Of a stretch of DNA of 64,000 bases, positions 1-64,000 are shown piece by piece. Both the position numbers and the translations under genes were made by a program. Source of the stretch: Bacteroidota bacterium (GTDB lineage: Bacteria; Bacteroidota; Bacteroidia; Chitinophagales; Chitinophagaceae); the NCBI GenBank assembly GCA_018267955.1, contig JAFDXL010000005.1, forward strand, positions 310,001 through 374,000, in the 5' to 3' direction. How positions within the stretch are numbered: the stretch's first letter is position 1; every line of letters starts with the position of its first letter. Below the pieces are notes generated by a model. The model ran no database searches. It worked only from the letters and a program-made list of their open reading frames with translations, and was not told the origin of the DNA.

Positions 1-124
1 TAGCACACTCACTAGCCTCACCGGCAAACCAGTCGCCACCGGCACTTTTGGCGCAGACATGAAAGTAGCCCTGGTGAATGACGGCCCTGTTACCATTATT
101 ATGGACACAAAGAATAAAGAGTAA
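1..124 (+). CDS. dtd: D-aminoacyl-tRNA deacylase, C-terminal end (partial)
   Basis: Only the last 40 codons are in the window; the reading frame begins at base 2 and ends with TAA at 122-124. The visible protein contains [18 protein letters not shown], which is the conserved C-terminal block of D-Tyr-tRNA(Tyr) deacylases. Members of this family remove D-amino acids mischarged on tRNA in the cytoplasm. The gene is followed after 15 bases by tadA on the same strand, so the two may be cotranscribed. The identification rests on one motif, but this block is characteristic of the family. Confidence 0.85.
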
Positions 125-139
125 GTCTATCTTTGACAG

Positions 140-583
140 ATGATGTTTGATGATGCCTATTTTATGCGGGAGGCACTACGGCAGGCGAGGCTTGCCTATG
201 ATGCGGGAGAGATTCCTATTGGCGCCGTGGTGACATGGGATACCAAGATCATTTCGCGGGGGCACAACCAGGTAGAGCAACTGAATGATGCTACTGCGCA
301 CGCAGAGATGATAGCACTGACTGCGGCGTTCAACCAGTTGGGCAGTAAATATTTGCCGGAAGCTACGCTGTATGTTACCATAGAGCCATGCCTGATGTGT
401 TGCGGTGCACTTTACTGGTCTAAGATCGGCCGCATTGTGTACGGAGCTTCTGATGCCAAGAACGGTTATCATCGCATTACGGGCGAAAACTGGCCTTTCC
501 ATCCCAAAACGCAACTGGCGCACGATGTACTGGCCGACGAATGTGCGCAACTGATGAAAGATTTTTTTGCCGCAAGAAGATGA
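140..583 (+). CDS. tadA: tRNA-specific adenosine-34 deaminase
   Basis: A 147-residue cytidine/deoxycytidylate-deaminase fold protein. The zinc site is complete: HAE at residues 54-56 (zinc ligand His and proton-shuttling Glu) and PCLMC at 83-87 (two Cys ligands). Length and the early segment IPIGAVV match TadA, which converts A34 to inosine in the anticodon of tRNA-Arg(ACG); a related guanine/nucleoside deaminase cannot be fully excluded. Two ATGs stand in tandem at 140 and 143. The stop TGA overlaps the ATG of the downstream Rieske gene (ATGA), indicating translational coupling. Confidence 0.88.
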   Translation: MMFDDAYFMREALRQARLAYDAGEIPIGAVVTWDTKIISRGHNQVEQLNDATAHAEMIALTAAFNQLGSKYLPEATLYVTIEPCLMCCGALYWSKIGRIVYGASDAKNGYHRITGENWPFHPKTQLAHDVLADECAQLMKDFFAARR

Positions 584-903
584 TCACATTATACGACTGG
601 CACAAGGTAACAGCTCCATCTTTTGACGAATTGATCGATGGTAGATTGATCGAAGTATTTCTTGGGGAAAAGGCAATAGGACTTTTAAGAAAAGGAGATG
701 CCGTTTATGCCTTTACTGCCAGGTGCCCGCATGCCAGTGGCAGGCTTTGCGATGGCTGGCTGGATATGCAGGGCCGTATTGTTTGTCCCGATCATAAATA
801 TCGTTTCGATCCTGCCAATGGCCGCAATACAAGCGGCGAAGGCTACAAACTAAAAACCTATCCTGTAGAAATAAGAGAAGGGTATATTTACGTAGGATTA
901 TGA
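580..903 (+). CDS. Small Rieske [2Fe-2S] ferredoxin-like protein
   Basis: A 107-residue protein that consists almost only of a Rieske domain. The cluster ligands are visible as C49-P-H51 and C69-P-D-H72, the CxH...CxxH pattern of Rieske centres. No membrane segment or signal peptide is seen, so it is probably a soluble electron carrier or the ferredoxin partner of an oxygenase. The start at 580 is preferred over an upstream in-frame ATG at 541, because it gives the ATGA overlap with tadA and starts directly before the domain. Its stop overlaps the next ATG (900-903). The physiological partner cannot be read from the context. Confidence 0.8.
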   Translation: MITLYDWHKVTAPSFDELIDGRLIEVFLGEKAIGLLRKGDAVYAFTARCPHASGRLCDGWLDMQGRIVCPDHKYRFDPANGRNTSGEGYKLKTYPVEIREGYIYVGL

Positions 904-1823
904 ATCAACAGCCAATCATTCCACCATATTTAAAACAAGGATCTGTTATCGGTATTACCTGCCCATCCAGCTATGTACCGCTGGAGAAAATTCAATACGC
1001 GGCAGGTGTGCTGGAATCAAAAGGATATAAAGTAATACTAGGTGATACCTGTGGTAAGCAACATAATTATTTCGGCGGCACGGACGGGGAGCGCCTCGCA
1101 GATTTGCAAGCCATGCTGGATGATAAGAATATTGATGCTGTTTTGATGGGACGAGGTGGTTATGGTATGAGTCGCATCATCGATCAGCTCGACTTCACCA
1201 GATTTCTGCAAAAACCTAAATGGATTTGCGGCTTTAGCGATATCGTTGTTTTGCTGAGCCATATACAATCGCAGTTTGGCATAGCGGTGTTGCACAGCCC
1301 TATGTGTAATGCTTATAAAGAGGAAACGATCAACAGTGTACACCTGCAAAGTTTCTTTGATGCTATTGCCGGCAATCCACTCAGCTATACCGCACCGCCG
1401 TCATCTTTCAATAGGGCCGGCAGTGCACAAGGAATATTAACCGGGGGCAACCTTGCCATCCTCGCTCATCTTACGGGTTCTATATCAGAAGTTGATACAG
1501 AAGGCAAAATACTTTTCATAGAAGATATTGGTGAGGTATTATATAATATAGACAGGTTGATGCTGAACCTGAAACGCGCAGGCAAGCTCGATCATCTTAA
1601 AGGCTTGATCGTTGGCGGGCTTACTGATATGCAGGATACAGAACGGCCTTTCGGACAAACGGTAGAACAGATCATTGCTGATAAAGTAAAGGAGTATGAT
1701 TACCCTGTCTGCTTCAATTTCCCATGCGGTCACCAGGAGGTTAATTATACTCTGACATTGGGTTTAACGCATCAGTTTCTTGTAGATAGTAAAGGTGCAA
1801 CCCTGACCTTTTCAAATATCTAA
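900..1823 (+). CDS. LD-carboxypeptidase (peptidase S66 family)
   Basis: A 307-residue S66 peptidase. The family catalytic triad can be placed: Ser113 in GFSD, Glu208 in FIEDIGE and His278 in CGHQEVNY. The loop GRGGYG (residues 84-89) precedes the catalytic Ser as in LdcA. These enzymes cleave the L,D bond between meso-DAP and the terminal D-Ala of muropeptides during murein recycling; some relatives act on other peptides such as microcin C7. No signal peptide is seen, which fits a cytoplasmic recycling enzyme. It starts inside the stop of the Rieske gene (ATGA) and ends the dtd-tadA-Rieske-ldcA run. Confidence 0.86.
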   Translation: MNQQPIIPPYLKQGSVIGITCPSSYVPLEKIQYAAGVLESKGYKVILGDTCGKQHNYFGGTDGERLADLQAMLDDKNIDAVLMGRGGYGMSRIIDQLDFTRFLQKPKWICGFSDIVVLLSHIQSQFGIAVLHSPMCNAYKEETINSVHLQSFFDAIAGNPLSYTAPPSSFNRAGSAQGILTGGNLAILAHLTGSISEVDTEGKILFIEDIGEVLYNIDRLMLNLKRAGKLDHLKGLIVGGLTDMQDTERPFGQTVEQIIADKVKEYDYPVCFNFPCGHQEVNYTLTLGLTHQFLVDSKGATLTFSNI

Positions 1824-2067
1824 AATCTATAATTTTCGGTTACTAAAACCGCCATCATTATAAAATATTAATTTATATAATTTATTTTTTTATGAACATT
1901 TTATCAATAAATTATAGATATATTCATATATGTATATTTATTTAGATGAATTGAAAAACCTGTAAATCAATGGGTAACACTAATTATCTAATGTGTACAA
2001 AAATTAATATTTTAAAATTTAACACATGATAGCGGGAATTCTATTTTTTTCCTACCGTCCAAGATGC
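1824..2067. other. AT-rich intergenic region upstream of radA
   Basis: Together with the leader at 2068-2163 this is a 340-base gap without a gene. The first 240 bases are strongly AT-rich with homopolymer runs. I see no ORF, tRNA or clear repeat in it. It probably holds the end of the ldcA transcript, for which no clear terminator hairpin was found, and the upstream part of the radA-leader promoter. Confidence 0.5.
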
Positions 2068-2075
2068 TACATTTG
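2068..2075 (+). promoter_or_regulatory. Bacteroidota -7 promoter element (TACATTTG)
   Basis: Exact match to the TAnnTTTG consensus. It would start a transcript near 2079, which reads first through the terminator-like hairpin at 2109-2144 and then into radA. No clear -33 TTG was found at the expected spacing. Confidence 0.55.
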
Positions 2076-2078
2076 TAT

Positions 2079-2144
2079 CAAGTTGTGAATTTAATGGGTT
2101 AGTAAGTAAGAGCCGCGGATTCTTCCGATGGCTCTTTTTCTTTT
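2079..2144 (+). ncRNA. Candidate short RNA or attenuated leader ahead of radA
   Basis: A likely transcript of about 65 nt runs from the promoter at 2068-2075 to a strong intrinsic terminator. The terminator has stem AGAGCC/GGCTCT (2109-2114 with 2130-2135) stacked on CGGA/TCCG with a TTCT loop, followed by TTTTTCTTTT. The segment before the hairpin (2094-2108) is perfectly complementary to 15 nt of another candidate at 19982-19996. Either it is a stand-alone sRNA, or it is a leader whose terminator controls radA-comF. I do not recognise it as a known RNA family. The start is inferred. Confidence 0.45.
2109..2144 (+). terminator. Intrinsic terminator hairpin in the radA leader
   Basis: A two-part stem (6 bp plus 4 bp, with a small internal bulge) is followed by a T-rich tract, only 20 bases before the radA start codon. 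Its place between promoter and gene suggests attenuation or the end of a small RNA. Confidence 0.65.
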
Positions 2145-2163
2145 AAGTTATCTTTAGTTTCTC

Positions 2164-3534
2164 ATGGCAAAAATCAAGTCAGCCTTTTTCTGTCAGCAAT
2201 GTGGTTATGAATCTCCAAAGTGGACCGGCAAATGCCCTTCTTGTGGTGCATGGAATTCTTTTGTAGAAGAAGTGATACAACGCGACGATAAGAAAAATGT
2301 AACTGCGGGTTGGGAAGACGAAACCAAAGATCAATCCAAAGCACATAAACTGGAAGAACTGGTTATCACCAAAGAGATAAGACTCTCCACTCCTGATTCA
2401 GAACTCAATCGTGTATTGGGTGGCGGTATGGTACCTGGCTCTGTGATATTAATAGCAGGCGAACCAGGTATTGGTAAATCAACCTTATTTCTTCAATGCG
2501 CTTTGCAATGGAAGAACATCACAACATTATATATTTCCGGTGAAGAAAGTGCGCAACAGGTAAAGCTACGTGCCGATCGTGTAGGTACGAGCAACCCCAA
2601 CCTGTATTTGCTTACTGCAACTAATACTAATACCCTCTTCCAGGAAGTAAAAAAAGTAAAACCACAACTACTGATCATAGATTCCATACAAACGCTGGAA
2701 TCCCCTTATGTTGAAAGCCCGGCAGGTAGCGTATCGCAGGTGCGTGAGTGTGCAGCAGAATTGCAACGGTTTGCCAAAGCAACCAATATACCGGTATGTA
2801 TCATTGGCCATATTACCAAAGATGGCTCTATAGCCGGCCCTAAGATACTGGAGCACATGGTAGATACCGTATTGCAGTTTGAAGGGGACCGCCATTATGC
2901 TTATCGCATACTACGCACTATAAAAAATCGTTTCGGTAGCACATCAGAACTGGGCATCTACGAAATGGTCACCAATGGTATGCGCCCGGTGAGCAATCCT
3001 TCCGAGATATTATTATCTCAACACGATGAACCACTCAGCGGCATTGCTATAGCCAGTACCATGGAAGGTGCACGTCCATTGATGATAGAAGTACAGGCGC
3101 TGGTAACACAGGCTGTATATGGCACACCACAGCGTACAGTGAGCGGGCTCGACCTCCGCAGGCTACAATTGCTTTTAGCAGTGTTAGAGAAACGTGGCGG
3201 TTTTCATTTCGGCACCCGCGATGTATTCGTGAACATAGCAGGTGGATTGAAAATAGAAGACCCGAGCATTGAGCTGGCAGTAGTATGCGCCTTGCTATCA
3301 TCCTACGAAGACAAAGCATTACCTAATAATATCTGCCTTGTAGGAGAAATAGGTCTTTCTGGTGAGATACGTGCCGTCAACCGCATAGACCAGCGCATTG
3401 CAGAGGCAGATAAATTGGGTATGGATGTAATACTGATCCCTAAAGCCAATGCTAAGGGGCTGGATACAAAGAGTTATAAGATCGAGATCAAGACGGTGAA
3501 TAAAGTAGAGGATGTTTACAGGATGTTTTTCTAA
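2164..3534 (+). CDS. radA: DNA repair protein RadA (Sms)
   Basis: A 456-residue full-length RadA. Domains in order: an N-terminal C4 zinc finger (C10, C13, C24, C27), a RecA-like ATPase with Walker A GEPGIGKST (99-107) and Walker B LLIIDS (169-174), the RadA-specific KNRFG motif (254-258), and a C-terminal Lon-protease-like domain. RadA is a DnaB-type helicase that promotes branch migration during homologous recombination. The stop TAA is immediately followed by the ATG of comF, so the two are translationally linked. A leader with a terminator hairpin lies directly upstream. Confidence 0.95.
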   Translation: MAKIKSAFFCQQCGYESPKWTGKCPSCGAWNSFVEEVIQRDDKKNVTAGWEDETKDQSKAHKLEELVITKEIRLSTPDSELNRVLGGGMVPGSVILIAGEPGIGKSTLFLQCALQWKNITTLYISGEESAQQVKLRADRVGTSNPNLYLLTATNTNTLFQEVKKVKPQLLIIDSIQTLESPYVESPAGSVSQVRECAAELQRFAKATNIPVCIIGHITKDGSIAGPKILEHMVDTVLQFEGDRHYAYRILRTIKNRFGSTSELGIYEMVTNGMRPVSNPSEILLSQHDEPLSGIAIASTMEGARPLMIEVQALVTQAVYGTPQRTVSGLDLRRLQLLLAVLEKRGGFHFGTRDVFVNIAGGLKIEDPSIELAVVCALLSSYEDKALPNNICLVGEIGLSGEIRAVNRIDQRIAEADKLGMDVILIPKANAKGLDTKSYKIEIKTVNKVEDVYRMFF

Positions 3535-4245
3535 ATGAGTTTCTCCGACAACATAAAAGATATGGCCCAGGGCCTCAGCCACCTGCTCTACCCGCGCCTG
3601 TGCGAGGGTTGCGGCAAGCCTTTACTGGCGGAGGAAGAAATACTATGCCTCAATTGCAATATCTATAACCTGCCCCGCACTGCTTACCATCATATACCGG
3701 ACAATGAAACGGCCATGCGTTTTGCAGGCCGGGTACCAATAGTCAAGGCTACCTCATTTGCATACTTTACCGATGGCGGTTTGCTGCAACATCTGTTACA
3801 CGAGCTTAAATACAATAACCGTAAAGACATTGGTGTGTTTCTGGGCAAATTATTTGCCTACGATCTTGCCCAGATCAACTGGCAACAGGGTATTGATATC
3901 ATCATACCTGTGCCGCTGCATCCTCAAAAAGAAGCAGCAAGGGGGTATAACCAATCTGCTTTATTAGCGGACGGTATGTCCTTTGTATGGAATATCCCTG
4001 TGGCGGGTGATTTGCTTTACAGAACGCGCAATACAGATAGCCAAACCCAAAAAACCCGGGCAGAGCGTATAGAAAATATGGATGGAGCGTTCGCGGTTAA
4101 AAATGAAAACGCCCTGGTAAATAAACACGTACTGCTGGTAGACGATGTGCTCACTACCGGTGCAACGCTGGAATCCTGTGCCATGGCTATTTTAAAGGTG
4201 CCGGGTACCCATGTTAGCATCGCCACAATAGGAGTTGCCAATTAA
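3535..4245 (+). CDS. comF: ComF family phosphoribosyltransferase-like protein
   Basis: A 236-residue ComF homologue. The N-terminus carries a four-cysteine zinc-binding site (C23, C26, C38, C41). The C-terminal type I phosphoribosyltransferase fold includes the PRPP loop VLLVDDVLTTGATL (199-212). In naturally competent bacteria ComF proteins help take up or process single-stranded DNA; their biochemical role is not settled. It directly abuts radA without a spacer, a recombination-related pairing. Confidence 0.88.
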   Translation: MSFSDNIKDMAQGLSHLLYPRLCEGCGKPLLAEEEILCLNCNIYNLPRTAYHHIPDNETAMRFAGRVPIVKATSFAYFTDGGLLQHLLHELKYNNRKDIGVFLGKLFAYDLAQINWQQGIDIIIPVPLHPQKEAARGYNQSALLADGMSFVWNIPVAGDLLYRTRNTDSQTQKTRAERIENMDGAFAVKNENALVNKHVLLVDDVLTTGATLESCAMAILKVPGTHVSIATIGVAN

Positions 4246-4340
4246 TTAATGCATCCCATTGCATTTATGCCCTTTTTAGGCTATCTTAATGCCAAATTTT
4301 GTAATATCAACATATTACATTTTACAGCAAAACATATAGT

Positions 4341-5579
4341 ATGAAGAAACCACTATTATTGATCGGTTCCGTGCTGTTGTCATCTTCGATAGCATTCGGT
4401 GCCGCTTTTCAACTAAACCTGCAAGGTATCAGGCAATTGGCAATGGGGGGCACCGGTGCTGCTGTACCGTGGGATGCTTCCACCATATTTTACAACCCTG
4501 CAGGCCTTAGTGATCTGGGGCATGTGCAGGCTTATGCAAGCATACAGGCACTTACACCCCGCACCCGCTGGATAGCTACGCCAACAGGCGCGCCCGGCGA
4601 TATGGCAGATGCAAACAACCGTACTTATACTCCGTTCAATGTTTACGTTGGCGGGCCAATAGCAGATAAGAGCCGCATTGGCCTCGGTGTTGCTGTATAT
4701 ACACCTTTCGGCACGGGCATCAAATGGGATGATAACTGGGCAGGGCGTTATTCTATCCAGGAAATACAATTACAAAGCATCTTCATACAACCTACCATTA
4801 GTTACAAGGTGAATGACATCATCTCTGTAGGTGGTGGTTTTGTTTTTGCAACAGGTAATATCGACTTGCGTAAAGCAGTACCGCTGCAAAGCCAGTCGGT
4901 TGCAGATGGCGCAGCTGAGCTTAAGGGCAATGCAAACGGTGTTGGCTATAACATAGGCTTGCATTTGAATGCAACAGACTGGCTGCAATTCGGTATCACT
5001 TACCGCTCCGGTGTTAACATGAAAGTTAATCGCGGATATGCGACATTTACCGTACCATCTTCGCTGTCTTCACAGTTCCCTTACACAGCTTTCAAATCAA
5101 ACGTAAACCTGCCACGTGTAGTAACAGTTGGCTGGGGCTTCAAACCAACCCGCAACCTTACCATCCAGGCCGATGGTAATTTTGTAGGATGGAGCTCTTA
5201 CGATAGCCTCCGTTTCGATTATGAAACAAATACTGCTTCGCTGCAGGATGTACATACACCACGCCGCTACAAAAACACCTTTGCTATTCGCCTGGGTGCT
5301 CACTACAAGATCAACGACCGTTTTGCTGTAATGGTGGGTGGCGCTTATGATCCTTCTCCGGTAAAAGATGGTTACCTGTCTCCTGAACTTCCTGATGCAA
5401 ACCACTACACCGCTACCGGTGGTATCACCTTCAAACCAATGAGAAGGATGACTATCATGGGCGTGTTTGAATATGTATTTACAGACAAACGTACCGGTGT
5501 TGTACTGGCAGACAATTTCGGTGGTCAGTATCAAACCAAGATCATCAATCCGGGTATTGGCGTTTCTTTCGATTTTTAA
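4341..5579 (+). CDS. OmpP1/FadL/TodX-family outer membrane transporter
   Basis: A 412-residue protein with a signal peptide (cleavage probably after residues about 20-21, AFGA-A). The mature N-terminus has the FadL-type block GIRQLAMGGTGAAVP and FYNPAGLSDL, followed by alternating beta strands and a C-terminal phenylalanine (FDF), as in outer membrane barrels. The family transports long-chain fatty acids or other hydrophobic compounds. The SGNH lipoprotein gene begins 28 bases downstream, and the pair probably forms an operon in which a surface or periplasmic esterase works with a hydrophobic-compound channel (inference). Confidence 0.87.
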   Translation: MKKPLLLIGSVLLSSSIAFGAAFQLNLQGIRQLAMGGTGAAVPWDASTIFYNPAGLSDLGHVQAYASIQALTPRTRWIATPTGAPGDMADANNRTYTPFNVYVGGPIADKSRIGLGVAVYTPFGTGIKWDDNWAGRYSIQEIQLQSIFIQPTISYKVNDIISVGGGFVFATGNIDLRKAVPLQSQSVADGAAELKGNANGVGYNIGLHLNATDWLQFGITYRSGVNMKVNRGYATFTVPSSLSSQFPYTAFKSNVNLPRVVTVGWGFKPTRNLTIQADGNFVGWSSYDSLRFDYETNTASLQDVHTPRRYKNTFAIRLGAHYKINDRFAVMVGGAYDPSPVKDGYLSPELPDANHYTATGGITFKPMRRMTIMGVFEYVFTDKRTGVVLADNFGGQYQTKIINPGIGVSFDF

Positions 5580-5607
5580 AAGATCAAGCTAAAAAACTAC
5601 AAGAAAA

Positions 5608-6915
5608 ATGAAGAAGATATATATCATAGGTTTGATGGCCTGCACAATGGCGGCATGTAAAACCAATATAGAACCATCCAAACCGGATAAAGGTTCTGCA
5701 GATTTCACACGCTATGTAGCAGTCGGCAATTCACTCACTGCAGGTTTTGCAGATGGCAGCTTATATAAATCAGGACAGCAAAACTCCTATCCCAGTATTC
5801 TGGCCGGCCAGTTCAAACTGGTAGGCGGCGGCAACTTCAAGCAGCCTTTGCTTCCGGGCGATTTTGGTTATCCCGGCGCTAAACTTACGTTGCAGATGGT
5901 ACAGGGCGCATGCGATGCCACACCATCATTGGCACCTGCCTATTTTAAGGGTGCGTTAGATACGGCCGGCAGCACTATGAGCATAGCCCAGGACGGCCCG
6001 TATAATAATATGGGTGTTCCGGGTATCCGCTGTATCGATTTCCTGTTCCGCGGATATGGCATGTTAAACCCTTATGCGCGCAGGTTTTATGTAGATCCTG
6101 CGGGTTCCCGCCCTGCTGATGAGGCCGGTGTTCTGCATCCTACTTTCTTTACAATGTGGATCGGTGCAAACGATGTACTTGGTTATGCAACAGCCGGCGG
6201 TAATGGTTCTTCTGACCCAACCGCAAAAATATCAGACCCTAATTTGTTTGCTGTAGCTTATGATACTACATTATCTATCATGAGGCGCAATGGCGCGCAA
6301 GGGGTGCTCATAAACATTCCTGATGTTACCGCTATACCATTCTTTACCACTATACCTGCCAACGGCCTTACGCTTACGCAAGACGATGCCTACAGGTTGA
6401 ATGATGCTTACAACAATGTTCCGGGTATCCGCTTCCAGGCTGGTGCTAACTATTTCCTGATTGCCGATGCAAGCGCACCTGCTAAGTTCAGGCAAATTCA
6501 GCCGGGCGAATATATCTTATTGAGCCTGCCTATGGATTCAGTAAAATGTGCTGGCTGGGGTACTAAAAAACCGATCCCTGCAAACTATGTACTGACTGCA
6601 GACGAAGTAGCCAACATTCAAACTGCAACATCAACTTTTAACCAGATCATCAGCAGGCTTGCCCAAAGGGAAAACCTGGCAGTGGTGGATATGAACTCTT
6701 ATTTACGAACATTGCAGTCAGGAATATTATTTAATGGTGTTGCTTTCAATACAACCTTTGTATCTGGCGGCGCATTTTCATTAGACGGTATACACCTCAC
6801 ACCACGTGGTTATGCCCTGGTGGCCAATCAGATCATCAATACCATCAATAACAGGTATAACGCTACCATACCTCAGGTTGATGTAAACAAATACAATGGT
6901 GTACTGTTCCCATAA
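5608..6915 (+). CDS. SGNH/GDSL-family hydrolase lipoprotein
   Basis: A 435-residue lipoprotein with lipobox MAAC (Cys17). Block I reads GNSLTAG (residues 40-46; catalytic Ser42, with GNSL for the usual GDSL). The C-terminal block DGIHLTPRGY (393-402) supplies the Asp and His of the triad, and GANDVLG in the middle provides the block III Asn. Such proteins are esterases or lipases. It stands just after the FadL-type porin, so hydrolysis of a lipid whose product passes the porin is plausible. It ends shortly before a bidirectional terminator. Confidence 0.85.
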   Translation: MKKIYIIGLMACTMAACKTNIEPSKPDKGSADFTRYVAVGNSLTAGFADGSLYKSGQQNSYPSILAGQFKLVGGGNFKQPLLPGDFGYPGAKLTLQMVQGACDATPSLAPAYFKGALDTAGSTMSIAQDGPYNNMGVPGIRCIDFLFRGYGMLNPYARRFYVDPAGSRPADEAGVLHPTFFTMWIGANDVLGYATAGGNGSSDPTAKISDPNLFAVAYDTTLSIMRRNGAQGVLINIPDVTAIPFFTTIPANGLTLTQDDAYRLNDAYNNVPGIRFQAGANYFLIADASAPAKFRQIQPGEYILLSLPMDSVKCAGWGTKKPIPANYVLTADEVANIQTATSTFNQIISRLAQRENLAVVDMNSYLRTLQSGILFNGVAFNTTFVSGGAFSLDGIHLTPRGYALVANQIINTINNRYNATIPQVDVNKYNGVLFP

Positions 6916-6933
6916 CAGGCACATACATTTCAT

Positions 6934-6967
6934 AAAAAAATGCCCCGCATTGCGGGGCATTTTTTTA
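6934..6967. terminator. Bidirectional intrinsic terminator
   Basis: A perfect 10-bp palindromic stem (ATGCCCCGCA with TGCGGGGCAT, 6940-6960) lies between an A-run and a T-run. It separates the convergent SGNH and LRR genes and can serve both strands. Confidence 0.9.
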
Positions 6968-6972
6968 TGCCT

Positions 6973-7824
6973 TTATTCTGCTTTCGACGGACGGTATATA
7001 TTAGGATCGAAGGAGGTTACCACAGTGATGCGCTGCCGGTAACGGTATAGCGGATTTTGGTAGAATACAATGATGCGTTCATCCACATATACTTCTTCCA
7101 GTTTCGCAATATCAGCCAGCGATGCGGGCATACGCAGTGCGCCACATCTTACTACATCCAGTTCCTGCAGCTTTTTGCATTTCCCCAGCGATTCCGGGAT
7201 AGTAACCAGTCGATTCTGCTGCAGATAAAAAAAATGCAGCTCGCTTAAGTCGCCTATATTTTCAGGCAAGGCTTCTATGTAGTTATTGCCTATATCCAGC
7301 AGCTGCAAAGATTTTAATTGCGTTATTTCCGGCGGCAATTTTTCAAGCCTGTTAGATCCTACACGCAAACTCACCAGTTTTTTAAGTTGGCCTATACTAG
7401 CGGGCAGGCTTACAATATCATTACCATTCAGGTACAGCACCGTGAGTGAAGGCAGATAACCAATAGAATCGGGCAATGTGGTAAGATCGTTATAGCTTAC
7501 AGACAAATGTTCCAGTCTTTCCAGCTGATATATGCCATCCGGCAACGCTTTTATTTTATTGCGAAAAAGAACAAGCTTCTTTAGTTTATGGCATTTCAAA
7601 ATGCTGGGTGGCAGGTATGCTATCCTGTTGTTACTAAAATTGATTTCTTCCAGGTTAGGAAACTGGTCCAGCACATCGGGTATGGTGTCCATAGCACGAT
7701 AGGTCATGTGCAACACCCGCACAAACTCTTTATCTGCCAGTGCATCATCCCAATTCCTGTATACGCCGTCGGCCCTACCTATTATGGGAACAAGAAAAAG
7801 CAAAATGCATAACAGATTTTTCAT
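6973..7824 (-). CDS. Secreted leucine-rich repeat protein
   Basis: A 283-residue protein with a signal peptide (residues 1-18, ending near GRA). After a short N-terminal part it has about eight or nine LRRs of 23 residues with the pattern LxxLxLxxNxIxxLPxxI, the plain bacterial type. LRRs mediate protein-protein binding; no enzymatic domain is present. The last 40 residues leave the repeat pattern and are rich in Tyr/Arg. The gene follows the minus-strand gene at 7845 after 20 bases, so both are probably in one operon. Ligand and function are unknown. Confidence 0.8.
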   Translation of the reverse strand: MKNLLCILLFLVPIIGRADGVYRNWDDALADKEFVRVLHMTYRAMDTIPDVLDQFPNLEEINFSNNRIAYLPPSILKCHKLKKLVLFRNKIKALPDGIYQLERLEHLSVSYNDLTTLPDSIGYLPSLTVLYLNGNDIVSLPASIGQLKKLVSLRVGSNRLEKLPPEITQLKSLQLLDIGNNYIEALPENIGDLSELHFFYLQQNRLVTIPESLGKCKKLQELDVVRCGALRMPASLADIAKLEEVYVDERIIVFYQNPLYRYRQRITVVTSFDPNIYRPSKAE

Positions 7825-7844
7825 GGTTCGTGGTTTTAAAACAT

Positions 7845-8516
7845 CTATTCACCCTTTAGCTGTTCGTATTCTTTGCTGCTGATAACTTTGGCATGTGCCG
7901 GTATTGTAAAACTGGCGTTCTCCACAGGTCGTGCCTCTATCGACTGAAGGCTAAAATGTATGGTAAGCCCATCATCATTGGCATTGGTAAACTTCACAGG
8001 CAGTTCCCTCATATTTGGGAAGCGTTCAAAAATAGTCGTTGCCAATGTCCAGTCTTTCGTAAAGAAAATATCAACGCTGCTTTTATCACTATAAATTATT
8101 GTGCCTTCCTCAGCTTTCACGGAGGCTATATTCTGCGTCGCATTGTTCTTTGTTTTTAAAACAAATCCTTCATATTTTTTCCCCCGCTGCATCAGCTTAT
8201 CCATATCCATTTCTATAGCTACGTCCTTATCTGCAATATGTTTTAATGAAAAGGCTGTTTTCGCATCATAGTTAATTACCAGCGTCGTCTGGAAGCCGTT
8301 TTCCAGCTTCAATTCCTTTTTTACTTTATTGCCTTTTAGCGTTATGGTATAAGTACCTGAATATTGCACTAACCCTTCCTGGTTTGCAGGTGGATCCATC
8401 ACAATTTTATAAGTGATAAAGCCCTCCGTAAATAGCTTTTGCGCAGTTACTTTTGTGTTGTTTACACAAGCAAATAAGGAGAATAAAAAAACAGCTAAAA
8501 TCCTAAACCGGGCCAT
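7845..8516 (-). CDS. Secreted protein of unknown function (DUF4412-like)
   Basis: A 223-residue protein with an N-terminal signal sequence (to about VTAQ, residue 26). It contains the theme EGFITYKI near the mature start, followed by beta-strand-rich sequence including FFTKDWTLAT and a C-terminal EARPVENASFTIPAHAKV. This arrangement is like Bacteroidota DUF4412-type exported proteins, but the assignment is by general resemblance only. It is the first gene of a likely two-gene operon with the LRR protein. Function unknown. Confidence 0.6.
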   Translation of the reverse strand: MARFRILAVFLFSLFACVNNTKVTAQKLFTEGFITYKIVMDPPANQEGLVQYSGTYTITLKGNKVKKELKLENGFQTTLVINYDAKTAFSLKHIADKDVAIEMDMDKLMQRGKKYEGFVLKTKNNATQNIASVKAEEGTIIYSDKSSVDIFFTKDWTLATTIFERFPNMRELPVKFTNANDDGLTIHFSLQSIEARPVENASFTIPAHAKVISSKEYEQLKGE

Positions 8517-8610
8517 GCTTACTAATATACGTTTTTAAAGTCTTTAACGTACTGTATAGCAATATACATGCCTGTTTACAGGCAGTCTATGACAAACAAA
8601 TGACAATCAA

Positions 8611-8994
8611 TTACTGCCGGGTGAATTTGCATGTGGCAGCTACTTTGCCTTGCGAATCGGTAAGCCTTATAAAGTATATTCCGGATGGTATGTTATCAAT
8701 GTCCAGTTTTGCGCTGGTACCGCTGGTAACTTTAAATACCGATACCACCTTACCTATAAGGTTATATACCGCGATCATCCTTATATCCAGCTTGCTGTCG
8801 AATATTACATTCAGTTCGCTCCTCGCCGGGTTGGGATAAATAGTAACCAGGTCATTCCCAAAATTATCTTTCAGGGTATTATTAATATCCAGGGTGTTGG
8901 GGTCTGAGTCCCTGGATGAAGATGACTGGGCGAAGACATTATTTGTCAAGGCCAGGCATACAACACTAAAAAAAACGAGTAGTTTTCTCTTCAT
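8611..8994 (-). CDS. Small T9SS type A sorting domain protein
   Basis: A 127-residue protein made of a signal peptide (1-22, ending FAQ), a short Ser/Asp-rich linker, and a type A Por-secretion C-terminal domain (about 55-127). The domain shows the IYPNPARSELNV start, AVYNLIGKVV, and the closing GIYFIRLTDSQGK...CKFTRQ. The CTD directs proteins through the type IX secretion system to the surface. Here almost nothing is left as cargo, which is unusual. It could be a surface-attached minimal protein or the remnant of a longer secreted protein. It is divergent from the S41 protease gene at 9143. Confidence 0.85.
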   Translation of the reverse strand: MKRKLLVFFSVVCLALTNNVFAQSSSSRDSDPNTLDINNTLKDNFGNDLVTIYPNPARSELNVIFDSKLDIRMIAVYNLIGKVVSVFKVTSGTSAKLDIDNIPSGIYFIRLTDSQGKVAATCKFTRQ

Positions 8995-9142
8995 TCAGGA
9001 TTATTTCTTATCGCAAAATACTTAATATTCTAAACATATCCTAATAAATACACATTAGTTTCGTGCCAAGCCTGTTAAAAATCTTGGGCAGGATTCCTGA
9101 CAGTTTATTTTTTCCTACATTGCTATATTGAAATACATGTGA

Positions 9143-10819
9143 ATGAAAAAAATCAGGAAATACAGTGGTTTTCTTACCGGTTTTGCTGTAGCTGCGATAT
9201 TTATACTTTTTGTAAGAGCCAAAACCAGTGATTCCTACTTCGAAATATCAAAAAATCTGGATATATATGCAACTATATTTAAGGAGCTAAATACCTATTA
9301 TGTAGATCCTATTGAACCGGGCAAAATGATGAAGACCAGTATAGATGCTATGCTGGATAACCTGGACCCTTATACCAATTACATTACGGAATCTGATATT
9401 GAGGAGTTTGAATTCCAGACCACCGGCAAATACGGCGGCATCGGTGCCAATATGCGCCTGAAAGATGGTGTGATATTCGTGGGAGAAGTATACGAAAACA
9501 CGCCTGCCTACAAAGCAGGTTTGCACCCCGGTGACGAAGTAATATCCATAGACAACCAGGTAGTGAAAGGCAAGAACCTCGATGATATCAGTTTGTTGCT
9601 GAAAGGCGCTCCCGGTACACAGGTCAATATGAAAATCAAAGATGCCTACACCGGTATCGAATCCCAAAAGATCATTACTCGTGGTGAGATAGAGGTATCC
9701 AGTATCCCCTTTGCAGGCTTAATAGGACCAAACAAAGATGTAGCTTACGTAAGACTAACGCAATTTACTCCTGCTTGTGCTAAAGGGATTCGCGACGCGC
9801 TGGATAGCCTGAAGAAGGCTAAGCCGGATATGAAATCAGTGTTGCTCGACCTGAGGAATAACCCCGGCGGCTTGCTCAATGAAGCGGTGTCGATCTGCAA
9901 TATATTTATAGATAGGGGACAAACAGTTGTGATGACGAAAGGTAAAGTGCCTGAGCTCTCCGAAGAGTTTAAAACTAAAGATCAGCCATGGGATACTCAA
10001 ATACCGGTTGCCGTGTTGGTAAATCAATTCTCAGCTTCTGCATCCGAAGTTGTTTCCGGTACGCTGCAAGATCTTGACCGTGCAGTGATAATAGGTACAC
10101 GCTCTTATGGCAAAGGACTGGTACAGGTAACACGCCCCCTTGGTTATAATGCGCGGCTGAAGCTGACTACTGCTAAATATTACACACCAAGCGGCAGGTG
10201 TATACAGGCGCTTGATTACAGTAACCGTAATGCCGATGGCAGCGTTGGTAAGATACCTGATTCATTGAAGAAAGAATTTAAGACTGCCTCCGGCAGAAGC
10301 GTATTCAGTGGCGGTGGTATAGAGCCCGATGTAAAAATAAAAGATGAGGAGATCAGCAAACTCGTGATCGCTTTATACAGCAAAAACTACTTTTTCGATT
10401 ACACCACTCAATATGTAAAACAACATAAGACAATTGCGCCGGCAGCTACCTTCACGCTTACGGACAATGATTTTAACCAATTCGCAAAATGGCTGGAGAA
10501 TAAGGATTACTCCTATAAAACAGAAACAGAAATAGGACTGGATTCATTAAAGCAAATAGCCATCCGCGAAAAATACTACGATGGTGCAAAAGCAGAGTTT
10601 ACAGCGTTGCAGGCCAAGGTATCGCACGATAAAAAACAAGACCTGGTAAAACATAAAGAAGAGGTAACGCGCTTCCTCGAAAGTGAGATTTCTTCAAGGT
10701 ATTATTACCTGCGTGGCCGCATCGAGAACAGCCTCAAAACGGATAATGATGTCAACAAAGCTTTAGCAATATTGGGGCAACCCGCACAATATAAAGCATT
10801 GCTTACCCCGCATAAATAA
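9143..10819 (+). CDS. C-terminal processing peptidase, S41 family
   Basis: A 558-residue Ctp-type protease. An N-terminal signal/anchor (10-25) is followed by an N-terminal helical part, a PDZ domain (about 95-170), and the S41 catalytic core with Ser299 in FSASASE and the Lys324/Gln328 pair in SYGKGLVQ, spaced like Ser430/Lys455 of E. coli Prc. The C-terminal 180 residues are helical and charged. Such proteases act in the periplasm on C-termini of envelope proteins or murein hydrolases. It stands alone between the small T9SS protein and a bidirectional terminator. Confidence 0.92.
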   Translation: MKKIRKYSGFLTGFAVAAIFILFVRAKTSDSYFEISKNLDIYATIFKELNTYYVDPIEPGKMMKTSIDAMLDNLDPYTNYITESDIEEFEFQTTGKYGGIGANMRLKDGVIFVGEVYENTPAYKAGLHPGDEVISIDNQVVKGKNLDDISLLLKGAPGTQVNMKIKDAYTGIESQKIITRGEIEVSSIPFAGLIGPNKDVAYVRLTQFTPACAKGIRDALDSLKKAKPDMKSVLLDLRNNPGGLLNEAVSICNIFIDRGQTVVMTKGKVPELSEEFKTKDQPWDTQIPVAVLVNQFSASASEVVSGTLQDLDRAVIIGTRSYGKGLVQVTRPLGYNARLKLTTAKYYTPSGRCIQALDYSNRNADGSVGKIPDSLKKEFKTASGRSVFSGGGIEPDVKIKDEEISKLVIALYSKNYFFDYTTQYVKQHKTIAPAATFTLTDNDFNQFAKWLENKDYSYKTETEIGLDSLKQIAIREKYYDGAKAEFTALQAKVSHDKKQDLVKHKEEVTRFLESEISSRYYYLRGRIENSLKTDNDVNKALAILGQPAQYKALLTPHK

Positions 10820-10831
10820 AAAGCGTCTGTT

Positions 10832-10870
10832 AAAAAGAAAAGAGGAGCAAATGCTCCTCTTTTCTTTTTT
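10832..10870. terminator. Bidirectional intrinsic terminator
   Basis: A long palindrome centred at 10850/10851 (AGAGGAGCA and TGCTCCTCT arms, extended by A/T-rich flanks) serves both the S41 protease gene and the convergent gpmI, whose stop codon lies within its edge. Confidence 0.9.
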
Positions 10871-12396
10871 TAATCTATCAGGATATTCCCTGTCATTTCT
10901 TTTGGTATGGGCAGCCCCATATAATGCAATATCGTCGGTGCTATATCTCCCAGTTTGCCGGGCTTTATCGTTCCCTTATAGTCATTCGATATCAGGAACA
11001 ATGGTACCGGGTTCAAAGTGTGCGCAGTGTTGGGCGTGCCATCTTCGTTGATCATGTAATCGGAGTTGCCATGATCCGCGGTTAAGAATATCGCATAACC
11101 TTTATCCAATGCCAAGGGCACTATCTGCGATACACAATTATCCACCGTCTCCGCCGCTTTAATGGCTGCTTCCCAAACACCTGTATGACCCACCATATCG
11201 GCATTCGCAAAGTTCAGGCACACAAAATCGGCAGACTGTGCCGCTATCTCGGGCAATATTGCTTCTGTAATACCATACGCGCTCATCTCAGGCTTCAGAT
11301 CATAAGTGGCCACTTCCTTGGGCGATGGTATCATAATACGGCGCTCACCTTCAAATGTTAGTTCGCGACCGCCAGAGAAGAAGAAAGTAACGTGCGGATA
11401 TTTTTCTGTTTCTGCAATGCGTATTTGCGTCTTGCCGCCGTTAGCCAATACTTCACCAATAGTATTGGTAAGATTATCGCTATGAAATATCACATCTACA
11501 TCTTTGTAGGTTTTGTCGTATTCCGACATAGTTACGTAGTGTAGAGGCAATGGATGCATATCAAATTCAGGGAAAGCCTGCTGCGTTAATACGGTTGTGA
11601 TCTCACGGCACCTGTCTGTGCGAAAGTTAAAGCACACAACAACATCTCCTTCCTGTATCAATGCCAATGGCTGATCGTTAGTACCGCAAACTATTGCCGG
11701 TTTAATAAACTCATCAGTAACACCCGCATCATAGGAATGCTGAATGGCAGCAAGCGGATCATGTGTTTTCTCACCAATGCCTTTAGTCAGGGCATCGTAA
11801 GCAAGTTTCACGCGTTCCCAGCGCTTATCCCTGTCCATCGCATAGTACCTGCCGCAAACCGAGGCAATAAATGCATGCGTACCTGCTATGCTTTCCTGTA
11901 ATTCTTTTATGAAACTATACCCGCTTTTAGGGTCAGTATCCCTTCCGTCGGTAAAAGCATGTACTGCAATTTTTTGTACACCCTTATCATTGGCTATTTT
12001 GCACATAGCTTCCAGGTGTTTTATGTGCGAGTGCACACCACCATCGCTCACCAGGCCTATCAGGTGCAGCGTTTTGCCTGAAGATTTTGCCGCATCCAGC
12101 GCTTTTACAAAAGCCGGGTTAGTAGCCAGCTCCCCATCACGAACGGCTTTATTAATGCGTTCCAGTTCCTGGTACACAATTCGTCCTGCACCTATATTCA
12201 GGTGCCCAACCTCTGAGTTTCCCATCTGGCCGGCAGGTAATCCTACGTCTTCGCCACAGGTAACCAGTTCTGTATTTGGGTATTTATTATATAATGATTT
12301 TACAAATGGAGTATTCGCATGGGCAATGGCATCGGCAGAGGGCACTTTTCCATGTCCCCAGCCATCCATTATGATGAGCATTACTTTCTTTGACAT
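10870..12396 (-). CDS. gpmI: 2,3-bisphosphoglycerate-independent phosphoglycerate mutase
   Basis: A 508-residue full-length iPGM that interconverts 3- and 2-phosphoglycerate in glycolysis. It has the alkaline-phosphatase-type metal site: DGWGHG at 11-16, the catalytic Ser61 in QMGNSEVGH, and the C-terminal ADHGNSD motif. It is a single gene with its own promoter: the exact -7 element TAATTTTG ends only 4 bases before the ATG, so the mRNA is expected to be leaderless or nearly so. Confidence 0.96.
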   Translation of the reverse strand: MSKKVMLIIMDGWGHGKVPSADAIAHANTPFVKSLYNKYPNTELVTCGEDVGLPAGQMGNSEVGHLNIGAGRIVYQELERINKAVRDGELATNPAFVKALDAAKSSGKTLHLIGLVSDGGVHSHIKHLEAMCKIANDKGVQKIAVHAFTDGRDTDPKSGYSFIKELQESIAGTHAFIASVCGRYYAMDRDKRWERVKLAYDALTKGIGEKTHDPLAAIQHSYDAGVTDEFIKPAIVCGTNDQPLALIQEGDVVVCFNFRTDRCREITTVLTQQAFPEFDMHPLPLHYVTMSEYDKTYKDVDVIFHSDNLTNTIGEVLANGGKTQIRIAETEKYPHVTFFFSGGRELTFEGERRIMIPSPKEVATYDLKPEMSAYGITEAILPEIAAQSADFVCLNFANADMVGHTGVWEAAIKAAETVDNCVSQIVPLALDKGYAIFLTADHGNSDYMINEDGTPNTAHTLNPVPLFLISNDYKGTIKPGKLGDIAPTILHYMGLPIPKEMTGNILID

Positions 12397-12400
12397 GGCG

Positions 12401-12408
12401 CAAAATTA
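12401..12408 (-). promoter_or_regulatory. gpmI -7 promoter element (TAATTTTG)
   Basis: Exact TAnnTTTG match on the minus strand, 4 bases from the gpmI start codon. Transcription would begin at or next to the ATG. Confidence 0.6.
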
Positions 12409-12543
12409 CTGTTATTATAAGAATCTTATTTATTTGAGTTTATCATATAAATAAATCACCTAATGGCCATTGGTTTAAAAATTTAATATGAATGCACTAA
12501 AATTTTTGTTATTTTTATAAACCTTCAACAAAAAGTTAAAAAT

Positions 12544-12566
12544 TTGCCGAGTTTGGCAAGTTTTTT
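12544..12566 (+). terminator. Weak terminator-like hairpin upstream of DUF4783 gene
   Basis: A short stem TTGCC/GGCAA (12544-12548 with 12555-12559) is followed by a G and six T. It is only a 5-bp stem and lies 40 bases before the next gene, so it could be a weak attenuator or a chance structure. Confidence 0.3.
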
Positions 12567-12606
12567 GATGTTGATACAATTGTATTGACTTTTGAAGTGG
12601 TTGCCG

Positions 12607-12996
12607 ATGAATAAACTTTACAAACGACTTTTTTTATCCATATTGCTCTGTTTCTCTCTGCTTGCTGCTAATGCACAGGCTTTAGAGGATGTGACCAATG
12701 GTATTCGCAACGGAAACGTTACGATGATATCCAAATACCTGGATAATACCGTGGCCATTACTATGAGCAACAATCAATCTATTTATAGCAAGGCGCAGGC
12801 CGAGATCGTTTTACGCGATTTTTTCACCAAAAACCTTGTAAAGCAATTTACAGTGAGGCAGGGTGGCCCTTCCGGTACGTCTGCCAAGTATGCTGTGGGT
12901 GCCTTAGAAACCTCTAACGGAACTTACCAGGTATACCTTGTGATGAACCTGAAAGATGATAACTTCTTGTTGAGGGAAATAAGATTTGAGAAATAA
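12607..12996 (+). CDS. DUF4783-like secreted protein
   Basis: A 129-residue protein with a clear signal peptide (MNKLYKRLFLSILLC..., cleavage after NAQA near residue 24). The mature part resembles the NTF2-like DUF4783 family of Bacteroidota: an N-terminal helix with ISKYLDNTVAI, then VLRDFF and a strand-rich C-terminus ending LLREIRFEK. The start at 12607 is preferred over the in-frame ATG at 12592, because it gives a proper signal sequence. Function unknown. It is a single-gene unit closed by a strong hairpin. Confidence 0.75.
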   Translation: MNKLYKRLFLSILLCFSLLAANAQALEDVTNGIRNGNVTMISKYLDNTVAITMSNNQSIYSKAQAEIVLRDFFTKNLVKQFTVRQGGPSGTSAKYAVGALETSNGTYQVYLVMNLKDDNFLLREIRFEK

Positions 12997-12998
12997 TT

Positions 12999-13030
12999 AA
13001 AAGGGGCCGCTGATACAGCGGCCCCTTTGT
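12999..13030. terminator. Strong intrinsic terminator
   Basis: GC-rich stem AGGGGCCGCT/AGCGGCCCCT with a short loop (13002-13025), then TTTGTTTTTT on the plus strand. On the minus strand a shorter T-tract follows, so it can also end the convergent DUF4139 gene. Confidence 0.88.
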
Positions 13031-13033
13031 TTT

Positions 13034-14686
13034 TTATAGATTTATCCGTTTACTCTTCGGATATTTCACCGTATAGCTGAGCTTCCTGGTCACCGTTTCA
13101 TTGGGTGCCAATTTAATGGTCCACTGCACGGCTCCGGTAGTTTCATCATAGTTGGCGCCGTCTGTCTCCACATCTTCTACAACTATATCCTTATCATTGC
13201 TTACCGGCACCTGGTCTATTACAAAAATGTTCACTGCTTCCTTACGGGTATTGCGTATATCCAGCTTATAAGTAAAGCTTTCTTTTACGTTGCTGCCTAT
13301 GGTGCGCACACTGCGTAGCTCTTTATCTCGCTCCCTGCGTATCACTATCTTCTTATCACGTCCCAGCGATATGTTCATAGTATCCCTGGTATTGCGCACA
13401 TCAATAGCGCCTTGCCCTACATAAGTGCCTTCATAGAAGATATTGGTAACAGCAGGCAACAGGTTCAGGTCTTCCCAATTGGTGATCTGTGCCTGCAGAA
13501 ATACATCCCTATCCAGCTTCGGTACGGCGTAATACCTGAATGTAGCAGGCAGGTCATAGCTCTTAACAGATACCAGGTGCTGCTGTCCATCTGAAGGTAT
13601 GGTATACGGCAGGTCTATATCATAAGATGTGTTTACGCCACTGTTATCAACCGTAACATAATTTTGGATAGTGGTGGGTGGCTCGTTTGCTGCTAAATCA
13701 TTATTCCCATAAACCCGCACGCCGTCTATCATGTATTGTGTGCCTTCACTTCGCGCCCCACCTAGCGATAGATTTTTTGCGTTCTTCATCTGGTATCCCG
13801 GTGATGGCTGGAAAGCGACAGGATTATAAAACTGAAGATACCATGGATTCAACACAGGCGCCTGCGCTCCTTCTACAGGGTTGCCGGTCGACAGTGTTAT
13901 TTTGATCTTGTCCCAGTTGATGCCGCTATTCTGGTACACATTGGCTTTATAAAACAGGTGAACGGGATCTTTAAGGTTATCTACCCTAAGGTCATAAGAT
14001 GGTGTCCACCCGGCGCTGGTTACTATATAGGCTATGTGTACATCGGTAGATGTAGCCTTGGGAGCATAGAACTTAACCAGCAATTGCCCGCCGGGCTGGT
14101 AATCTTTACTTTGCTCCGAAGCCATTTGCTGTTGCAATTTTGCAATGTGCTCATCCATTTTGGTGGCAACACGGGTAAGCTTATCCTGGTCTGTAAGCAA
14201 GCCGGCCATTTTTGCTTTTACAAGATCCAGCATCTTGGTAAGCTCTGCAACCGATAAGCCTGTATTAGCGCCTGCTACTTGTTTGTTATCAGACAACAGA
14301 GCTATCTGTTCACCTATTACGGTAAGCTGTATACCTACACCTGCACGGTCGCGCTGTATCAGTTCAATGCTGTCTTTTAATAACTGTACCCGCGGCGAAA
14401 CCGTCTGATTTTGCAGGTAATTATTCTGAAAAGCAGATGACTGGATGGTAACACCATTACCTGCTCCTATATTAAGGCTTTGCTGGTTTACATTACCTGC
14501 TATGTTGGTAAACAGCACTTCTGTTTCTCCCTGTGGCAGCGTGATACGGGCATGGCCGGATAGCTCTGCCCCATTCAGGAAAATGGTGGCATGTTCTATC
14601 TCTATTTTTTCTTTTTGCTGGGCATAGCTGTTACTGCACAGTAACAGCATCAAAATACCTGTCGATACATATTTCCCGGTAATCAT
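13034..14686 (-). CDS. DUF4139 domain protein (mucoidy inhibitor MuiA-like)
   Basis: A 550-residue exported protein with a signal peptide (1-22, ending YAQ). Order: DUF4140-like N-terminal domain (about 27-105, starting IEHATIFLNGAELSG), a coiled-coil-like helical segment (about 140-195), and the DUF4139 beta domain (about 210-550) with SAGWTPSYDLRV and NVYQNSG. Within DUF4139 is an insertion (about 290-345) with NLSLGGARSEGTQYMIDG (305-322), which reads like the plug of a TonB-dependent receptor (see findings). The MuiA family is poorly understood; a cell-envelope role is inferred from export and its name-giving mucoidy effect. Confidence 0.82.
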   Translation of the reverse strand: MITGKYVSTGILMLLLCSNSYAQQKEKIEIEHATIFLNGAELSGHARITLPQGETEVLFTNIAGNVNQQSLNIGAGNGVTIQSSAFQNNYLQNQTVSPRVQLLKDSIELIQRDRAGVGIQLTVIGEQIALLSDNKQVAGANTGLSVAELTKMLDLVKAKMAGLLTDQDKLTRVATKMDEHIAKLQQQMASEQSKDYQPGGQLLVKFYAPKATSTDVHIAYIVTSAGWTPSYDLRVDNLKDPVHLFYKANVYQNSGINWDKIKITLSTGNPVEGAQAPVLNPWYLQFYNPVAFQPSPGYQMKNAKNLSLGGARSEGTQYMIDGVRVYGNNDLAANEPPTTIQNYVTVDNSGVNTSYDIDLPYTIPSDGQQHLVSVKSYDLPATFRYYAVPKLDRDVFLQAQITNWEDLNLLPAVTNIFYEGTYVGQGAIDVRNTRDTMNISLGRDKKIVIRRERDKELRSVRTIGSNVKESFTYKLDIRNTRKEAVNIFVIDQVPVSNDKDIVVEDVETDGANYDETTGAVQWTIKLAPNETVTRKLSYTVKYPKSKRINL

Positions 14687-14750
14687 AATATGGTTTTTAT
14701 AGTAAGGTGCATTAAAGCACGCGATTCCACAAAACCGGGAAATATATTTT

Positions 14751-17045
14751 TTATCGCACTATCCTGATCTTGGCAAAATTGAGCATGATCTTCTTATTAC
14801 CATGACCGCCGCCAAATTCTATAGTAGCTATCCTGTTATTGGCACCACCTTCTACGGATAATATCTTTCCAAAGCCAAATTTAATATGCTCTACCTGCAT
14901 ACCCACCTCCATTTCCATCGGGTTATCCGCTTTAAAATCTGCTGCAGGAACATGTGCGGGAGGTGCCTGCTGCTGCATTTTCTCTGCTATCTTCTTCAAA
15001 GAAGAGGCACGCTCTGCCGGTTGTTGCGCATACCGGTTACCAAATGCGTTAACAGAACCCGTTGCCCTGTTGCTGATACCTGTAAATGTGCGGTCGAGAT
15101 GTGCTTCGGGTATTTCTTCTATAAAACGGCTGGGCTCATTCTGCACCAGGTTACCAAAGCGGTAACGGCTGTTGGCATAAGTAACCCATAGCCTTTCCTT
15201 AGCTCTTGTAATAGCTACATAAAACAATCGGCGCTCTTCTTCCAGGTCTTCTCTGTCATACAGGCTCATGGAGTTAGGAAACAAATTTTCTTCCAGCCCT
15301 ACAGCATACACACAAGGGAACTCCAGCCCTTTCGCTGCGTGGATGGTCATTAGTTTTACTGCATCCTGGTCTTCTTCATTTTCTACATCAGCGTCTGTCA
15401 GCAGTGTTATTTGTTGCAGGTAGCTTCCGAGTGATTTATCACGCAGTTCACCTTCTTCATCAGGTGTTTCTGTAAATTCTTTTATAGAGTTCAGCAATTC
15501 CTGTACGTTCTCGTAACGTGCCAGTCCTTCTACCGACTTATCGTTATAGAGATCCTGCACCAGCCCTGTATGCTTACCAACAGCAAACGCTACATCATAA
15601 GCATTCTGTTTTTCCAGCATTACCTGGAAGCTCCGGATCATCACTACGAACTTCTCAATCTCGTTAGATGCAGATCCGCGCAGGCCCGCCACTTCGGGAT
15701 GATGCAGCATCTCCCAGAAAGGCTTCTGATGTTCATTGGCCGCTATCAGCAAACGTTCTATGCTGGTCTTACCAATACCCCGTGCGGGATAGTTGATGAT
15801 ACGCTTGATATTTTCTTCATCCTGCGGGTTTACGATGATGCGCAGGTAAGCAAGAAAGTCCTTGATCTCTTTACGCTGATAGAATGAGATACCACCATAC
15901 AATTTATAGGGTATGTTCATCCGCCTGAGGCTTTCTTCAAACGAACGGCTCTGCGCATTGGTACGATACAGTATCGCGAAGCTTTTATTAGGGTAGTGGT
16001 TGCGCAGCTTCATTTCGGTAATGCTGTCGGCAACAAACCGGCCTTCGTCATTATCGGTTAGCGTGCGTACCAATACTATTTTTTCCCCCTCGGTATTATC
16101 TGTCCAAAGAGATTTGGGTATCTGCTTTTTATTATTGGATATTACCTGGTTAGCAACATTCAGTATAGACTGTGTACTGCGGTAGTTCTGTTCCAGCTTC
16201 ACCACTTTCACATTCTCATAATCTTCTTCAAACTGCAGTATGTTCTGTACCGTCGCCCCGCGGAACGAATAGATACTCTGTGCATCATCGCCCACTACGC
16301 AAATATTCTCATGCACATCGCCTAATAGCTTAATGATCTGGTACTGGGCTACGTTGGTATCCTGGTACTCATCTATCATTATATACTGAAAGCGGTGCTG
16401 GTATTTTGCCAATACTTCGGGAAAACGGGTCAGCAGTTCATACATTTTAAAGAGCAGGTCATCAAAATCCATCGCTCCGTTCCGGAAGCAACGCGCCGCA
16501 TAGGTCTCATAAATATCGCCTAGCAGCGGTCGGCTGCTACGTGCATCTTCCTGTTGTATAAAGCTATCCTGCTTATATACCTTCGGCCCTATCAGGCCAT
16601 TCTTTGCAGCTGATATCCTGTTGTATACATAAGCAGGTTTGTAATGCTTATCATCCAGGTTCATTTCATTGATGATGCCTTTGATCACGCCTTTGGCATC
16701 ATCCGTATCATATATCGTAAAGTTGTTGGGGTATCCTAGTTTGTTAGCTTCTGCTCTTAATATACGCGCGAATACAGAGTGGAAAGTTCCTATATATAAA
16801 TTGCGTGCTTCTGTATTGCCGAGAATCTTCTCCACCCTTTCTTTCATCTCACTGGCAGCCTTATTGGTAAAGGTCAGCGCCAGTATATTAAAAGCATCCA
16901 CACCCTGGTGCATCAGGTGGGCAATACGTGTTGTTAATACTTTGGTTTTCCCGCTTCCTGCACCGGCTACTATCATCAAAGCCCCGTCGATATGCTCAAC
17001 TGCTTCTCTCTGCTTTTCATTAAGCCCCTTAAGGTAATCCTGCAT
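14751..17045 (-). CDS. pcrA: UvrD/PcrA-type DNA helicase
   Basis: A superfamily 1A 3'-5' helicase of 764 residues. From the second Met, Walker A GAGSGKT lies near 28-34, Walker B IMIDEYQDTN near 222, the motif GDDAQSIYSFRGA (motif III) and the C-terminal VYAVGLEENLFPN and VAITRAKE (motifs V/VI) are all present. A C-terminal Tudor-like KIxxVEGG...IxF segment closes the protein. It unwinds DNA in repair and replication. Start choice: a -7 element (17050-17057) ends one base before the first ATG (17048), so transcription would start within it; the next ATG at 17045 is therefore preferred (inference). Confidence 0.93.
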   Translation of the reverse strand: MQDYLKGLNEKQREAVEHIDGALMIVAGAGSGKTKVLTTRIAHLMHQGVDAFNILALTFTNKAASEMKERVEKILGNTEARNLYIGTFHSVFARILRAEANKLGYPNNFTIYDTDDAKGVIKGIINEMNLDDKHYKPAYVYNRISAAKNGLIGPKVYKQDSFIQQEDARSSRPLLGDIYETYAARCFRNGAMDFDDLLFKMYELLTRFPEVLAKYQHRFQYIMIDEYQDTNVAQYQIIKLLGDVHENICVVGDDAQSIYSFRGATVQNILQFEEDYENVKVVKLEQNYRSTQSILNVANQVISNNKKQIPKSLWTDNTEGEKIVLVRTLTDNDEGRFVADSITEMKLRNHYPNKSFAILYRTNAQSRSFEESLRRMNIPYKLYGGISFYQRKEIKDFLAYLRIIVNPQDEENIKRIINYPARGIGKTSIERLLIAANEHQKPFWEMLHHPEVAGLRGSASNEIEKFVVMIRSFQVMLEKQNAYDVAFAVGKHTGLVQDLYNDKSVEGLARYENVQELLNSIKEFTETPDEEGELRDKSLGSYLQQITLLTDADVENEEDQDAVKLMTIHAAKGLEFPCVYAVGLEENLFPNSMSLYDREDLEEERRLFYVAITRAKERLWVTYANSRYRFGNLVQNEPSRFIEEIPEAHLDRTFTGISNRATGSVNAFGNRYAQQPAERASSLKKIAEKMQQQAPPAHVPAADFKADNPMEMEVGMQVEHIKFGFGKILSVEGGANNRIATIEFGGGHGNKKIMLNFAKIRIVR

Positions 17046-17049
17046 CATG

Positions 17050-17057
17050 CAAATCTA
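17050..17057 (-). promoter_or_regulatory. pcrA -7 promoter element (TAGATTTG)
   Basis: Exact TAnnTTTG match on the minus strand, immediately in front of two tandem ATG codons. It implies a leaderless transcript and argues for the second ATG as the start. Confidence 0.5.
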
Positions 17058-17100
17058 AATCATTTATCCCTTGCTCTTATATATGCTATAATGCTAATTT

Positions 17101-17826
17101 CTATTGCTCTATATATTTCCTTTTTATAGAGAGGTACCGGTATTTCAGGTTGTCCCAAAACATACCTCCTAATAGCAATACGGCGGCGATGAGTAGTACA
17201 CGCATATCCATCATAAAATACCCGATACCGCCACCTACGCATCCTGCAAAAAAGAAACCGATAATAGCCCCCCTTAGCCCTACAGATTTTTTCAACTTCT
17301 GCTGTTGCTCCGGTTCTTTGTAAAAGAATAATTGCGATAGCTCTATGCCCAGGTCTGTAAACAACCCTGTAAGATGCGTGGTACGTACTACCGAATTAGA
17401 AACGGTAGTTACCAATGCATTCTGCATACCCATAGCAAACAAAAGGGTGCAGGCTACCAATACGGAATGAGCAACTGCCATATCGATGGTTAATGCCGCA
17501 ACCATTATTAATAACAGTATCTCTATAGACAAGGGTATCATATAGATATTACGCCCGGTTTTCCTGATAGTAGCTTCCACTATGAGTCCAGAGCAGAATG
17601 CACCTGCAAAGAACGCAAGTATATATAGCAGGTAAGAAAGTGAGATGAGATAATCACTCCTTACAAGCTCATCGGCAAAGTTGGCGAAGTGGCCTGTAAC
17701 ATTGGTGGTAAGTATATGAATGGAAAAAAAGCCGGTAACATTTACAACACCGGCTACAAAAGAAAGCAGCGATGCCAGTTTCAGATTATGTTTAAATGTA
17801 CGCTTACCCCCGGTATGCCTGAACAT
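17101..17826 (-). CDS. YoaK/DUF1275 family membrane protein
   Basis: A 241-residue integral membrane protein with about six hydrophobic segments. The signature GVVNVTGFFSIHILTTNVTG (residues 21-40) and the second-half ATLLFAMGMQNALVTTVSNS-type block are typical of DUF1275 (YoaK). The function of the family is unknown; transport has been suggested. It is a single gene, divergent from the BatB gene at 17975, and 53 bases upstream of pcrA on the same strand. Confidence 0.82.
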   Translation of the reverse strand: MFRHTGGKRTFKHNLKLASLLSFVAGVVNVTGFFSIHILTTNVTGHFANFADELVRSDYLISLSYLLYILAFFAGAFCSGLIVEATIRKTGRNIYMIPLSIEILLLIMVAALTIDMAVAHSVLVACTLLFAMGMQNALVTTVSNSVVRTTHLTGLFTDLGIELSQLFFYKEPEQQQKLKKSVGLRGAIIGFFFAGCVGGGIGYFMMDMRVLLIAAVLLLGGMFWDNLKYRYLSIKRKYIEQ

Positions 17827-17959
17827 GTAACTGGTTATAAACAGCTAATGTAGCCAGGATTCTGAATACATAAAATGAGCTTGGTCAGCGGTTCTTACTT
17901 TGTTTGTTAAAGAAAAATAAAAATCATACTTCCAAATTAGGTTAATCTACAGGTACGAC

Positions 17960-17967
17960 TAAATTTG
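17960..17967 (+). promoter_or_regulatory. -7 promoter element of the BatB-BatC operon (TAAATTTG)
   Basis: Exact TAnnTTTG match, with 7 bases between it and the ATG at 17975. The expected 5' UTR is only about 4 nt. Confidence 0.55.
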
Positions 17968-17974
17968 CGCTAAC

Positions 17975-18985
17975 ATGATGCGTTTCCAGCACATATCACA
18001 CCTCTTCGCACTGGGTCTGATACCGGTTCTTATTGGCCTGTTCCTATGGATGATCTATTGGCGCAATAATAAGATCAAAAAATTAGGCGATCAGTCACTT
18101 GTTCAGCAGCAGTTGCTCGGGCGCATACCCGGCAGGCTTACGCTGAAGTTTATATTATTGAGCATTGCATTATTTACGATCATCGTTGGGTGGGCCAACC
18201 TGCAAATGGGTGCCCGTACAGAGAAGGTACAACGCAAAGGTGTAGATGTAGTGGTGGCGCTAGATGTTAGTAAAAGCATGTTGGCACAGGACATTCAGCC
18301 GGATAGGCTTACCCGTGCCAAACAGCTGGTGATGAGTATGATGGATAAGATGCAGAACGATCGCGTGGCACTGGTGATATTTGCAGGGCATTCTTATCTG
18401 CAGGTTCCACTTACGGTCGATTACAGCACCATGAAGATGATGCTGCAAAATGTAACACCGGATATGGTGCCCACGCAGGGTACCGTTATCAGCGACGCAG
18501 TAGATCTCGCTATGAAGTCTTTTTCGCAAAAGGAAAAGAAATTTAAATCGCTCATCATTATATCAGATGGCGAGGATCATGATGAGAATGCAGTTGCTAA
18601 AGTAAAGGAAGCGGCTGACCAGGGCGTCATCACCCATACGGTTGGTATTGGTTCTCCCCAGGGCGCTACATTATATGATCCTGAAACCCGTGGTGTAAAA
18701 CTGGATGAGCAAGGCAACCCTGTAGTAAGCAAACTGAACGAGGAGGAATTAAAGAATATAGCAGCTGCAGGCCATGGCACTTATACTTTATTAAGGAATT
18801 CTGATGATGCTGCTACCAAACTCGTAAACGCGCTGGATGGCATGGAGCAAAAAAGCCTCGGTGCAGTAGTGTTTACCGACTATACTAGTTATTTCCAATA
18901 CTTCCTTGCCTTAGGATTTATTTTATTGATCATTGAATGGCTGCTTTCAGGCGCTAAACTTAAAACAAGCACAAAGACAGCATGA
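17975..18985 (+). CDS. batB: BatB-like von Willebrand factor A domain protein
   Basis: A 336-residue protein with two N-terminal membrane segments (about 10-28 and 56-73), a VWA domain (about 90-285) with an intact MIDAS DVSKS (97-101), and a C-terminal membrane segment (about 308-325). This is the Bat (Bacteroides aerotolerance) architecture. Bat proteins sit in the inner membrane with the VWA domain outside; the role in oxidative stress is debated. It is coupled by an ATGA overlap to the TPR gene (BatC-like). The other Bat genes (DUF58, BatD-like, BatA) are 33 kb away on the other strand. Confidence 0.86.
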   Translation: MMRFQHISHLFALGLIPVLIGLFLWMIYWRNNKIKKLGDQSLVQQQLLGRIPGRLTLKFILLSIALFTIIVGWANLQMGARTEKVQRKGVDVVVALDVSKSMLAQDIQPDRLTRAKQLVMSMMDKMQNDRVALVIFAGHSYLQVPLTVDYSTMKMMLQNVTPDMVPTQGTVISDAVDLAMKSFSQKEKKFKSLIIISDGEDHDENAVAKVKEAADQGVITHTVGIGSPQGATLYDPETRGVKLDEQGNPVVSKLNEEELKNIAAAGHGTYTLLRNSDDAATKLVNALDGMEQKSLGAVVFTDYTSYFQYFLALGFILLIIEWLLSGAKLKTSTKTA

Positions 18986-19743
18986 GCCGCCGCTATTATA
19001 TATGCACCATAGTTTTGGTATTGATCTCGTTTGGCAGCTATGCGCAACAACAAAGCCGCAAGCTGGTAAATGAGGGCAATATGCTATACCAACAAAAAAA
19101 GTATAAGGAAGCTGCTGCCGATTATCAGAAGGCGTTGAGCAAGAACCCAACCTTTACGCCGGGTATCTTTAATCTAGGCAATGCATTATACCAGCAGAAG
19201 CAATATGATGCCGCACGAAAGGCCCTGGAAAATACCGTAAAGCTGGATACGAATAAACTGGGTAAGAGTGCAGCCAACTATAATATAGGCAATACTTATA
19301 TGGCCGAACAAAAATGGGAAGATGCAATAGACGCCTATAAGAAGACATTACGGGCTAACCCCCAGGATGCCGATGCTAAGTATAACCTGAGCTATGCGCA
19401 ACAGATGCTGAAAAAGCAACAACAAAATGGCGGTGGTAAGAATGATAAAAACAACAAGGATAAAAAAGACGATAAGAACAAGGACAATAAGGATAATAAA
19501 GACAACAAGGACAACAAAGACCAGAAAGATAAAGACAACAAAGACCAGGATAAGAACGGGCAGGACAACAAGGATAAAGACAACAAAGACCAGGATAATA
19601 AACACCCCGAACCACAGCCAAGTAAGCTTACTCAAAAGCAGGCCGAGCAATTATTAAATGCACTGCAGCAGGAAGAAAAGAAGCTGCAGGATAAGCACAA
19701 AAAAGAACAGGGTGTACCAATCAAAGTTGATAAGGACTGGTAA
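18982..19743 (+). CDS. batC: BatC-like TPR protein with Lys/Asp/Asn-rich tail
   Basis: A 253-residue exported protein: signal peptide (1-21, ending SYAQ), three TPR units (about 24-145) with NLGNALYQQKQYDAA and NIGNTYMAEQKWEDA, a low-complexity stretch almost wholly of K, D, N and Q (153-207), and a helical C-terminus with AEQLLNALQQEE (about 221-232). The layout is typical of BatC. Its TPRs probably bind other Bat proteins. It overlaps batB by 4 bases and is followed by a terminator; batD and batE are not adjacent. Confidence 0.84.
   Translation: MSRRYYICTIVLVLISFGSYAQQQSRKLVNEGNMLYQQKKYKEAAADYQKALSKNPTFTPGIFNLGNALYQQKQYDAARKALENTVKLDTNKLGKSAANYNIGNTYMAEQKWEDAIDAYKKTLRANPQDADAKYNLSYAQQMLKKQQQNGGGKNDKNNKDKKDDKNKDNKDNKDNKDNKDQKDKDNKDQDKNGQDNKDKDNKDQDNKHPEPQPSKLTQKQAEQLLNALQQEEKKLQDKHKKEQGVPIKVDKDW
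19438..19602 (+). repeat. Low-complexity coding repeat in batC
   Basis: Codons for Lys, Asp, Asn and Gln repeat irregularly with units like GACAACAAGGAC. Such runs are prone to slippage, so the tail length may vary between strains. All ORFs on the opposite strand or in other frames here are artefacts of this composition. Confidence 0.8.
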
Positions 19744-19764
19744 GCACAACATAACAAGATCATC

Positions 19765-19799
19765 AAAACAGTGAACAATATATGTTCACTGTTTTTGTT
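19765..19799 (+). terminator. Intrinsic terminator after batC
   Basis: Stem AACAGTGAACA/TGTTCACTGTT with loop ATATA, then TTTGTTT. It ends the batB-batC operon. Confidence 0.85.
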
Positions 19800-19972
19800 T
19801 ACATACGCATCTTAGTATCAGTGCTGTGATGTCTTAACAAACATCTACTCTGTTTATCGAAACTGTTTTATCGCACTTAAGGTTGTCAACATCTTTTCAA
19901 CACAGTTGAAAATTTTTAAAAAATATTTGCAAGATTTTTTTTTAGTAGAAGAATTTCTTTTTAATATTGTGT

Positions 19973-20039
19973 TAAGGATTGTACTTACTAACCCATCCTT
20001 TATAGAGCCCGGAGGTCCACAACACCTACCGGGTTTTTT
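19973..20039 (+). ncRNA. Candidate short RNA with intrinsic terminator
   Basis: This lies in the 347-base gap between batC and the pseudouridine synthase gene (19744-20090). It ends in a strong terminator: CCCGGAGGT (20008-20016) pairs with ACCTACCGGG (20024-20033, one bulged A), followed by six T. A near-consensus -7 element TAATATTG (19962-19969, one mismatch) would start a transcript of about 67 nt. Bases 19982-19996 are the exact reverse complement of 2094-2108 in the radA leader RNA. The 5' end is inferred. It may also act as an attenuated leader for the gene at 20091. No known family recognised. Confidence 0.42.
20008..20039 (+). terminator. Intrinsic terminator hairpin 52 bases before the RluE-type gene
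   Basis: A 9-bp stem with one bulge and loop CCACAAC, followed by TTTTTT. It is too far from batC (already terminated at 19799) to be that gene's terminator, so it should end a separate short transcript. Confidence 0.7.
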
Positions 20040-20090
20040 CTTTCCCTTTGAAAACCTTTACCACAGCAGCTTTCAGACGATGCTATTTTT

Positions 20091-20678
20091 ATGATGCTTC
20101 AATACTACATCTTTTATAAGCCTTACGAAGTGCTTTCGCAGTTTTCACCCGAGGGCGATAAAAAGACCTTAGCGCATTATTTATCTCATCTTGCAAAGGA
20201 TATTTACCCTGTAGGCCGGCTCGATTATGATAGCGAAGGTTTACTCTTATTAACCAATGATAAAGCACTCACACATCAGTTACTCGAACCATCGTTTGCA
20301 CATCAGCGTACTTACTATGTGCAGGTAGAAGGTAACATTACTGATGATGCCCTTGCACAATTAAGCAAAGGTGTTATCATCAACATCAATGGTAAGCAAC
20401 ACAAAACAAAACCTGCTATCGCAAAAAGAATAGAAGAGCCTTCATTAGCTGATCGTAATCCTCCTATACGTTACAGAAAAAATATCCCTACATCATGGAT
20501 ATCATTAACATTAACCGAAGGAAAAAACAGGCAGGTAAGAAGGATGACTGCAGCAGTCAATTTTCCTACTTTACGCCTGGTTCGTTATAGCATTGGTAAG
20601 GTAACAATAGGTGATATGCAACCCGGAGATGTTATAGAATTGAATAAAAACACTCGACAGCAATTATTGGTGAGATAA
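20091..20678 (+). CDS. RluE/RsuA-family rRNA pseudouridine synthase
   Basis: A 195-residue pseudouridine synthase without an S4 domain. The N-terminus has [14 protein letters not shown]-like sequence, then [18 protein letters not shown] (about 45-62), whose GRLD Asp is catalytic, and later [13 protein letters not shown] (about 143-155) as in the RsuA/RluB/E/F group. Length and lack of S4 best fit RluE, which modifies U2457 of 23S rRNA, but the target cannot be read from the sequence. A short RNA terminator stands 52 bases upstream. Confidence 0.86.
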
Positions 20679-20796
20679 CCCTATTATAAGCGCGAATATT
20701 AAGACGGTTTTAATTATCAATACATTATTTCTTTAATTTATTGCTGTATTTTCCGGTTTATTGGTATAGTTTTCTTAGGGTTTAGAAAGCGTTACT

Positions 20797-20804
20797 TATT
20801 TTTG
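20797..20804 (+). promoter_or_regulatory. adk -7 promoter element (TATTTTTG)
   Basis: Exact TAnnTTTG match, 24 bases before the adk start codon, inside an AT-rich 150-base intergenic space. Confidence 0.55.
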
Positions 20805-20828
20805 TGCCGTTAAGATTATTTACTATTT

Positions 20829-21410
20829 ATGTTCAATTTGATTTTGTTTGGCCCTCCCGGTAGCGGCAAGGGTACTCAGTCTGCCAATATTGTTCAGGCT
20901 TATCACCTGCAGCATATATCTACAGGCGACCTGTTACGCAGCGAAGTGAGCCGTCAGACTCCGCTTGGTGTAGATGCTCAAAAGTATATGGATCAGGGGC
21001 TGCTGGTACCGGATGAAGTGGTAATAGGCATGATCAGTAATAAGATCGATGAAAACCCCGATGCCCGCGGTTTCATATTCGATGGTTTCCCCCGCACCCG
21101 TGGGCAGGCCGAAGCCTTGGATAAACTGCTGGAACTGAAAAAAACGCAGATACACCTGGTGCTGGCGCTGGAAGTTCCCGAAGAAGACCTGATCAAACGT
21201 CTTGTAGGCCGTGGCGCTACCAGTGGCCGCAGTGACGATACCGAAGAGGTGATCACAAAACGCATCAAAGAATACCATGCTAAAACAGAACCTGTAGCTG
21301 GTTATTATCACGCATTTGGCAAGCTGCAGCGTCTGAAAGGTGACAACACTATAGAAGACACTTTTAAACTGCTTTCTGCCGAAATAGAAAAACATCTGCA
21401 ACCAGCCTAG
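20829..21410 (+). CDS. adk: Adenylate kinase
   Basis: A 193-residue short-form adenylate kinase. The P-loop GPPGSGKGT is at 8-16, the AMP-binding STGDLLR at about 36-42, and DGFPRT at about 84-89. The lid is short and lacks the zinc-finger Cys set. It catalyses ATP + AMP to 2 ADP. The stop TAG shares its last base with the GTG start of obgE, so both are coupled. Confidence 0.96.
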
Positions 21411-22405
21411 TGGAGAAAGGAAATTTTGTTGATTATATAAGGGTATTCTGCCGTTCCGGTAAAGGCGGGGCGGGCAGCCGCCATTTCGCGCGTACCAAGT
21501 TCAACCCCAAAGCCGGTCCTGATGGCGGCGATGGTGGCCGCGGTGGCCATATCATACTGCGCGGCAATGCCCAGTTATGGACCTTGCTGCACTTGCGCTA
21601 TCATAAGAATGTACTGGCCGAAAGCGGAGAGAATGGCAGCGCCAGCAACTGTACCGGTAAAAACGGTGCTGACATTATTATAGAAGTACCATTGGGTACT
21701 ATAGCCCGCGATGAGGAAACAGATGAGATAGAAGCCGAGATACTGGAAGATGGCCAGGAAGTGATATGGGTACGTGGTGGCCGCGGTGGTCTGGGCAACA
21801 GCAATTTTGCAACAGCTACCAACCAGGCACCGGAATATGCACAACCGGGCGAAGAAGGATTAGAAGGCTGGAAATACCTGGAGTTGAAAGTATTAGCCGA
21901 TGTAGGGCTGGTAGGCTTCCCTAATGCCGGTAAGTCCACGCTCTTATCTACCATCAGCGCTGCCAGGCCCAAAATTGCCGATTATGCGTTTACTACGCTT
22001 ACACCGCAATTAGGCATCGTTCCTTACCGCGATAATAAATCTTTCTGCGTAGCAGATCTTCCGGGCATTATAGAAGGTGCTGCGGAAGGCAAGGGCCTTG
22101 GGCACAGGTTCTTACGCCATATCGAGCGTAACTCTGTATTGCTCTTCCTGATACCTGCGGATAGCGCAGATCATGCAAAGGAATTTGGCATCCTCTATAA
22201 CGAGCTGGAGCAATATAATCCCGAGCTGCTGCACAAAAAAATGATCATTGCCGTTAGTAAGAGCGATATGCTCGACGATGAACTGAAACATGCTATCGGC
22301 GAAACACTGCCTGCAGATATCCCGCACCTGTTCATTTCATCGGTATCTAACACCGGCATACAACAATTAAAGGACGAATTGTGGAAGGCATTGACAGAAG
22401 AGTAA
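21410..22405 (+). CDS. obgE: GTPase Obg/CgtA
   Basis: A 331-residue Obg GTPase. Domains: glycine-rich Obg fold (1-160, with [11 protein letters not shown] at 36-46), then the G domain with G1 GFPNAGKS (169-176), G3 DLPG (216-219), and SKSD as G4. The C-terminal extra domain of some Obg proteins is absent. It associates with the 50S subunit in ribosome assembly and stress response. The start is GTG at 21410, overlapping the adk stop by one base. The 3' end overlaps the following rhodanese gene by 25 bases. Confidence 0.95.
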
Positions 22406-22704
22406 CTATTAAGCATATAACAGCACTGGAATTAAAAGAATGGATGAGCGTACAACGCTCATTTGTTTTAATAGACGTACGCGAAGCCTGGGAAAGAGAG
22501 GTGTATAACATCGGGGGCATTCACATACCATTGTCTGAAGTATTAGAGCGCCTTCATGAAATACCCGTAGATATAGCTACGGTTATCTACTGCGAGAAAG
22601 GTATACGGAGTTCTGTTATTATACAAAAGTTGCAAACGCTGGGGTTTCATAACCTGTACAACTTGTCTGGCGGTATGGCTGCATGGAAGGCAGGACTTAA
22701 TTAA
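22381..22704 (+). CDS. Single-domain rhodanese-like protein
   Basis: A 107-residue rhodanese domain. The active-site loop is CEKGIRS (about 76-82, Cys as persulfide carrier), preceded by [19 protein letters not shown] and followed by [12 protein letters not shown], all typical. It moves sulfane sulfur or acts as a phosphatase-like domain; the substrate is not known. The start is uncertain: GTG at 22381 inside the end of obgE gives a complete domain, whereas the first in-frame ATG (22444) would cut the first strand. Probably expressed with adk-obgE. Confidence 0.82.
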
Positions 22705-22792
22705 TAGAGTTGATCATTGGGGTACGATATTTTCACAAACAATTATAGTATCCACTCTGTAATATTGCATATCTAATAAAACATATACTACG

Positions 22793-24526
22793 ATGAGCGA
22801 AGTGTTCACCAAAATAGAGAAGAAACCAAGGACTTTACTTCCTGAAGATTTTAAGGTTACCACATGGGATGCATTGCAGCCCTTTTTCGAAGAGCTGAAA
22901 AGCAGGGAGATCAACAGTAAGGAAGAACTGATAAAGTGGCTGGATAACATCAGCGAACTGGAAGCGGTTATCAGTGAAGATGCCTGCTGGCGCCAGATCA
23001 ATATGACCTGCGACACGACTAACCCATCTTACGAGGAAGCCTTCACTTATTTCTGCATGGAAATAGAGCCTAAGATGAAGCCTTATTTCTTTGACCTGAA
23101 CAATAAGCTACTGGCGAGCCCTTATGTAGGTGAGTTGGATAAAAATGTGTTCTTCCCCTACCTGCGCAGCGTAGAGAACTCTGTAAAGCTCTACCGCGAA
23201 GAGAACGTAGCCATTCAGGCCGACCTTAGCCTGCTGGCACAGCAGTATGGTGTCATCTCCGGTAAGATGACCATCACCCACGATGGCAAAGAATATACGC
23301 TGCAACAAGCTGCACGTTTCCTGCAGAATCCTGACCGTAAGCTGCGCGAAGAAATATTCAACAAGATAGCAGAACGCAGGTTGCAGGATAAAGACGCATT
23401 GAACGACCTCTTCAACAAGCTGCTGGAAAAACGTCAGCAGGTAGCTAAGAATGCAGGCTTCGATAACTACAGAGATTACAAATTCCGCGAACTGGGCCGT
23501 TTTGATTATACTCCTGAAGATTGCTTTACCTTTCATAATGCAGTGAGGGAACATATACTGCCATTGCATAAGATGCTGGTAGAAAATCGTCGCAAACGCC
23601 TTGGGCTTGATGTGATGCGTCCGTGGGATGGTGATGCAGAACCGGTAGGCACACAACCCCTGCATCCTTTTGAAACAGGAAAGGAACTATCTGATAAAGC
23701 AATATCCGTTTTCAACCGCCTCGGTTCTTATTTCAGTGGTTGTTTGAATACTATGGTTAGCATGAACCGTATGGACCTCGAAAGCCGTATCGGTAAAGCG
23801 CCGGGCGGATATAATTGCCCGCTGGCAGAAACAGGCGTTCCGTTCATCTTCATGAATGCTGCCGGTACTATCGGCGATGTGATCACTATGATGCACGAAG
23901 GCGGCCACGCCGTGCACTCTTTCTTATCTCACCCTTTGGAGCTTTCTTCATTTAAAGAATATCCAATGGAGATAGCAGAGCTTGCCAGCATGAGCATGGA
24001 ACTGTTCTCTATGGAGCACTGGGATATCTTCTTTAAAGATGAAAGCGAACTGCACCGCGCTCAATTAGAAGAACTGGAACGCATCATCAGCGTATTGCCA
24101 TGGATAGCCACAATAGATAAATACCAGCATTGGTTATACACCCATCCGGGGCACACCAATGAAGAGCGCAGTACAGAATGGCTGAAGATATTGAACGAAT
24201 TCTCAACAGGCGTTACTGATTGGACCGGCTTCGAAGAATACCGCACTAACTTCTGGCAGAAGCAACTGCACCTGTACGAAGTACCTTTCTATTATATAGA
24301 ATACGGTATTGCGCAACTGGGGGCCATAGCTATGTGGCGCCAATATCGTGGTAATAAAGAGCAGGCTTTAGAAAATTATAAGAGTGCTTTAAGTCTGGGT
24401 TATACCAAAACCTTGAAAGAACTATATGCTACCGCAGGTATCAAATTCGATTTCTCTCCCGGTTATGTGGCAGAACTGGGTACGTTTGTAAAAGAACGTT
24501 TAGTGGAAATGGGAATTAAGGAATAA
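22793..24526 (+). CDS. M3 family oligoendopeptidase (PepF-type)
   Basis: A 577-residue zinc metallopeptidase. The zinc motif HEGGH is at 368-372, with a downstream Glu in EIAELASMSMELFS providing the third ligand. Overall length matches the M3B oligoendopeptidase F group. It degrades short peptides in the cytoplasm. No signal peptide. It follows the rhodanese gene after 88 bases and is followed within 7 bases by a small protein gene, with which it may be cotranscribed. Confidence 0.92.
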   Translation: MSEVFTKIEKKPRTLLPEDFKVTTWDALQPFFEELKSREINSKEELIKWLDNISELEAVISEDACWRQINMTCDTTNPSYEEAFTYFCMEIEPKMKPYFFDLNNKLLASPYVGELDKNVFFPYLRSVENSVKLYREENVAIQADLSLLAQQYGVISGKMTITHDGKEYTLQQAARFLQNPDRKLREEIFNKIAERRLQDKDALNDLFNKLLEKRQQVAKNAGFDNYRDYKFRELGRFDYTPEDCFTFHNAVREHILPLHKMLVENRRKRLGLDVMRPWDGDAEPVGTQPLHPFETGKELSDKAISVFNRLGSYFSGCLNTMVSMNRMDLESRIGKAPGGYNCPLAETGVPFIFMNAAGTIGDVITMMHEGGHAVHSFLSHPLELSSFKEYPMEIAELASMSMELFSMEHWDIFFKDESELHRAQLEELERIISVLPWIATIDKYQHWLYTHPGHTNEERSTEWLKILNEFSTGVTDWTGFEEYRTNFWQKQLHLYEVPFYYIEYGIAQLGAIAMWRQYRGNKEQALENYKSALSLGYTKTLKELYATAGIKFDFSPGYVAELGTFVKERLVEMGIKE

Positions 24527-24533
24527 ATATTGT

Positions 24534-24716
24534 ATGCCAAAGGATATAAAAAAGAAGACAAACTTGAACCAATCCAATTGGTGGGATACCTTACCTGAAA
24601 ATGTAAAATATGATGTTGAATTAGCGATGAAAGAAATTAAGGACGGGAAGACATTAACACACGATCAAGTAAGGAAAAAATATCCACATTGGTTCTCCAA
24701 TAATTTGATTAAATAA
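24534..24716 (+). CDS. Small antitoxin-like protein
   Basis: A 60-residue basic protein with WWDTLPENVKYDVELAMKE and a C-terminal GKTLTHDQVRKKYPHW. This closely resembles short Bacteroidota antitoxin-type proteins (LP..VK.EIE.AL.EL..GK...HEEVMKKY..W) usually paired with a RelE/ParE toxin. Here no toxin gene follows: a terminator starts 6 bases after the stop. It may be an orphan, solitary antitoxin or a regulator of the same fold. It starts 7 bases after the oligopeptidase gene. Assignment by resemblance only. Confidence 0.6.
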   Translation: MPKDIKKKTNLNQSNWWDTLPENVKYDVELAMKEIKDGKTLTHDQVRKKYPHWFSNNLIK

Positions 24717-24720
24717 TAAA

Positions 24721-24748
24721 ATAGGCGCCGGTTGGCGCCTTTTCTTAT
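24721..24748. terminator. Bidirectional intrinsic terminator
   Basis: Perfect stem AGGCGCC/GGCGCCT (24723-24729 and 24734-24740) with loop GGTT; T-rich sequence follows on both strands. It separates convergent genes and overlaps the last codons of neither. Confidence 0.85.
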
Positions 24749-25458
24749 TCAAACAAATAAGCTGCTTTTTCCAAACTCTCCGGCTTGCCTACGTCTATAA
24801 ACACATTGCCTGTATGGTCGTAGCCGCGGATAATATGATCCTTCGCAAAATGCAGGTACACATCTATCATAGAGAACTTACCGGTAAACGGCATCTGTAG
24901 TATCTCGGGCGACAATACCTGTATACCGCTGAAGGCAAAAGGCTGCATCCAGGGCACTTCCCTGCTGATGCGCTGCTGATGGGTATTATTATTTGCCCAG
25001 CCACAGAGTATCATATGTTCATCAAACAATAGCTGCCGTGATGATTCTCTTTTCATTACTGCCAGTGTAGCAATGGCATCATCTTCCTTATGTGCTGCTA
25101 TCATGGTACCAAGATCAAGCGTAGTAAGTATATCTACGTTCATTACTACGAAGGGCTCTTCGCCTTCAAAATAAGGCGCAGCCTTCAAAAGGCCGCCACC
25201 TGTTTCCAGCACCTCATCCCGCTCATCAGATACGGTCACCCAGCTGCCAAACCCGCTATTATCATTGATCACCTGCTCTATCTGGTCGGCAAAATGATGT
25301 ACGTTCACTATTACGTCTTCTATTCCAAACCGTTGCAGGTAACGGATATTTAGCTCCAGCAGCGTCTTGCCGTTCACCTCGGCCAATGCCTTGGGATGTT
25401 TATCTGTAAATGGTTTTAACCGGGTGCCTAACCCGGCTGCAAAAAGCATAGCTTTCAT
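24745..25458 (-). CDS. Nucleotidyltransferase, MurU/GMP-type sugar-phosphate
   Basis: A 237-residue NTP_transferase protein with the signature AAGLGTRLKPFTDKHPKAL (residues 7-25) and the metal-binding MNVDILT (about 105-111). The size matches MurU (N-acetylmuramate-1-phosphate uridylyltransferase) and mannose-1-phosphate guanylyltransferase-like enzymes without a hexapeptide domain. MurU recycles murein sugars to UDP-MurNAc. The precise sugar cannot be told from the sequence. No kinase gene (AmgK) is adjacent. Confidence 0.78.
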   Translation of the reverse strand: MKAMLFAAGLGTRLKPFTDKHPKALAEVNGKTLLELNIRYLQRFGIEDVIVNVHHFADQIEQVINDNSGFGSWVTVSDERDEVLETGGGLLKAAPYFEGEEPFVVMNVDILTTLDLGTMIAAHKEDDAIATLAVMKRESSRQLLFDEHMILCGWANNNTHQQRISREVPWMQPFAFSGIQVLSPEILQMPFTGKFSMIDVYLHFAKDHIIRGYDHTGNVFIDVGKPESLEKAAYLFE

Positions 25459-25482
25459 GCGGCTAAGTTAAGGTTTGTTGGC

Positions 25483-25643
25483 AGATACTTGATGGGCGAT
25501 GCTTGATTCTGGATCCTCGATCCGGGATTCTGGAATATTGATGCTTAATGCAGATACTTGATGTCTTTAAATTTATAATCTCTCTCCAGTATCAAAAATC
25601 GAGGATCCAGAATCAAGCATCCAGCATCAAATATCAAAAAATC
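25483..25643. repeat. Imperfect inverted repeat with degenerate heptamer units
   Basis: A perfect 24-bp inverted repeat (25498-25521 and 25598-25621) extends to about 40 bp arms with few mismatches, separated by about 76 bases. The arms and the following 60 bases are built from short units such as GCATC/ATCAA, including a 13-bp direct repeat AGCATCAAATATC. It lies between the divergent nucleotidyltransferase and PfkB genes. It has no coding capacity of its own; the in-frame upstream extension of the PfkB gene is an artefact. Confidence 0.8.
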
Positions 25644-25680
25644 GAGCATCAAATATCCAGCATCCAGTATCAAAAACCAC

Positions 25681-25688
25681 TACCTTTG
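25681..25688 (+). promoter_or_regulatory. PfkB kinase -7 promoter element (TACCTTTG)
   Basis: Exact TAnnTTTG match just after the repeat cluster and 24 bases before the ATG at 25713. It supports the start choice for the kinase gene. Confidence 0.6.
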
Positions 25689-25712
25689 TCCCGCTTAAAA
25701 ATTATATTCGAT

Positions 25713-26639
25713 ATGTCTTTAATGATAGTAGGCACTATGGCCTTCGATGCTCTGGAAACTCCTTTTGGCAAGGTCGACCGCATTATCGGCGGTTCTGCAA
25801 CTTATGCGGCATGGTCTGCATCCAATTTTACCGGTAATATCAAGCAGGTTTCCATTGTAGGTGGCGATTTTCCTCAGGAAGAAATGGATGCACTAGCTGC
25901 GCGTGGTGTTGATATGGCAGGCGTGGATGTAGTAAAGGATGGCAAGAGCTTTTTCTGGAGTGGCCGCTATCATATGGATATGAACACCCGTGATACGCTG
26001 GTAACCGACCTGAATGTATTGGCAGATTTCAACCCGCAGCTGCCGGAAAGTTATACCGACTGCGAATTTGTAATGCTGGGCAACCTGGCACCTGCTGTGC
26101 AGATCAGTGTGATGAATCAACTGAAAACACGCCCGAAGCTGATCATCATGGATACGATGAACTTCTGGATGGATGTAGCGCTCGACGAACTGAAACAGGC
26201 TATCAGCATGGTAGATGTGCTGATGGTAAACGATAGCGAGGCTCGCCAGCTAAGCGGTGAATTTTCATTGGTAAAAGCTGCGAATAAGATACAGGCTATG
26301 GGCCCTAAATATCTTATCATCAAGAAGGGTGAGCATGGCGCGCTTTTATTTCATGGCAAGCATGTATTCTTTGCACCTGCATTGCCTTTGGAAGAAGTAT
26401 TTGACCCAACCGGCGCAGGCGATACATTCGCAGGCGGTTTTATTGGCCACATAGCCCGCACAAAAGATATCTCTTTCGAAAACATGAAGACAGGTATCAT
26501 AGTTGGTTCTGCACTGGCTTCTTTCTGTGTAGAGAAATTCGGACCTAACCGCATGAAAGAACTTACTGCCGAAGATATCGACGCGCGTATCGATGAATTT
26601 GTAGAACTGGTAAACTTTGATATCAGCATTATTAGCTAA
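25713..26639 (+). CDS. PfkB family sugar/nucleoside kinase
   Basis: A 308-residue ribokinase-like protein. The PfkB signature DPTGAGDTFAGGF starts at 231, with catalytic Asp237 in GAGD. The N-terminal GGSATYAAWSASNF is the substrate-side glycine-rich motif. The substrate (adenosine, ribose, fructose or another) cannot be assigned. The reading frame is open upstream to 25548, but a promoter at 25681-25688 and the repeat composition of the extension argue for MSLMIVGTM at 25713. It is a single gene ended by a strong hairpin. Confidence 0.88.
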   Translation: MSLMIVGTMAFDALETPFGKVDRIIGGSATYAAWSASNFTGNIKQVSIVGGDFPQEEMDALAARGVDMAGVDVVKDGKSFFWSGRYHMDMNTRDTLVTDLNVLADFNPQLPESYTDCEFVMLGNLAPAVQISVMNQLKTRPKLIIMDTMNFWMDVALDELKQAISMVDVLMVNDSEARQLSGEFSLVKAANKIQAMGPKYLIIKKGEHGALLFHGKHVFFAPALPLEEVFDPTGAGDTFAGGFIGHIARTKDISFENMKTGIIVGSALASFCVEKFGPNRMKELTAEDIDARIDEFVELVNFDISIIS

Positions 26640-26659
26640 TATCAATCTAATAAAACTAA

Positions 26660-26692
26660 AAAGAGGTGATTGTTGGATCACCTCTTTTTTTA
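26660..26692. terminator. Bidirectional intrinsic terminator
   Basis: Stem AAGAGGTGAT/ATCACCTCTT with loop TGTTGG (26661-26686), T-runs on both strands. It ends the PfkB gene and the convergent recJ. Confidence 0.88.
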
Positions 26693-26702
26693 TTTCACCA
26701 GG

Positions 26703-28412
26703 TTATATACTCTGCCTGATGTCCAAAACTTTTATCTGTAGTTTGGTTACCCCGTTGAATTCATTTTCGTCCAGCGTATACACCATATCAAATGGTCCTT
26801 TCTGTACGATATCTATCTTATCTGCCAGGCCAAAACCTATGCCATCTACCACCGTGCCATTATGCTGATGTACTACAAATTTGATGTGCTGATCTTTTAC
26901 TATGCGGCTATAACCCTGGTAGTCATACACATGCTTGGTCACAAATACTGGGCGCAGATTCGTTGGCCCAAATGGTTCAAATTGCTTGATGATATTATAT
27001 AATGCAGGCTTAATATCCTTAAGCGTAATATCTGCATCTATTTCTATCTCCGGTATCAAAAGCTCTGCAGGTATAGATTGCGCCACTACTTCTTCAAATT
27101 TGGCAACAAAATCTTCTACATTATCGGGGTGCATGGTCATACCTGCTGCATAGAAGTGCCCACCATAATTTTCGAGCAGGTCGCGACAGGCATGTATTGC
27201 TTCATAGATATTAAACCCGCTTACAGATCTGGCAGAACCGGTCACTTTATCGTTAGACAAGGTAAGTACTATAGTAGGCCGGTAATAATAATCTATCAGC
27301 CTTGAAGCTACAATACCCACTACGCCTTTATGCCAGTGCGATTGATATAATACCGTGGATTTCCGCATCACCATTGTATCATCATTCTGTATCAGGGCAA
27401 GCGCCTCTTCGGTAATGCTCTTATCTATTTCTTTGCGGTCGTAGTTATCAGATTGCAAAGCCTCTGCCAGCAACAATATCTTATCAGGGTCAGGCTCTAT
27501 AAATAATTCTACCGCCTTTCGGGCATCATCCATACGGCCCGCCGCGTTTACCCGCGGACCTATCACAAATACAAGATCTGCGATAGACAATGGACGGCTC
27601 ACTCCCGCCATATCCTTCAGGGTCTTGATGCCTAGCGATGGCGCTTCATTTACTTTTTGTATGCCATAGAAAGCCAGCACACGGTTCTCGCCATCCATCG
27701 GCACTATATCAGCTGCTATACTGGTAGCTACCAGGTCCAGGTATTCATAAGCTTCTTCTTCCGGCAGGTTCCATTGTTTTACCAATGCACTTACCAGCTT
27801 AAAGCCGATACCACAACCACTCAGTTCTTTATATGGGTAGTTACAATCTTCCTGCTTGGGATTCAATATGGCCAATGCGGGCGGCAACTGTTCATCCGGC
27901 GTGTGGTGATCGCACACGATCACATCTATTCCAAACGATTGTGCATACGCTATCAGCTCTACCGACTTAATACCGCAGTCAAGCGTTATCAATAAAGTAA
28001 ACCCATTGGCATGCGCATAATCTATACCCGCTTTAGATATTCCATACCCTTCGCGATAACGGTGAGGTATATAAAACTCAAGCTGGCCGTTATAATGTTT
28101 TTTAAGAAAGGAATAAACTACGGCAACAGAGGTAGTACCATCTACGTCATAATCTCCGTAAACTAATATTCTTTCATGCCATTCTATGGCCTCAGTAATG
28201 CGCTTCACGGCTTTATCCATTCCTTTCATCAGGAAGGGATCATGTAAATGAGCAAGCTGAGGACGAAAAAAATCCTTCGAAGAGTCAAAGCTGCTAATAC
28301 CCCTTACAGCTAGCAGGCGGCACAAGGCAGGGTGTATTCCCAAACCTTCATACAGGGCATTAATATGCTCTTTCTTCGCAGGCTTTAGCGTCCAGCGCTT
28401 CTCAGGCTTCAT
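26703..28412 (-). CDS. recJ: Single-stranded-DNA-specific exonuclease RecJ
   Basis: A 569-residue DHH phosphoesterase. GDYDVDG (86-92) and CDHH (167-170) are the metal-binding motifs; DHHA1 follows with YGGHFYAAGMT (the GGH motif), and a C-terminal OB-like domain. It degrades 5' single-stranded DNA ends in recombination and mismatch repair. Its ATG lies 11 bases inside the end of kmo, so the two are cotranscribed although functionally unrelated. Confidence 0.95.
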   Translation of the reverse strand: MKPEKRWTLKPAKKEHINALYEGLGIHPALCRLLAVRGISSFDSSKDFFRPQLAHLHDPFLMKGMDKAVKRITEAIEWHERILVYGDYDVDGTTSVAVVYSFLKKHYNGQLEFYIPHRYREGYGISKAGIDYAHANGFTLLITLDCGIKSVELIAYAQSFGIDVIVCDHHTPDEQLPPALAILNPKQEDCNYPYKELSGCGIGFKLVSALVKQWNLPEEEAYEYLDLVATSIAADIVPMDGENRVLAFYGIQKVNEAPSLGIKTLKDMAGVSRPLSIADLVFVIGPRVNAAGRMDDARKAVELFIEPDPDKILLLAEALQSDNYDRKEIDKSITEEALALIQNDDTMVMRKSTVLYQSHWHKGVVGIVASRLIDYYYRPTIVLTLSNDKVTGSARSVSGFNIYEAIHACRDLLENYGGHFYAAGMTMHPDNVEDFVAKFEEVVAQSIPAELLIPEIEIDADITLKDIKPALYNIIKQFEPFGPTNLRPVFVTKHVYDYQGYSRIVKDQHIKFVVHQHNGTVVDGIGFGLADKIDIVQKGPFDMVYTLDENEFNGVTKLQIKVLDIRQSI

Positions 28413-29781
28413 TACCGAAATCTAATTGTTGTACAGATCGGTGATATTCATTCATCCAGCTATCCAGCTTAGTATTAAAAGCAGCATCTTCAACGTTAGT
28501 GGCGAAGTCGCCTTCATTCATGATGGTTTGCAGCAACGCGTCCTGCGCTGCAATACAACTCATGGCTGTATCGTATGGTGTATGCGTAAAGGATACCATT
28601 TCGTACACAGATACAAATTGCTGCGGATATTTCTTGCCCAGTTCTTTTTCTATTTTCTTACGCTCCAAAAATTTCGGGTCGGCAACTTTATCTCTCATCT
28701 CAATAAAGTTGTTCAGTGCCAGTTGCGCCACCGCGTCTCCGTTTGGCTTGCGTTTCTCGTCATACTTTTTCAGTATGGTATCCCAGTCATCACCATATTT
28801 ATCCATCAACGCGCACAGTACGGTACAATCTTCAAAGCCTGCATTCATCCCCTGTCCGTAGAAAGGCACAATAGCATGGGCGGCATCACCTATCAAAGCA
28901 CTCTTATTGCCATAATGCCATGGTTGTATATATATGGTCACCAGGGAAGAGGTAGGATTAGCAGAGAAATCTTCCAGCAGGGTCGGCATCAACGGCACCG
29001 CATCGGGGAAGTGTTTATTGAAGAACGCCAGTACAGCAGCATCTGTTTTCAGGTTAGCAAAAGAAGTTTCGCCTTCAAATGGCAGGAACAAGGTACAGGT
29101 AAAGGTACCATCTGTGTTAGGCAGGCCTATCATCATGAAGTTGTGCCTTGGCCATATATGCAGGGCATTCTTTTCCATCTGCATCTTTCCTGCTGCATCC
29201 GGCGGTATTGATAATTCTTTGTACCCGTGTTCCAGATAGTACTGTGTAAAATTGGTCCTGTCCATCTGCGAATAGGCTACGCGCAGTGATGAAAAGGCGC
29301 CATCCGCACCAAATAGCAGGTCGGCCTGGTGTACGGTTTCCTTACCATCTGGTGATTGAAAATGTAGCGTATTAGTAGCTACATCCACCTTCACGCATCG
29401 CTGATCGAAATATATTTTAGCTCCATGCTGTTCTGCCAGCGTCATCAGTCTTTTATTCAGTTCTCCGCGGCTTACAGAATAGATAGCTTCGTTGTTCTTG
29501 CCGTATGCCTGCGATGCGCTGGTGCCATCTGCCTGGTGCAGGTAGCGGCCATGCATAGGTATTGCCAGGTCTTCTATATCCTTACGCAATCCTGCAAGGT
29601 CCAATGCCTTCCAGCCCCTTGCACTCATCGCCAGGTTGATGGACTTACCTGCAGCGATCGTATTGCTGCGCATATCGGGCCTGCGCTCATACACAGTCAC
29701 TTCATATCCGCGTTTACGTAATAGTACTGCCAGCAGAGAACCTACAAGGCCGGCGCCCAAGATAGTTACCGAACGTGCCAT
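28402..29781 (-). CDS. kmo: Kynurenine 3-monooxygenase
   Basis: A 459-residue FAD monooxygenase. The Rossmann motif GAGLVGSLLA is at 9-18, the second FAD motif ALIGDAAHAIVPFYGQGMNAG lies near 300-320, and C-terminal residues match the KMO family. It hydroxylates kynurenine in tryptophan degradation, feeding NAD or anthranilate-type pathways. No other kynurenine gene (tdo, kynU, haao) is in the window. It overlaps recJ by 11 bases. Confidence 0.9.
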   Translation of the reverse strand: MARSVTILGAGLVGSLLAVLLRKRGYEVTVYERRPDMRSNTIAAGKSINLAMSARGWKALDLAGLRKDIEDLAIPMHGRYLHQADGTSASQAYGKNNEAIYSVSRGELNKRLMTLAEQHGAKIYFDQRCVKVDVATNTLHFQSPDGKETVHQADLLFGADGAFSSLRVAYSQMDRTNFTQYYLEHGYKELSIPPDAAGKMQMEKNALHIWPRHNFMMIGLPNTDGTFTCTLFLPFEGETSFANLKTDAAVLAFFNKHFPDAVPLMPTLLEDFSANPTSSLVTIYIQPWHYGNKSALIGDAAHAIVPFYGQGMNAGFEDCTVLCALMDKYGDDWDTILKKYDEKRKPNGDAVAQLALNNFIEMRDKVADPKFLERKKIEKELGKKYPQQFVSVYEMVSFTHTPYDTAMSCIAAQDALLQTIMNEGDFATNVEDAAFNTKLDSWMNEYHRSVQQLDFGNEA

Positions 29782-29966
29782 TAAATTGTTTTTCGCAAGT
29801 TACGCAATTTCATGGCTCACCGCCCCGATGCCAGGCATTTCCATACATATATATAATAGGCTTGTATCTAAACTGCACCCAAAATCACGCCTTATCTGAA
29901 AAAAAATCCTATTGTAAAGATTTCTTAAACCGTTGTGCAATGCTCCTAAAATGTGGTGGAGTTTAT

Positions 29967-29974
29967 TACTTTTG
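29967..29974 (+). promoter_or_regulatory. lepB -7 promoter element (TACTTTTG)
   Basis: Exact TAnnTTTG match 24 bases before the lepB ATG, in the 217-base space between the divergent kmo and lepB. Confidence 0.55.
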
Positions 29975-29998
29975 GAACTTATTATATAAAACTACTTC

Positions 29999-31198
29999 AT
30001 GCGATTAGCATTCCGGAAAACGAAAGATCCTGCAAAGAAGAAGAAACCCGTATGGCGCGAATGGGTAGATGCCCTGGTGTTTGCCGTTGTTGCCGCTACT
30101 ATTATCCGTACATTTTTTATAGAAGCTTATACTATCCCTACAGGTTCTATGGAAGGTAGCTTACTGGTGAATGATTATTTGTTTGTGAGTAAACTGTCAT
30201 ACGGCCCAAGGGTCCCTATGACGCCTATAGCAGTTCCGCTTGTTCATAATACCATGCCTGTTATCGGCGGCAAATCATATACAGACGCAGTACAATGGAA
30301 ATATCACCGCTGGCCGGGCTTTGGGCATGTAGAGCGTTACGACGTAGTGGTATTCAATTTTCCAAATGGTGATACAGTGATCTCTGAAATGCCCGACAGG
30401 GATTATTACCAGACCTGCCGCGAGGTGGGCCGCGATAATGTGTGGGCAAGCTACCAGGTCATTACCCGCCCTATTGATAAAAAAGAAAATTACATCAAGC
30501 GTTGTATGGGCGTGCCGGGCGATAAACTGGAACTGCGCGATGGTATCGTTTATGTAAACAATGAAAAGGCTAAGATATTCCCGCACTCCAAAAGCACTTA
30601 TGTCATCCGTACCAACGGGCAGTTCATTCCCCAGGACTACCTGGATGATAATGAGATTGAACAGCCGCAAGCGGCCGGTAAGAATATTTATATTGGTTTC
30701 TTAGAGAACGACCAGGTAGATCCGATGCGCCATCAGCCGGGTATCGTTTCCGTAGATCCATACAATCAAAAACCCGGCTTTGTGCCATCAAGTGCTGGTG
30801 AATGGACCTTCCCGCAGGATACTGCAAACTTCAAATGGAACGTAGATAATTTCGGGCCTATCATCATCCCTAAAAAAGGTGCTACTGTCGAACTTACTCC
30901 ACAGAATATTGCTTTGTACCGTCGTATAATCTTCAATTATGAAGGCAACAAGCTGGAAGAGCGCAATGGCAAATTTTTCATCAATGGCCAGGAGGCTACC
31001 ACCTATACTTTCAAGATGGACTATTACTGGATGATGGGTGATAATCGCCATAATTCGTTAGACTCCCGCTACTGGGGTTTTGTTCCTGAAGACCATATAG
31101 TAGGTAAGGCAGCTTTCGTATGGCTCAGCCATAGAGAAAGCCTCGCTAAGCTTCGCTGGGGCAGGTTGTTCCATACAGTTAGCTCATTAAGTAAATAA
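29999..31198 (+). CDS. lepB: Signal peptidase I
   Basis: A 399-residue S26 peptidase. One N-terminal membrane helix (about 24-41) precedes the catalytic Ser50 in IPTGSMEGSL; the general base Lys167 lies in YIKRCMGVPGD; and MMGDNRHNSLDSRYWG (box E) is near residue 345. It is far longer than Gram-positive enzymes and longer than E. coli LepB because of two insertions, one between the Ser and Lys boxes and a large one between boxes D and E. This enlarged form is usual in Bacteroidota. It removes Sec signal peptides at the outer face of the inner membrane. Confidence 0.94.
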   Translation: MRLAFRKTKDPAKKKKPVWREWVDALVFAVVAATIIRTFFIEAYTIPTGSMEGSLLVNDYLFVSKLSYGPRVPMTPIAVPLVHNTMPVIGGKSYTDAVQWKYHRWPGFGHVERYDVVVFNFPNGDTVISEMPDRDYYQTCREVGRDNVWASYQVITRPIDKKENYIKRCMGVPGDKLELRDGIVYVNNEKAKIFPHSKSTYVIRTNGQFIPQDYLDDNEIEQPQAAGKNIYIGFLENDQVDPMRHQPGIVSVDPYNQKPGFVPSSAGEWTFPQDTANFKWNVDNFGPIIIPKKGATVELTPQNIALYRRIIFNYEGNKLEERNGKFFINGQEATTYTFKMDYYWMMGDNRHNSLDSRYWGFVPEDHIVGKAAFVWLSHRESLAKLRWGRLFHTVSSLSK

Positions 31199-31207
31199 TT
31201 AACTTTA

Positions 31208-31237
31208 GGCCCCGTAAATCGGGGCTTTATTTTTTTA
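31208..31237 (+). terminator. Intrinsic terminator after lepB
   Basis: Stem GCCCCG/CGGGGC with loop TAAAT (31209-31225), then TTTATTTTTTT. It ends 9 bases before the cytochrome ATG, so that gene must have its own promoter within or beyond it, or rely on read-through. Confidence 0.82.
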
Positions 31238-31245
31238 AATCCATT

Positions 31246-31632
31246 ATGAAGAAGTATTTATTACTCGCAACATCCATTATCGCGTTTGCATCTTGCGGTA
31301 ATGAAGAACAAAAAACAGCTACGGGCACACAGGAAACTGAGCCTGCAATGAGTAAAGGCAAGGCGATATTCAATGCTAATTGCACACAATGCCATAAGCT
31401 GCATGAAAAGCTTATAGGGCCTGCTTTAGAGGGTGCTATAGCACGATGGGATAACGATACTACCCGCATCCGCGCATTCATCCACAACTCACAGGAAGCT
31501 ATTAAAAATGGTGATCCTCGTGCAGTAAAGGTTTATGCAGAGAACAACCAAACCATTATGACGCCTATGCCGCATCTCAGCAATGCTGATATTGATGCAT
31601 TAATTGATTATATCAACAAAGGCGAGGATTAA
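31246..31632 (+). CDS. Lipoprotein c-type cytochrome
   Basis: A 128-residue lipoprotein (lipobox FASC, Cys17) with a single class I cytochrome c domain. The heme site is C46-TQ-C49-H50; the axial Met lies in MTPMPHLS (about 105-112). GKAIFNANCTQCHKLHEKLIGPAL is of the type seen in cytochrome c-551/552-like small carriers. It should carry electrons at the outer face of a membrane. The stop overlaps the ATG of the next gene (TAATG). The gene begins directly after the lepB terminator. Confidence 0.88.
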   Translation: MKKYLLLATSIIAFASCGNEEQKTATGTQETEPAMSKGKAIFNANCTQCHKLHEKLIGPALEGAIARWDNDTTRIRAFIHNSQEAIKNGDPRAVKVYAENNQTIMTPMPHLSNADIDALIDYINKGED

Positions 31633-32093
31633 TGACTACAATTGTTGACTTGCCCTACGAATTCACTTACTATGCTAATAAACTATCTGCTTTAGCAGGC
31701 GATACAATAGATTCTTATAACATAAATCCCTTATTTGGTGAAGAAAGGAATAATACCCTTGGGGATATTATAGTTAAAAGTGATGGAAAAGATTTTCAAT
31801 TGTACAAAGTTAAGTCGCTCAATAATCTCATCTCTAACAGGCTAGTTAACTTCTATGGTGTTATCCAACAAAATGATAACAAACTTAGACTGACTGTAAA
31901 ATTTAGAACAAGAATGTTACTGGGGTATTTATTGTGGTTTTTTTGTATGATTTCAACTTCCATATTTGCTTTAGCAAATAACAGCTTTATGGGTTTTTTC
32001 TTCCTATTGATAAGCTTCTGGTCAATAGCCTCGCTTTATTTTGAAAGGAAAAGATTTTATCAGTTTGCAATCGATTTTTTAAAAAAGATGTAG
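31632..32093 (+). CDS. Predicted membrane protein of unknown function
   Basis: A 153-residue protein with a polar N-terminal half and two adjacent membrane helices near residues 95-132 (LLGYLLWFFCMIS, then GFFFLLISFWSIASLYF), followed by a short basic tail. The start overlaps the stop of the cytochrome gene. Codon use is more AT-rich than that of its neighbours. I do not recognise the family. The coupling to the cytochrome might suggest a membrane partner, but this is only contextual. Confidence 0.6.
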   Translation: MTTIVDLPYEFTYYANKLSALAGDTIDSYNINPLFGEERNNTLGDIIVKSDGKDFQLYKVKSLNNLISNRLVNFYGVIQQNDNKLRLTVKFRTRMLLGYLLWFFCMISTSIFALANNSFMGFFFLLISFWSIASLYFERKRFYQFAIDFLKKM

Positions 32094-32183
32094 TCTATTA
32101 TTCTCTTACAAGATTTAAACATTCTATCGAACATTGATTTTTCGCCCAGGGAAATTTTTACAAATAATCTACTTACATAGAAA

Positions 32184-32207
32184 AAGCCGGGACAAACATC
32201 CCGGCTT
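32184..32207 (-). terminator. Intrinsic terminator of kbl
   Basis: Stem AAGCCGGGA/TCCCGGCTT with loop CAAACA; on the minus strand it is followed by TTTTTC. It ends kbl and possibly also the convergent gene at 31632. Confidence 0.85.
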
Positions 32208-32230
32208 CATTATTCATTAGCTTTTATTAT

Positions 32231-33421
32231 TTATTTGATCACACCCAGTTCTTTACCTACTTTGGTAAATGCTGCGATCGCTTTATCCAGGTGTTCGCGG
32301 CTATGTGCTGCAGATATCTGTACGCGTATGCGGTCTTTGCCTTTTGGTACTACAGGGTAGAAGAAGCCAATTACATAAATACCTTCTTCCAGCATTCTTG
32401 CAGCAAATTTTTGTGCTAATACCGGGTCATACAGCATTACAGGGCATATTGGGTGCGTGCCGGGCTTTATATCAAAACCTGCGTCTGTCATCTGCTTGCG
32501 GAAGTACATGGTATTTTCTTCCAGTTTATCGCGCAGTTCCGTTGTTTCGCTCAGCATATCCAATACCGCGATAGAAGCACCCACCACCGATGGAGCAACG
32601 GTATTAGAGAACAGGTATGGACGGCTGCGCTGGCGCAGCATATCCACAACCTCTTTCTTACCGCTTGTAAAACCTCCAGATGCACCACCTAGTGCTTTAC
32701 CCAGGGTACCGGTGATGATGTCTATACGGCCCATTACACCACAGAGTTCGTGTACACCACGGCCTGTTTTGCCCATAAAGCCCGATGAGTGGCTTTCATC
32801 TATCATAATGATTGCATCATACTTATCTGCCAGGTCGCATATCTTATCCAGTTGGGCAATAGTGCCATCCATAGAAAATACAGAATCGGTAACAATAAGG
32901 CGTGTACGCGCATCTTTAAACACCTGTAGCTGTGCTTCCAGATCTGCCATGTCATTGTGCTTGTAACGGCCACGTTTCGCTTTACACAGGCGCACGCCAT
33001 CTATGATAGAAGCATGGTTCAGCTCATCCGATATGATAGCGTCTTCTTCTCCCAGCAATGGTTCAAATACACCGCCATTGGCATCAAAACATGCTACGTA
33101 AAGTATTGTGTCTTCTGTTCCTAAGAAAGTAGAAAGTTTAGCTTCCAGTTCTTTATGTATATCCTGCGTACCGCAGATAAATCGTACAGAACTCATACCG
33201 TATCCACGATTATCGATGGTTTTATGTGCCGCTTCTATCACTTTAGGGTGAGAAGACAAACCCAGGTAGTTATTGGCGCAGAAGTTCAGCACTTTCTGGC
33301 CGTTAACAACGATCTCTGCCCCCTGTGGAGATTCTATAACTCGTTCATTCTTAAAAAGGCCGGCATCTTGTATTTCCTGCAGTTCTTTTTGCAAGCGGTT
33401 GTAAAAAGAAGGACTTGACAT
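32231..33421 (-). CDS. kbl: Glycine C-acetyltransferase (2-amino-3-ketobutyrate CoA ligase)
   Basis: A 396-residue PLP enzyme of the alpha-oxoamine synthase family. DESHSSGF (208-215) contains the PLP-binding Asp and His; Lys242 in [10 protein letters not shown] forms the Schiff base. Full-length agreement with Kbl, which cleaves 2-amino-3-ketobutyrate to glycine and acetyl-CoA in threonine breakdown. Threonine dehydrogenase (tdh) is not adjacent. The related BioF and serine palmitoyltransferase are possible alternatives, but GRYKHND and the N-terminus fit Kbl best. Confidence 0.9.
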
Positions 33422-33588
33422 TTTTCTATTGATTTTAGGGGCAAAATAAACAATAAAGAAGCAATTATGCCTTTATAATTATTGCTATGCCTTGTCTTAG
33501 CTGCGGTTTTTCATAAAGTATTGCCAAAAACATACATCAGATTTCGCCACTGGCGCACAGTCGCTATTTTTACAGCAAACGCCCCATA

Positions 33589-34320
33589 TTGCGATTTAAG
33601 CTATTCATATTGTTTTTATTGATCGGCGCAAACATACATGCCCAGGTGGTAGAGGGCACGGTAACGGATGCATCCCTGGAGCATCATCCTTTATATCCTG
33701 TTACGGTGGTAAATGTTACCACCCAAAAATCTGTGTACACCAAAGAAGATGGTAGCTTTTCCATTTCAGCACGGCCGGGAGATAAACTGATATTCACCCT
33801 TGTAGGCTATAGCACGGCAGAGCAGTATGTATCGGCAGATATATTTCCTAAAAAAATCAATATCCAGTTGATCACGTACAGCTACCAGTTAGATGAATTT
33901 GTTTTACGTCCAAAGTATACACCTTACCAGCTCGACTCCCTGCACCGTCGTGCAGTATATGCCCGCGCTATGGCATGGAAGCGTACTTCTTCTGTTATGA
34001 GCCCGGTATCTTTTATAGCCGACAGGATATCAGGCAAAAGCAAGCAGCGCATGTCTTTCCAACGTAACTACCGCACATGGGAAAATGATAAGTTTGTAGA
34101 TACACGTTATACACCCGAATTAGTTACACAGCTCACCGGTTTATCGGGCGATAGTATCGGCTACTTTATGAACGCGTATCCAATGCCGTATGATTACGCC
34201 CGCACTGCGTCCGACCTGGAGATAAAAATGTGGATCCGCTTCAATTATAAAGAATGGATCAAAAACCCGGTAATACCGTCCACCGATTCAGCCACTGCTA
34301 ATACGCATTATATTCATTGA
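33589..34320 (+). CDS. Secreted carboxypeptidase-like regulatory domain protein, paralogue 1
   Basis: A 243-residue exported protein: signal peptide (1-18, ending IHAQ), then a CarboxypepD_reg-like/CNA-B beta domain (about 20-105) with EGTVTDASLEHHPLYPVTVVN and FTLVGYSTAEQY, then a helical/charged C-terminal half with PVSFIADRISGKSKQR and TDxxDYARTASDLEI-type sequence. No ATG fits; the start is TTG at 33589, which gives the signal peptide. It overlaps paralogue 2 by 4 bases (TTGA). Such proteins are common in Bacteroidota but have no defined role. Confidence 0.75.
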   Translation: MRFKLFILFLLIGANIHAQVVEGTVTDASLEHHPLYPVTVVNVTTQKSVYTKEDGSFSISARPGDKLIFTLVGYSTAEQYVSADIFPKKINIQLITYSYQLDEFVLRPKYTPYQLDSLHRRAVYARAMAWKRTSSVMSPVSFIADRISGKSKQRMSFQRNYRTWENDKFVDTRYTPELVTQLTGLSGDSIGYFMNAYPMPYDYARTASDLEIKMWIRFNYKEWIKNPVIPSTDSATANTHYIH

Positions 34321-35030
34321 TCAGTTTATCGTCATACCGCTTTGTTTGCTCGTTGTCCATATTGTTACTATTAGCCGGCAATGCCTTCTGCCAGCTATCT
34401 TTCCAGGTAATAGATCTTGAAAATAAAAACCCGATAGCTAATGTGCTCATCACCAACAAACGCACCAAAGTTGATACGCGTTCTGATGCGCAGGGTAATT
34501 TCAATATGGACATTGACCAGGTAGACACTTTGCTATTCTCTCACCCTGCTTACAATTTTTCTGTGCAATATGTGTATGCCGGTAAACACACACTGTATCT
34601 AACACCCAAAGTGCATAAGTTGCAGGAGGTGGAAGTAAAATCGGATATGGCAAAGTTTAAAGAAGATTCTGCTTTCCGCCAGTCGGTATACCATAAAACA
34701 CTGCACGATGCCAAACAAAAACCTAAGGCAGGTTTTAGCAATGGCGTGGTAGTAGATGGTTTATTTTCATCTTTGGCTAATAAGATATCCGGCAAAGGCA
34801 AAAAGAATAAAGAGTTTGTCAAACAACTTGCCGAGGATGACAAAGAGCGTTATCTCAAAGTGCGATATAGTAAAAACGTTGTGGAACGTATTACTCCATT
34901 ACGAGGCGATAGTTTACGACTATTCATAGATCATTTCCCGGTTGATTATGATTTTGCCCGAAATGCTACCGACCTGGAATTTGATTCCTGGATTCGCAAT
35001 AATTACAAAAGCTGGCTGGGCATCAAATAG
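34317..35030 (+). CDS. Secreted carboxypeptidase-like regulatory domain protein, paralogue 2
   Basis: A 237-residue protein with the same layout as the gene before it: signal peptide (1-25, ending AFCQ), a short beta domain with NVLITNKRTKVDTRSDAQGNF-type sequence, and a helical C-terminus with FSSLANKISGKGKKNK and PVDYDFARNATDLEFDSWI, matching PMPYDYARTASDLEIKMWI of paralogue 1. The start is TTG at 34317, overlapping the TGA of paralogue 1. The two are therefore an old tandem duplication kept under translational coupling. Confidence 0.75.
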   Translation: MISLSSYRFVCSLSILLLLAGNAFCQLSFQVIDLENKNPIANVLITNKRTKVDTRSDAQGNFNMDIDQVDTLLFSHPAYNFSVQYVYAGKHTLYLTPKVHKLQEVEVKSDMAKFKEDSAFRQSVYHKTLHDAKQKPKAGFSNGVVVDGLFSSLANKISGKGKKNKEFVKQLAEDDKERYLKVRYSKNVVERITPLRGDSLRLFIDHFPVDYDFARNATDLEFDSWIRNNYKSWLGIK

Positions 35031-35068
35031 CCTGCATACAACACATTATATTTTGTGTAACTTTAAGT

Positions 35069-35791
35069 ATGAGCGTTCCGGAATGGCAAACGGGCATTGT
35101 TACGCGTATCGAAGAGGTTACTTACAATACCCGTCGGTATTGGATCACCATGCCGGCTACGGAACACTTCGATTTTGCACCCGGCCAGTTTGTAACGCTG
35201 GATCTGCCTATACACGAACAACGCAATAAACGGTGGCGTAGCTATAGCATTGCTTCTGCACCCGATGGCAGTAATACCGTAGAATTGGTGATCGTACACC
35301 TGGAAGGTGGCCTCGGCACTACTTATCTTTTCAACGAGATTAAAGAAGGTTCTGAGCTAACCATACGTGGACCGCAGGGCATTTTCACTATGCCGACAGA
35401 TATGCATAAAGACTTGTACATGATCTGTACCGGTACAGGCATTGCGCCTTTCCGCAGTATAGTCAACTATATCCACGCGCACAATACACCTCATGCCCAT
35501 CTGCATATCATCTTTGGCACGCGTAAGCGGGAAGATGTATTATATGAAGAAGAGTTAAGAGCCCTATCGCAAAAGATGGAGCGTTTTCATTATCACCCCG
35601 TATTATCAAGAGAAGAGATTGATGGCTTCCATAATGGTTACGTGCATGCTGTATACCAGGAATTATGCAAGGACAAACCACCCGCTAACTTTATGCTCTG
35701 TGGCTGGAAGGTGATGATAGATGAAGCCAAACAACGCTTGCAGGCTATGGGCTACGAAAAGAAAGATATTCACCAGGAACTATATGGCTAA
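35069..35791 (+). CDS. Ferredoxin-NADP reductase-like flavoprotein
   Basis: A 240-residue FNR-fold oxidoreductase. FAD is bound by RWRSYSIASAP (about 53-63) and GLGTTYLF; NAD(P) by CTGTGIAPFRS (about 119-129) and the C-terminal MLCGWKVMIDEAK. No [2Fe-2S] domain is attached. It may reduce ferredoxin, flavodoxin or a Rieske-type partner. Its stop overlaps that of the convergent CLF gene (35788-35791), so no terminator separates the two. Confidence 0.85.
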   Translation: MSVPEWQTGIVTRIEEVTYNTRRYWITMPATEHFDFAPGQFVTLDLPIHEQRNKRWRSYSIASAPDGSNTVELVIVHLEGGLGTTYLFNEIKEGSELTIRGPQGIFTMPTDMHKDLYMICTGTGIAPFRSIVNYIHAHNTPHAHLHIIFGTRKREDVLYEEELRALSQKMERFHYHPVLSREEIDGFHNGYVHAVYQELCKDKPPANFMLCGWKVMIDEAKQRLQAMGYEKKDIHQELYG

Positions 35792-36759
35792 ACTACCTGC
35801 AGCAGCCAGCAACTGTAATAATGCTTGAAGTGATTAATCATCACTACATGTTTCATTGCACTATTATCTGCAGCCTTGCTCAATAATAAGCCAATGGCAA
35901 ACGCAGATGCCGTTGGATATTCACCGCATTTGTCTTTAAAATTTATTTCATTGGCAGGTGCTATAATGGAACTTACACGGTTGTAAAAGGTGTCCATTGC
36001 TTTATCACCATTTCTTCCGGCAATTAATGTATCTATCTCAACCGTGGATGAATGGCAGGCAATAAATCCTTCTACTTTTTTCAGAGCTTCTTCAGTATTC
36101 TTCGCAGTGAAGCATAGCAGGTCATTTAGCAGGATATTCCTACCTGTATTCGGTTGATCGCTTGCTATAAAAAAACCGGCGCCCTCTCCTGCTATCGTGT
36201 CATTGCTATATATACCTGCTTGCGAAAGAGCTTTGTAACTATTGTCCGTCAATTCATCAATGCCACCTACAAGCATCTTTTCACCCCGATGATCCTGCAG
36301 GTATAATTGTGCATTGATGAGCGCATGTTCAAAAGAATGGCCACGTTGCACAAACGTAAGGTTATGCCCGTTGCAACCGCATAATAATGCTATCTGCCCG
36401 CTTACAGTATTATGGGTCGACTGTATAAACGCTGTTGGGGTAAGCATCTGCTCCTCCTGTTCTACCATTTTGGTTAGGAATACTTCCGTATCCTGCAGGC
36501 AACCCATTGCGGTACCAATCGATATAGCATCTGGCTTTTCTATACCCGCTGCATGCATGCTGATCCTGGACGCTGCTATTCCCGTCCGCACCACTTTGCT
36601 CATCCTGCGCAGTTGCATAGGCGGTATCAAACCGGTATAATCGGGTTCTTTACAAAAGAACCTGCCTTTATCAGCACTTGGTGTTGCGGGGAAATCCGCA
36701 TCCTTATTTCCGCCGACCGGGCTAATAATACCCGCGCTATGTAGATACAAATTCATCAT
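35788..36759 (-). CDS. Beta-ketoacyl synthase-like chain-length-factor protein
   Basis: A thiolase-fold protein of 323 residues (from the ATG at 36759) related to the Ketoacyl-synt_2 (PF13723-type) partners of aryl polyene and flexirubin clusters. At the place of the active-site Cys it has FVQRGHSF (136-143): no Cys, and a Gln nearby, as in chain length factors. The HGTGT and second His motifs of KSs are also absent (ACHSSTVEID instead). So it should be a non-catalytic partner of the KS at 36756-37955. The ATG at 36759 gives an ATGA overlap with the KS stop; ATGs at 36765 is also in frame. Confidence 0.8.
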   Translation of the reverse strand: MMNLYLHSAGIISPVGGNKDADFPATPSADKGRFFCKEPDYTGLIPPMQLRRMSKVVRTGIAASRISMHAAGIEKPDAISIGTAMGCLQDTEVFLTKMVEQEEQMLTPTAFIQSTHNTVSGQIALLCGCNGHNLTFVQRGHSFEHALINAQLYLQDHRGEKMLVGGIDELTDNSYKALSQAGIYSNDTIAGEGAGFFIASDQPNTGRNILLNDLLCFTAKNTEEALKKVEGFIACHSSTVEIDTLIAGRNGDKAMDTFYNRVSSIIAPANEINFKDKCGEYPTASAFAIGLLLSKAADNSAMKHVVMINHFKHYYSCWLLQVV

Positions 36760-37955
36760 GAGCATTTACTAAAAATCAACGATGAACAATTACCTCCAAA
36801 ACCAAAAGAGTTAGACAATACATGCTTTATATCCAAACCTTCTTTTAATTCTGTCACAGGCGTGAAGCGCACATCTTCCATCTGGCTTTCCCACCTTAGG
36901 TTAGGATACACCATGCCATGCTGTATACTTAATATACTGAATACTGCTTCCACTCCGGCAGCAGCTCCTAATGTATGCCCCGTGTATGCTTTGGTAGATG
37001 ATGCCATAGGTACATTCTCTTCAAATATTGCCTCTACCGCTTTCCCTTCAGAGCTATCATTGTTGGCAGTGCCGGTGCCATGCAGGTTGATATAATTGAT
37101 ATCAGCAGGTTGCAATTCTGCCTTTTTCATTGCATTACCCATGGCTAGTTTGTTACCAATACCCTCCGGCGATGATGCTGTTTGGTGATAGGCATCATTC
37201 GCATTTGCATAACCGCTTACAGTTGCAATTGGGGATGCACCACATTGTTCTACAGCACGCTTACTCATCAGCAAAATATAGCCTGCGCCTTCCCCAAGAT
37301 TCAATCCACGCCTGTTATTATCAAATGGCTGGCAAAGCTGCCTGTCCAATATCATTAAGGTATTAAAGCCATTCAGTGTAAACCGGGATAAGCTGTCTGC
37401 ACCGCCCGCTATCGCCACGTCCAGCATCCCATTCTCTATCATCTGCGCGGCCATCATAATGCTGTTTGCAGATGAAGAACATGCAGTGCTGATTGTCGTT
37501 ACAAATCCGTCCAGACCAAAAGCATCCGCCACCAGTTGTGTTACCGCACCACATTCGTGGCTTTTGTAATTGTTAATATCTACCTGCTCTATATTTTCTT
37601 TTATGTTTTTATATACAGCTTCTGTAAGGTCCATACCACCAACGGTATTGGCCGAAAAAAAACCGGTACGTAATCCTTTTATTTTTTCAGCAAAAGGTTG
37701 CAGTGCCTCTTGTACTGCTATCGCGCTTAGCAAAGCAGTACGCGGCCAGTTACTGTTCACACCTGTCATGGCAGCCAGTTGTTCATTGGTTGCTTTCACC
37801 TCTGCTACAGGTATCTCGTCCGCCCAAAAAGTTTTGAGATATTTTGCTTTACCAATTCCATGCCTGTTATCCCGTAACGATTGCAGACAGGCTTGTGTAT
37901 CATTACCTATAGCACAGATAATTCCTGTGTTTGCAATATATGCTGCCGATACCAC
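36756..37955 (-). CDS. Beta-ketoacyl-ACP synthase (polyene/flexirubin type)
   Basis: A 399-residue KS with the full triad: Cys159 in TISTACSSS, His292 in LHGTGTANND, His327 in YTGHTLGAAAG. The sequence is closer to cluster-specific KSs than to housekeeping FabF. With the chain-length-factor-like partner (ATGA overlap) it should condense malonyl-ACP units into a polyene chain. The start is GTG at 37955, sharing one base with the stop of the upstream KS-like gene. The five genes 35788-40946 form one tight operon on the minus strand. Confidence 0.88.
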   Translation of the reverse strand: MVSAAYIANTGIICAIGNDTQACLQSLRDNRHGIGKAKYLKTFWADEIPVAEVKATNEQLAAMTGVNSNWPRTALLSAIAVQEALQPFAEKIKGLRTGFFSANTVGGMDLTEAVYKNIKENIEQVDINNYKSHECGAVTQLVADAFGLDGFVTTISTACSSSANSIMMAAQMIENGMLDVAIAGGADSLSRFTLNGFNTLMILDRQLCQPFDNNRRGLNLGEGAGYILLMSKRAVEQCGASPIATVSGYANANDAYHQTASSPEGIGNKLAMGNAMKKAELQPADINYINLHGTGTANNDSSEGKAVEAIFEENVPMASSTKAYTGHTLGAAAGVEAVFSILSIQHGMVYPNLRWESQMEDVRFTPVTELKEGLDIKHVLSNSFGFGGNCSSLIFSKCS

Positions 37956-38560
37956 TATCCTTTGTTTATAATATCTATACGCTCAGGTGTAAAAGCAGCG
38001 CCTTTACCTGCTTTGGTTACCCAGTAAAATTTGATCTTGCGTTCATCCCCCACCGCATCTGCCCATCCACAGAGGCAGGCTTCCATGCCTCTGTTCTGCA
38101 ACAGGTCATTCACCCAAAAATATATTTGTTCCACATCTGCCTCATCATTCACAAAACATATTTGTTCCCCTTTAAAACCGTGCCGTATGCATATTTCTCC
38201 CAGCATAATGTTGGGCAATGTATAAACAAACAAAGACGGGCTGGCAATAGTTGAGATACTCTCGAGGTATTTTTTATCTACATCAAGGCAGCCTTTACCT
38301 GTCGCCATCACTACTCCTATTTTCGTTTTGTCAATGCCTTCGTATACTGGTGCACTATCTTGTGCCAGCAAGATCTCAGCGCCTAACCATGCCCATTGAC
38401 AAAGCAGGTCCATTTTAAAGAATTTGGGGTAGCTATAACCCATGTTACGATATACAGACGCCGCAGTTTCGTTATCTGCATTAAACGATAATAAAGGACT
38501 TCCGTCCTTTATTATCCGCTGCTCATCAATATGTACCCAATGGTCTATCGTTGCTTGCAA
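37955..38560 (-). CDS. Half-size ketosynthase-like protein
   Basis: A 201-residue protein resembling the N-terminal half of a ketosynthase: FFKMDLLCQWAWLGAEIL, IGVVMATGKGCLDVDKKY and SPSLFVYTLPNIMLGEICIR are KS-like, but at the active site it reads GEQICFVNDEAD, with no usable Cys. No C-terminal half, so none of the two His. It is probably a structural or regulatory partner, as in other flexirubin-type clusters. The start is TTG at 38560; no ATG is available near the flavoprotein stop (38570). It overlaps the KS start by one base. Confidence 0.72.
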   Translation of the reverse strand: MQATIDHWVHIDEQRIIKDGSPLLSFNADNETAASVYRNMGYSYPKFFKMDLLCQWAWLGAEILLAQDSAPVYEGIDKTKIGVVMATGKGCLDVDKKYLESISTIASPSLFVYTLPNIMLGEICIRHGFKGEQICFVNDEADVEQIYFWVNDLLQNRGMEACLCGWADAVGDERKIKFYWVTKAGKGAAFTPERIDIINKG

Positions 38561-38569
38561 AATATTTCT

Positions 38570-39814
38570 TTATGCGGTTGTTTTGGAGCTTTTCAGGTAG
38601 CGGCTTAGCGTGCGTACATTTTTCTCATGATTCTTTACAAAAGGATTGTTTTCATCCCATACATACCCGGCTAATACAGAACAGATCTGCGACATGATCT
38701 CCGGGTTGCGGTTTTCTGCAAAGAAGATATCGAACAAGGTACCATCATACCAGCTGTTTACGTACGTGCGGAATACGCCGATACCCAGTTGCATTTTCTC
38801 CATATAGTCATTCTGCCAGTCTACCTGTTCCCCGCGCAAATGGCGTATCACCAGGTGAGATGCCAGTTGTGCAGATACGGACGCCAACGTCACGCCGGAA
38901 GAAAATACGGGGTCCAGGAATTCTGTTACATTACCTGTAAGCACAAAACCATTGCCATAGAAGGTATCTGTTGTTACACTCCAGCTTTGCAGCGTTCTCG
39001 GTTCCCACAACATTTCAGATTCATCAAAACGCATTGCCAGTTCAGGTTGGGCCTGTATCAGCGCTTTAAACTGCTCTGCAGGTGTGCCTGTATATTTATC
39101 AAAAAACTCAGGGCTGCCTACATAGCCAACGGATGTATTCCCGTTAGAGAATGGTATCACCCATATCCAGGTATTTGCGTCATGCACAAACACGGTAATA
39201 CGGTTTGGTTCCACGGCTTCGTCGCGTTTAGGATCTGTCATATGGCAGAATACCGTTTTACGCGGTAGCTGCGATGATGGCCGTTCCAAACCAAATAGCC
39301 TCGGTATCACACGTCCATAGCCGCTGCCATCTATAATGAATTTAGCATGTATCGTTTCTTCTTTGCCATCTGCTGTTTTCACCGTAGTTACAGAGCTGCC
39401 ATCATCCGCTATCTTAATATCGGTTACTTCTGTTTGATAGCTGATAGGAACGCCCATAGCTTCGCACTGGTCTGCAAGTGTTTTATCAAACTCGGCACGC
39501 GGCACCTGCCAGGTCCATTTCCAACCCGGTGTAAACTGCTGCATAAAATTGAAATCACAAACTTGCCCGTCCATCACAAACTTGGCGCCATCCTTCTGCT
39601 GAAAGTGTTTTGCTTTTACAGCATCCAGAAATTTTGCTTCTTCCAGCGCTTCCATACAGCGCGGCAGCAGGCTTTCACCAATTACAAACCGGGGGAATAG
39701 CATTTTTTCTACAACCTGCACAGAAAGGCCGGCTTGTTTTATGATAGATGCTGCAATAGTGCCCGATGGGCCTGCGCCTATCACCAGCACATCTACATTT
39801 TTTTGAGTACTCAT
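38570..39814 (-). CDS. FAD-dependent halogenase-like oxidoreductase
   Basis: A 414-residue flavoprotein of the tryptophan halogenase/geranylgeranyl reductase superfamily. It has GAGPSG (13-18), GESLLPR (46-52), the segment QQKDGAKF (72-79) with a Lys at the halogenase position, and WIWVIP (216-221), close to the WxWxIP motif of flavin-dependent halogenases. In flexirubin-type clusters such proteins may chlorinate or hydroxylate the aromatic head; which applies here cannot be told. Second gene of the operon after the methyltransferase; 9 bases separate it from the half-size KS-like gene. Confidence 0.8.
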   Translation of the reverse strand: MSTQKNVDVLVIGAGPSGTIAASIIKQAGLSVQVVEKMLFPRFVIGESLLPRCMEALEEAKFLDAVKAKHFQQKDGAKFVMDGQVCDFNFMQQFTPGWKWTWQVPRAEFDKTLADQCEAMGVPISYQTEVTDIKIADDGSSVTTVKTADGKEETIHAKFIIDGSGYGRVIPRLFGLERPSSQLPRKTVFCHMTDPKRDEAVEPNRITVFVHDANTWIWVIPFSNGNTSVGYVGSPEFFDKYTGTPAEQFKALIQAQPELAMRFDESEMLWEPRTLQSWSVTTDTFYGNGFVLTGNVTEFLDPVFSSGVTLASVSAQLASHLVIRHLRGEQVDWQNDYMEKMQLGIGVFRTYVNSWYDGTLFDIFFAENRNPEIMSQICSVLAGYVWDENNPFVKNHEKNVRTLSRYLKSSKTTA

Positions 39815-39854
39815 TAGTCAGGGAATTTTTATTGTTTCAAGGGGTAAAAACTTC

Positions 39855-40946
39855 TTATTTCTTTTTCAATTCTAAGATAGTATGGCTTAATCCAACATTG
39901 TCTGTTTGTTTAACAACATCAAATCCGGCCTTGTCTATCAGCTTAACAAACACTTCGCTATCATACATCTGGCTGTTACCATTGGCCATTGTTGTAAAAT
40001 ATAAGGACGTCATCTGCAGGCTGAATGCCGATGCTTCAAAACGCTGTTTGTCCCAGAATGTTTCATTGATAAATATGCTGCCATCAGCTGGCAATGCACG
40101 ATGGCATTTTTCCAGTATCGACACAATCTCTTCATCGGCAAAACAATCCAAAAACTGGCTCATCCATATCACATCATATCCTTCCGGCAGTTCAGATTGT
40201 TTATCCAGCACATTACGTTCATGGTATTGTACGCGGTTGCTGTAGCCTGCTTCTTCAATATTTTTTGCAGCAACATCCAGTTGCACTTTAAGATCTACAA
40301 GTCCTACTTCCACTTCGCTGTTATATTCCAGGCAAGCTAGGGTAAATTTACCTGTATTGGCGCCTATGTCCATTACCTTACGTGGATTGCCGGCAAATAC
40401 TAATGGCAATGCAGCGGGAAATGCATTATCTGAATAATAGTGATCAAAATTGAACCAGCTTGTTTTTGCAGGTTCCGGTAATATAGATAACCCCTGGTAA
40501 ATGGTTTCCCAGTTACCCAGGTGGCGTAAGCCCTTAGGTTTACCTTCTTCAATAGATGCTTTTAAGTCCTGCGCTCCATCATAACAAACATCGCGCATAA
40601 AATCTGTGTTCACTTTTGTCATCGGGTCATTGAGGAAAAAGTGACCGGTTTTGCTCAGGTGGAATTTCCCTTCTTTCCTGAATACCAGTCCTATACCCAG
40701 GCCCGCTTCCAATAATATCCGCACACCATAAGGGCTTATAGCTACCTGCTGCGCTACTTCTGCAATACTGATGCCTGATTGGCGGGCATCTTCTACCAGC
40801 TTTAATATGCCGCTATCTCTCAGCAAAACAGATGCCTGGAAAATATATGGGGCAAATGCTATGAACTGTGCTTGAGATATAGCGTCCAGTGCAGGCTTTT
40901 TGTCAGTTTCAAACAATGCTTTATTTTTTGCAGGGGTATCTATCAT
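39855..40946 (-). CDS. SAM-dependent O-methyltransferase
   Basis: A 363-residue class I methyltransferase of the caffeate/acetylserotonin type. An N-terminal winged-helix dimerisation domain (about 25-110) precedes the Rossmann domain with motif I VMDIGANTGKFTL (191-203). These enzymes methylate phenolic hydroxyls, fitting a methoxylated aryl head in a pigment. It is the first gene of the operon and has an exact -7 promoter element 19 bases upstream of its ATG. Confidence 0.84.
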   Translation of the reverse strand: MIDTPAKNKALFETDKKPALDAISQAQFIAFAPYIFQASVLLRDSGILKLVEDARQSGISIAEVAQQVAISPYGVRILLEAGLGIGLVFRKEGKFHLSKTGHFFLNDPMTKVNTDFMRDVCYDGAQDLKASIEEGKPKGLRHLGNWETIYQGLSILPEPAKTSWFNFDHYYSDNAFPAALPLVFAGNPRKVMDIGANTGKFTLACLEYNSEVEVGLVDLKVQLDVAAKNIEEAGYSNRVQYHERNVLDKQSELPEGYDVIWMSQFLDCFADEEIVSILEKCHRALPADGSIFINETFWDKQRFEASAFSLQMTSLYFTTMANGNSQMYDSEVFVKLIDKAGFDVVKQTDNVGLSHTILELKKK

Positions 40947-40965
40947 ATTACAGCAGTATGAACTC

Positions 40966-40973
40966 CAAAAATA
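40966..40973 (-). promoter_or_regulatory. -7 promoter element of the pigment-type operon (TATTTTTG)
   Basis: Exact TAnnTTTG match on the minus strand, upstream of the methyltransferase ATG at 40946. It would drive the five-gene operon down to 35788. Confidence 0.55.
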
Positions 40974-41052
40974 CTGAAGTAGAAACGTTTTTGCATGATA
41001 ACCGTCATAAAAAAACGCAACATGTTAGCCTCAGCAATAATGTGTACAAAAA

Positions 41053-41074
41053 AGAGGCGCTAAAAAGCGCCTCT
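41053..41074 (-). terminator. Intrinsic terminator of the RND operon
   Basis: Stem AGAGGCGC/GCGCCTCT with an A-rich loop; the minus strand continues with a T-run (TTTTTT). It ends the tetR-tolC-adaptor-RND operon. Confidence 0.85.
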
Positions 41075-41102
41075 GTTGTATTTAACCTATGCCCATTAGA
41101 AT

Positions 41103-44100
41103 CTATCCTTTCATGGAAGCACTTATCCGGTCCTTCCACCTTTGTACTCTTGCTTTGAAACGGAAGCTCAGCAGCATCATTACCGGCACCACTATCAGCG
41201 TCAGGAAGGTTGCGAAGCTAAGCCCATAGATCATAGTCCATGCAAGCGGCCCCCAGAACGCAACACTATCGCCACCGAAGAAGATATGCGGGTTCAGTTC
41301 CGAGAACAGGGTCGAGAAGTCAATATTCAGGCCCACACCCAGCGGTATCAGGCCAAGTATAGCGGCTGTAGCGGTCAGCAACACCGGTGTCATACGGGTG
41401 CGTCCTGCCTCTACTATTGCGTCAAACGGCTCCATACCTTCTTTCAGCATCAGGTCGGTAAACTCTACCAGCAATATACCGTTCCGCACCACGATACCTG
41501 CCAGCGCTACGATACCGATACCACTCATTACTATAGAGAAGTCGTTTTTGAATATACCTACGCCTAAGAATACACCAAACACACTGAACAGGATCTCGGC
41601 CATAATGATCACCGTACGACTCAGCGAGTTGAACTGCATGATCAATATCAGGAATATCAAACCTATTGCTATCAGCATCGCGTTGCCTAAGAACGCACCG
41701 GTCTCAGCCTGGTCTTCCTGCTGGCCTCCCATCTTAATGGTGATACCGGAAGAAGCTTTGAAGTTAGACAGTTCACGCTGCACGGCAGCCACCACTTCAT
41801 TTTCATTATAACCTGTTAGTACGTTGGATGATAATGATATGATACGTTTCATGTCTTTACGTTTGATGCCGCCGTATGTATTACCATAATGCAGGTCTGC
41901 AAAAGAGCTGATAGGCACTTGCCTAACAACGCCACCCATGCCCATATCGCGGAAGGTAAGCGGCATGTTGCGAACCGCGTCTATATCTTCACGCTGCTCT
42001 TTTTTCAGTCGCAGTGTAATGGGGTAATCATCGTTCTGGTCGCGGAAGCGGGATATCTCTTTACCGAATACTGCAGTCCGCAAAGCACCTACTACCATTC
42101 CTGTAGATACGCCTTCGTTATTCATGCGTTCACGGTCCAGGTCAAATACCAGTTCCGGTTTATTAGCCTGGAAGTCGCTGCGCAGCTCTTCCACACCCGG
42201 TACATTCTTTTGTTCCAGGTATCTTTTAATTTGTTCAGATGTTGAGATCAGCGAATCCAGGTTGTCACCGGTAATGTCTATTACCACCGGTTTAGGCAAT
42301 GGCGGGCCACCTTGTTCTTTATCCACGGTCACTACTGCTCCCGGCACGCCTTTCACTTCCTCACGTATCTTTTGCATCATCTCTGTGGTGGAGATGCCCT
42401 GGCGTTTGCTATACTCTACATAGGCTACCGTTATCTTACCCTTGTTAGGGAAGTTACCTACCTCACCACTTGTAGGGTCTACTGCACCAACGGTTACGTT
42501 GGCAATCACAGACTGCACGGCCGGGTTTTTCTTACCATTTTCAATACCTAAGGCATGGTTCACGCGTTTTTCCAGCTTCAGCAATACCTCATTCGTATAC
42601 GCCTGGTCAGTACCTACAGGCATGTTCAGGTACACATAGGTAAAGTTTGGTTCACCACTCGGGAAGAACACTACTTTAGGACTGCGCACTATCATCAGCA
42701 CCAGCGAGAAGATCAGGATACATACTGTTATCAGCATGGTTCTGCCCGGCCTCAATAAAGAGCGTTTCAGCAACCCTGCATACCAGTTTTGGAAAGCTGG
42801 CCATGCTTTGCTCTGGAACGAGTGTATCCATTTTTCGAATACAAATTTTTCCAGCAGTATGAAGAGGTAAATGAATATGATAAAGTTTGCAAAGCCCCAT
42901 GCCTGTGCCACATAGCATATTGCAGCCAGCGACAAGAATATGATCATGAGCACTTTATCTCTTTTACTCCAACGGCGCTTACCTGTATCATTCGGGTCAT
43001 GCGGCTTCATAAAGCTTACCGCAAATACCGGGTTGATGATATAAGCCACCGCAAGCGATGCCAGCAGGGTAATGATCAGCGTTACCGGCAGGAAGAACAT
43101 GAATGAACCGATCACACCTTTCCAGAATGCCAGCGGGATAAATGGTATCAGTGTAGTTACCGTACCTGACAATACAGGCAGGAACACTTCGCCGGTTGCA
43201 AACTTCGCAGCCTTGGCTATCGGCATTTTACCATTGTCAAATATCCGGTGCGTGTTCTCTATCACCACGATCGCGTCATCCACCACTATACCCAATGCCA
43301 GCAGGAACGAGAAGAGAACGATCATATTCAGCGTGAACCCTATGCTTGGCATTACAAGGAAAGCTATAGCGCACGATAAAGGCACAGACATCGCCACGAA
43401 CAAGGCATTCGTCACACCCATAAAGAACATCAGGATCACGGTTACCAGTATGAAACCGATGATGATGGTGTTGATCAGATCATGCAATGTAGATCGTGTC
43501 TGGTCAGATTGATCACCTGTAGTTACGATGGTAAGATCTTTAGGCAGTTCTTTTGCCTTCATATCTTCCAATAACTTCTGTATCCTGTCAGATGCATCGA
43601 TCAGGTTTTCACCTTTTGCTTTAATAACGTTCAGCGTAATTACATTCTTATTGTCTAAGCGCGCGTAGCTTTCCTGCTCTTCAAAATCATCTACTACATC
43701 AGCTATATCATGCAGGTACAACGCTTTACCCTGCTGGTTCTTTACTATGATATTGCCGATCTGGTCTGCTGTCTTGAATTCATTACGTACCGTAAGGATA
43801 CGCTTCTGGTTATTCATAGACACCTGGCCTGGTGTAGACGAGATATTTTCATAAGCCACTGCATTCTCAATATCACCGAAAGAGAAACCTGCTGCAGCCA
43901 TTTTATACATGTCTACATTGATCTGTATCTCGCGGTCCAGCGCACCTACCATGTCCACACGCTTGATCTCTTTCATCTCCTCTATGTTATCCTTCACGCG
44001 ATCTGCATATTTCTTCAGTCTGTTCAGGTCATAGTTACCGGAGATGTTTACATACAGGATCGGCATTTCCGAAAGGTCAATGTCTTTTACTTCCGGTTCG

Positions 44101-44495
44101 TTGGGCAGGTTTTGCGGCATATCGGGCCTTGCCTTATCTACCGCATCCTTTACATCTTGCTTTGCCTTGTCTATTTGTACATCAGTATTAAACTCAACGA
44201 TCACTACAGAATAATCCTGGAAGGAGTTACTGGTAACTTTCTTTACGCCTGTCAGGTTCTTTACCTGCTTTTCTATCGGCTTGGTCACCAGGTTTTCCAT
44301 ATTCTCAGGAGATGTACCCGGGTAGATGGTCTGCACATATATCTGTGGCAGTTTTATTTCCGGAAATTTCTCCTTTGGCAGGTTCAGATACGTCATCAGC
44401 CCCGCCAGCGTTATGATGATCGTAAGTATATATACCGCCGTGCGATTATCTATCGCCCAACTGGATGGTTTAAACTCTTTAAATTGGTCTTTCAT
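41103..44495 (-). CDS. RND efflux pump permease (AcrB/HAE1 type)
   Basis: A 1130-residue inner-membrane transporter with 12 predicted helices and two large periplasmic loops. It has GIVVDDAIVVIEN (first half, TM4 region) and GIVVRNGILLVEF (second half). Bacterial HAE-1 pumps use proton flow to export drugs, dyes or lipids. Between the two halves it has an extra hydrophobic segment (about 525-570) with several aromatic residues, making it longer than AcrB (1049). Last gene of the efflux operon, 30 bases after the adaptor gene. Confidence 0.92.
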   Translation of the reverse strand: MKDQFKEFKPSSWAIDNRTAVYILTIIITLAGLMTYLNLPKEKFPEIKLPQIYVQTIYPGTSPENMENLVTKPIEKQVKNLTGVKKVTSNSFQDYSVVIVEFNTDVQIDKAKQDVKDAVDKARPDMPQNLPNEPEVKDIDLSEMPILYVNISGNYDLNRLKKYADRVKDNIEEMKEIKRVDMVGALDREIQINVDMYKMAAAGFSFGDIENAVAYENISSTPGQVSMNNQKRILTVRNEFKTADQIGNIIVKNQQGKALYLHDIADVVDDFEEQESYARLDNKNVITLNVIKAKGENLIDASDRIQKLLEDMKAKELPKDLTIVTTGDQSDQTRSTLHDLINTIIIGFILVTVILMFFMGVTNALFVAMSVPLSCAIAFLVMPSIGFTLNMIVLFSFLLALGIVVDDAIVVIENTHRIFDNGKMPIAKAAKFATGEVFLPVLSGTVTTLIPFIPLAFWKGVIGSFMFFLPVTLIITLLASLAVAYIINPVFAVSFMKPHDPNDTGKRRWSKRDKVLMIIFLSLAAICYVAQAWGFANFIIFIYLFILLEKFVFEKWIHSFQSKAWPAFQNWYAGLLKRSLLRPGRTMLITVCILIFSLVLMIVRSPKVVFFPSGEPNFTYVYLNMPVGTDQAYTNEVLLKLEKRVNHALGIENGKKNPAVQSVIANVTVGAVDPTSGEVGNFPNKGKITVAYVEYSKRQGISTTEMMQKIREEVKGVPGAVVTVDKEQGGPPLPKPVVIDITGDNLDSLISTSEQIKRYLEQKNVPGVEELRSDFQANKPELVFDLDRERMNNEGVSTGMVVGALRTAVFGKEISRFRDQNDDYPITLRLKKEQREDIDAVRNMPLTFRDMGMGGVVRQVPISSFADLHYGNTYGGIKRKDMKRIISLSSNVLTGYNENEVVAAVQRELSNFKASSGITIKMGGQQEDQAETGAFLGNAMLIAIGLIFLILIMQFNSLSRTVIIMAEILFSVFGVFLGVGIFKNDFSIVMSGIGIVALAGIVVRNGILLVEFTDLMLKEGMEPFDAIVEAGRTRMTPVLLTATAAILGLIPLGVGLNIDFSTLFSELNPHIFFGGDSVAFWGPLAWTMIYGLSFATFLTLIVVPVMMLLSFRFKARVQRWKDRISASMKG

Positions 44496-44525
44496 TGAAA
44501 TAGTATTAATGCGCTTACAACATTA

Positions 44526-45641
44526 TTATTCTACAGAGATCAGCTCACCGTTATCTACTTCTTCATATCCTTCTGTGATCACTTTATCGCCGGGGTTCAA
44601 ACCGCTCAATACTTCTGCATAACCGTTAGAGCTACGGCCGCTTTTGATCATTACAGATTTCGCTTTATTGCCATCTGCTACAAATACCATTTCACCTTCA
44701 GCAGTTTTCTGAATCACGTTTACCGGTATCACAATAGCTTTAGAATTCTGGTAGTTAGCTATCTGCATTTTGCAACTCATGTTAGGGTGCAGCTTGCTGT
44801 TATTACCTAGTCTTACTTCTACCTGGAAGGCGCGTGAAATTGGATCCACCGCTTTAGAAACATAAGTGAGCTTAGTCCTCATAGTATCCTGGCGTCCTTC
44901 AAATACCAGGTTCACAGGATCTCCGTCATGTACCTGGCCCAGGTAATTTTCACCAAGGTTGGCCTGCACCTTCAAGGCATCAGAGTTAACTACACGGATA
45001 CCCATTGCAGTGTTTCCAACAGCTGGTATCATATCACCTTCTTTAATATTTACAGCGTCTACCGTACCACTAATAGGTGACTTAATCATTGACATTTCTC
45101 TTTGAGCTACTAAAGCGGCTTTCTGTTTTAATTGGAATTCATAGTTAGCTTTTGCTTGCAGTAACTGCACCTCACTACCTATGTTTTGAGCCCATAATTT
45201 CTGCAATTTGTCATATACCGATTTGGCATAAGACAACTGTGCTTCAATTCCTTTAATTTGTTGTTCGGTAGCTGAAGCATCCAGTACTGCCAAAGTTTGT
45301 CCTTTGCTAACATGCTGGCCCACTTTCACCAAAATTCTATTCACAGTACCACCAACTTGCGGCATTGCCATTACATTTTGCTCGCCATTAACATTCGCCT
45401 GCACTTCTACATAAGAGCTAAATGTTTGTGGTTGCACCTGTACTACAGATACCGGTGTTGCCTTTCCGGAATCATTGCCTTTGTTTTGGGCTTCCAGCTT
45501 GCTGATCTTTTCATCAAGCGTAGCCCTTTCTTTTTTCAGCTTCGTCAGCTCAGCCTCCGCTTTCTTCCCGGATTTATCGCCTCCGCCGCACGCAGCCAGT
45601 ATGATCGTTGGTATTAATAATAAATAAACAGAGCGTTTCAT
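44526..45641 (-). CDS. RND periplasmic adaptor lipoprotein
   Basis: A 371-residue membrane fusion protein. Lipobox LAAC (Cys18), a coiled coil (about 28-58), the first half lipoyl motif with VNRILVKVGQHVSKGQTLA, an alpha-hairpin, the second lipoyl half with MIKSPISGTVDAVNIKEGD, a beta barrel, and a C-terminal membrane-proximal domain ending GYEEVDNGELISVE. It joins the RND permease to the TolC-like channel in the periplasm. Confidence 0.92.
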   Translation of the reverse strand: MKRSVYLLLIPTIILAACGGGDKSGKKAEAELTKLKKERATLDEKISKLEAQNKGNDSGKATPVSVVQVQPQTFSSYVEVQANVNGEQNVMAMPQVGGTVNRILVKVGQHVSKGQTLAVLDASATEQQIKGIEAQLSYAKSVYDKLQKLWAQNIGSEVQLLQAKANYEFQLKQKAALVAQREMSMIKSPISGTVDAVNIKEGDMIPAVGNTAMGIRVVNSDALKVQANLGENYLGQVHDGDPVNLVFEGRQDTMRTKLTYVSKAVDPISRAFQVEVRLGNNSKLHPNMSCKMQIANYQNSKAIVIPVNVIQKTAEGEMVFVADGNKAKSVMIKSGRSSNGYAEVLSGLNPGDKVITEGYEEVDNGELISVE

Positions 45642-45676
45642 TGCTATATATTTTGTAATAATTTGATTAATGATGG

Positions 45677-47029
45677 TTATCTAAATTGGCCTAATGCTTT
45701 TTGCAGATCAGTTTTGGCATTTACAACATCTAACATGGAATTGAAGTAGTTGGTCTGGGCATACAAAAGTTGATTCTGAGCTGTCGTAACTTCAAGGTTA
45801 CTTCCTACACCGGCTTTATATTTATTTTGTGCAAGAGTAAATACGTTATTGGCAAGATCCAGGTTCCTTCTTTGGCTCTCTAGCATAAGAAGATTATTCT
45901 TATAATTAGTTCTTGATTGGTCAACCTGGAAATCAATTGATTTTTTTATCAAATCCAGATTATTGTATGATTTTTCAACAGCGATCTTTGCTTGACGCAC
46001 CCTATTATATCGTTGTGCTCCATCAAAAATTGGCCAATTAATTCTCAACCCGTAGTATGAACTGAAAAGATAATTATTCCCATAAGTAATATCTTGGAAC
46101 TTATTACCTGAACTGTTATATCCCATACTTGCAAATGCGGCGAGTGATGGCAACCCTGATAATCTGTGGCGCTTTAAATTATATTGATTAAGATTCAATT
46201 GAGACTGTACCAAATTATACTCTGTCCTGTTGTTGTAATCCTCCATTTCATTTAACAGGGAACCTGCTTCACTAAGGTTTTGCTCAAAAACTGTATCTGT
46301 GAGAACTATCGGTTGGTCCATATCCATGCCGATATTTAGCTTAAACACCTTCTCACTTAATTCAATCATATTAGCCACACGCATACTGTCCGTAGCAAGA
46401 TTGTTCAGTTGCACTTGAGACCTGTCAGATTCGAGTTTTTCTATCAATCCCGCTTTATAGTTTTCGAAAACTTCATAGTTAGCTTGCCGACTTGCAATCA
46501 TTGATTGTTTGATCAGTTCAAAGTTCTTCCGTGCTATTACTATTGCATAATATGCCTTTTGAACATTGTATCTAAGATTCTCTTCCGTAAGCCTTGCACT
46601 TTGCCTTGATAGTTCAAGAATCGCTTTTTTTGCCTGTAGCGCAACCATCACACTACCATCAAAAAGTATTTGTGATGCAGTAGCCGAAGCTTGCACGTTA
46701 TACTTAGGTGTAAACTGGACGGGTATAAAAGTACCGGGAGCTCCAAAAAACTCACCAGGGATAAAACTTTTTAGAGGATTGAAATAATCCAAATATTGCC
46801 CGGTACTGCTAACATTTGGCAAGGCCAAACCTGTTACCTCAGCATTCTGTGCTTTTTGAACTAATACTGATAACCTCGCATTTTTTGCAGAGTCGTTATG
46901 CTTCACTGCATAATCCATCGCGTCCTGCAGGCTCAGTACTTTCGCTTCTTGTGATACTTCTACCTGCGCCCGCAAACCCGCCGGCAACAGGCAAATGATC
47001 GCTAATGTGGCTTGTATTATTCGTCTCAT
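45677..47029 (-). CDS. TolC-family outer membrane efflux protein
   Basis: A 450-residue protein with a signal peptide (1-22, ending LRAQ) and two repeats of the outer membrane efflux protein domain with long helices (for example YAVKHNDSAKNARL at the start and LAQNKYKAGVGSNLEVTTAQ near the end). It forms the outer membrane exit of the pump. Its ATG overlaps the stop of the regulator gene (ATGA). Confidence 0.9.
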   Translation of the reverse strand: MRRIIQATLAIICLLPAGLRAQVEVSQEAKVLSLQDAMDYAVKHNDSAKNARLSVLVQKAQNAEVTGLALPNVSSTGQYLDYFNPLKSFIPGEFFGAPGTFIPVQFTPKYNVQASATASQILFDGSVMVALQAKKAILELSRQSARLTEENLRYNVQKAYYAIVIARKNFELIKQSMIASRQANYEVFENYKAGLIEKLESDRSQVQLNNLATDSMRVANMIELSEKVFKLNIGMDMDQPIVLTDTVFEQNLSEAGSLLNEMEDYNNRTEYNLVQSQLNLNQYNLKRHRLSGLPSLAAFASMGYNSSGNKFQDITYGNNYLFSSYYGLRINWPIFDGAQRYNRVRQAKIAVEKSYNNLDLIKKSIDFQVDQSRTNYKNNLLMLESQRRNLDLANNVFTLAQNKYKAGVGSNLEVTTAQNQLLYAQTNYFNSMLDVVNAKTDLQKALGQFR

Positions 47030-47652
47030 ATTTTTGAAACTTGCTTTAGATATTTCTCTTTGTATTTCTGATATAATTTTTCTCCTTTAGGGGTCATAAT
47101 GCCATGTAAAAAGTGGTCACTCACTTCATGCATTACATACCTCATATCGTTACGGTTATTCACCATCAGGTTGGGGTGCAGCACCAGCATCGACATTTCC
47201 ATACGGTAGCGTGCCATAAAGTCTGCATTCAGCCCCTCACGATACAGGCCTTCTTCCATTCCCCATACTATATTGTCTTTAATGCACTGAATATCCTTTT
47301 CCAGCATATTGTTCTTAAAGACCTTAAATGCATCGGGATAGTAACGTTCCAGTTCCAGCATGCTGTGCGGGTTCATGTTCGATAATACTTCGTCAAACAT
47401 GCTCATCAGTTTTACCATACCCTCTATCGCATTCTCTGCCGTATTCATAATGCTCAGGCAGCTATCGGTAACATTGCCCTGAAACCAGCTTACTGATTCA
47501 CTCACTACCTCACTTTTATTGGCAAAATGCTGATACAGGGTCTTTTTAGAAATACCCGCTCTCCTGGCTATGTCGTCCATCGTTATTGTTTTAAAGCCAT
47601 ATTGGCGAAACAATTCGACGGATGCACTGAGTATTTTTAATAGTGGTTCCAT
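47026..47652 (-). CDS. TetR/AcrR family regulator of the efflux operon
   Basis: A 208-residue TetR protein. The HTH is ITMDDIARRAGISKKTLYQH (residues 23-42). The C-terminal ligand domain is not recognised. The start is set at 47652, because upstream in-frame codons would pass through the promoter and a palindrome. It is the first gene of a four-gene operon, so it most likely represses itself and the pump by binding the palindrome at 47666-47702. Confidence 0.88.
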   Translation of the reverse strand: MEPLLKILSASVELFRQYGFKTITMDDIARRAGISKKTLYQHFANKSEVVSESVSWFQGNVTDSCLSIMNTAENAIEGMVKLMSMFDEVLSNMNPHSMLELERYYPDAFKVFKNNMLEKDIQCIKDNIVWGMEEGLYREGLNADFMARYRMEMSMLVLHPNLMVNNRNDMRYVMHEVSDHFLHGIMTPKGEKLYQKYKEKYLKQVSKI

Positions 47653-47660
47653 ATTCGCGG

Positions 47661-47702
47661 CAAAACTATGGAAACATTTTTTACAAAAAACGTTTCCTAT
47701 GG
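47661..47702 (-). promoter_or_regulatory. Promoter and likely TetR operator of the efflux operon
   Basis: An exact -7 element TAGTTTTG (47661-47668, minus strand) is overlapped by an inverted repeat with GGAAAC (47670-47675) and GTTTCC (47692-47697), extended by T6/A6 tracts and CTAT/ATAG outer bases. The centre is AT-rich. A further half-site-like TTTCTATAG lies at 47711-47719. The overlap with the promoter fits autorepression. Confidence 0.6.
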
Positions 47703-47850
47703 ATAATATGTTTCTATAGTTTATATCAGTAAAATTTATTGTTCCCACATCAATAAAACATTATTAATTAGGCCCCGATCATTGCTTTTACTGTTTTCAG
47801 GCATTATTTTGTAGTACCAATCATTCCAAAAACATCAAAACTTAGTATAT

Positions 47851-48288
47851 ATGGGATTCCTGAAAGACTTTAAGGCCTTCGCGATGAGGGGTAATGTGGT
47901 AGACCTGGCTGTCGGTGTAATCATAGGTGGTGCCTTTGGTAAGATCGTGCCTGCTATGGTAGATGATATCCTGATGCCCGTAATTGGCCTCATCTCAGGC
48001 GGCCAGAAGTTTGATGATAAGTTTTATGTTTTGAAACCTGCCAAGCCGGGTGATGTATATGAATCCCTGGCAAAAGCCAAAGAGGCAGGTGCCAACGTAT
48101 TTGCTTACGGGCATTTTATACAGTCGATCGTCGATTTTCTTATTATAGCATTCTGCATATTCATATTTATCCGCCTGCTAAACAGGTTGGAAAAGAAGAA
48201 AGAAGAAGCTCCTGCAGCGCCACCGGCACCTACTACCACCGAGAAGTTATTGATGGAAATAAGGGACTCGCTCAAGAATAAATCTTAG
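47851..48288 (+). CDS. mscL: Large-conductance mechanosensitive channel
   Basis: A 145-residue MscL. The N-terminal [31 protein letters not shown]-type block contains the S1 helix and TM1 constriction; TM2 is near 85-107 ([18 protein letters not shown]). A charged, Pro/Ala-rich tail ends the protein. It opens under high membrane tension to release osmolytes. Single gene. Confidence 0.94.
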
Positions 48289-48343
48289 TTTTTGTGGTTT
48301 AAACGGCTATAATTCTGCATTTTTGTGCAGGAAAGAGGAATAC

Positions 48344-49108
48344 ATGGCTACAGGAAAGATCTATCACGACCTTATTACACGCAAAAAGGAGGGCCGCAGC
48401 GGTTTCGCCGTACTGGTGGATCCTGACAAGGTAGCGCCTGCAGATATGAAATACCTGGCAGAGCTTTGTAATGAGGCGGGTGTGGATTATGTGCTCATGG
48501 GTGGTAGCCTGGTACTGGCCGATAACCTGGATGCTTGTATTCAACGGTTTAAGTCTGAAAGCAATATCCCGGTGCTGCTGTTTCCCGGCAGCCCTGCACA
48601 GGTAACTCCTTATGCTGATGGACTCTTATATCTTTCTCTTATATCCGGCCGCAACCCCGAACTGCTGATAGGCCAGCACGTGGTATCTGCTCCCGCGGTA
48701 CGCGCCAGTGGCCTCGAAGTGATCTCTACCGGTTATATGGTGATTGATGGTGGTACACCTACTACGGTTTCCTACATGAGCCATTCTGCACCTATCCCTG
48801 CCAATAAACCGGATATAGCACTGTGCACCGCATGGGCCGCCGAATTACAGGGCAAGCACATCATATATATGGATGCGGGTAGTGGTGCACGCAACCCCAT
48901 CAGCACAGAAATGATCCACAAGGTAAGCAGCCATACTTCTATACCGCTGTTCATAGGTGGTGGCATACATACACCGGAAAAGGTATATGAGAACTGCCAG
49001 GCAGGTGCCAATATTGTGGTGGTTGGCAATGCTATTGAGCGCGATCCATTATTGATCCGCGACCTGGCGCAGGCTTCTAAAGCAGCCATGTCTGGGATCA
49101 AACAATAG
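48344..49108 (+). CDS. Geranylgeranylglyceryl/heptaprenylglyceryl phosphate synthase family
   Basis: A 254-residue TIM-barrel enzyme. AVLVDPDKV (about 21-29) is the conserved beta1 phosphate/Mg site, followed by LMGGSL, GYMVIDGGTPTTV, YMDAGSGA and VGGGI, all GGGPS motifs. Members couple sn-glycerol-1-phosphate to a polyprenyl diphosphate, giving an ether lipid precursor. Related Bacteroidota enzymes are known to make geranylgeranylglyceryl phosphate; the chain length here is not deducible. The start at 48344 follows a GAAAGAGGA ribosome site and is preferred over 48323. Confidence 0.87.
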   Translation: MATGKIYHDLITRKKEGRSGFAVLVDPDKVAPADMKYLAELCNEAGVDYVLMGGSLVLADNLDACIQRFKSESNIPVLLFPGSPAQVTPYADGLLYLSLISGRNPELLIGQHVVSAPAVRASGLEVISTGYMVIDGGTPTTVSYMSHSAPIPANKPDIALCTAWAAELQGKHIIYMDAGSGARNPISTEMIHKVSSHTSIPLFIGGGIHTPEKVYENCQAGANIVVVGNAIERDPLLIRDLAQASKAAMSGIKQ

Positions 49109-49119
49109 ACACATCTTCG

Positions 49120-49332
49120 TTAGCTCACTTCCTCATTTTTCGATTTTACGTCTTTGGTATTGCGTATCAGTCCTACACCGGACGAGAAAAATACGATACC
49201 CAGCAGCCCATACACAATAATCATCCTGACATCACGGTTGCCTCCGTGTGTATTTACGAAAGAGTTGGCCGCCATTATCAACCCTACGATACCTAATATG
49301 GTAAGTATAATACCGAACATGCGCTTTTCCAT
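49120..49332 (-). CDS. Small membrane protein of unknown function
   Basis: A 70-residue protein with two membrane helices (about 6-24 and 38-58) joined by a short polar loop with NTHGGNRDVR. C-terminus is charged (KDVKSKNEEVS). Convergent with the GGGPS gene, from which 11 bases separate it. Family not recognised. Confidence 0.6.
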   Translation of the reverse strand: MEKRMFGIILTILGIVGLIMAANSFVNTHGGNRDVRMIIVYGLLGIVFFSSGVGLIRNTKDVKSKNEEVS

Positions 49333-49422
49333 AATGAGTATTTATCTTATCAATAGGTAAATAGTGTGCCATCATAGCCGTCCTTGTCATTGGCAGGGTC
49401 TTATTATGTAACTTTACTTGTC

Positions 49423-51450
49423 ATGTTTCAGATAGAACGTCCATATCCACCTGCGGGCGATCAGCCCACCGCCATTGCAGAATTAGTTAAGGGAATTAAA
49501 GAGGGAGAACCGTTTCAGACCTTGCTGGGTGTTACCGGTTCGGGTAAAACGTTTACAATGGCCAATGTGATACAGGAGGTGCAAAAACCTACCCTTGTAT
49601 TGACGCATAACAAAACGCTGGTGGCGCAATTATATGGCGAGTTTCGCCAGTTTTTTCCCAACAATGCGGTAGAGTATTTTGTAAGCTACTATGATTATTA
49701 CCAACCCGAAGCTTACATCCCTACATCCAATACTTATATTGAAAAGGATCTGAGCATCAATGAAGAGCTGGAAAAGCTCAGGCTCCGTGCAACCAGCAGT
49801 TTGCTCAGCGGTCGTCGTGATATACTGGTAGTGGCATCTGTAAGCTGTATCTATGGTATGGGTAACCCTACAGATTATGCAGCTGGTATCATCCGTTTCA
49901 ACCAGGGTGATAATATTGGTCGTAACCAATTCCTCCACAGGCTGGTAAATGCGTTGTATATGCGTAGCCAGGGCGAGTTTGGCCGGGGTAGTTTCCGGGT
50001 TCAGGGCGATACGGTGGATATTAACCTGCCTTATGTTGACTATGGTTATCGCATCACCTTCTTTGGAGATGAGGTAGAAGAGATCGAAAGCTTTGAGCCA
50101 GATACGGGTAAGCGTATTGGTACTATGCAGAATGCAGCCATCTTTCCTGCCAACCTGTACCTGGCCCCGCGCGACCAGATGGCACAGATCATCCACGAGA
50201 TACAGGACGAGCTGCATGCACAGATAGAATACTTCAAAAGCATCAATAAGCCGCTGGAAGCACAGCGTATCAAAGAAAGGGTTAACTACGACCTGGAAAT
50301 GATACAGGAGCTGGGCTATTGCAGCGGTATCGAAAACTATTCGCGTTTCCTCGATCGCAGGCGCCCGGGTACTCGTCCCTTCTGCCTGATAGATTATTTC
50401 CCGGATGATTTCCTGTTGGTGATAGATGAGAGCCATGTTACCATACCACAGATCAGTGGTATGTATGGTGGCGATCGCAGCCGCAAGCTGAACCTGGTGG
50501 ATTACGGCTTCCGCTTACCAAGTGCACTGGACAACCGTCCACTCAATTTTCACGAATTTGAAAACATGCTGAACCAGGTGGTATTTGTGAGCGCCACACC
50601 GGGAGATTATGAACTGGAAAAAACAGGTGGTGTTGTGGCAGAGCAGGTGGTACGTCCTACAGGCTTGCTCGATCCCCCAATCGAAGTGCGCCCCAGCATC
50701 AACCAGGTAGATGATCTGCTGGATGAAATAGATAAACGCGTGAACGCTGGCGATCGTGTATTGGTAACCACACTTACCAAGCGCATGGCTGAGGAGATGG
50801 ATAAATACCTGAAGCGCATCAACATAAAAAGCAAGTATATACACAGCGAGGTAGATACACTGGAGCGTGTGGAAATATTGCGGGACCTGCGCCTTGGCAA
50901 TATAGATGTACTGGTGGGTGTGAACCTACTCAGAGAAGGGCTCGACTTACCGGAAGTGTCTTTGATGGCAATCCTTGATGCTGACAAAGAGGGTTTCCTG
51001 CGTAATGTACGTTCCCTTACACAGATGGCAGGCCGTGCCGCCCGTAATGTCAACGGCCTGGTAATCTTCTATGCTGATAAGATGACGGAGAGCATGCAGC
51101 GAACGATAGACGAAACCAATCGCCGCCGCGATAAGCAGATCAAATACAATATGGAACATGGCATTGTGCCACGTACAGTAACCAAATCGAAAGAAGAAGT
51201 ATTCAAGCAAACTTCTGTGCTGGATATTAAGGGTTATGATGAGAAGAACAAGTATGCGCTTAACGAAGAGGTGATGTCTAAAGCTGCGGAAGATGAGGTG
51301 GAATACAAGAATATAGCACAACTGGATAAACTCATTACCCAAACTAAAAAGGCTATGGAAAAAGCTGCCAAGGAATTAGACTTTATGGAAGCGGCGCGCT
51401 TAAGGGACAAAATGTTCCAGCTACAAAAGGAAAAGGATGCGATGAAATAA
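49423..51450 (+). CDS. uvrB: UvrABC system protein B
   Basis: A 675-residue UvrB. Walker A GVTGSGKT is at 36-43; the beta-hairpin with YYDYYQPEAYIP follows; helicase motifs include VIDESH and SLTQMAGRAARN; the C-terminal UVR domain (about 635-670) binds UvrC. It loads on damaged DNA in nucleotide excision repair. The in-frame ATG at 49384 would add 13 residues; the start MFQIERPYPPAGDQP at 49423 matches the family. Confidence 0.96.
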   Translation: MFQIERPYPPAGDQPTAIAELVKGIKEGEPFQTLLGVTGSGKTFTMANVIQEVQKPTLVLTHNKTLVAQLYGEFRQFFPNNAVEYFVSYYDYYQPEAYIPTSNTYIEKDLSINEELEKLRLRATSSLLSGRRDILVVASVSCIYGMGNPTDYAAGIIRFNQGDNIGRNQFLHRLVNALYMRSQGEFGRGSFRVQGDTVDINLPYVDYGYRITFFGDEVEEIESFEPDTGKRIGTMQNAAIFPANLYLAPRDQMAQIIHEIQDELHAQIEYFKSINKPLEAQRIKERVNYDLEMIQELGYCSGIENYSRFLDRRRPGTRPFCLIDYFPDDFLLVIDESHVTIPQISGMYGGDRSRKLNLVDYGFRLPSALDNRPLNFHEFENMLNQVVFVSATPGDYELEKTGGVVAEQVVRPTGLLDPPIEVRPSINQVDDLLDEIDKRVNAGDRVLVTTLTKRMAEEMDKYLKRINIKSKYIHSEVDTLERVEILRDLRLGNIDVLVGVNLLREGLDLPEVSLMAILDADKEGFLRNVRSLTQMAGRAARNVNGLVIFYADKMTESMQRTIDETNRRRDKQIKYNMEHGIVPRTVTKSKEEVFKQTSVLDIKGYDEKNKYALNEEVMSKAAEDEVEYKNIAQLDKLITQTKKAMEKAAKELDFMEAARLRDKMFQLQKEKDAMK

Positions 51451-51455
51451 ACGTG

Positions 51456-52466
51456 CTAAGTAATACTCTTAAACACCGTATATCTTAATACCATTTCTGT
51501 AAGCAGGCAAATAATAGCTAACAGCGCAAACGGGAAGAACAGCTCTGCATAATGCTTATAACTGCTGATCTCTACTTTTGTTTTTTCCAGTTTATCTATA
51601 TCGGCGTAGATAGATTCCAGCGCTTTATTGTTACGTGCGCGGTAATATTTACCGCCTGTCTCTTTAGCTATTTTGGTCAGCAATGCCTCATCTATCTGCA
51701 CGGGCATCATCTGCTTTTGTATACCAAAAGGTGTCTGCACCGGGTAAGGCGCCTCTCCTTCTGTACCTACGCCAATAGTATATACACGCACCTTAAAAGA
51801 TTTTGCAATTTCCAGCGCAGTCATCGGGTCTATCAACCCGGTGTTGTTCACACCATCAGTCAATAGTATGATCACCCGGCTTTTACCTTTTGCATAGCGC
51901 AGTCGGTCCACCGCGGTTGCCAGGCCCATACCTATTGCGGTACCATCCTGCAGCACGCCGCTCTTCACTTCGCTCAGTTGTTCTTTCAGTACATTATGGT
52001 CTATGGTTATCGGGCATTGCGTAAAGCTCTCACCGGAAAAGATCACCAGGCCAAGCCTGTCTGTAGGCCGTTGGTCTACAAAGTTCATCGCTACTTTCTT
52101 GGCAGCTTCTATCCTGTTGGGTTTAAAATCTTCCGCAAGCATACTACCCGATACGTCGAGCGACAGTACAATGTCTACACCCTCGCTATCTATGTTCTCG
52201 GTTACATTACTTGTCTGTGGTCTTGCCAGTGCTATCGTCAGCATTACCAGGGCTACCACGCGCAGTATAAATAACACCGGCCTGAACTGCACCCGCCAGG
52301 TAGGCTTTATATTAGCGATACCCGAAAGGCTGGTAACACGTACAGATGGATTATCGGTAACCTTATTCCTTTGCTGCCACCATATCATGAATGGAAGCAG
52401 CAGCAGCAACCCGAAGAATGCAGGATGTGCAAAGCTGATATGTTTCCAATCAAATAATATACTCAT
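51456..52466 (-). CDS. batA: BatA-like von Willebrand factor A domain protein
   Basis: A 336-residue protein with two N-terminal membrane segments (about 15-25 and 63-82), a VWA domain with intact MIDAS DVSGS near 104-108, and a C-terminal membrane helix (about 310-330). Architecture and position after DUF58 and a BatD-like gene identify it as BatA. It overlaps the preceding gene by 4 bases (ATGA). It is a paralogue of BatB at 17975. Confidence 0.86.
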   Translation of the reverse strand: MSILFDWKHISFAHPAFFGLLLLLPFMIWWQQRNKVTDNPSVRVTSLSGIANIKPTWRVQFRPVLFILRVVALVMLTIALARPQTSNVTENIDSEGVDIVLSLDVSGSMLAEDFKPNRIEAAKKVAMNFVDQRPTDRLGLVIFSGESFTQCPITIDHNVLKEQLSEVKSGVLQDGTAIGMGLATAVDRLRYAKGKSRVIILLTDGVNNTGLIDPMTALEIAKSFKVRVYTIGVGTEGEAPYPVQTPFGIQKQMMPVQIDEALLTKIAKETGGKYYRARNNKALESIYADIDKLEKTKVEISSYKHYAELFFPFALLAIICLLTEMVLRYTVFKSIT

Positions 52467-53437
52467 GACTGTGGCGGTGTATTTGGATTTTCAGAAGGCG
52501 GCGGCACTGCAACAGGCCTGGTAGCGTTCACAAATTGTTTCGCGTATTCCATAGCTGCGTGGTGCTCCTGCGGCGTTGGCTGCGCCTTGGCAAACTTGGC
52601 CAGGTCTGCTATATAAAATATGTTAGATAACAGCAACCTGTGCTGAGACATGTCTTTATGTACTGCTGCTTTATACAATATCTCGTCCGATGTTGATTCC
52701 ATTACATCTACACCAAAACGTTCTTCTATATAGTTCCTTAGTATGTCTACCAGTTCTGTATGGTATTCTTTCGGCTGATTATTCTCCCAAAGCTTTCTTT
52801 GCTCTAGTTCGCCCAGCAATCGCAATGCCTTTGCCTGTGGTGTTTCAGAAGGTGGCGGTGGTGGCGGCGGAGCTTCCGGTTTTTTACGGCTTTTCAGGTA
52901 CAGCATTACGCCAACGGTAGCAAGTATCAATACAATTGCAGCAACTATGTACCAGATATAATCCATCCAGTTAGTCTTCACTTCGCGGATGCCCTTAATG
53001 CCTACAAAGCCTTTGCTGGTATCTACAGGTACGGTCTGCACACCTATGGAGAAAGAGTCTGTTTGTATCGTATATGCATTGCCTCCATTAGGTAATACCG
53101 AGAATACAAATGGCGGCACCATAAACAAGCCTGAGTCAAACCCGGTTATCAGTAATCTTTGTTTATAGATCACTTCATTGCCCTGTTGCACGGTATCGAT
53201 CTTACCCTTCTCTACTATTTCCAGTTTATTGAAGGTATCCGGTATAGTAGCCCACTGAAGCTTGCCTTTTTTAGGATCTACTTTTGCTTCAATAAATAGC
53301 CTTGCCTGGTCGCCAACAGTAATCTGTGCAGCATCGATACGGGCTCCAACAGTAGCAGCATCCTGCGCATAAGTTGTATGCCTGCCCATAAGCAGTACAA
53401 GCAATATGATCAAACCGTATCTGTAAGCTATCCTCAT
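52463..53437 (-). CDS. BatD-like / DUF4381-type membrane protein
   Basis: A 324-residue exported protein: signal peptide (1-24, ending TYAQ), a beta-rich extracytoplasmic domain (about 30-155) with ITVGDQARLFIEA-type sequence as in BatD, one membrane helix (about 163-184), a Pro-run (about 193-199), and a helical cytoplasmic domain with LVDILRNYIEERFGVDVMEST. Between DUF58 and BatA genes this is the usual place for such a protein. Its start abuts the stop of the DUF58 gene (53438). Confidence 0.75.
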   Translation of the reverse strand: MRIAYRYGLIILLVLLMGRHTTYAQDAATVGARIDAAQITVGDQARLFIEAKVDPKKGKLQWATIPDTFNKLEIVEKGKIDTVQQGNEVIYKQRLLITGFDSGLFMVPPFVFSVLPNGGNAYTIQTDSFSIGVQTVPVDTSKGFVGIKGIREVKTNWMDYIWYIVAAIVLILATVGVMLYLKSRKKPEAPPPPPPPSETPQAKALRLLGELEQRKLWENNQPKEYHTELVDILRNYIEERFGVDVMESTSDEILYKAAVHKDMSQHRLLLSNIFYIADLAKFAKAQPTPQEHHAAMEYAKQFVNATRPVAVPPPSENPNTPPQS

Positions 53438-54307
53438 TTACCTCGCCTTAAAAAACGTTTGTAGTTCTTTTACATAGTCTGCATCCGTACGTACACTCAT
53501 CAGTTGCGCACCGCTTTTACGAAAAGCCTGCACACAGTATTTCTTATGTTGCTCAAAGCTGTGCGCATACTGCATACGTATGGTCTTGTCGTCCGTATCT
53601 ATCCAGCGTACATTACCTGTTTCGGCATCTGCAAGCTGTATCAGCCCTGCCTCGGGTAAGTCCCTATCCATTTTATCATATACCTGTATCCCTACAAGAT
53701 CGTGCTTGCGCGCAGATAGTTGTAATGCCTGCTCGTATGGTTCACTGATAAAATCACTCATCAGGAAGGTAATGGTCTTCTTCTTCAATACCTGGTTCAG
53801 GTATTCCAATGCCACCCGTATATTGGTACCATTCTTCGGGGCGGGCTCCAATGCTATCAGCTCCCTGATGATGCGGAGTATATGGCTGCGGCCTTTTTTA
53901 GGAGGTATAAATTTCTCTACCTTGTCGCTAAAAAAGATAACACCTACTTTATCATTATTCGTTGCTGCAGAAAAAGACAGCACTGCACTAAGCTCGGTGA
54001 TCAGGTCGCGCTTTAGCCGCTCATGGGTACCAAACAGCGAGCTGCCACTCACATCCACCAGCAGCATCACGGTCAGTTCTCTTTCTTCTTCAAATACCTT
54101 TACAAACGGGTGAGAAAAACGGGCGGTAACATTCCAGTCTATGAATTTCACATCGTCCCCGGGTGCATACTCGCGCACTTCGCTAAAGGACATACCACGC
54201 CCTTTGAAGGCAGAATGGTATTCCCCTGCAAAGATGTGGTTACTTAAACCCCTGGTTTTTATTTCTATATGCCTTACACGCTTTAATATCTCTGTCGTTG
54301 TAAGCAT
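53438..54307 (-). CDS. DUF58 domain protein (MoxR-associated)
   Basis: A 289-residue protein with the DUF58 hallmark SEVREYAPGDDVKFIDWNVTAR and a VWA-like part with DVSGS (MIDAS). DUF58 proteins work with MoxR AAA+ ATPases and Bat proteins; here no moxR is adjacent. The frame is open to 54361, but a -7 element at 54336-54343 lies inside that extension, so the ATG at 54307, preceded by AGGTAA, is the start. First gene of the DUF58-BatD-like-BatA operon. Confidence 0.84.
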   Translation of the reverse strand: MLTTTEILKRVRHIEIKTRGLSNHIFAGEYHSAFKGRGMSFSEVREYAPGDDVKFIDWNVTARFSHPFVKVFEEERELTVMLLVDVSGSSLFGTHERLKRDLITELSAVLSFSAATNNDKVGVIFFSDKVEKFIPPKKGRSHILRIIRELIALEPAPKNGTNIRVALEYLNQVLKKKTITFLMSDFISEPYEQALQLSARKHDLVGIQVYDKMDRDLPEAGLIQLADAETGNVRWIDTDDKTIRMQYAHSFEQHKKYCVQAFRKSGAQLMSVRTDADYVKELQTFFKAR

Positions 54308-54335
54308 TGCGTTACCTGCGTTGATTTTCAGATAA

Positions 54336-54343
54336 CAAATGTA
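54336..54343 (-). promoter_or_regulatory. -7 promoter element of the DUF58-Bat operon (TACATTTG)
   Basis: Exact TAnnTTTG match on the minus strand, 28 bases upstream of the ATG at 54307. It excludes the longer reading frame as the true start. Confidence 0.6.
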
Positions 54344-54391
54344 CTCGTTCAGAAATACCAAATACTTAAAATTTATTTAAAAATTAGGTCT

Positions 54392-54399
54392 TAGCTTTG
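54392..54399 (+). promoter_or_regulatory. -7 promoter element of the lipoprotein gene (TAGCTTTG)
   Basis: Exact TAnnTTTG match, 16 bases before the ATG at 54416. With the promoter at 54336 it forms a divergent pair. Confidence 0.55.
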
Positions 54400-54415
54400 A
54401 TAAAAATCAACACAC

Positions 54416-55267
54416 ATGTCAAGACTTACAAGGTTAATACCCGTTATGGCAGGTGCTTCCCTGCTATTTGCTTCCTGCCAGGATAATGGCACAAAAGAAC
54501 AAAGCACTACTACCGTTTCTGACACTGCTATGGTAAAGCCTGCGCCACAGCCAATTGCTATTACAGACGTACCTGCATCTCCCGAATACAAAGATGCCCA
54601 ACTATCTGTTGCCAATGTAACAGCAACGCCTCAAGGCGATTCCGTAAAGGTGAGCTTTGCCTTTAATGTAAAGAACTATGAACTCATGAGCCAGACAGCA
54701 GACGCTGCCGGTAAGCAATGTAATAATTCAGATAAAGGGCAGCATATCCATTTTATCCTCGACAATGCACCATACGCAGCGCTATATGAGCCTAAGCACG
54801 ATGTGGTACTGGCTAAAGGCGGAGAACACTACCTGATGGCATTCCTGTCTCGCTCTTATCACGAATCTGTGAAGAGCAAAGGCGCGGCATTGCTGTATCA
54901 CTTTAAGATAGATGACAAAGGCAAGTTGCAAAAAATGCAAGAGCCTAAAACACCTATGGTGTTCTATAGCCGCCCGAAAGGAGATTACATAGGCAAGGCT
55001 AATACAGACAATGTATTGTTTGACTTCTACGTATGGAACACCACGCTAAGCCCTGATGGCTATAAAGTAAAAGCTGACATCAAAGCTGATGGTATTGATA
55101 CCAGCATCACGGTTACAGAATGGAAATCGCACTTCCTGAAAAATCTGCCAATGGGTAAGCCGGGCATCACACTTACACTGGTGGATAAAGATGGCAAGAA
55201 GGTAGATGGTCCTAATACAGAAGTAACCAGGCAATTCAACCTGGCTGCAGACGAGCCAATGAAATAA
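54416..55267 (+). CDS. Lipoprotein of unknown function
   Basis: A 283-residue lipoprotein (lipobox FASC, Cys21) with a Ser/Thr-rich linker. The central HIHFILDNAPYAALYEP and the downstream HYLMAFLSRSYHESVKSKGA resemble the DUF4399-like or phosphopeptide-binding-annotated proteins of Bacteroidota. The C-terminus has a beta-strand pattern with ITLTLVDKDGKKVDGP. It is a single gene between promoter and terminator. Function unknown. Confidence 0.7.
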   Translation: MSRLTRLIPVMAGASLLFASCQDNGTKEQSTTTVSDTAMVKPAPQPIAITDVPASPEYKDAQLSVANVTATPQGDSVKVSFAFNVKNYELMSQTADAAGKQCNNSDKGQHIHFILDNAPYAALYEPKHDVVLAKGGEHYLMAFLSRSYHESVKSKGAALLYHFKIDDKGKLQKMQEPKTPMVFYSRPKGDYIGKANTDNVLFDFYVWNTTLSPDGYKVKADIKADGIDTSITVTEWKSHFLKNLPMGKPGITLTLVDKDGKKVDGPNTEVTRQFNLAADEPMK

Positions 55268-55285
55268 GACAACTTCATCTCAATA

Positions 55286-55315
55286 ATAAAGCCCCTCAAT
55301 TGAGGGGCTTTATTA
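55286..55315. terminator. Bidirectional intrinsic terminator
   Basis: A perfect palindrome with AAAGCCCCTCA/TGAGGGGCTTT core and AT flanks. It ends the lipoprotein gene and the convergent rplM-rpsI-rpsB-tsf operon. Confidence 0.9.
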
Positions 55316-55340
55316 TTTAAGTTATGTAGACTGCAAAGAA

Positions 55341-56183
55341 TTATGCACCTACTGCTATACGTTTGAAGGTAACAACAGTCAGGTCAGCTTCTACGCTCTT
55401 CAGGTAGTCGCCAACAGATTTACCGTTGTCTTTAACGAAAGCTTGTGGTAACAGTGTATTTTCTTTGAAGAATTTGTTCAGTTTACCCATAGCTATTTTC
55501 TCAGCCATGTCGCCTGTTTTGCCTTCAGCCATTACCTGCTCTACTGCGATCGCTTTTTCACGCTCTACCATTTCAGCAGATACGCTGTCGGCATCAACAG
55601 CCAGTGGGTTCATAGCTGCTATCTGCATAGCTACGTCCCTGCCTGCAGCGATGATGTTGTCGTTCGCAGTTTTGTTCATACCTACCAGTACACCGATGCG
55701 GTATCCTGCGTGGATGTAAGGAACAACAGTTTCAGCAGTTACAGTTTCGAAACGAACTACATCGATCTTCTCACCGATCTTAGCTACCATTTCCAGCAGT
55801 TTGTCGCCTACAGTAGCGCCATCCATTGCCAGTGCTTTCAGATCTTCGATAGAAGCTGGTTTGTTGTTCAGGGCTATATCAGTCAGTGACTGAGCAAATT
55901 CAATGAATTCAGCATTTTTAGAAACGAAGTCTGTTTCAGAGCTCAGGTTCACGATCACACCGTATTTGTTATCTGCAGAAGCTTTAGCTATTACCACACC
56001 TTCTTTAGCTTCGCGGTCGCTACGGTTAGCAGCAACTTTCTGGCCTTTTTTACGCAGGTAATCTATCGCTTTTTCAAAATCACCTTCGCTTTCTGCCAGT
56101 GCTTTACGGCAATCCATCATACCTGCACCTGTTTGCTGGCGCAGCTTGTTCACATCTGCTGCTGATATTGTTACAGTACTCAT
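55341..56183 (-). CDS. tsf: Elongation factor Ts
   Basis: A 280-residue EF-Ts. It starts with a UBA-like N-terminal domain containing LRQQTGAGMMDCRKAL (14-29) and continues with SETDFVSKN (81-89), which contacts EF-Tu. It is the nucleotide exchange factor of EF-Tu. Last gene of the operon after rpsB; an IR hairpin (56242-56267) lies between the two. Confidence 0.96.
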   Translation of the reverse strand: MSTVTISAADVNKLRQQTGAGMMDCRKALAESEGDFEKAIDYLRKKGQKVAANRSDREAKEGVVIAKASADNKYGVIVNLSSETDFVSKNAEFIEFAQSLTDIALNNKPASIEDLKALAMDGATVGDKLLEMVAKIGEKIDVVRFETVTAETVVPYIHAGYRIGVLVGMNKTANDNIIAAGRDVAMQIAAMNPLAVDADSVSAEMVEREKAIAVEQVMAEGKTGDMAEKIAMGKLNKFFKENTLLPQAFVKDNGKSVGDYLKSVEADLTVVTFKRIAVGA

Positions 56184-56241
56184 TATATAAATTTTTTACT
56201 GAGGTTTTAAAAAATTAAAGCGCAAAATTCGTGTTTTATGC

Positions 56242-56267
56242 TTAAAGCCCCAAAACAGGGGCTTTAA
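56242..56267 (-). other. Hairpin between rpsB and tsf
   Basis: Perfect stem TTAAAGCCCC/GGGGCTTTAA with loop AAAACA. On the minus strand it is not followed by a T-run, so it is more likely a processing or stability element, or a partial terminator that sets the S2 to EF-Ts ratio. Confidence 0.5.
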
Positions 56268-56292
56268 GTATATATTACTAAATGCTATAGTA

Positions 56293-57267
56293 TTAGCGTG
56301 CACCACCCGAACGAGGGCCACCACCACCGGGACGACCAGCACCGCCACCTGGACGGCCAGCACCCTGGCGATTGCCTGAACCCTGACGGTTGCCAGCACC
56401 CTGGCGGCCTGCGCCACCACCCTGGCGACCTGCACCAGCGCCTGCACCCTGGCCACGGCCACGGCCTGCGCCACCACCACGGCGTTCGCCTTTTTCGCCA
56501 CCTTCTTCTTCCATATCCAGACCACGAAGGCGTTCTGAGGCTACTTCTTCTTCTACTTCTTCTTCTTTATTCTGAGAGCGTTCTTCCAGGCCTTCCATGA
56601 TCGCAGCTGTCAGGTAGTTAACGATGATAGCTATTGATTTGGTAGCATCGTCGTTAGACGGAATCGCGAAGTCAACCTTTGTAGGATCGCTGTTGGTATC
56701 CACCATAGCGAAGGTAGTGATACCTAAACGCTTAGCTTCTGCCAGTGCAATGTGCTCGTGGCTCATATCCACCATGAACAAAGCAGCAGGGATACGGCCC
56801 ATTTGAGAGATACCGCCCAGTACTTTTTCCATTTTGTCTTTGCTACGTGTCAATGTCAGGCGTTCTTTTTTAGTAACGCTGTCCATTGTACCGTCCTGCA
56901 GCATTTTTTCGATGCTCTGCATCTTCTTAACGCTCTTACGGATAGTACCGAAGTTAGTGAGCATACCACCCAACCAACGTTCTGTAACGAAAGGCATGTT
57001 TACTTTAGCAGCAGCTTCAGAAACGATCTCTTTAGCTTGCTTTTTAGTAGCTACGAACATGATCTTCTTACCGCTTTTAGCGATAGATTTCAGTGCTGCA
57101 GCAGACTCTTCGAGGCCTTCAATAGTTTTATTGAGGTCTATGATATGAATACCATTCTTTTCGGCGAAGATGTAAGGGAGCATCTTTGGATTCCACTTTT
57201 TCTTCAGGTGGCCGAAGTGTACACCAGCTTCTAACAGTTGCTGGTGCAGGCTTTTATTTTCTTCCAT
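56293..57267 (-). CDS. rpsB: 30S ribosomal protein S2 with Gly/Arg-rich C-terminal tail
   Basis: Residues 1-232 are an ordinary S2 (GVHFGH at 15-20, FVTERWLGGMLTNF at 93-106). An acidic linker EEEVEEEVASE (about 235-245) follows. The last 69 residues (256-324) consist almost wholly of G, R, Q, A, P and N, with units like GRQGGGAGRQG and NRQGSG. S2 proteins normally end near residue 240. The tail resembles RGG-box RNA-binding regions. It joins rplM, rpsI and tsf in one operon. Confidence 0.95.
   Translation of the reverse strand: MEENKSLHQQLLEAGVHFGHLKKKWNPKMLPYIFAEKNGIHIIDLNKTIEGLEESAAALKSIAKSGKKIMFVATKKQAKEIVSEAAAKVNMPFVTERWLGGMLTNFGTIRKSVKKMQSIEKMLQDGTMDSVTKKERLTLTRSKDKMEKVLGGISQMGRIPAALFMVDMSHEHIALAEAKRLGITTFAMVDTNSDPTKVDFAIPSNDDATKSIAIIVNYLTAAIMEGLEERSQNKEEEVEEEVASERLRGLDMEEEGGEKGERRGGGAGRGRGQGAGAGAGRQGGGAGRQGAGNRQGSGNRQGAGRPGGGAGRPGGGGPRSGGAR
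56296..56502 (-). repeat. Gly/Arg-rich coding repeat in rpsB
   Basis: GGN/CGN codons with short tandem units such as CGNCAGGGNGCNGGN make up the tail of S2. The region is GC-rich in contrast to the AT-rich gene end, and ORFs read in other frames there are artefacts. Confidence 0.75.
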
Positions 57268-57312
57268 TGTTGTAATTTCTTGACGGTTAAAAAAAAGAAT
57301 ACGAACCAGCGA

Positions 57313-57705
57313 TTAACGTTTAGAGAACTGGAAGCTACGACGTGCTTTAGCCTTACCGAATTTCTTACGTTCCACCATACGAGGGTCACGTGTCATCAGG
57401 CCTTCTTTCTTCAGCATCGGGCGATATACTTCATTATTCACTTCGCAAAGAGCGCGTGCGATAGCCATTTTCACAGCTTCTGCCTGGCCTTTAGGACCAC
57501 CGCCTTGTACGTTTACCACTACATCAAAGCTGCTTGCAGTATCAGTAACTTTAAAAGGCAGTTCCACCTGGTTTTGCAGGTACATTATCGGGAAGTAAGC
57601 CTTGTATTCTTTTTCGTTTACCGTAATGTTACCGGTGCCTTTGCTCATGTAAACACGTGCTACAGCTTCCTTACGGCGACCTACGGCATTTTTTTGCTTT
57701 TCCAT
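57313..57705 (-). CDS. rpsI: 30S ribosomal protein S9
   Basis: A 130-residue S9. GRRKEAVARVYM at 9-20 and the basic C-terminus KKFGKAKARRSFQFSKR are conserved; the tail reaches the P site of the ribosome. Second gene of the operon, 31 bases after rplM. Confidence 0.97.
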   Translation of the reverse strand: MEKQKNAVGRRKEAVARVYMSKGTGNITVNEKEYKAYFPIMYLQNQVELPFKVTDTASSFDVVVNVQGGGPKGQAEAVKMAIARALCEVNNEVYRPMLKKEGLMTRDPRMVERKKFGKAKARRSFQFSKR

Positions 57706-57736
57706 TTATATTAGAATGGTTTTTACTTTTTTGAAA

Positions 57737-58192
57737 TTAGAATTTGAAATCCTTAGGTTGCTGTGCTTTGTGCGGATGCTCTGCGCCTTCGTACACAAAC
57801 AGTTTCTTTGCCATAGCACGGCCCATACGGTTCTTAGGCAGCATACCTTTTACAGCGCGCTCGATCATTACATTCGGGCGACGTTGCTGCAGGTCTTTAG
57901 CCATTTCTATTTTCTGACCACCGGGGTGACCTGAGAATGTTTGATATTCTTTATCAGCCAGCTTGTTACCGGTCAATACAGCTTTACCGCTGTTTACAAC
58001 TATTACATAATCACCACAATCAAAGTGCGGAGTGTAATATGCTTTGTGCTTGCCGCGCAGTACGCTGGCAATTTTAGACGTCATACGGCCAAGTGTCTGA
58101 TTAGTAGCGTCTACTACAAACCACTCGCGCTTAACGATCTTCTCGTTAGCCGACTGAGTTCTAAAACTAAGGTGTCTCATTCCTGTTGACAT
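57737..58192 (-). CDS. rplM: 50S ribosomal protein L13
   Basis: A 151-residue L13 with the conserved core KREWFVVDATNQTLGRMTSKI (21-41 region), HFDCGDYVIVVN, YQTFSGHPGG and GMLPKNRMG. First gene of the rplM-rpsI-rpsB-tsf operon, with a well-formed promoter upstream (58253-58283). Confidence 0.97.
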   Translation of the reverse strand: MSTGMRHLSFRTQSANEKIVKREWFVVDATNQTLGRMTSKIASVLRGKHKAYYTPHFDCGDYVIVVNSGKAVLTGNKLADKEYQTFSGHPGGQKIEMAKDLQQRRPNVMIERAVKGMLPKNRMGRAMAKKLFVYEGAEHPHKAQQPKDFKF

Positions 58193-58252
58193 AATACTCT
58201 GTTTATTGTGTTACGCACTGCATCACAGGCGGAACGGTAAATTTTGGGACGG

Positions 58253-58283
58253 CAAAGGTAAGATAGGTTTTTATCCACACCAA
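58253..58283 (-). promoter_or_regulatory. Promoter of the rplM-rpsI-rpsB-tsf operon
   Basis: TTG (58281-58283), 20 bases, TACCTTTG (58253-58260) on the minus strand: this fits the TTG-N17-23-TAnnTTTG pattern. The leader before the rplM ATG would be about 57 nt. Confidence 0.65.
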
Positions 58284-58747
58284 GAAATTCATTAACTTTT
58301 TTTAGAACACCTTTGTAACTTATTGATTTTCAATAAAATTTTTGAATAAAAGTTATTGACAGTGGGGAAATTCAAAAGTGAAAAGTCAAAATTAATAAGC
58401 TGTATTTGTTGCTATTTGCTAACAATGGGCGGATTTACAGATTTAGGGTTTTATTGATAATCAATGATTTGAGAGGAAAAATGCTATCATTTGCTAACAA
58501 TGTTGATACTAATTCAAAAGGCAAAATTCAAAAGTAAAATTGACCACCTCCCCTCCTGCGTCGGGTACTCCTCCTAAGAACAGGAGGAGAGATTGAGAGT
58601 TGGGTGATGCAGGCATTTGCATACAGGAAAAGAATCTGTGATAATGATCATAGTTGGATAGTTTATAGTTAGTACAAAATTACGGAATATCTCTATTCGA
58701 ATTTGAATAGATAACAGATCAGATGTAGTTTTGAATTTTCAGAATAT
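58284..58747. other. Non-coding AT-rich region with small repeats
   Basis: The 657-base gap between rplM and the gene at 58850 has no supported ORF. It holds a direct repeat ATTTGCTAACAATG (58414-58427, 58489-58502), several variants of AATTCAAAAGT, and a perfect 8-bp hairpin CTCCTCCT/AGGAGGAG (58568-58589). These look like degenerate intergenic sequence at the edge of an accessory patch. Confidence 0.6.
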
Positions 58748-58778
58748 TTTGAAAAAATAATACTATTCTCTATATTTG
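58748..58778 (+). promoter_or_regulatory. Promoter with consensus -33 and -7 elements
   Basis: TTTG (58748-58751), 19 bases, TATATTTG (58771-58778): an exact match to the Bacteroides-type TTTG-N19-TAnnTTTG promoter. It drives the membrane protein gene at 58850 with a leader of about 68 nt. Confidence 0.68.
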
Positions 58779-58849
58779 TTACAAAATCGGAGTAGGCTCG
58801 TTCTTTAGTGCAGTAGAGATTCGCTCAACACAAAGATCTTCTCGAATAA

Positions 58850-59251
58850 ATGAGAAAGCATATCATAATAATAGCAGTTGTAGCCGTTATATACTTAATA
58901 CTGGACATTTTTTTTAATGACTCTATGCTATATATCGTATTCGGAACTGCTGCGGGAATACTTGAAGAAATATTCCGTATAAAATCACATTTGGAAGTTC
59001 TATTGCCTCTTATGGTTTTGCTTAGCTTTTTGCTTGCCTCTTATGCTTATATAAAATCTCAAAAAAAATACATAAAAGTGTTTTCATTGATTTTAATGAT
59101 TGCACTTTCCTATATCGTTGATTATACTTTCTGTTTTTTCGTACAATATGACTCCCTAACATACTATCAACACATATACCTAGCCCTTTCTTTGAGAATC
59201 TTAATGATTGCTACTGTGCTATTTTTAGAGAAGAGATCTACCCTTGCATAG
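58850..59251 (+). CDS. Predicted four-helix membrane protein of unknown function
   Basis: A 133-residue hydrophobic protein with about four membrane helices (about 4-22, 24-40, 51-67, 77-97) and a short C-terminus. Leu/Ile-rich, AT-rich codon use. I do not recognise the family. The copy A repeat begins 2 bases after its stop codon. A consensus promoter precedes it. First gene of the 58.8-62.1 kb accessory patch. Confidence 0.6.
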   Translation: MRKHIIIIAVVAVIYLILDIFFNDSMLYIVFGTAAGILEEIFRIKSHLEVLLPLMVLLSFLLASYAYIKSQKKYIKVFSLILMIALSYIVDYTFCFFVQYDSLTYYQHIYLALSLRILMIATVLFLEKRSTLA

Positions 59252-59253
59252 CC

Positions 59254-59346
59254 TCTGACGAAGTTGTAAATGGGAGGCGAATCTATTTTTCACAAATCTC
59301 CCGATCTGCGACCTCTATAAGCGTAGTCAGAGACTACGCTCAGCGG
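59254..59346 (+). repeat. Double-palindrome repeat, copy A
   Basis: About 93 bases shared with copy B from TCTGACGA on. Palindrome 1 is CAAATCTCCCGATCTGCG-like (59293-59310, loop reversed relative to other copies), palindrome 2 is GCGTAGTCAGAGACTACGC (59321-59339), with the 10-base spacer ACCTCTATAA. It begins directly behind a stop codon. Confidence 0.85.
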
Positions 59347-59422
59347 CGAGAAAATTGTTGCCCTACGTGGCGACTAAAGAATTATCTTGTCGTGGTTATA
59401 TTTACTTCAAACACTATTACTT

Positions 59423-59584
59423 ATGAAAAAGCCCTGGTGGGAATACATTGATAAACCTGCGTATTTATTAATTTTTGGCGGCATTTACCTAATATCACGC
59501 AATGCAATTATAGGGGGGATCATAACCGGCATTGGAGCAATAGCTGCTATTATCTTCTTCTTTATGAAAGCAAAGAATAGCTAA
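59423..59584 (+). CDS. Small membrane protein between repeat copies A and B
   Basis: A 53-residue protein: MKKPWWEYIDKPAYLLIF followed by a hydrophobic, Gly/Ile-rich hairpin (IIGGIITGIGAIAAIIFFF). One or two membrane helices. The start at 59423 is preferred over the in-frame 59387 for its length and lysine-rich N-terminus. It is enclosed by two nearly full-length copies of the repeat in the same orientation, so it may be carried with them. Family not recognised. Confidence 0.5.
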   Translation: MKKPWWEYIDKPAYLLIFGGIYLISRNAIIGGIITGIGAIAAIIFFFMKAKNS

Positions 59585-59625
59585 CCAAATTAGGATGATT
59601 AAACTATACCTCGTTCATCGTAGTT

Positions 59626-59743
59626 TCTGACGACGTTGTAAATGGGAGGCAAATCTATATTGTTTCGCAAATCGGGAGATTTGCGACCTTTATGAGCGTA
59701 GTCAGAGACTGCGCCCAGCGGTAAATTTGCAACCTTCATAAGC
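59626..59743 (+). repeat. Double-palindrome repeat, copy B with a decayed partial unit
   Basis: Palindrome 1 CGCAAATCGGGAGATTTGCG (59666-59685), spacer ACCTTTATGA, palindrome 2 (59696-59714, one mismatch). A decayed extra half unit (AAATTTGCAACCTTCATAAGC-like, 59723-59743) follows. Upstream 40 bases match copy A. It ends 3 bases before the stop codon of the minus-strand gene at 59746. Confidence 0.85.
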
Positions 59744-59745
59744 TA

Positions 59746-60198
59746 TTACATTCTGCTTCGCATCTCTTCAATAAAAGCATCCGGATCTTTTGGGCTTATG
59801 ATGATTTGAACTTCATTGGTCTTTATAAAAACCATGTTGTTGTCATTATCCGTATGCATCAGAACCTGACCAATAGATTCGAAATGAAAAAGTCCCTGGC
59901 TGCTGTTGAATAAACGTGATCCAAAACGGACACCAAGGCCAAGTTCGTTACTATAAATTCTGCGAATTTCCTGTATATCCAAATAGAAAACATCTCTGTG
60001 TATAATGCCAGAGAATGTAATCTTATCGCTTTGTAACCGGTATATTTGGTTACCAAATAAAGAGGTAATGAAAAGGAATGTGGCGACAATGACAGCTATT
60101 GTAAAATAGGTTACATCGTCGGTAATAACCCCTAAAGCCGCAAGAATAAATATTACGAATACTGCACCTATTCTGTAAGGTTTTCTTGTCACACCCAT
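59746..60198 (-). CDS. Membrane protein with PH-like domain
   Basis: A 150-residue protein with two N-terminal membrane helices (about 9-25 and 29-46), then a beta-rich part (about 50-150) with IYRLQSDKITFSGIIHRDVFYLDIQEIRRI and a final EVQIIISPKDPDAFIEEMR. This layout is typical of bacterial PH-like (bPH2/YdbS-type) proteins. Function unknown. It stands in the repeat-rich patch. Confidence 0.6.
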   Translation of the reverse strand: MGVTRKPYRIGAVFVIFILAALGVITDDVTYFTIAVIVATFLFITSLFGNQIYRLQSDKITFSGIIHRDVFYLDIQEIRRIYSNELGLGVRFGSRLFNSSQGLFHFESIGQVLMHTDNDNNMVFIKTNEVQIIISPKDPDAFIEEMRSRM

Positions 60199-60236
60199 AT
60201 ACCGCTAATTACTAGTTAGTCTCAATCATATTTACG

Positions 60237-60289
60237 TTCAGCGTAGTCTCTGACTACGCGGCTAAAGGAAGCAAATCTCCTGATTTGCG
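60237..60289 (-). repeat. Double-palindrome repeat, copy C (inverted)
   Basis: GCGTAGTCTCTGACTACGC (60241-60259) then GCAAATCTCCTGATTTGCG (60271-60289): the same unit on the opposite strand, with an 11-base spacer. It lies 6 bases past the stop codon of the RAYT gene. Confidence 0.88.
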
Positions 60290-60295
60290 TTACAG

Positions 60296-60847
60296 CTATT
60301 CATGCCAATACGATAAAATTAATTTCATTTCCGCATCATTATACAAAGCATTTGCGCTGCTATATACATAGTCTTCCTCCCGATCTACCCAACCCGCCCG
60401 CACGGGATTTGCATGAATATAATCCAGCTTCTGCCTGAAGAAATTATAGGATGTTATTTCTATAGCATGGCTGCCGTGCATCCAAACCTGGTATTTGCTA
60501 TTGCGCTGGTGCTGTGAGGCATTCCACTCGAAACGATGCAAAAGCCAATGCCGCCTGCTTTCACGCTCCTGCATAATAGCTTCTAATATGGCATTGGCGG
60601 TAAACTTTTTAAAATCTCTCAGCGTATCCGATAAAGTTCCGTTAGCACTACTTACTATCAAATGCACGTGATTGGTCATAATAACATAGCCGTAAACCTG
60701 TAGCCCTTTCTCCTTAATACAATAGGCGAGGCTATCCATTATAATATCTCTATACACTTTACGGCTAAAGACATCTACCCAATCCACTACCGTTAGTGTA
60801 AGAAAATAGGTACCGTGCTGGTCATAGATCTGGTAGGCGCTGCTCAT
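60296..60847 (-). CDS. REP-associated tyrosine transposase (RAYT, IS200-like Y1)
   Basis: A 183-residue Y1 transposase of the IS200/IS605-related RAYT group. The HUH motif is HVH (60-62) in YVIMTNHVHLIV; the catalytic Tyr is probably Tyr143 in LDYIHANPVRAG (141-152), the RAYT hallmark. No IS200 ends or accessory TnpB found. The start at 60847 excludes an upstream frame that reads through repeat D. It is enclosed by repeat copies D (5' side) and C (3' side) in inverted orientation, the classical RAYT arrangement. Single-strand cleavage at the hairpins is likely (inference). Confidence 0.88.
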   Translation of the reverse strand: MSSAYQIYDQHGTYFLTLTVVDWVDVFSRKVYRDIIMDSLAYCIKEKGLQVYGYVIMTNHVHLIVSSANGTLSDTLRDFKKFTANAILEAIMQERESRRHWLLHRFEWNASQHQRNSKYQVWMHGSHAIEITSYNFFRQKLDYIHANPVRAGWVDREEDYVYSSANALYNDAEMKLILSYWHE

Positions 60848-60859
60848 GGGAATTGGAAG

Positions 60860-60944
60860 ATAGGAATTATTTGTTTCGCAAACTTCGTTTCGCAAATCGG
60901 GAGATTTGCAACCTTTATGAGCGTAGTCAGAGACTACGCCCAGC
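60860..60944 (+). repeat. Double-palindrome repeat, copy D
   Basis: Palindrome 1 (60891-60909), spacer ACCTTTATGA, palindrome 2 GCGTAGTCAGAGACTACGC (60921-60939), then CCAGC. The left arm TTTCGCAAA is duplicated just upstream (60873-60882). It lies 13 bases upstream of the RAYT start codon. Confidence 0.88.
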
Positions 60945-60976
60945 ATTTACTTAAATACCATACTCAACAAAATTCC

Positions 60977-61435
60977 TTACTCTTCAGTATGTTTCTCATT
61001 AAGAATAGTATCAATTTTACTTATTAATTCTTGATTAAATGGACGTAATAATTCCTGCATGAATTCTTTTCGATGTTTCTTTATTCCCCCTTCACTCCCT
61101 CCTTCATGTTTTGCATCATAAGCATACGCAATGAAAATTTCTGAAGTTTTGGAGGTATCCCAATATTCCTTATCAGAATAATAACGAAAAACATACGTAA
61201 AAGGTAGACCTTTCTGAACTATGTGTATTCTTACATAGCCGGTATCATCATTAAGATAATCCTTAATACTATCTTGATAAATAATTGGGTTCTCCGAGAT
61301 TATTTCTTGGATCGCTTTTTCTAATTCGTATTTCGATACATGATAGCGATATCTTTTGATGCTACCATGAGTACCGCCACTAACACAACTAACGAAACTG
61401 CAAACCAAGATATATATATATAAGTGCTTTCTCAT
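60977..61435 (-). CDS. Predicted lipoprotein of unknown function
   Basis: A 152-residue protein with a lipoprotein-type signal (MRKHLYIYILVCSFVSC, Cys17). The mature part is polar, with FTYVFRYYSDKEYWDTSKTSEIF-like beta sequence and a charged C-terminus. The start at 61435 gives the proper signal sequence; the frame is open to 61456. AT-rich codon use. I do not recognise the family. Confidence 0.55.
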   Translation of the reverse strand: MRKHLYIYILVCSFVSCVSGGTHGSIKRYRYHVSKYELEKAIQEIISENPIIYQDSIKDYLNDDTGYVRIHIVQKGLPFTYVFRYYSDKEYWDTSKTSEIFIAYAYDAKHEGGSEGGIKKHRKEFMQELLRPFNQELISKIDTILNEKHTEE

Positions 61436-61506
61436 AGTAATTCTTAGGTTGTACATTTCATTTTAATCCCAGCTAAACGCAGTCTCTGAAATCAGCAATA
61501 TTGATG

Positions 61507-61578
61507 AATAGGAGTTATTCGTTTCGCAAATCGTGAGATTTGCGGCCTTTATGGGCGTAGTCTGAGACTACGCCCAGC
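61507..61578 (+). repeat. Double-palindrome repeat, copy E
   Basis: Palindrome 1 CGCAAATCGTGAGATTTGCG (61525-61544), spacer GCCTTTATGG, palindrome 2 GCGTAGTCTGAGACTACGC (61555-61573) extended by GG/CC. The upstream ATAGGAGTTATTCG resembles copy D. It lies just past the stop of the minus-strand gene at 61597. Confidence 0.88.
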
Positions 61579-61596
61579 AGTCAGCGGGGTCAAATA

Positions 61597-62118
61597 TCAA
61601 TGTATCCATTCTTTGAGAACATATAAATAACCACTTTCATCATCCGTTTTGCAAGGAATTTTCCACTCAAAAAGCTTATTAACTATCGAAGCTTTCATTT
61701 TATTAGCACTATCCTTTATGACATACACGCCGTTAGTCATATTAAAGTATCGGCTGAAAAAATACTGCTTGTCTTCTGATACTTTTTCATTTTTACGAAC
61801 TACTAAAAAACCATAATAGTTCAGATCGATTTCTCCTAAATCCAAAATACTGTGGTTTTTCAGGATAGGCTCAAGAATAGAAATATATCTTTTCTCACTA
61901 TAGTTATTTTTATTTTGTAAAACATCGTACAAATGATCATTGGGTACCACTACCCTACCAGAATAGGTTTGGGACCTAATATCCAGAGAAACATAAAAAG
62001 TATGCATTCCAAAATCACTCAATACTAAACTGTAAAAATCTTGATTCTCATTAAACTTCTGAGCAATAGTAGATTTACATACTAATAGTACAGCTAAGAA
62101 CAATAGCATTTTTTTCAT
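61597..62118 (-). CDS. Secreted protein of unknown function
   Basis: A 173-residue protein with a signal peptide (1-20, ending TIAQ). The rest is polar with YSLVLSDFGMHTFYVSLDIRS and LDLGEIDLNYYGFLVV, suggesting beta strands; no Cys pair or known motif. AT-rich. Not recognised. Confidence 0.55.
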   Translation of the reverse strand: MKKMLLFLAVLLVCKSTIAQKFNENQDFYSLVLSDFGMHTFYVSLDIRSQTYSGRVVVPNDHLYDVLQNKNNYSEKRYISILEPILKNHSILDLGEIDLNYYGFLVVRKNEKVSEDKQYFFSRYFNMTNGVYVIKDSANKMKASIVNKLFEWKIPCKTDDESGYLYVLKEWIH

Positions 62119-62181
62119 AGATACAAATATGAATTCTCACGTATAGTCATAAATTATGCTTGAAATTTCATGCTACTTCCC

Positions 62182-62205
62182 AATCAACCAATCAACCAAT
62201 CAACC
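62182..62205 (+). repeat. 8-bp tandem repeat (AATCAACC x3)
   Basis: Three perfect tandem copies of AATCAACC end directly at the last base before the minus-strand stop codon (TAG, 62206-62208) of the ketosynthase gene. A plain microsatellite. Confidence 0.85.
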
Positions 62206-63423
62206 CTACTCCCACCTCCTCACTACCAGCGAAGAATTAGTACCCCCAAAGCCAAATGAGTTGGACAGGAACAGGCCGAAGTCCTGCCTCAGGGTTTCGG
62301 GGATGATATTGATCTTGGCGCTGTGCTCGTCGGGGTTCTCGAAGTTGATATTCGGTGCTATAAAACCATTCTGCATCATCAGCATACTGTATACTATTTC
62401 ACTGGCGCCCGCCATCCAGCATTCGTGGCCGGTCATGCTCTTGGTGCTGCTCACCGGTACTTTGCCGCCAAACACTTCAAATATGGCTTCGGCCTCGCTG
62501 CCATCGCCTGCAGGTGTGCTGGTGGCGTGGGCATTGATGTATTGTATATCGGCAGCCGTCATGCCGCTATCTGCCAGTGCGCGGTTGATGCTGCGCACCT
62601 GTCCCTCTGTACTCGGGTTGCTGATGTGCTGGCCATTGCTGCTAAAGCCATAGCCTAATACCTCTGCCAGTATGGTAGCACCGCGTGCCTGCGCGCTTTC
62701 CAGGCTTTCCAGTATCACGGTAGCGGCGCCGCCACCAGGTACCAGCCCGTCCCTGTCGCGATCGAAAGGACGGGATGCTTTAGCCGGTTCGTCTTCTCGC
62801 AGTGAGAAGGTGCCGAGCGCATCAAAATTGGGCATGGAGTAGATGTTCACTTCCTGGGCGCCACCGCAGATAACACGGTCCTGCAGGCCCTGCTTTATGA
62901 ACATATAACCCAGCCCTATGGAATGTGATCCGCTGGCACATGCCGCGCTTATAGAAAAGTTAATGCCTTTTAGTTTGAAGATGGTAGAGAGGTTCATCGT
63001 CACCGTACTGTTCAGCACCTGGAACACAGAGCCCGAGCCTACCAGTGTAGTATCCTTTTTTTCGCGTACCAGGTCTATGCCTTCTATCACCGGCTGCGCG
63101 CAGCTGTCGTTGCCATAGATGATGCCTGTTTCGTTATGTTCCAGGTAATCATTGCTCATGCCGGCCTGTGCCAGCGCCTCTGTAGTAGCCATGTAGGCAA
63201 ATTCTGCATGTTCGGGCATCATAATGCGGGCGCGCCTGTCGAGCAGGCCCTTCAATTGCGGACGTTCTACAAAACCCGTTAACCCCGAGCGGTAGCCCAT
63301 TTCTTTACGCCTGGGATCGAGGATAATACCCGACCTGCCGTTGAATAAAGAATCTGTTACCGCTTCCCTGTTCTTACCCAAAGAAGAATAGATGCCTAAA
63401 CCTGTGATTACTACGCGACTCAT
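62206..63423 (-). CDS. Beta-ketoacyl-ACP synthase (FabB/FabF-like, pigment-type)
   Basis: A 405-residue KS with the full triad: Cys162 in SAACASGSH, His299 in NAHATSTPAGD, His333 in TGHECWMAGAS. The second His region differs from housekeeping FabF (HTLGAAG) and fits the KSs of aryl polyene/flexirubin clusters. It begins the operon that continues out of the window; no gene follows it on the minus strand in the next 90 bases. The promoter TAACTTTG is 7 bases before the ATG. Confidence 0.87.
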   Translation of the reverse strand: MSRVVITGLGIYSSLGKNREAVTDSLFNGRSGIILDPRRKEMGYRSGLTGFVERPQLKGLLDRRARIMMPEHAEFAYMATTEALAQAGMSNDYLEHNETGIIYGNDSCAQPVIEGIDLVREKKDTTLVGSGSVFQVLNSTVTMNLSTIFKLKGINFSISAACASGSHSIGLGYMFIKQGLQDRVICGGAQEVNIYSMPNFDALGTFSLREDEPAKASRPFDRDRDGLVPGGGAATVILESLESAQARGATILAEVLGYGFSSNGQHISNPSTEGQVRSINRALADSGMTAADIQYINAHATSTPAGDGSEAEAIFEVFGGKVPVSSTKSMTGHECWMAGASEIVYSMLMMQNGFIAPNINFENPDEHSAKINIIPETLRQDFGLFLSNSFGFGGTNSSLVVRRWE

Positions 63424-63430
63424 ACAGTTG

Positions 63431-63438
63431 CAAAGTTA
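63431..63438 (-). promoter_or_regulatory. -7 promoter element of the 63-kb ketosynthase (TAACTTTG)
   Basis: Exact TAnnTTTG match on the minus strand with 7 bases between it and the ATG at 63423, giving a 5' UTR of only about 4 nt. Confidence 0.55.
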
Positions 63439-63515
63439 ATTTTTAAATGCATGCGTGCCATAATCCGCCGGCTGGTAGCATGGTATTTGCAGCAGATGCA
63501 GTAAAATATTGCCTC

Positions 63516-63704
63516 ATGGAAAAGATAACTTCGTTCGAGAACTGGGAACAGACCAAAAAACAGCTGAAAGCACAATATCCACACCTTACAGAAGATGACC
63601 TCTGCTACGAAATAGGCAAGGAAGAAGAATTACTGAAACACCTGGAGCAGAAACTGGGCAAGACCAAAAAAGAGATACGTAACTGGCTGCATATAATGGG
63701 CTAA
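63516..63704 (+). CDS. Small CsbD-like protein
   Basis: A 62-residue charged helical protein starting MEKITSFENWEQTKKQLKAQ. The pattern WEQTKKQLKAQYPHLTEDDL and EEELLKHLEQKLGKTKKEI recalls CsbD-type stress proteins of Bacteroidota (LK.KY..LTDDDL..EGKEDELL..IQ.KLGKTK.E). The start at 63516 is chosen because the in-frame ATG at 63447 has an implausible N-terminus. Function not known. Confidence 0.6.
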   Translation: MEKITSFENWEQTKKQLKAQYPHLTEDDLCYEIGKEEELLKHLEQKLGKTKKEIRNWLHIMG

Positions 63705-63732
63705 AAAAGAAAGGCCGGCGTTACGCCGGCCC
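63703..63732 (-). terminator. Intrinsic terminator of the fabG gene
   Basis: Stem GGCCGGCG/CGCCGGCC with loop TTA (63713-63731). On the minus strand it runs into TTTCTTTTTT, so it ends the partial fabG gene; the plus strand has only a weak T content. Confidence 0.86.
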
Positions 63733-63754
63733 TATAACGAGTTTACAAAAGTCT

Positions 63755-64000
63755 TTAGCTATATAATCCGCCGTTGATGGAGATGACCTGGCCGGTGATA
63801 TAAGATGCATTCTTAGAGGCGAGGAAGCCAGCAAGATCTGCCACTTCATCTGCCAGCCCGAAGCGCTTCATCGGTATCAGGTTCACCAGTTCTTTTTCAT
63901 TCAATTCTTCGGTCATATCGGTTTTTACAAAGCCGGGAGCAATAGCGTTTACAGTAATGTTTCGCTTGGCTATCTCCTGTGCCAGTGCTTTGGTAGCGCC
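63755..64000 (-). CDS. fabG: 3-oxoacyl-ACP reductase, C-terminal part (partial)
   Basis: Only the last 81 codons are present; the gene runs out of the window at 64000. The visible part has GATKALAQEIAKRNITVNAI followed by APGFVKTDMT and the closing FLASKNASYITGQVI with INGG, the C-terminal hallmark of FabG-type short-chain dehydrogenases. It is on the same strand as the ketosynthase at 62206 and upstream of it, with the small CsbD-like gene on the opposite strand between them. It reduces beta-ketoacyl-ACP. Confidence 0.85.
   Translation of the reverse strand, partial: GATKALAQEIAKRNITVNAIAPGFVKTDMTEELNEKELVNLIPMKRFGLADEVADLAGFLASKNASYITGQVISINGGLYS

Follow-up and report, generated by a model that had tools for sequence, protein, structure and literature searches.

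REP-associated tyrosine transposases (RAYTs) are widespread and have long been retained. The window analysed here, a stretch of 64,000 nucleotides from the genome of a Bacteroidota bacterium of the family Chitinophagaceae, contains a gene that reads as a RAYT, surrounded by five copies of a unit made of two palindromes. This locus raises the question of whether the gene and the units form a REP/RAYT system, and which of its parts would correspond to a REP, to a REPIN or to a segment that moves. Within the published descriptions cited below, REP/RAYT systems are mostly gammaproteobacterial and have GTAG-type REPs.

The initial annotation had called the gene a RAYT and noted that RAYTs are usually single-copy, and both points held here. 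The predicted protein scored 100.9 bits against the NCBIfam model NF047646 (REP_Tyr_transpos; cut-off 80) and 27 bits against Pfam Y1_Tnp (cut-off 23), while its score against the IS200 model, 20.1 bits, was far below the cut-off of 55 bits. All 16 members of the protein alignment (A2) likewise matched NF047646 at E<=0.001. The AlphaFold model of the protein (mean pLDDT 81.6) had as its best Foldseek match 4er8, the structure of a RAYT in complex with a REP hairpin; in the sequence alignment to 4er8 the tryptophan was conserved and adjacent positions were changed. One copy of the gene was detected at E<=0.001 in the genome of the window (G000; 4.18 Mb, 10 contigs). The closest relative, from Bacteroidetes bacterium 43-93, was 85% identical, and Ilyomonas and Taibaiella were also among the relatives. 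Twenty-two of the 25 fetched relatives with record titles were titled Bacteroidota, the others being Bibersteinia, Gallicola and Rickettsiales. The homologue in the gammaproteobacterium Bibersteinia trehalosi (L032 3001-3546) was 41% identical and had no inverted similarity between its flanks; horizontal transfer is possible in this case.

All five two-palindrome units that had been reported around the gene (A to E) were recovered (Table 1), the inner palindromes being searched with up to two mismatches. Neither palindrome is expected in the window by chance, as the mean was 0.00 matches for each in 100 dinucleotide-preserving shuffles of the window. Each unit consists of an outer hairpin with a stem of ~8 to 10 bp and, in tandem with it, an inner hairpin with a stem of ~6 to 7 bp; the distance between the two is usually 10 or 11 bases. 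Unit C lies 6 bases past the stop codon, as annotated initially. The 13 bases given there for unit D had to be corrected, since 43 bases (60848-60890) separate its inner hairpin from the start codon. When four units were folded as DNA, they folded on both strands, and the inward strand was the more stable one in three of them, not in the fourth.

The unit is not confined to these five places, as it also occurs outside the window. With up to two mismatches, the outer palindrome was found at 11 places in G000, five of them inside the window. A covariance model (R1) was built from ten units, unit C among them; it gave 17 matches in G000 at E<=0.01, including one that overlaps unit B, and the ten matches above 70 bits are the very units behind the model.

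Table 1. Features of the RAYT locus, with positions in the window; bit scores are those obtained with model R1.
Feature	Position	Strand	Inner palindrome	Outer palindrome	Remarks
Unit A with decayed inverted left unit	59246..59345 (edges approximate)	+	59291-59310	59321-59339	72.9 bits; REPIN-like inverted dimer
Unit B with decayed inverted left unit	59612..59720 (edges approximate)	+	59666-59685	59696-59714	90.2 bits; REPIN-like inverted dimer
Unit C	60230..60296	-	60270-60289	60241-60259	3' side of the gene; 79.8 bits; DNA fold
Whole RAYT element, 710 bp	60235..60944	-			gene with inverted end units C and D
RAYT (TnpAREP) gene	60296..60847	-			183 aa; HUH motif NHVH; tyrosine motif YIHANPVRAG
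Unit D	60884..60950	+	60891-60910	60921-60939	5' side of the gene; 87.4 bits; two hairpins in DNA fold, on either strand
Unit E	61518..61584	+	61525-61544	61555-61573	81.8 bits; left-half remnant possible, weak

The initial annotation took the single unit to be a REPIN-like element. REPINs, as described in PMC3116915, are inward pairs of REPs, and here it is two units placed head-on that are the REPIN equivalent, because A and B belong to inverted dimers and inverted pairs recur in a related genome. To the left of both A and B lie decayed units in inverted orientation that scored above all 2000 mononucleotide shuffles with each of three queries (34, 45 and 37 for A, where the shuffles reached at most 32, 31 and 28; 53, 61 and 52 for B, where they reached at most 31, 31 and 33). 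At unit B, a match was also obtained on the reverse strand at 59607-59692 (29.3 bits). Units A and B are the right halves of inverted dimers of ~100-110 bp. The left half of unit E gave p values of 0.073, 0.055 and 0.33 with the three queries, and the same shuffle test revealed no decayed inverted unit on the left of unit D.

The related genome, G196, is from the same genus and has no RAYT at E<=0.001. Its 13 unit matches include four inverted pairs (eight matches), each 158-170 bp long and built around a short core. On the hand-listed contigs, neighbouring units separated by under 250 bp faced inward in six pairs and outward in none, and four pairs were in tandem; the inward-facing close pairs have the same arrangement as the units at the RAYT. 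Two inverted REPs forming one short unit, which is what makes a REPIN, are thus found in A, in B and in the pairs of G196; the high copy number of REPINs, often hundreds per genome, is not found here.

Features of the locus recur at other RAYT genes. Fifty-five RAYT loci were reduced to 52 after the duplicates L039, L041 and L050 had been dropped. Inverted similarity between the two flanks, exceeding 200 shuffles plus a margin, was present at 36 of these loci and absent from the other 16; a repetition of the test gave 37 of 52, as the shuffles differed. At 23 of 37 loci a hairpin pair better than 20 shuffles was found at both ends, and at 33 of the 46 ends of these 23 loci the fully extended hairpins were separated by 8 or 9 bases.

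The GT[AG]G guide tetranucleotide, which not every RAYT subclass has to carry, was not found at the 5' foot of the hairpins, and G[CT]T stands there instead. On the inward strand, G[CT]T preceded the outer hairpin at 38 of the 46 ends within a 7-base window, compared with 4, 5 and 8 ends for three control feet; narrowing the window to 6 bases left 37 of them. It was present at all 20 ends of loci with GCGTAGTC-type hairpins (background expectation 2.5) and at 18 of 26 ends in the other hairpin families (background expectation 3.5). As the motif had been spotted in these first loci themselves, 40 more loci, hand-picked from the family-wide list of RAYT homologues, were fetched and subjected to the same tests. 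In this further set, which is not independent in that several loci share genomes with the first set or are closely related to it, 29 of 40 loci had inverted flanks, 10 of these 29 had a pass in the two-hairpin test at each end, and G[CT]T was found at 13 of the resulting 20 ends (controls 6, 2 and 4; background 3.2). The G[CT]T foot holds in the further set and is weaker in distant families, where longer loops were seen, with ACT or TCT among the feet.

In a set of 79 GCGTAGTC-type units, which includes at least five opposite-strand reads, the 5' flank was conserved over ~9 bases, with G at -5 in 71 units, C or T at -4 in 75 and T at -3 in 74, and the spacer measured 10 or 11 bases in 66 of the 79. 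The stems are also biased with respect to strand: wobbles read on the inward strand were G.T in 31 cases versus A.C in 2 at the 23 loci, and 12 versus 4 in the further set, figures that are inflated by relatedness. Outside the GCGTAGTC group, the count at the 23 loci was only 8 versus 2, and a looser count that included doubtful hairpins yielded 45 versus 22. A bias towards G.T on the inward strand is expected if this strand must fold. Finally, similarity between hairpins correlated with similarity between the RAYT proteins (Mantel r 0.675 for the outer and 0.593 for the inner hairpin; none of 5000 permutations was as high).

Across genomes, the link between RAYT and units that the initial annotation had drawn was borne out in part. 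Units were searched in 195 genomes of the family with stricter filters, by which weak matches are lost. At a cut of E<=1e-60, which was set after inspection of the lists, 7 of 12 genomes with a RAYT homologue contained units, versus 9 of 183 others (Fisher p 3.8e-6). The association was weaker at E<=1e-10, with a homologue in 14 of 16 unit-bearing genomes versus 107 of 179 others (p 0.022). Within the genus, units were present in four of the six genomes in which no RAYT was detected (13, 3, 3 and 1 matches), and three of the nine genomes with a RAYT had no units (G094, G203 and G206). The association with close homologues speaks for the link, and the units in four of six genomes of the genus without a detected RAYT speak against it. 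We infer that units without a RAYT are relics of past activity.

Derivatives of the whole RAYT element were found elsewhere in G000. A deletion copy of 226 bp (C6:206986-207211) matches positions 60235-60344 and 60811-60944 of the window, with additional cross-matches from unit to unit; it was delimited by its BLAST pieces, a MAFFT alignment having misplaced the left part. This copy retains both end units and both ends of the gene, lacks 469 bp of the middle and has a 3-bp overlap at the deletion junction, and its similarity to the element ends at the end units. At C6:77.7 kb, a fragment with the start of the gene is fused to the opposite end unit. Together, the deletion copy and the fragment imply either that the full element was formerly present elsewhere or that its derivatives moved. 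In the sister genome G195, the element aligns over 60235-60944 with 83.8% DNA identity and, as in G000, lies between rplM and a ketoacyl-synthase gene; this shared location suggests vertical descent.

A clean empty site was not found for the deletion-copy region or for four other sites in 15 genomes of the genus. The deletion-copy region was discarded as an empty-site test, being an att-type integration hotspot with other content in the sister genome. C10:511127, the only one of the four sites with both flanks in the sister, was rejected as a clean insertion, as gene gain or loss between units is seen there; the sites compared in G197, G201 and G198 were rejected as well, the arrays being rearranged instead. 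One G201 site contains a further short inverted dimer. In G000, C6:206.1-206.3 kb (L169 2661-2740) carries a tRNA/tmRNA-type 3' end (CCGCCGGTTCCACA) together with its terminator, and the CCGCCGGTTCCACA site looks like the attachment-site duplication of an integrated element.

Among known systems, the locus most invites comparison with the subclass 2.6 genes of Quentin 2018 (PMC6006769), which that article equates with Bertels group 5. By its description these genes, mostly from Bacteroidetes, are flanked by atypical, weaker structures that are without GT[AG]G and have copies elsewhere in the genome; their proteins have the motifs NH[LIV]H, WQ and YIH[QN]NP and show no conservation of the region with which TnpAREP of E. 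coli reads GTAG. A changed guide would lead one to expect this. The system described here agrees with this account in its origin in Bacteroidetes, in the motifs NH[LIV]H and YIH.NP, in having no GT[AG]G, in the copies elsewhere and in the unconserved guide-reading region. It departs from the described motifs in that the RAYT of the window has A in YIH[QN]NP and WM for WQ; several of its relatives read IHQNP or IHNNP in the alignment. The initial annotation considered the unit not yet described for this lineage, which holds only in part, as GT[AG]G-less structures are already present in PMC6006769. What goes beyond that article's description is the two-hairpin unit with its near-fixed spacing, the one-strand G[CT]T foot, the inverted placement on both sides of the gene, the deletion copy of the whole RAYT element and the dimers. 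Searches of a library of openly licensed articles, covering their main texts, returned neither the two-hairpin unit nor its G[CT]T foot, and the supplementary table of PMC6006769 may hold such structures.

With classical gammaproteobacterial REP/RAYT systems, as presented in PMC2817692 and PMC3116915, the locus shares two inverted cognate palindromes, inverted doublets, and singlets that are likely remnants. Unlike in those systems, each end has two different hairpins in tandem and G[CT]T rather than GT[AG]G, and copies number in the tens rather than the hundreds; REPs are usually present in more than 100 copies (Nunvar 2010, PMC2817692), compared with the 17 unit matches of G000. A Y1 transposase with flanking inverted repeats is also found in TIRYTs (Di Nocera 2013, PMC3733652), some repeats of which are described as double palindromes or as a degenerate REP joined to another hairpin. 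Quentin 2018 (PMC6006769) places 20 of 26 TIRYTs in subclass 2.1 and the rest in 2.2 and 2.5.

By most of the features tested, the system of G000 is a REPtron, the exceptions being the GT[AG]G foot and the high copy number. We consider it probable that C, the RAYT gene and D, with the further units, constitute a REPtron with cognate end units that works by a G[CT]T-guided mechanism. In such a mechanism, the strand that reads from outer to inner hairpin would become single-stranded, for example at a replication fork, and the RAYT would bind the hairpins of the single-stranded unit. Its guide would be the G[CT]T sequence immediately 5' of the outer hairpin, where classical REPs have GT[AG]G, and the enzyme would cut and rejoin the DNA beside the foot through its catalytic tyrosine. 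The movable segment would be bounded by two inverted units. It could be the whole RAYT element, internal deletion of which would give rise to MITE-like copies such as that of 226 bp, or it could be the short inverted dimers, A and B as well as those of relatives, which would then be the REPINs of this lineage. Single units would be the remains of RAYT elements or of dimers.

Two other explanations appear unlikely, and about equally so. The units could mainly be RNA or DNA hairpins selected because they serve the host, for example by terminating transcription or protecting mRNA, and would then lie near the RAYT only as a by-product. This would fit with units that fold on both strands, that adjoin terminator-like hairpins in some places (e.g. 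at C6:206-207 kb) and that occur in genomes with no detected RAYT, but it sits badly with the inverted arrangement seen at 36 of the 52 RAYT loci, with hairpin sequences that track the RAYT sequence, and with a foot and a wobble bias that favour one strand. Alternatively, the locus could be a normal IS200/IS605-type insertion sequence, which moves whole and is merely rare here. Gene parts with end units at other places, namely the deletion copy and the fragment at C6:77.7 kb, speak for such an element; against it stand the single full copy, the low score with the IS200 model, the location of the sister copy in the same interval and the inverted ends, as known IS200/IS605 members are described as having no terminal inverted repeats (PMC2817692). 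REPtrons do not appear to move as a unit, according to Quentin 2018 (PMC6006769), and the deletion copy bears on whether they ever do.

In the genus, the interval that separates rplM from the ketoacyl-synthase gene (58574-62203 of the window) is hypervariable. It is very improbable that the units delimit gene cassettes swapped by the RAYT or by recombination between units, and scarcely less so that two-hairpin units are movable borders, with hypervariable gene arrays built from unit-bounded single-gene cassettes. What suggests cassettes is that the cluster in the window and that in the sister genome both look like unit - gene - unit with differing genes. The sister interval shares the RAYT element and units with G000, none of the five other ORFs was matched, and in the rest of the interval only the units and a 35-base stretch near rplM are similar. 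Moreover, C10:511127 has one unit where the sister (L141, G195 C1:787872-789161) has a unit, a gene of 222 aa and a truncated unit. That gene, a probable secreted-protein gene, had no match at E<=1e-5 in the 195 family genomes, a set outside which its own genome lies and which was searched with no positive control. Four genus members, those among 12 fetched in which both genes were located together, speak against cassettes: their intervals range from ~0.8 to 7.3 kb, with no unit match and no comparable repeat in them. In two other genomes, the homologues of one such gene have no direct repeats, only unrelated inverted pairs.

For the preferred reading, a REPtron with two-hairpin ends, the Bacteroidota end code (outer hairpin, fixed spacer, inner hairpin, G[CT]T foot and favoured strand) defines exact test substrates, and natural variants provide a way to study the coevolution of the enzyme with its guide sequence. 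The miniature and partly deleted copies suggest how a poorly described branch of the RAYTs marks its DNA.

Two further repeat arrangements were noted in the loci compared. A different repeat of ~45 bases (GTTCCACTGTTCGGAACGGAACAGATGGAACAC) is located at 1417-1464, 3258-3301 and 3880-3924 of L252 and at 2547-2590 and 3167-3210 of L254, and recurs in the rearranged arrays of the close relatives G197 and G201. At one RAYT locus (L061), each flank carries three or more hairpins, whose GTCTCTGAC or GTCAGAGAC cores are related.
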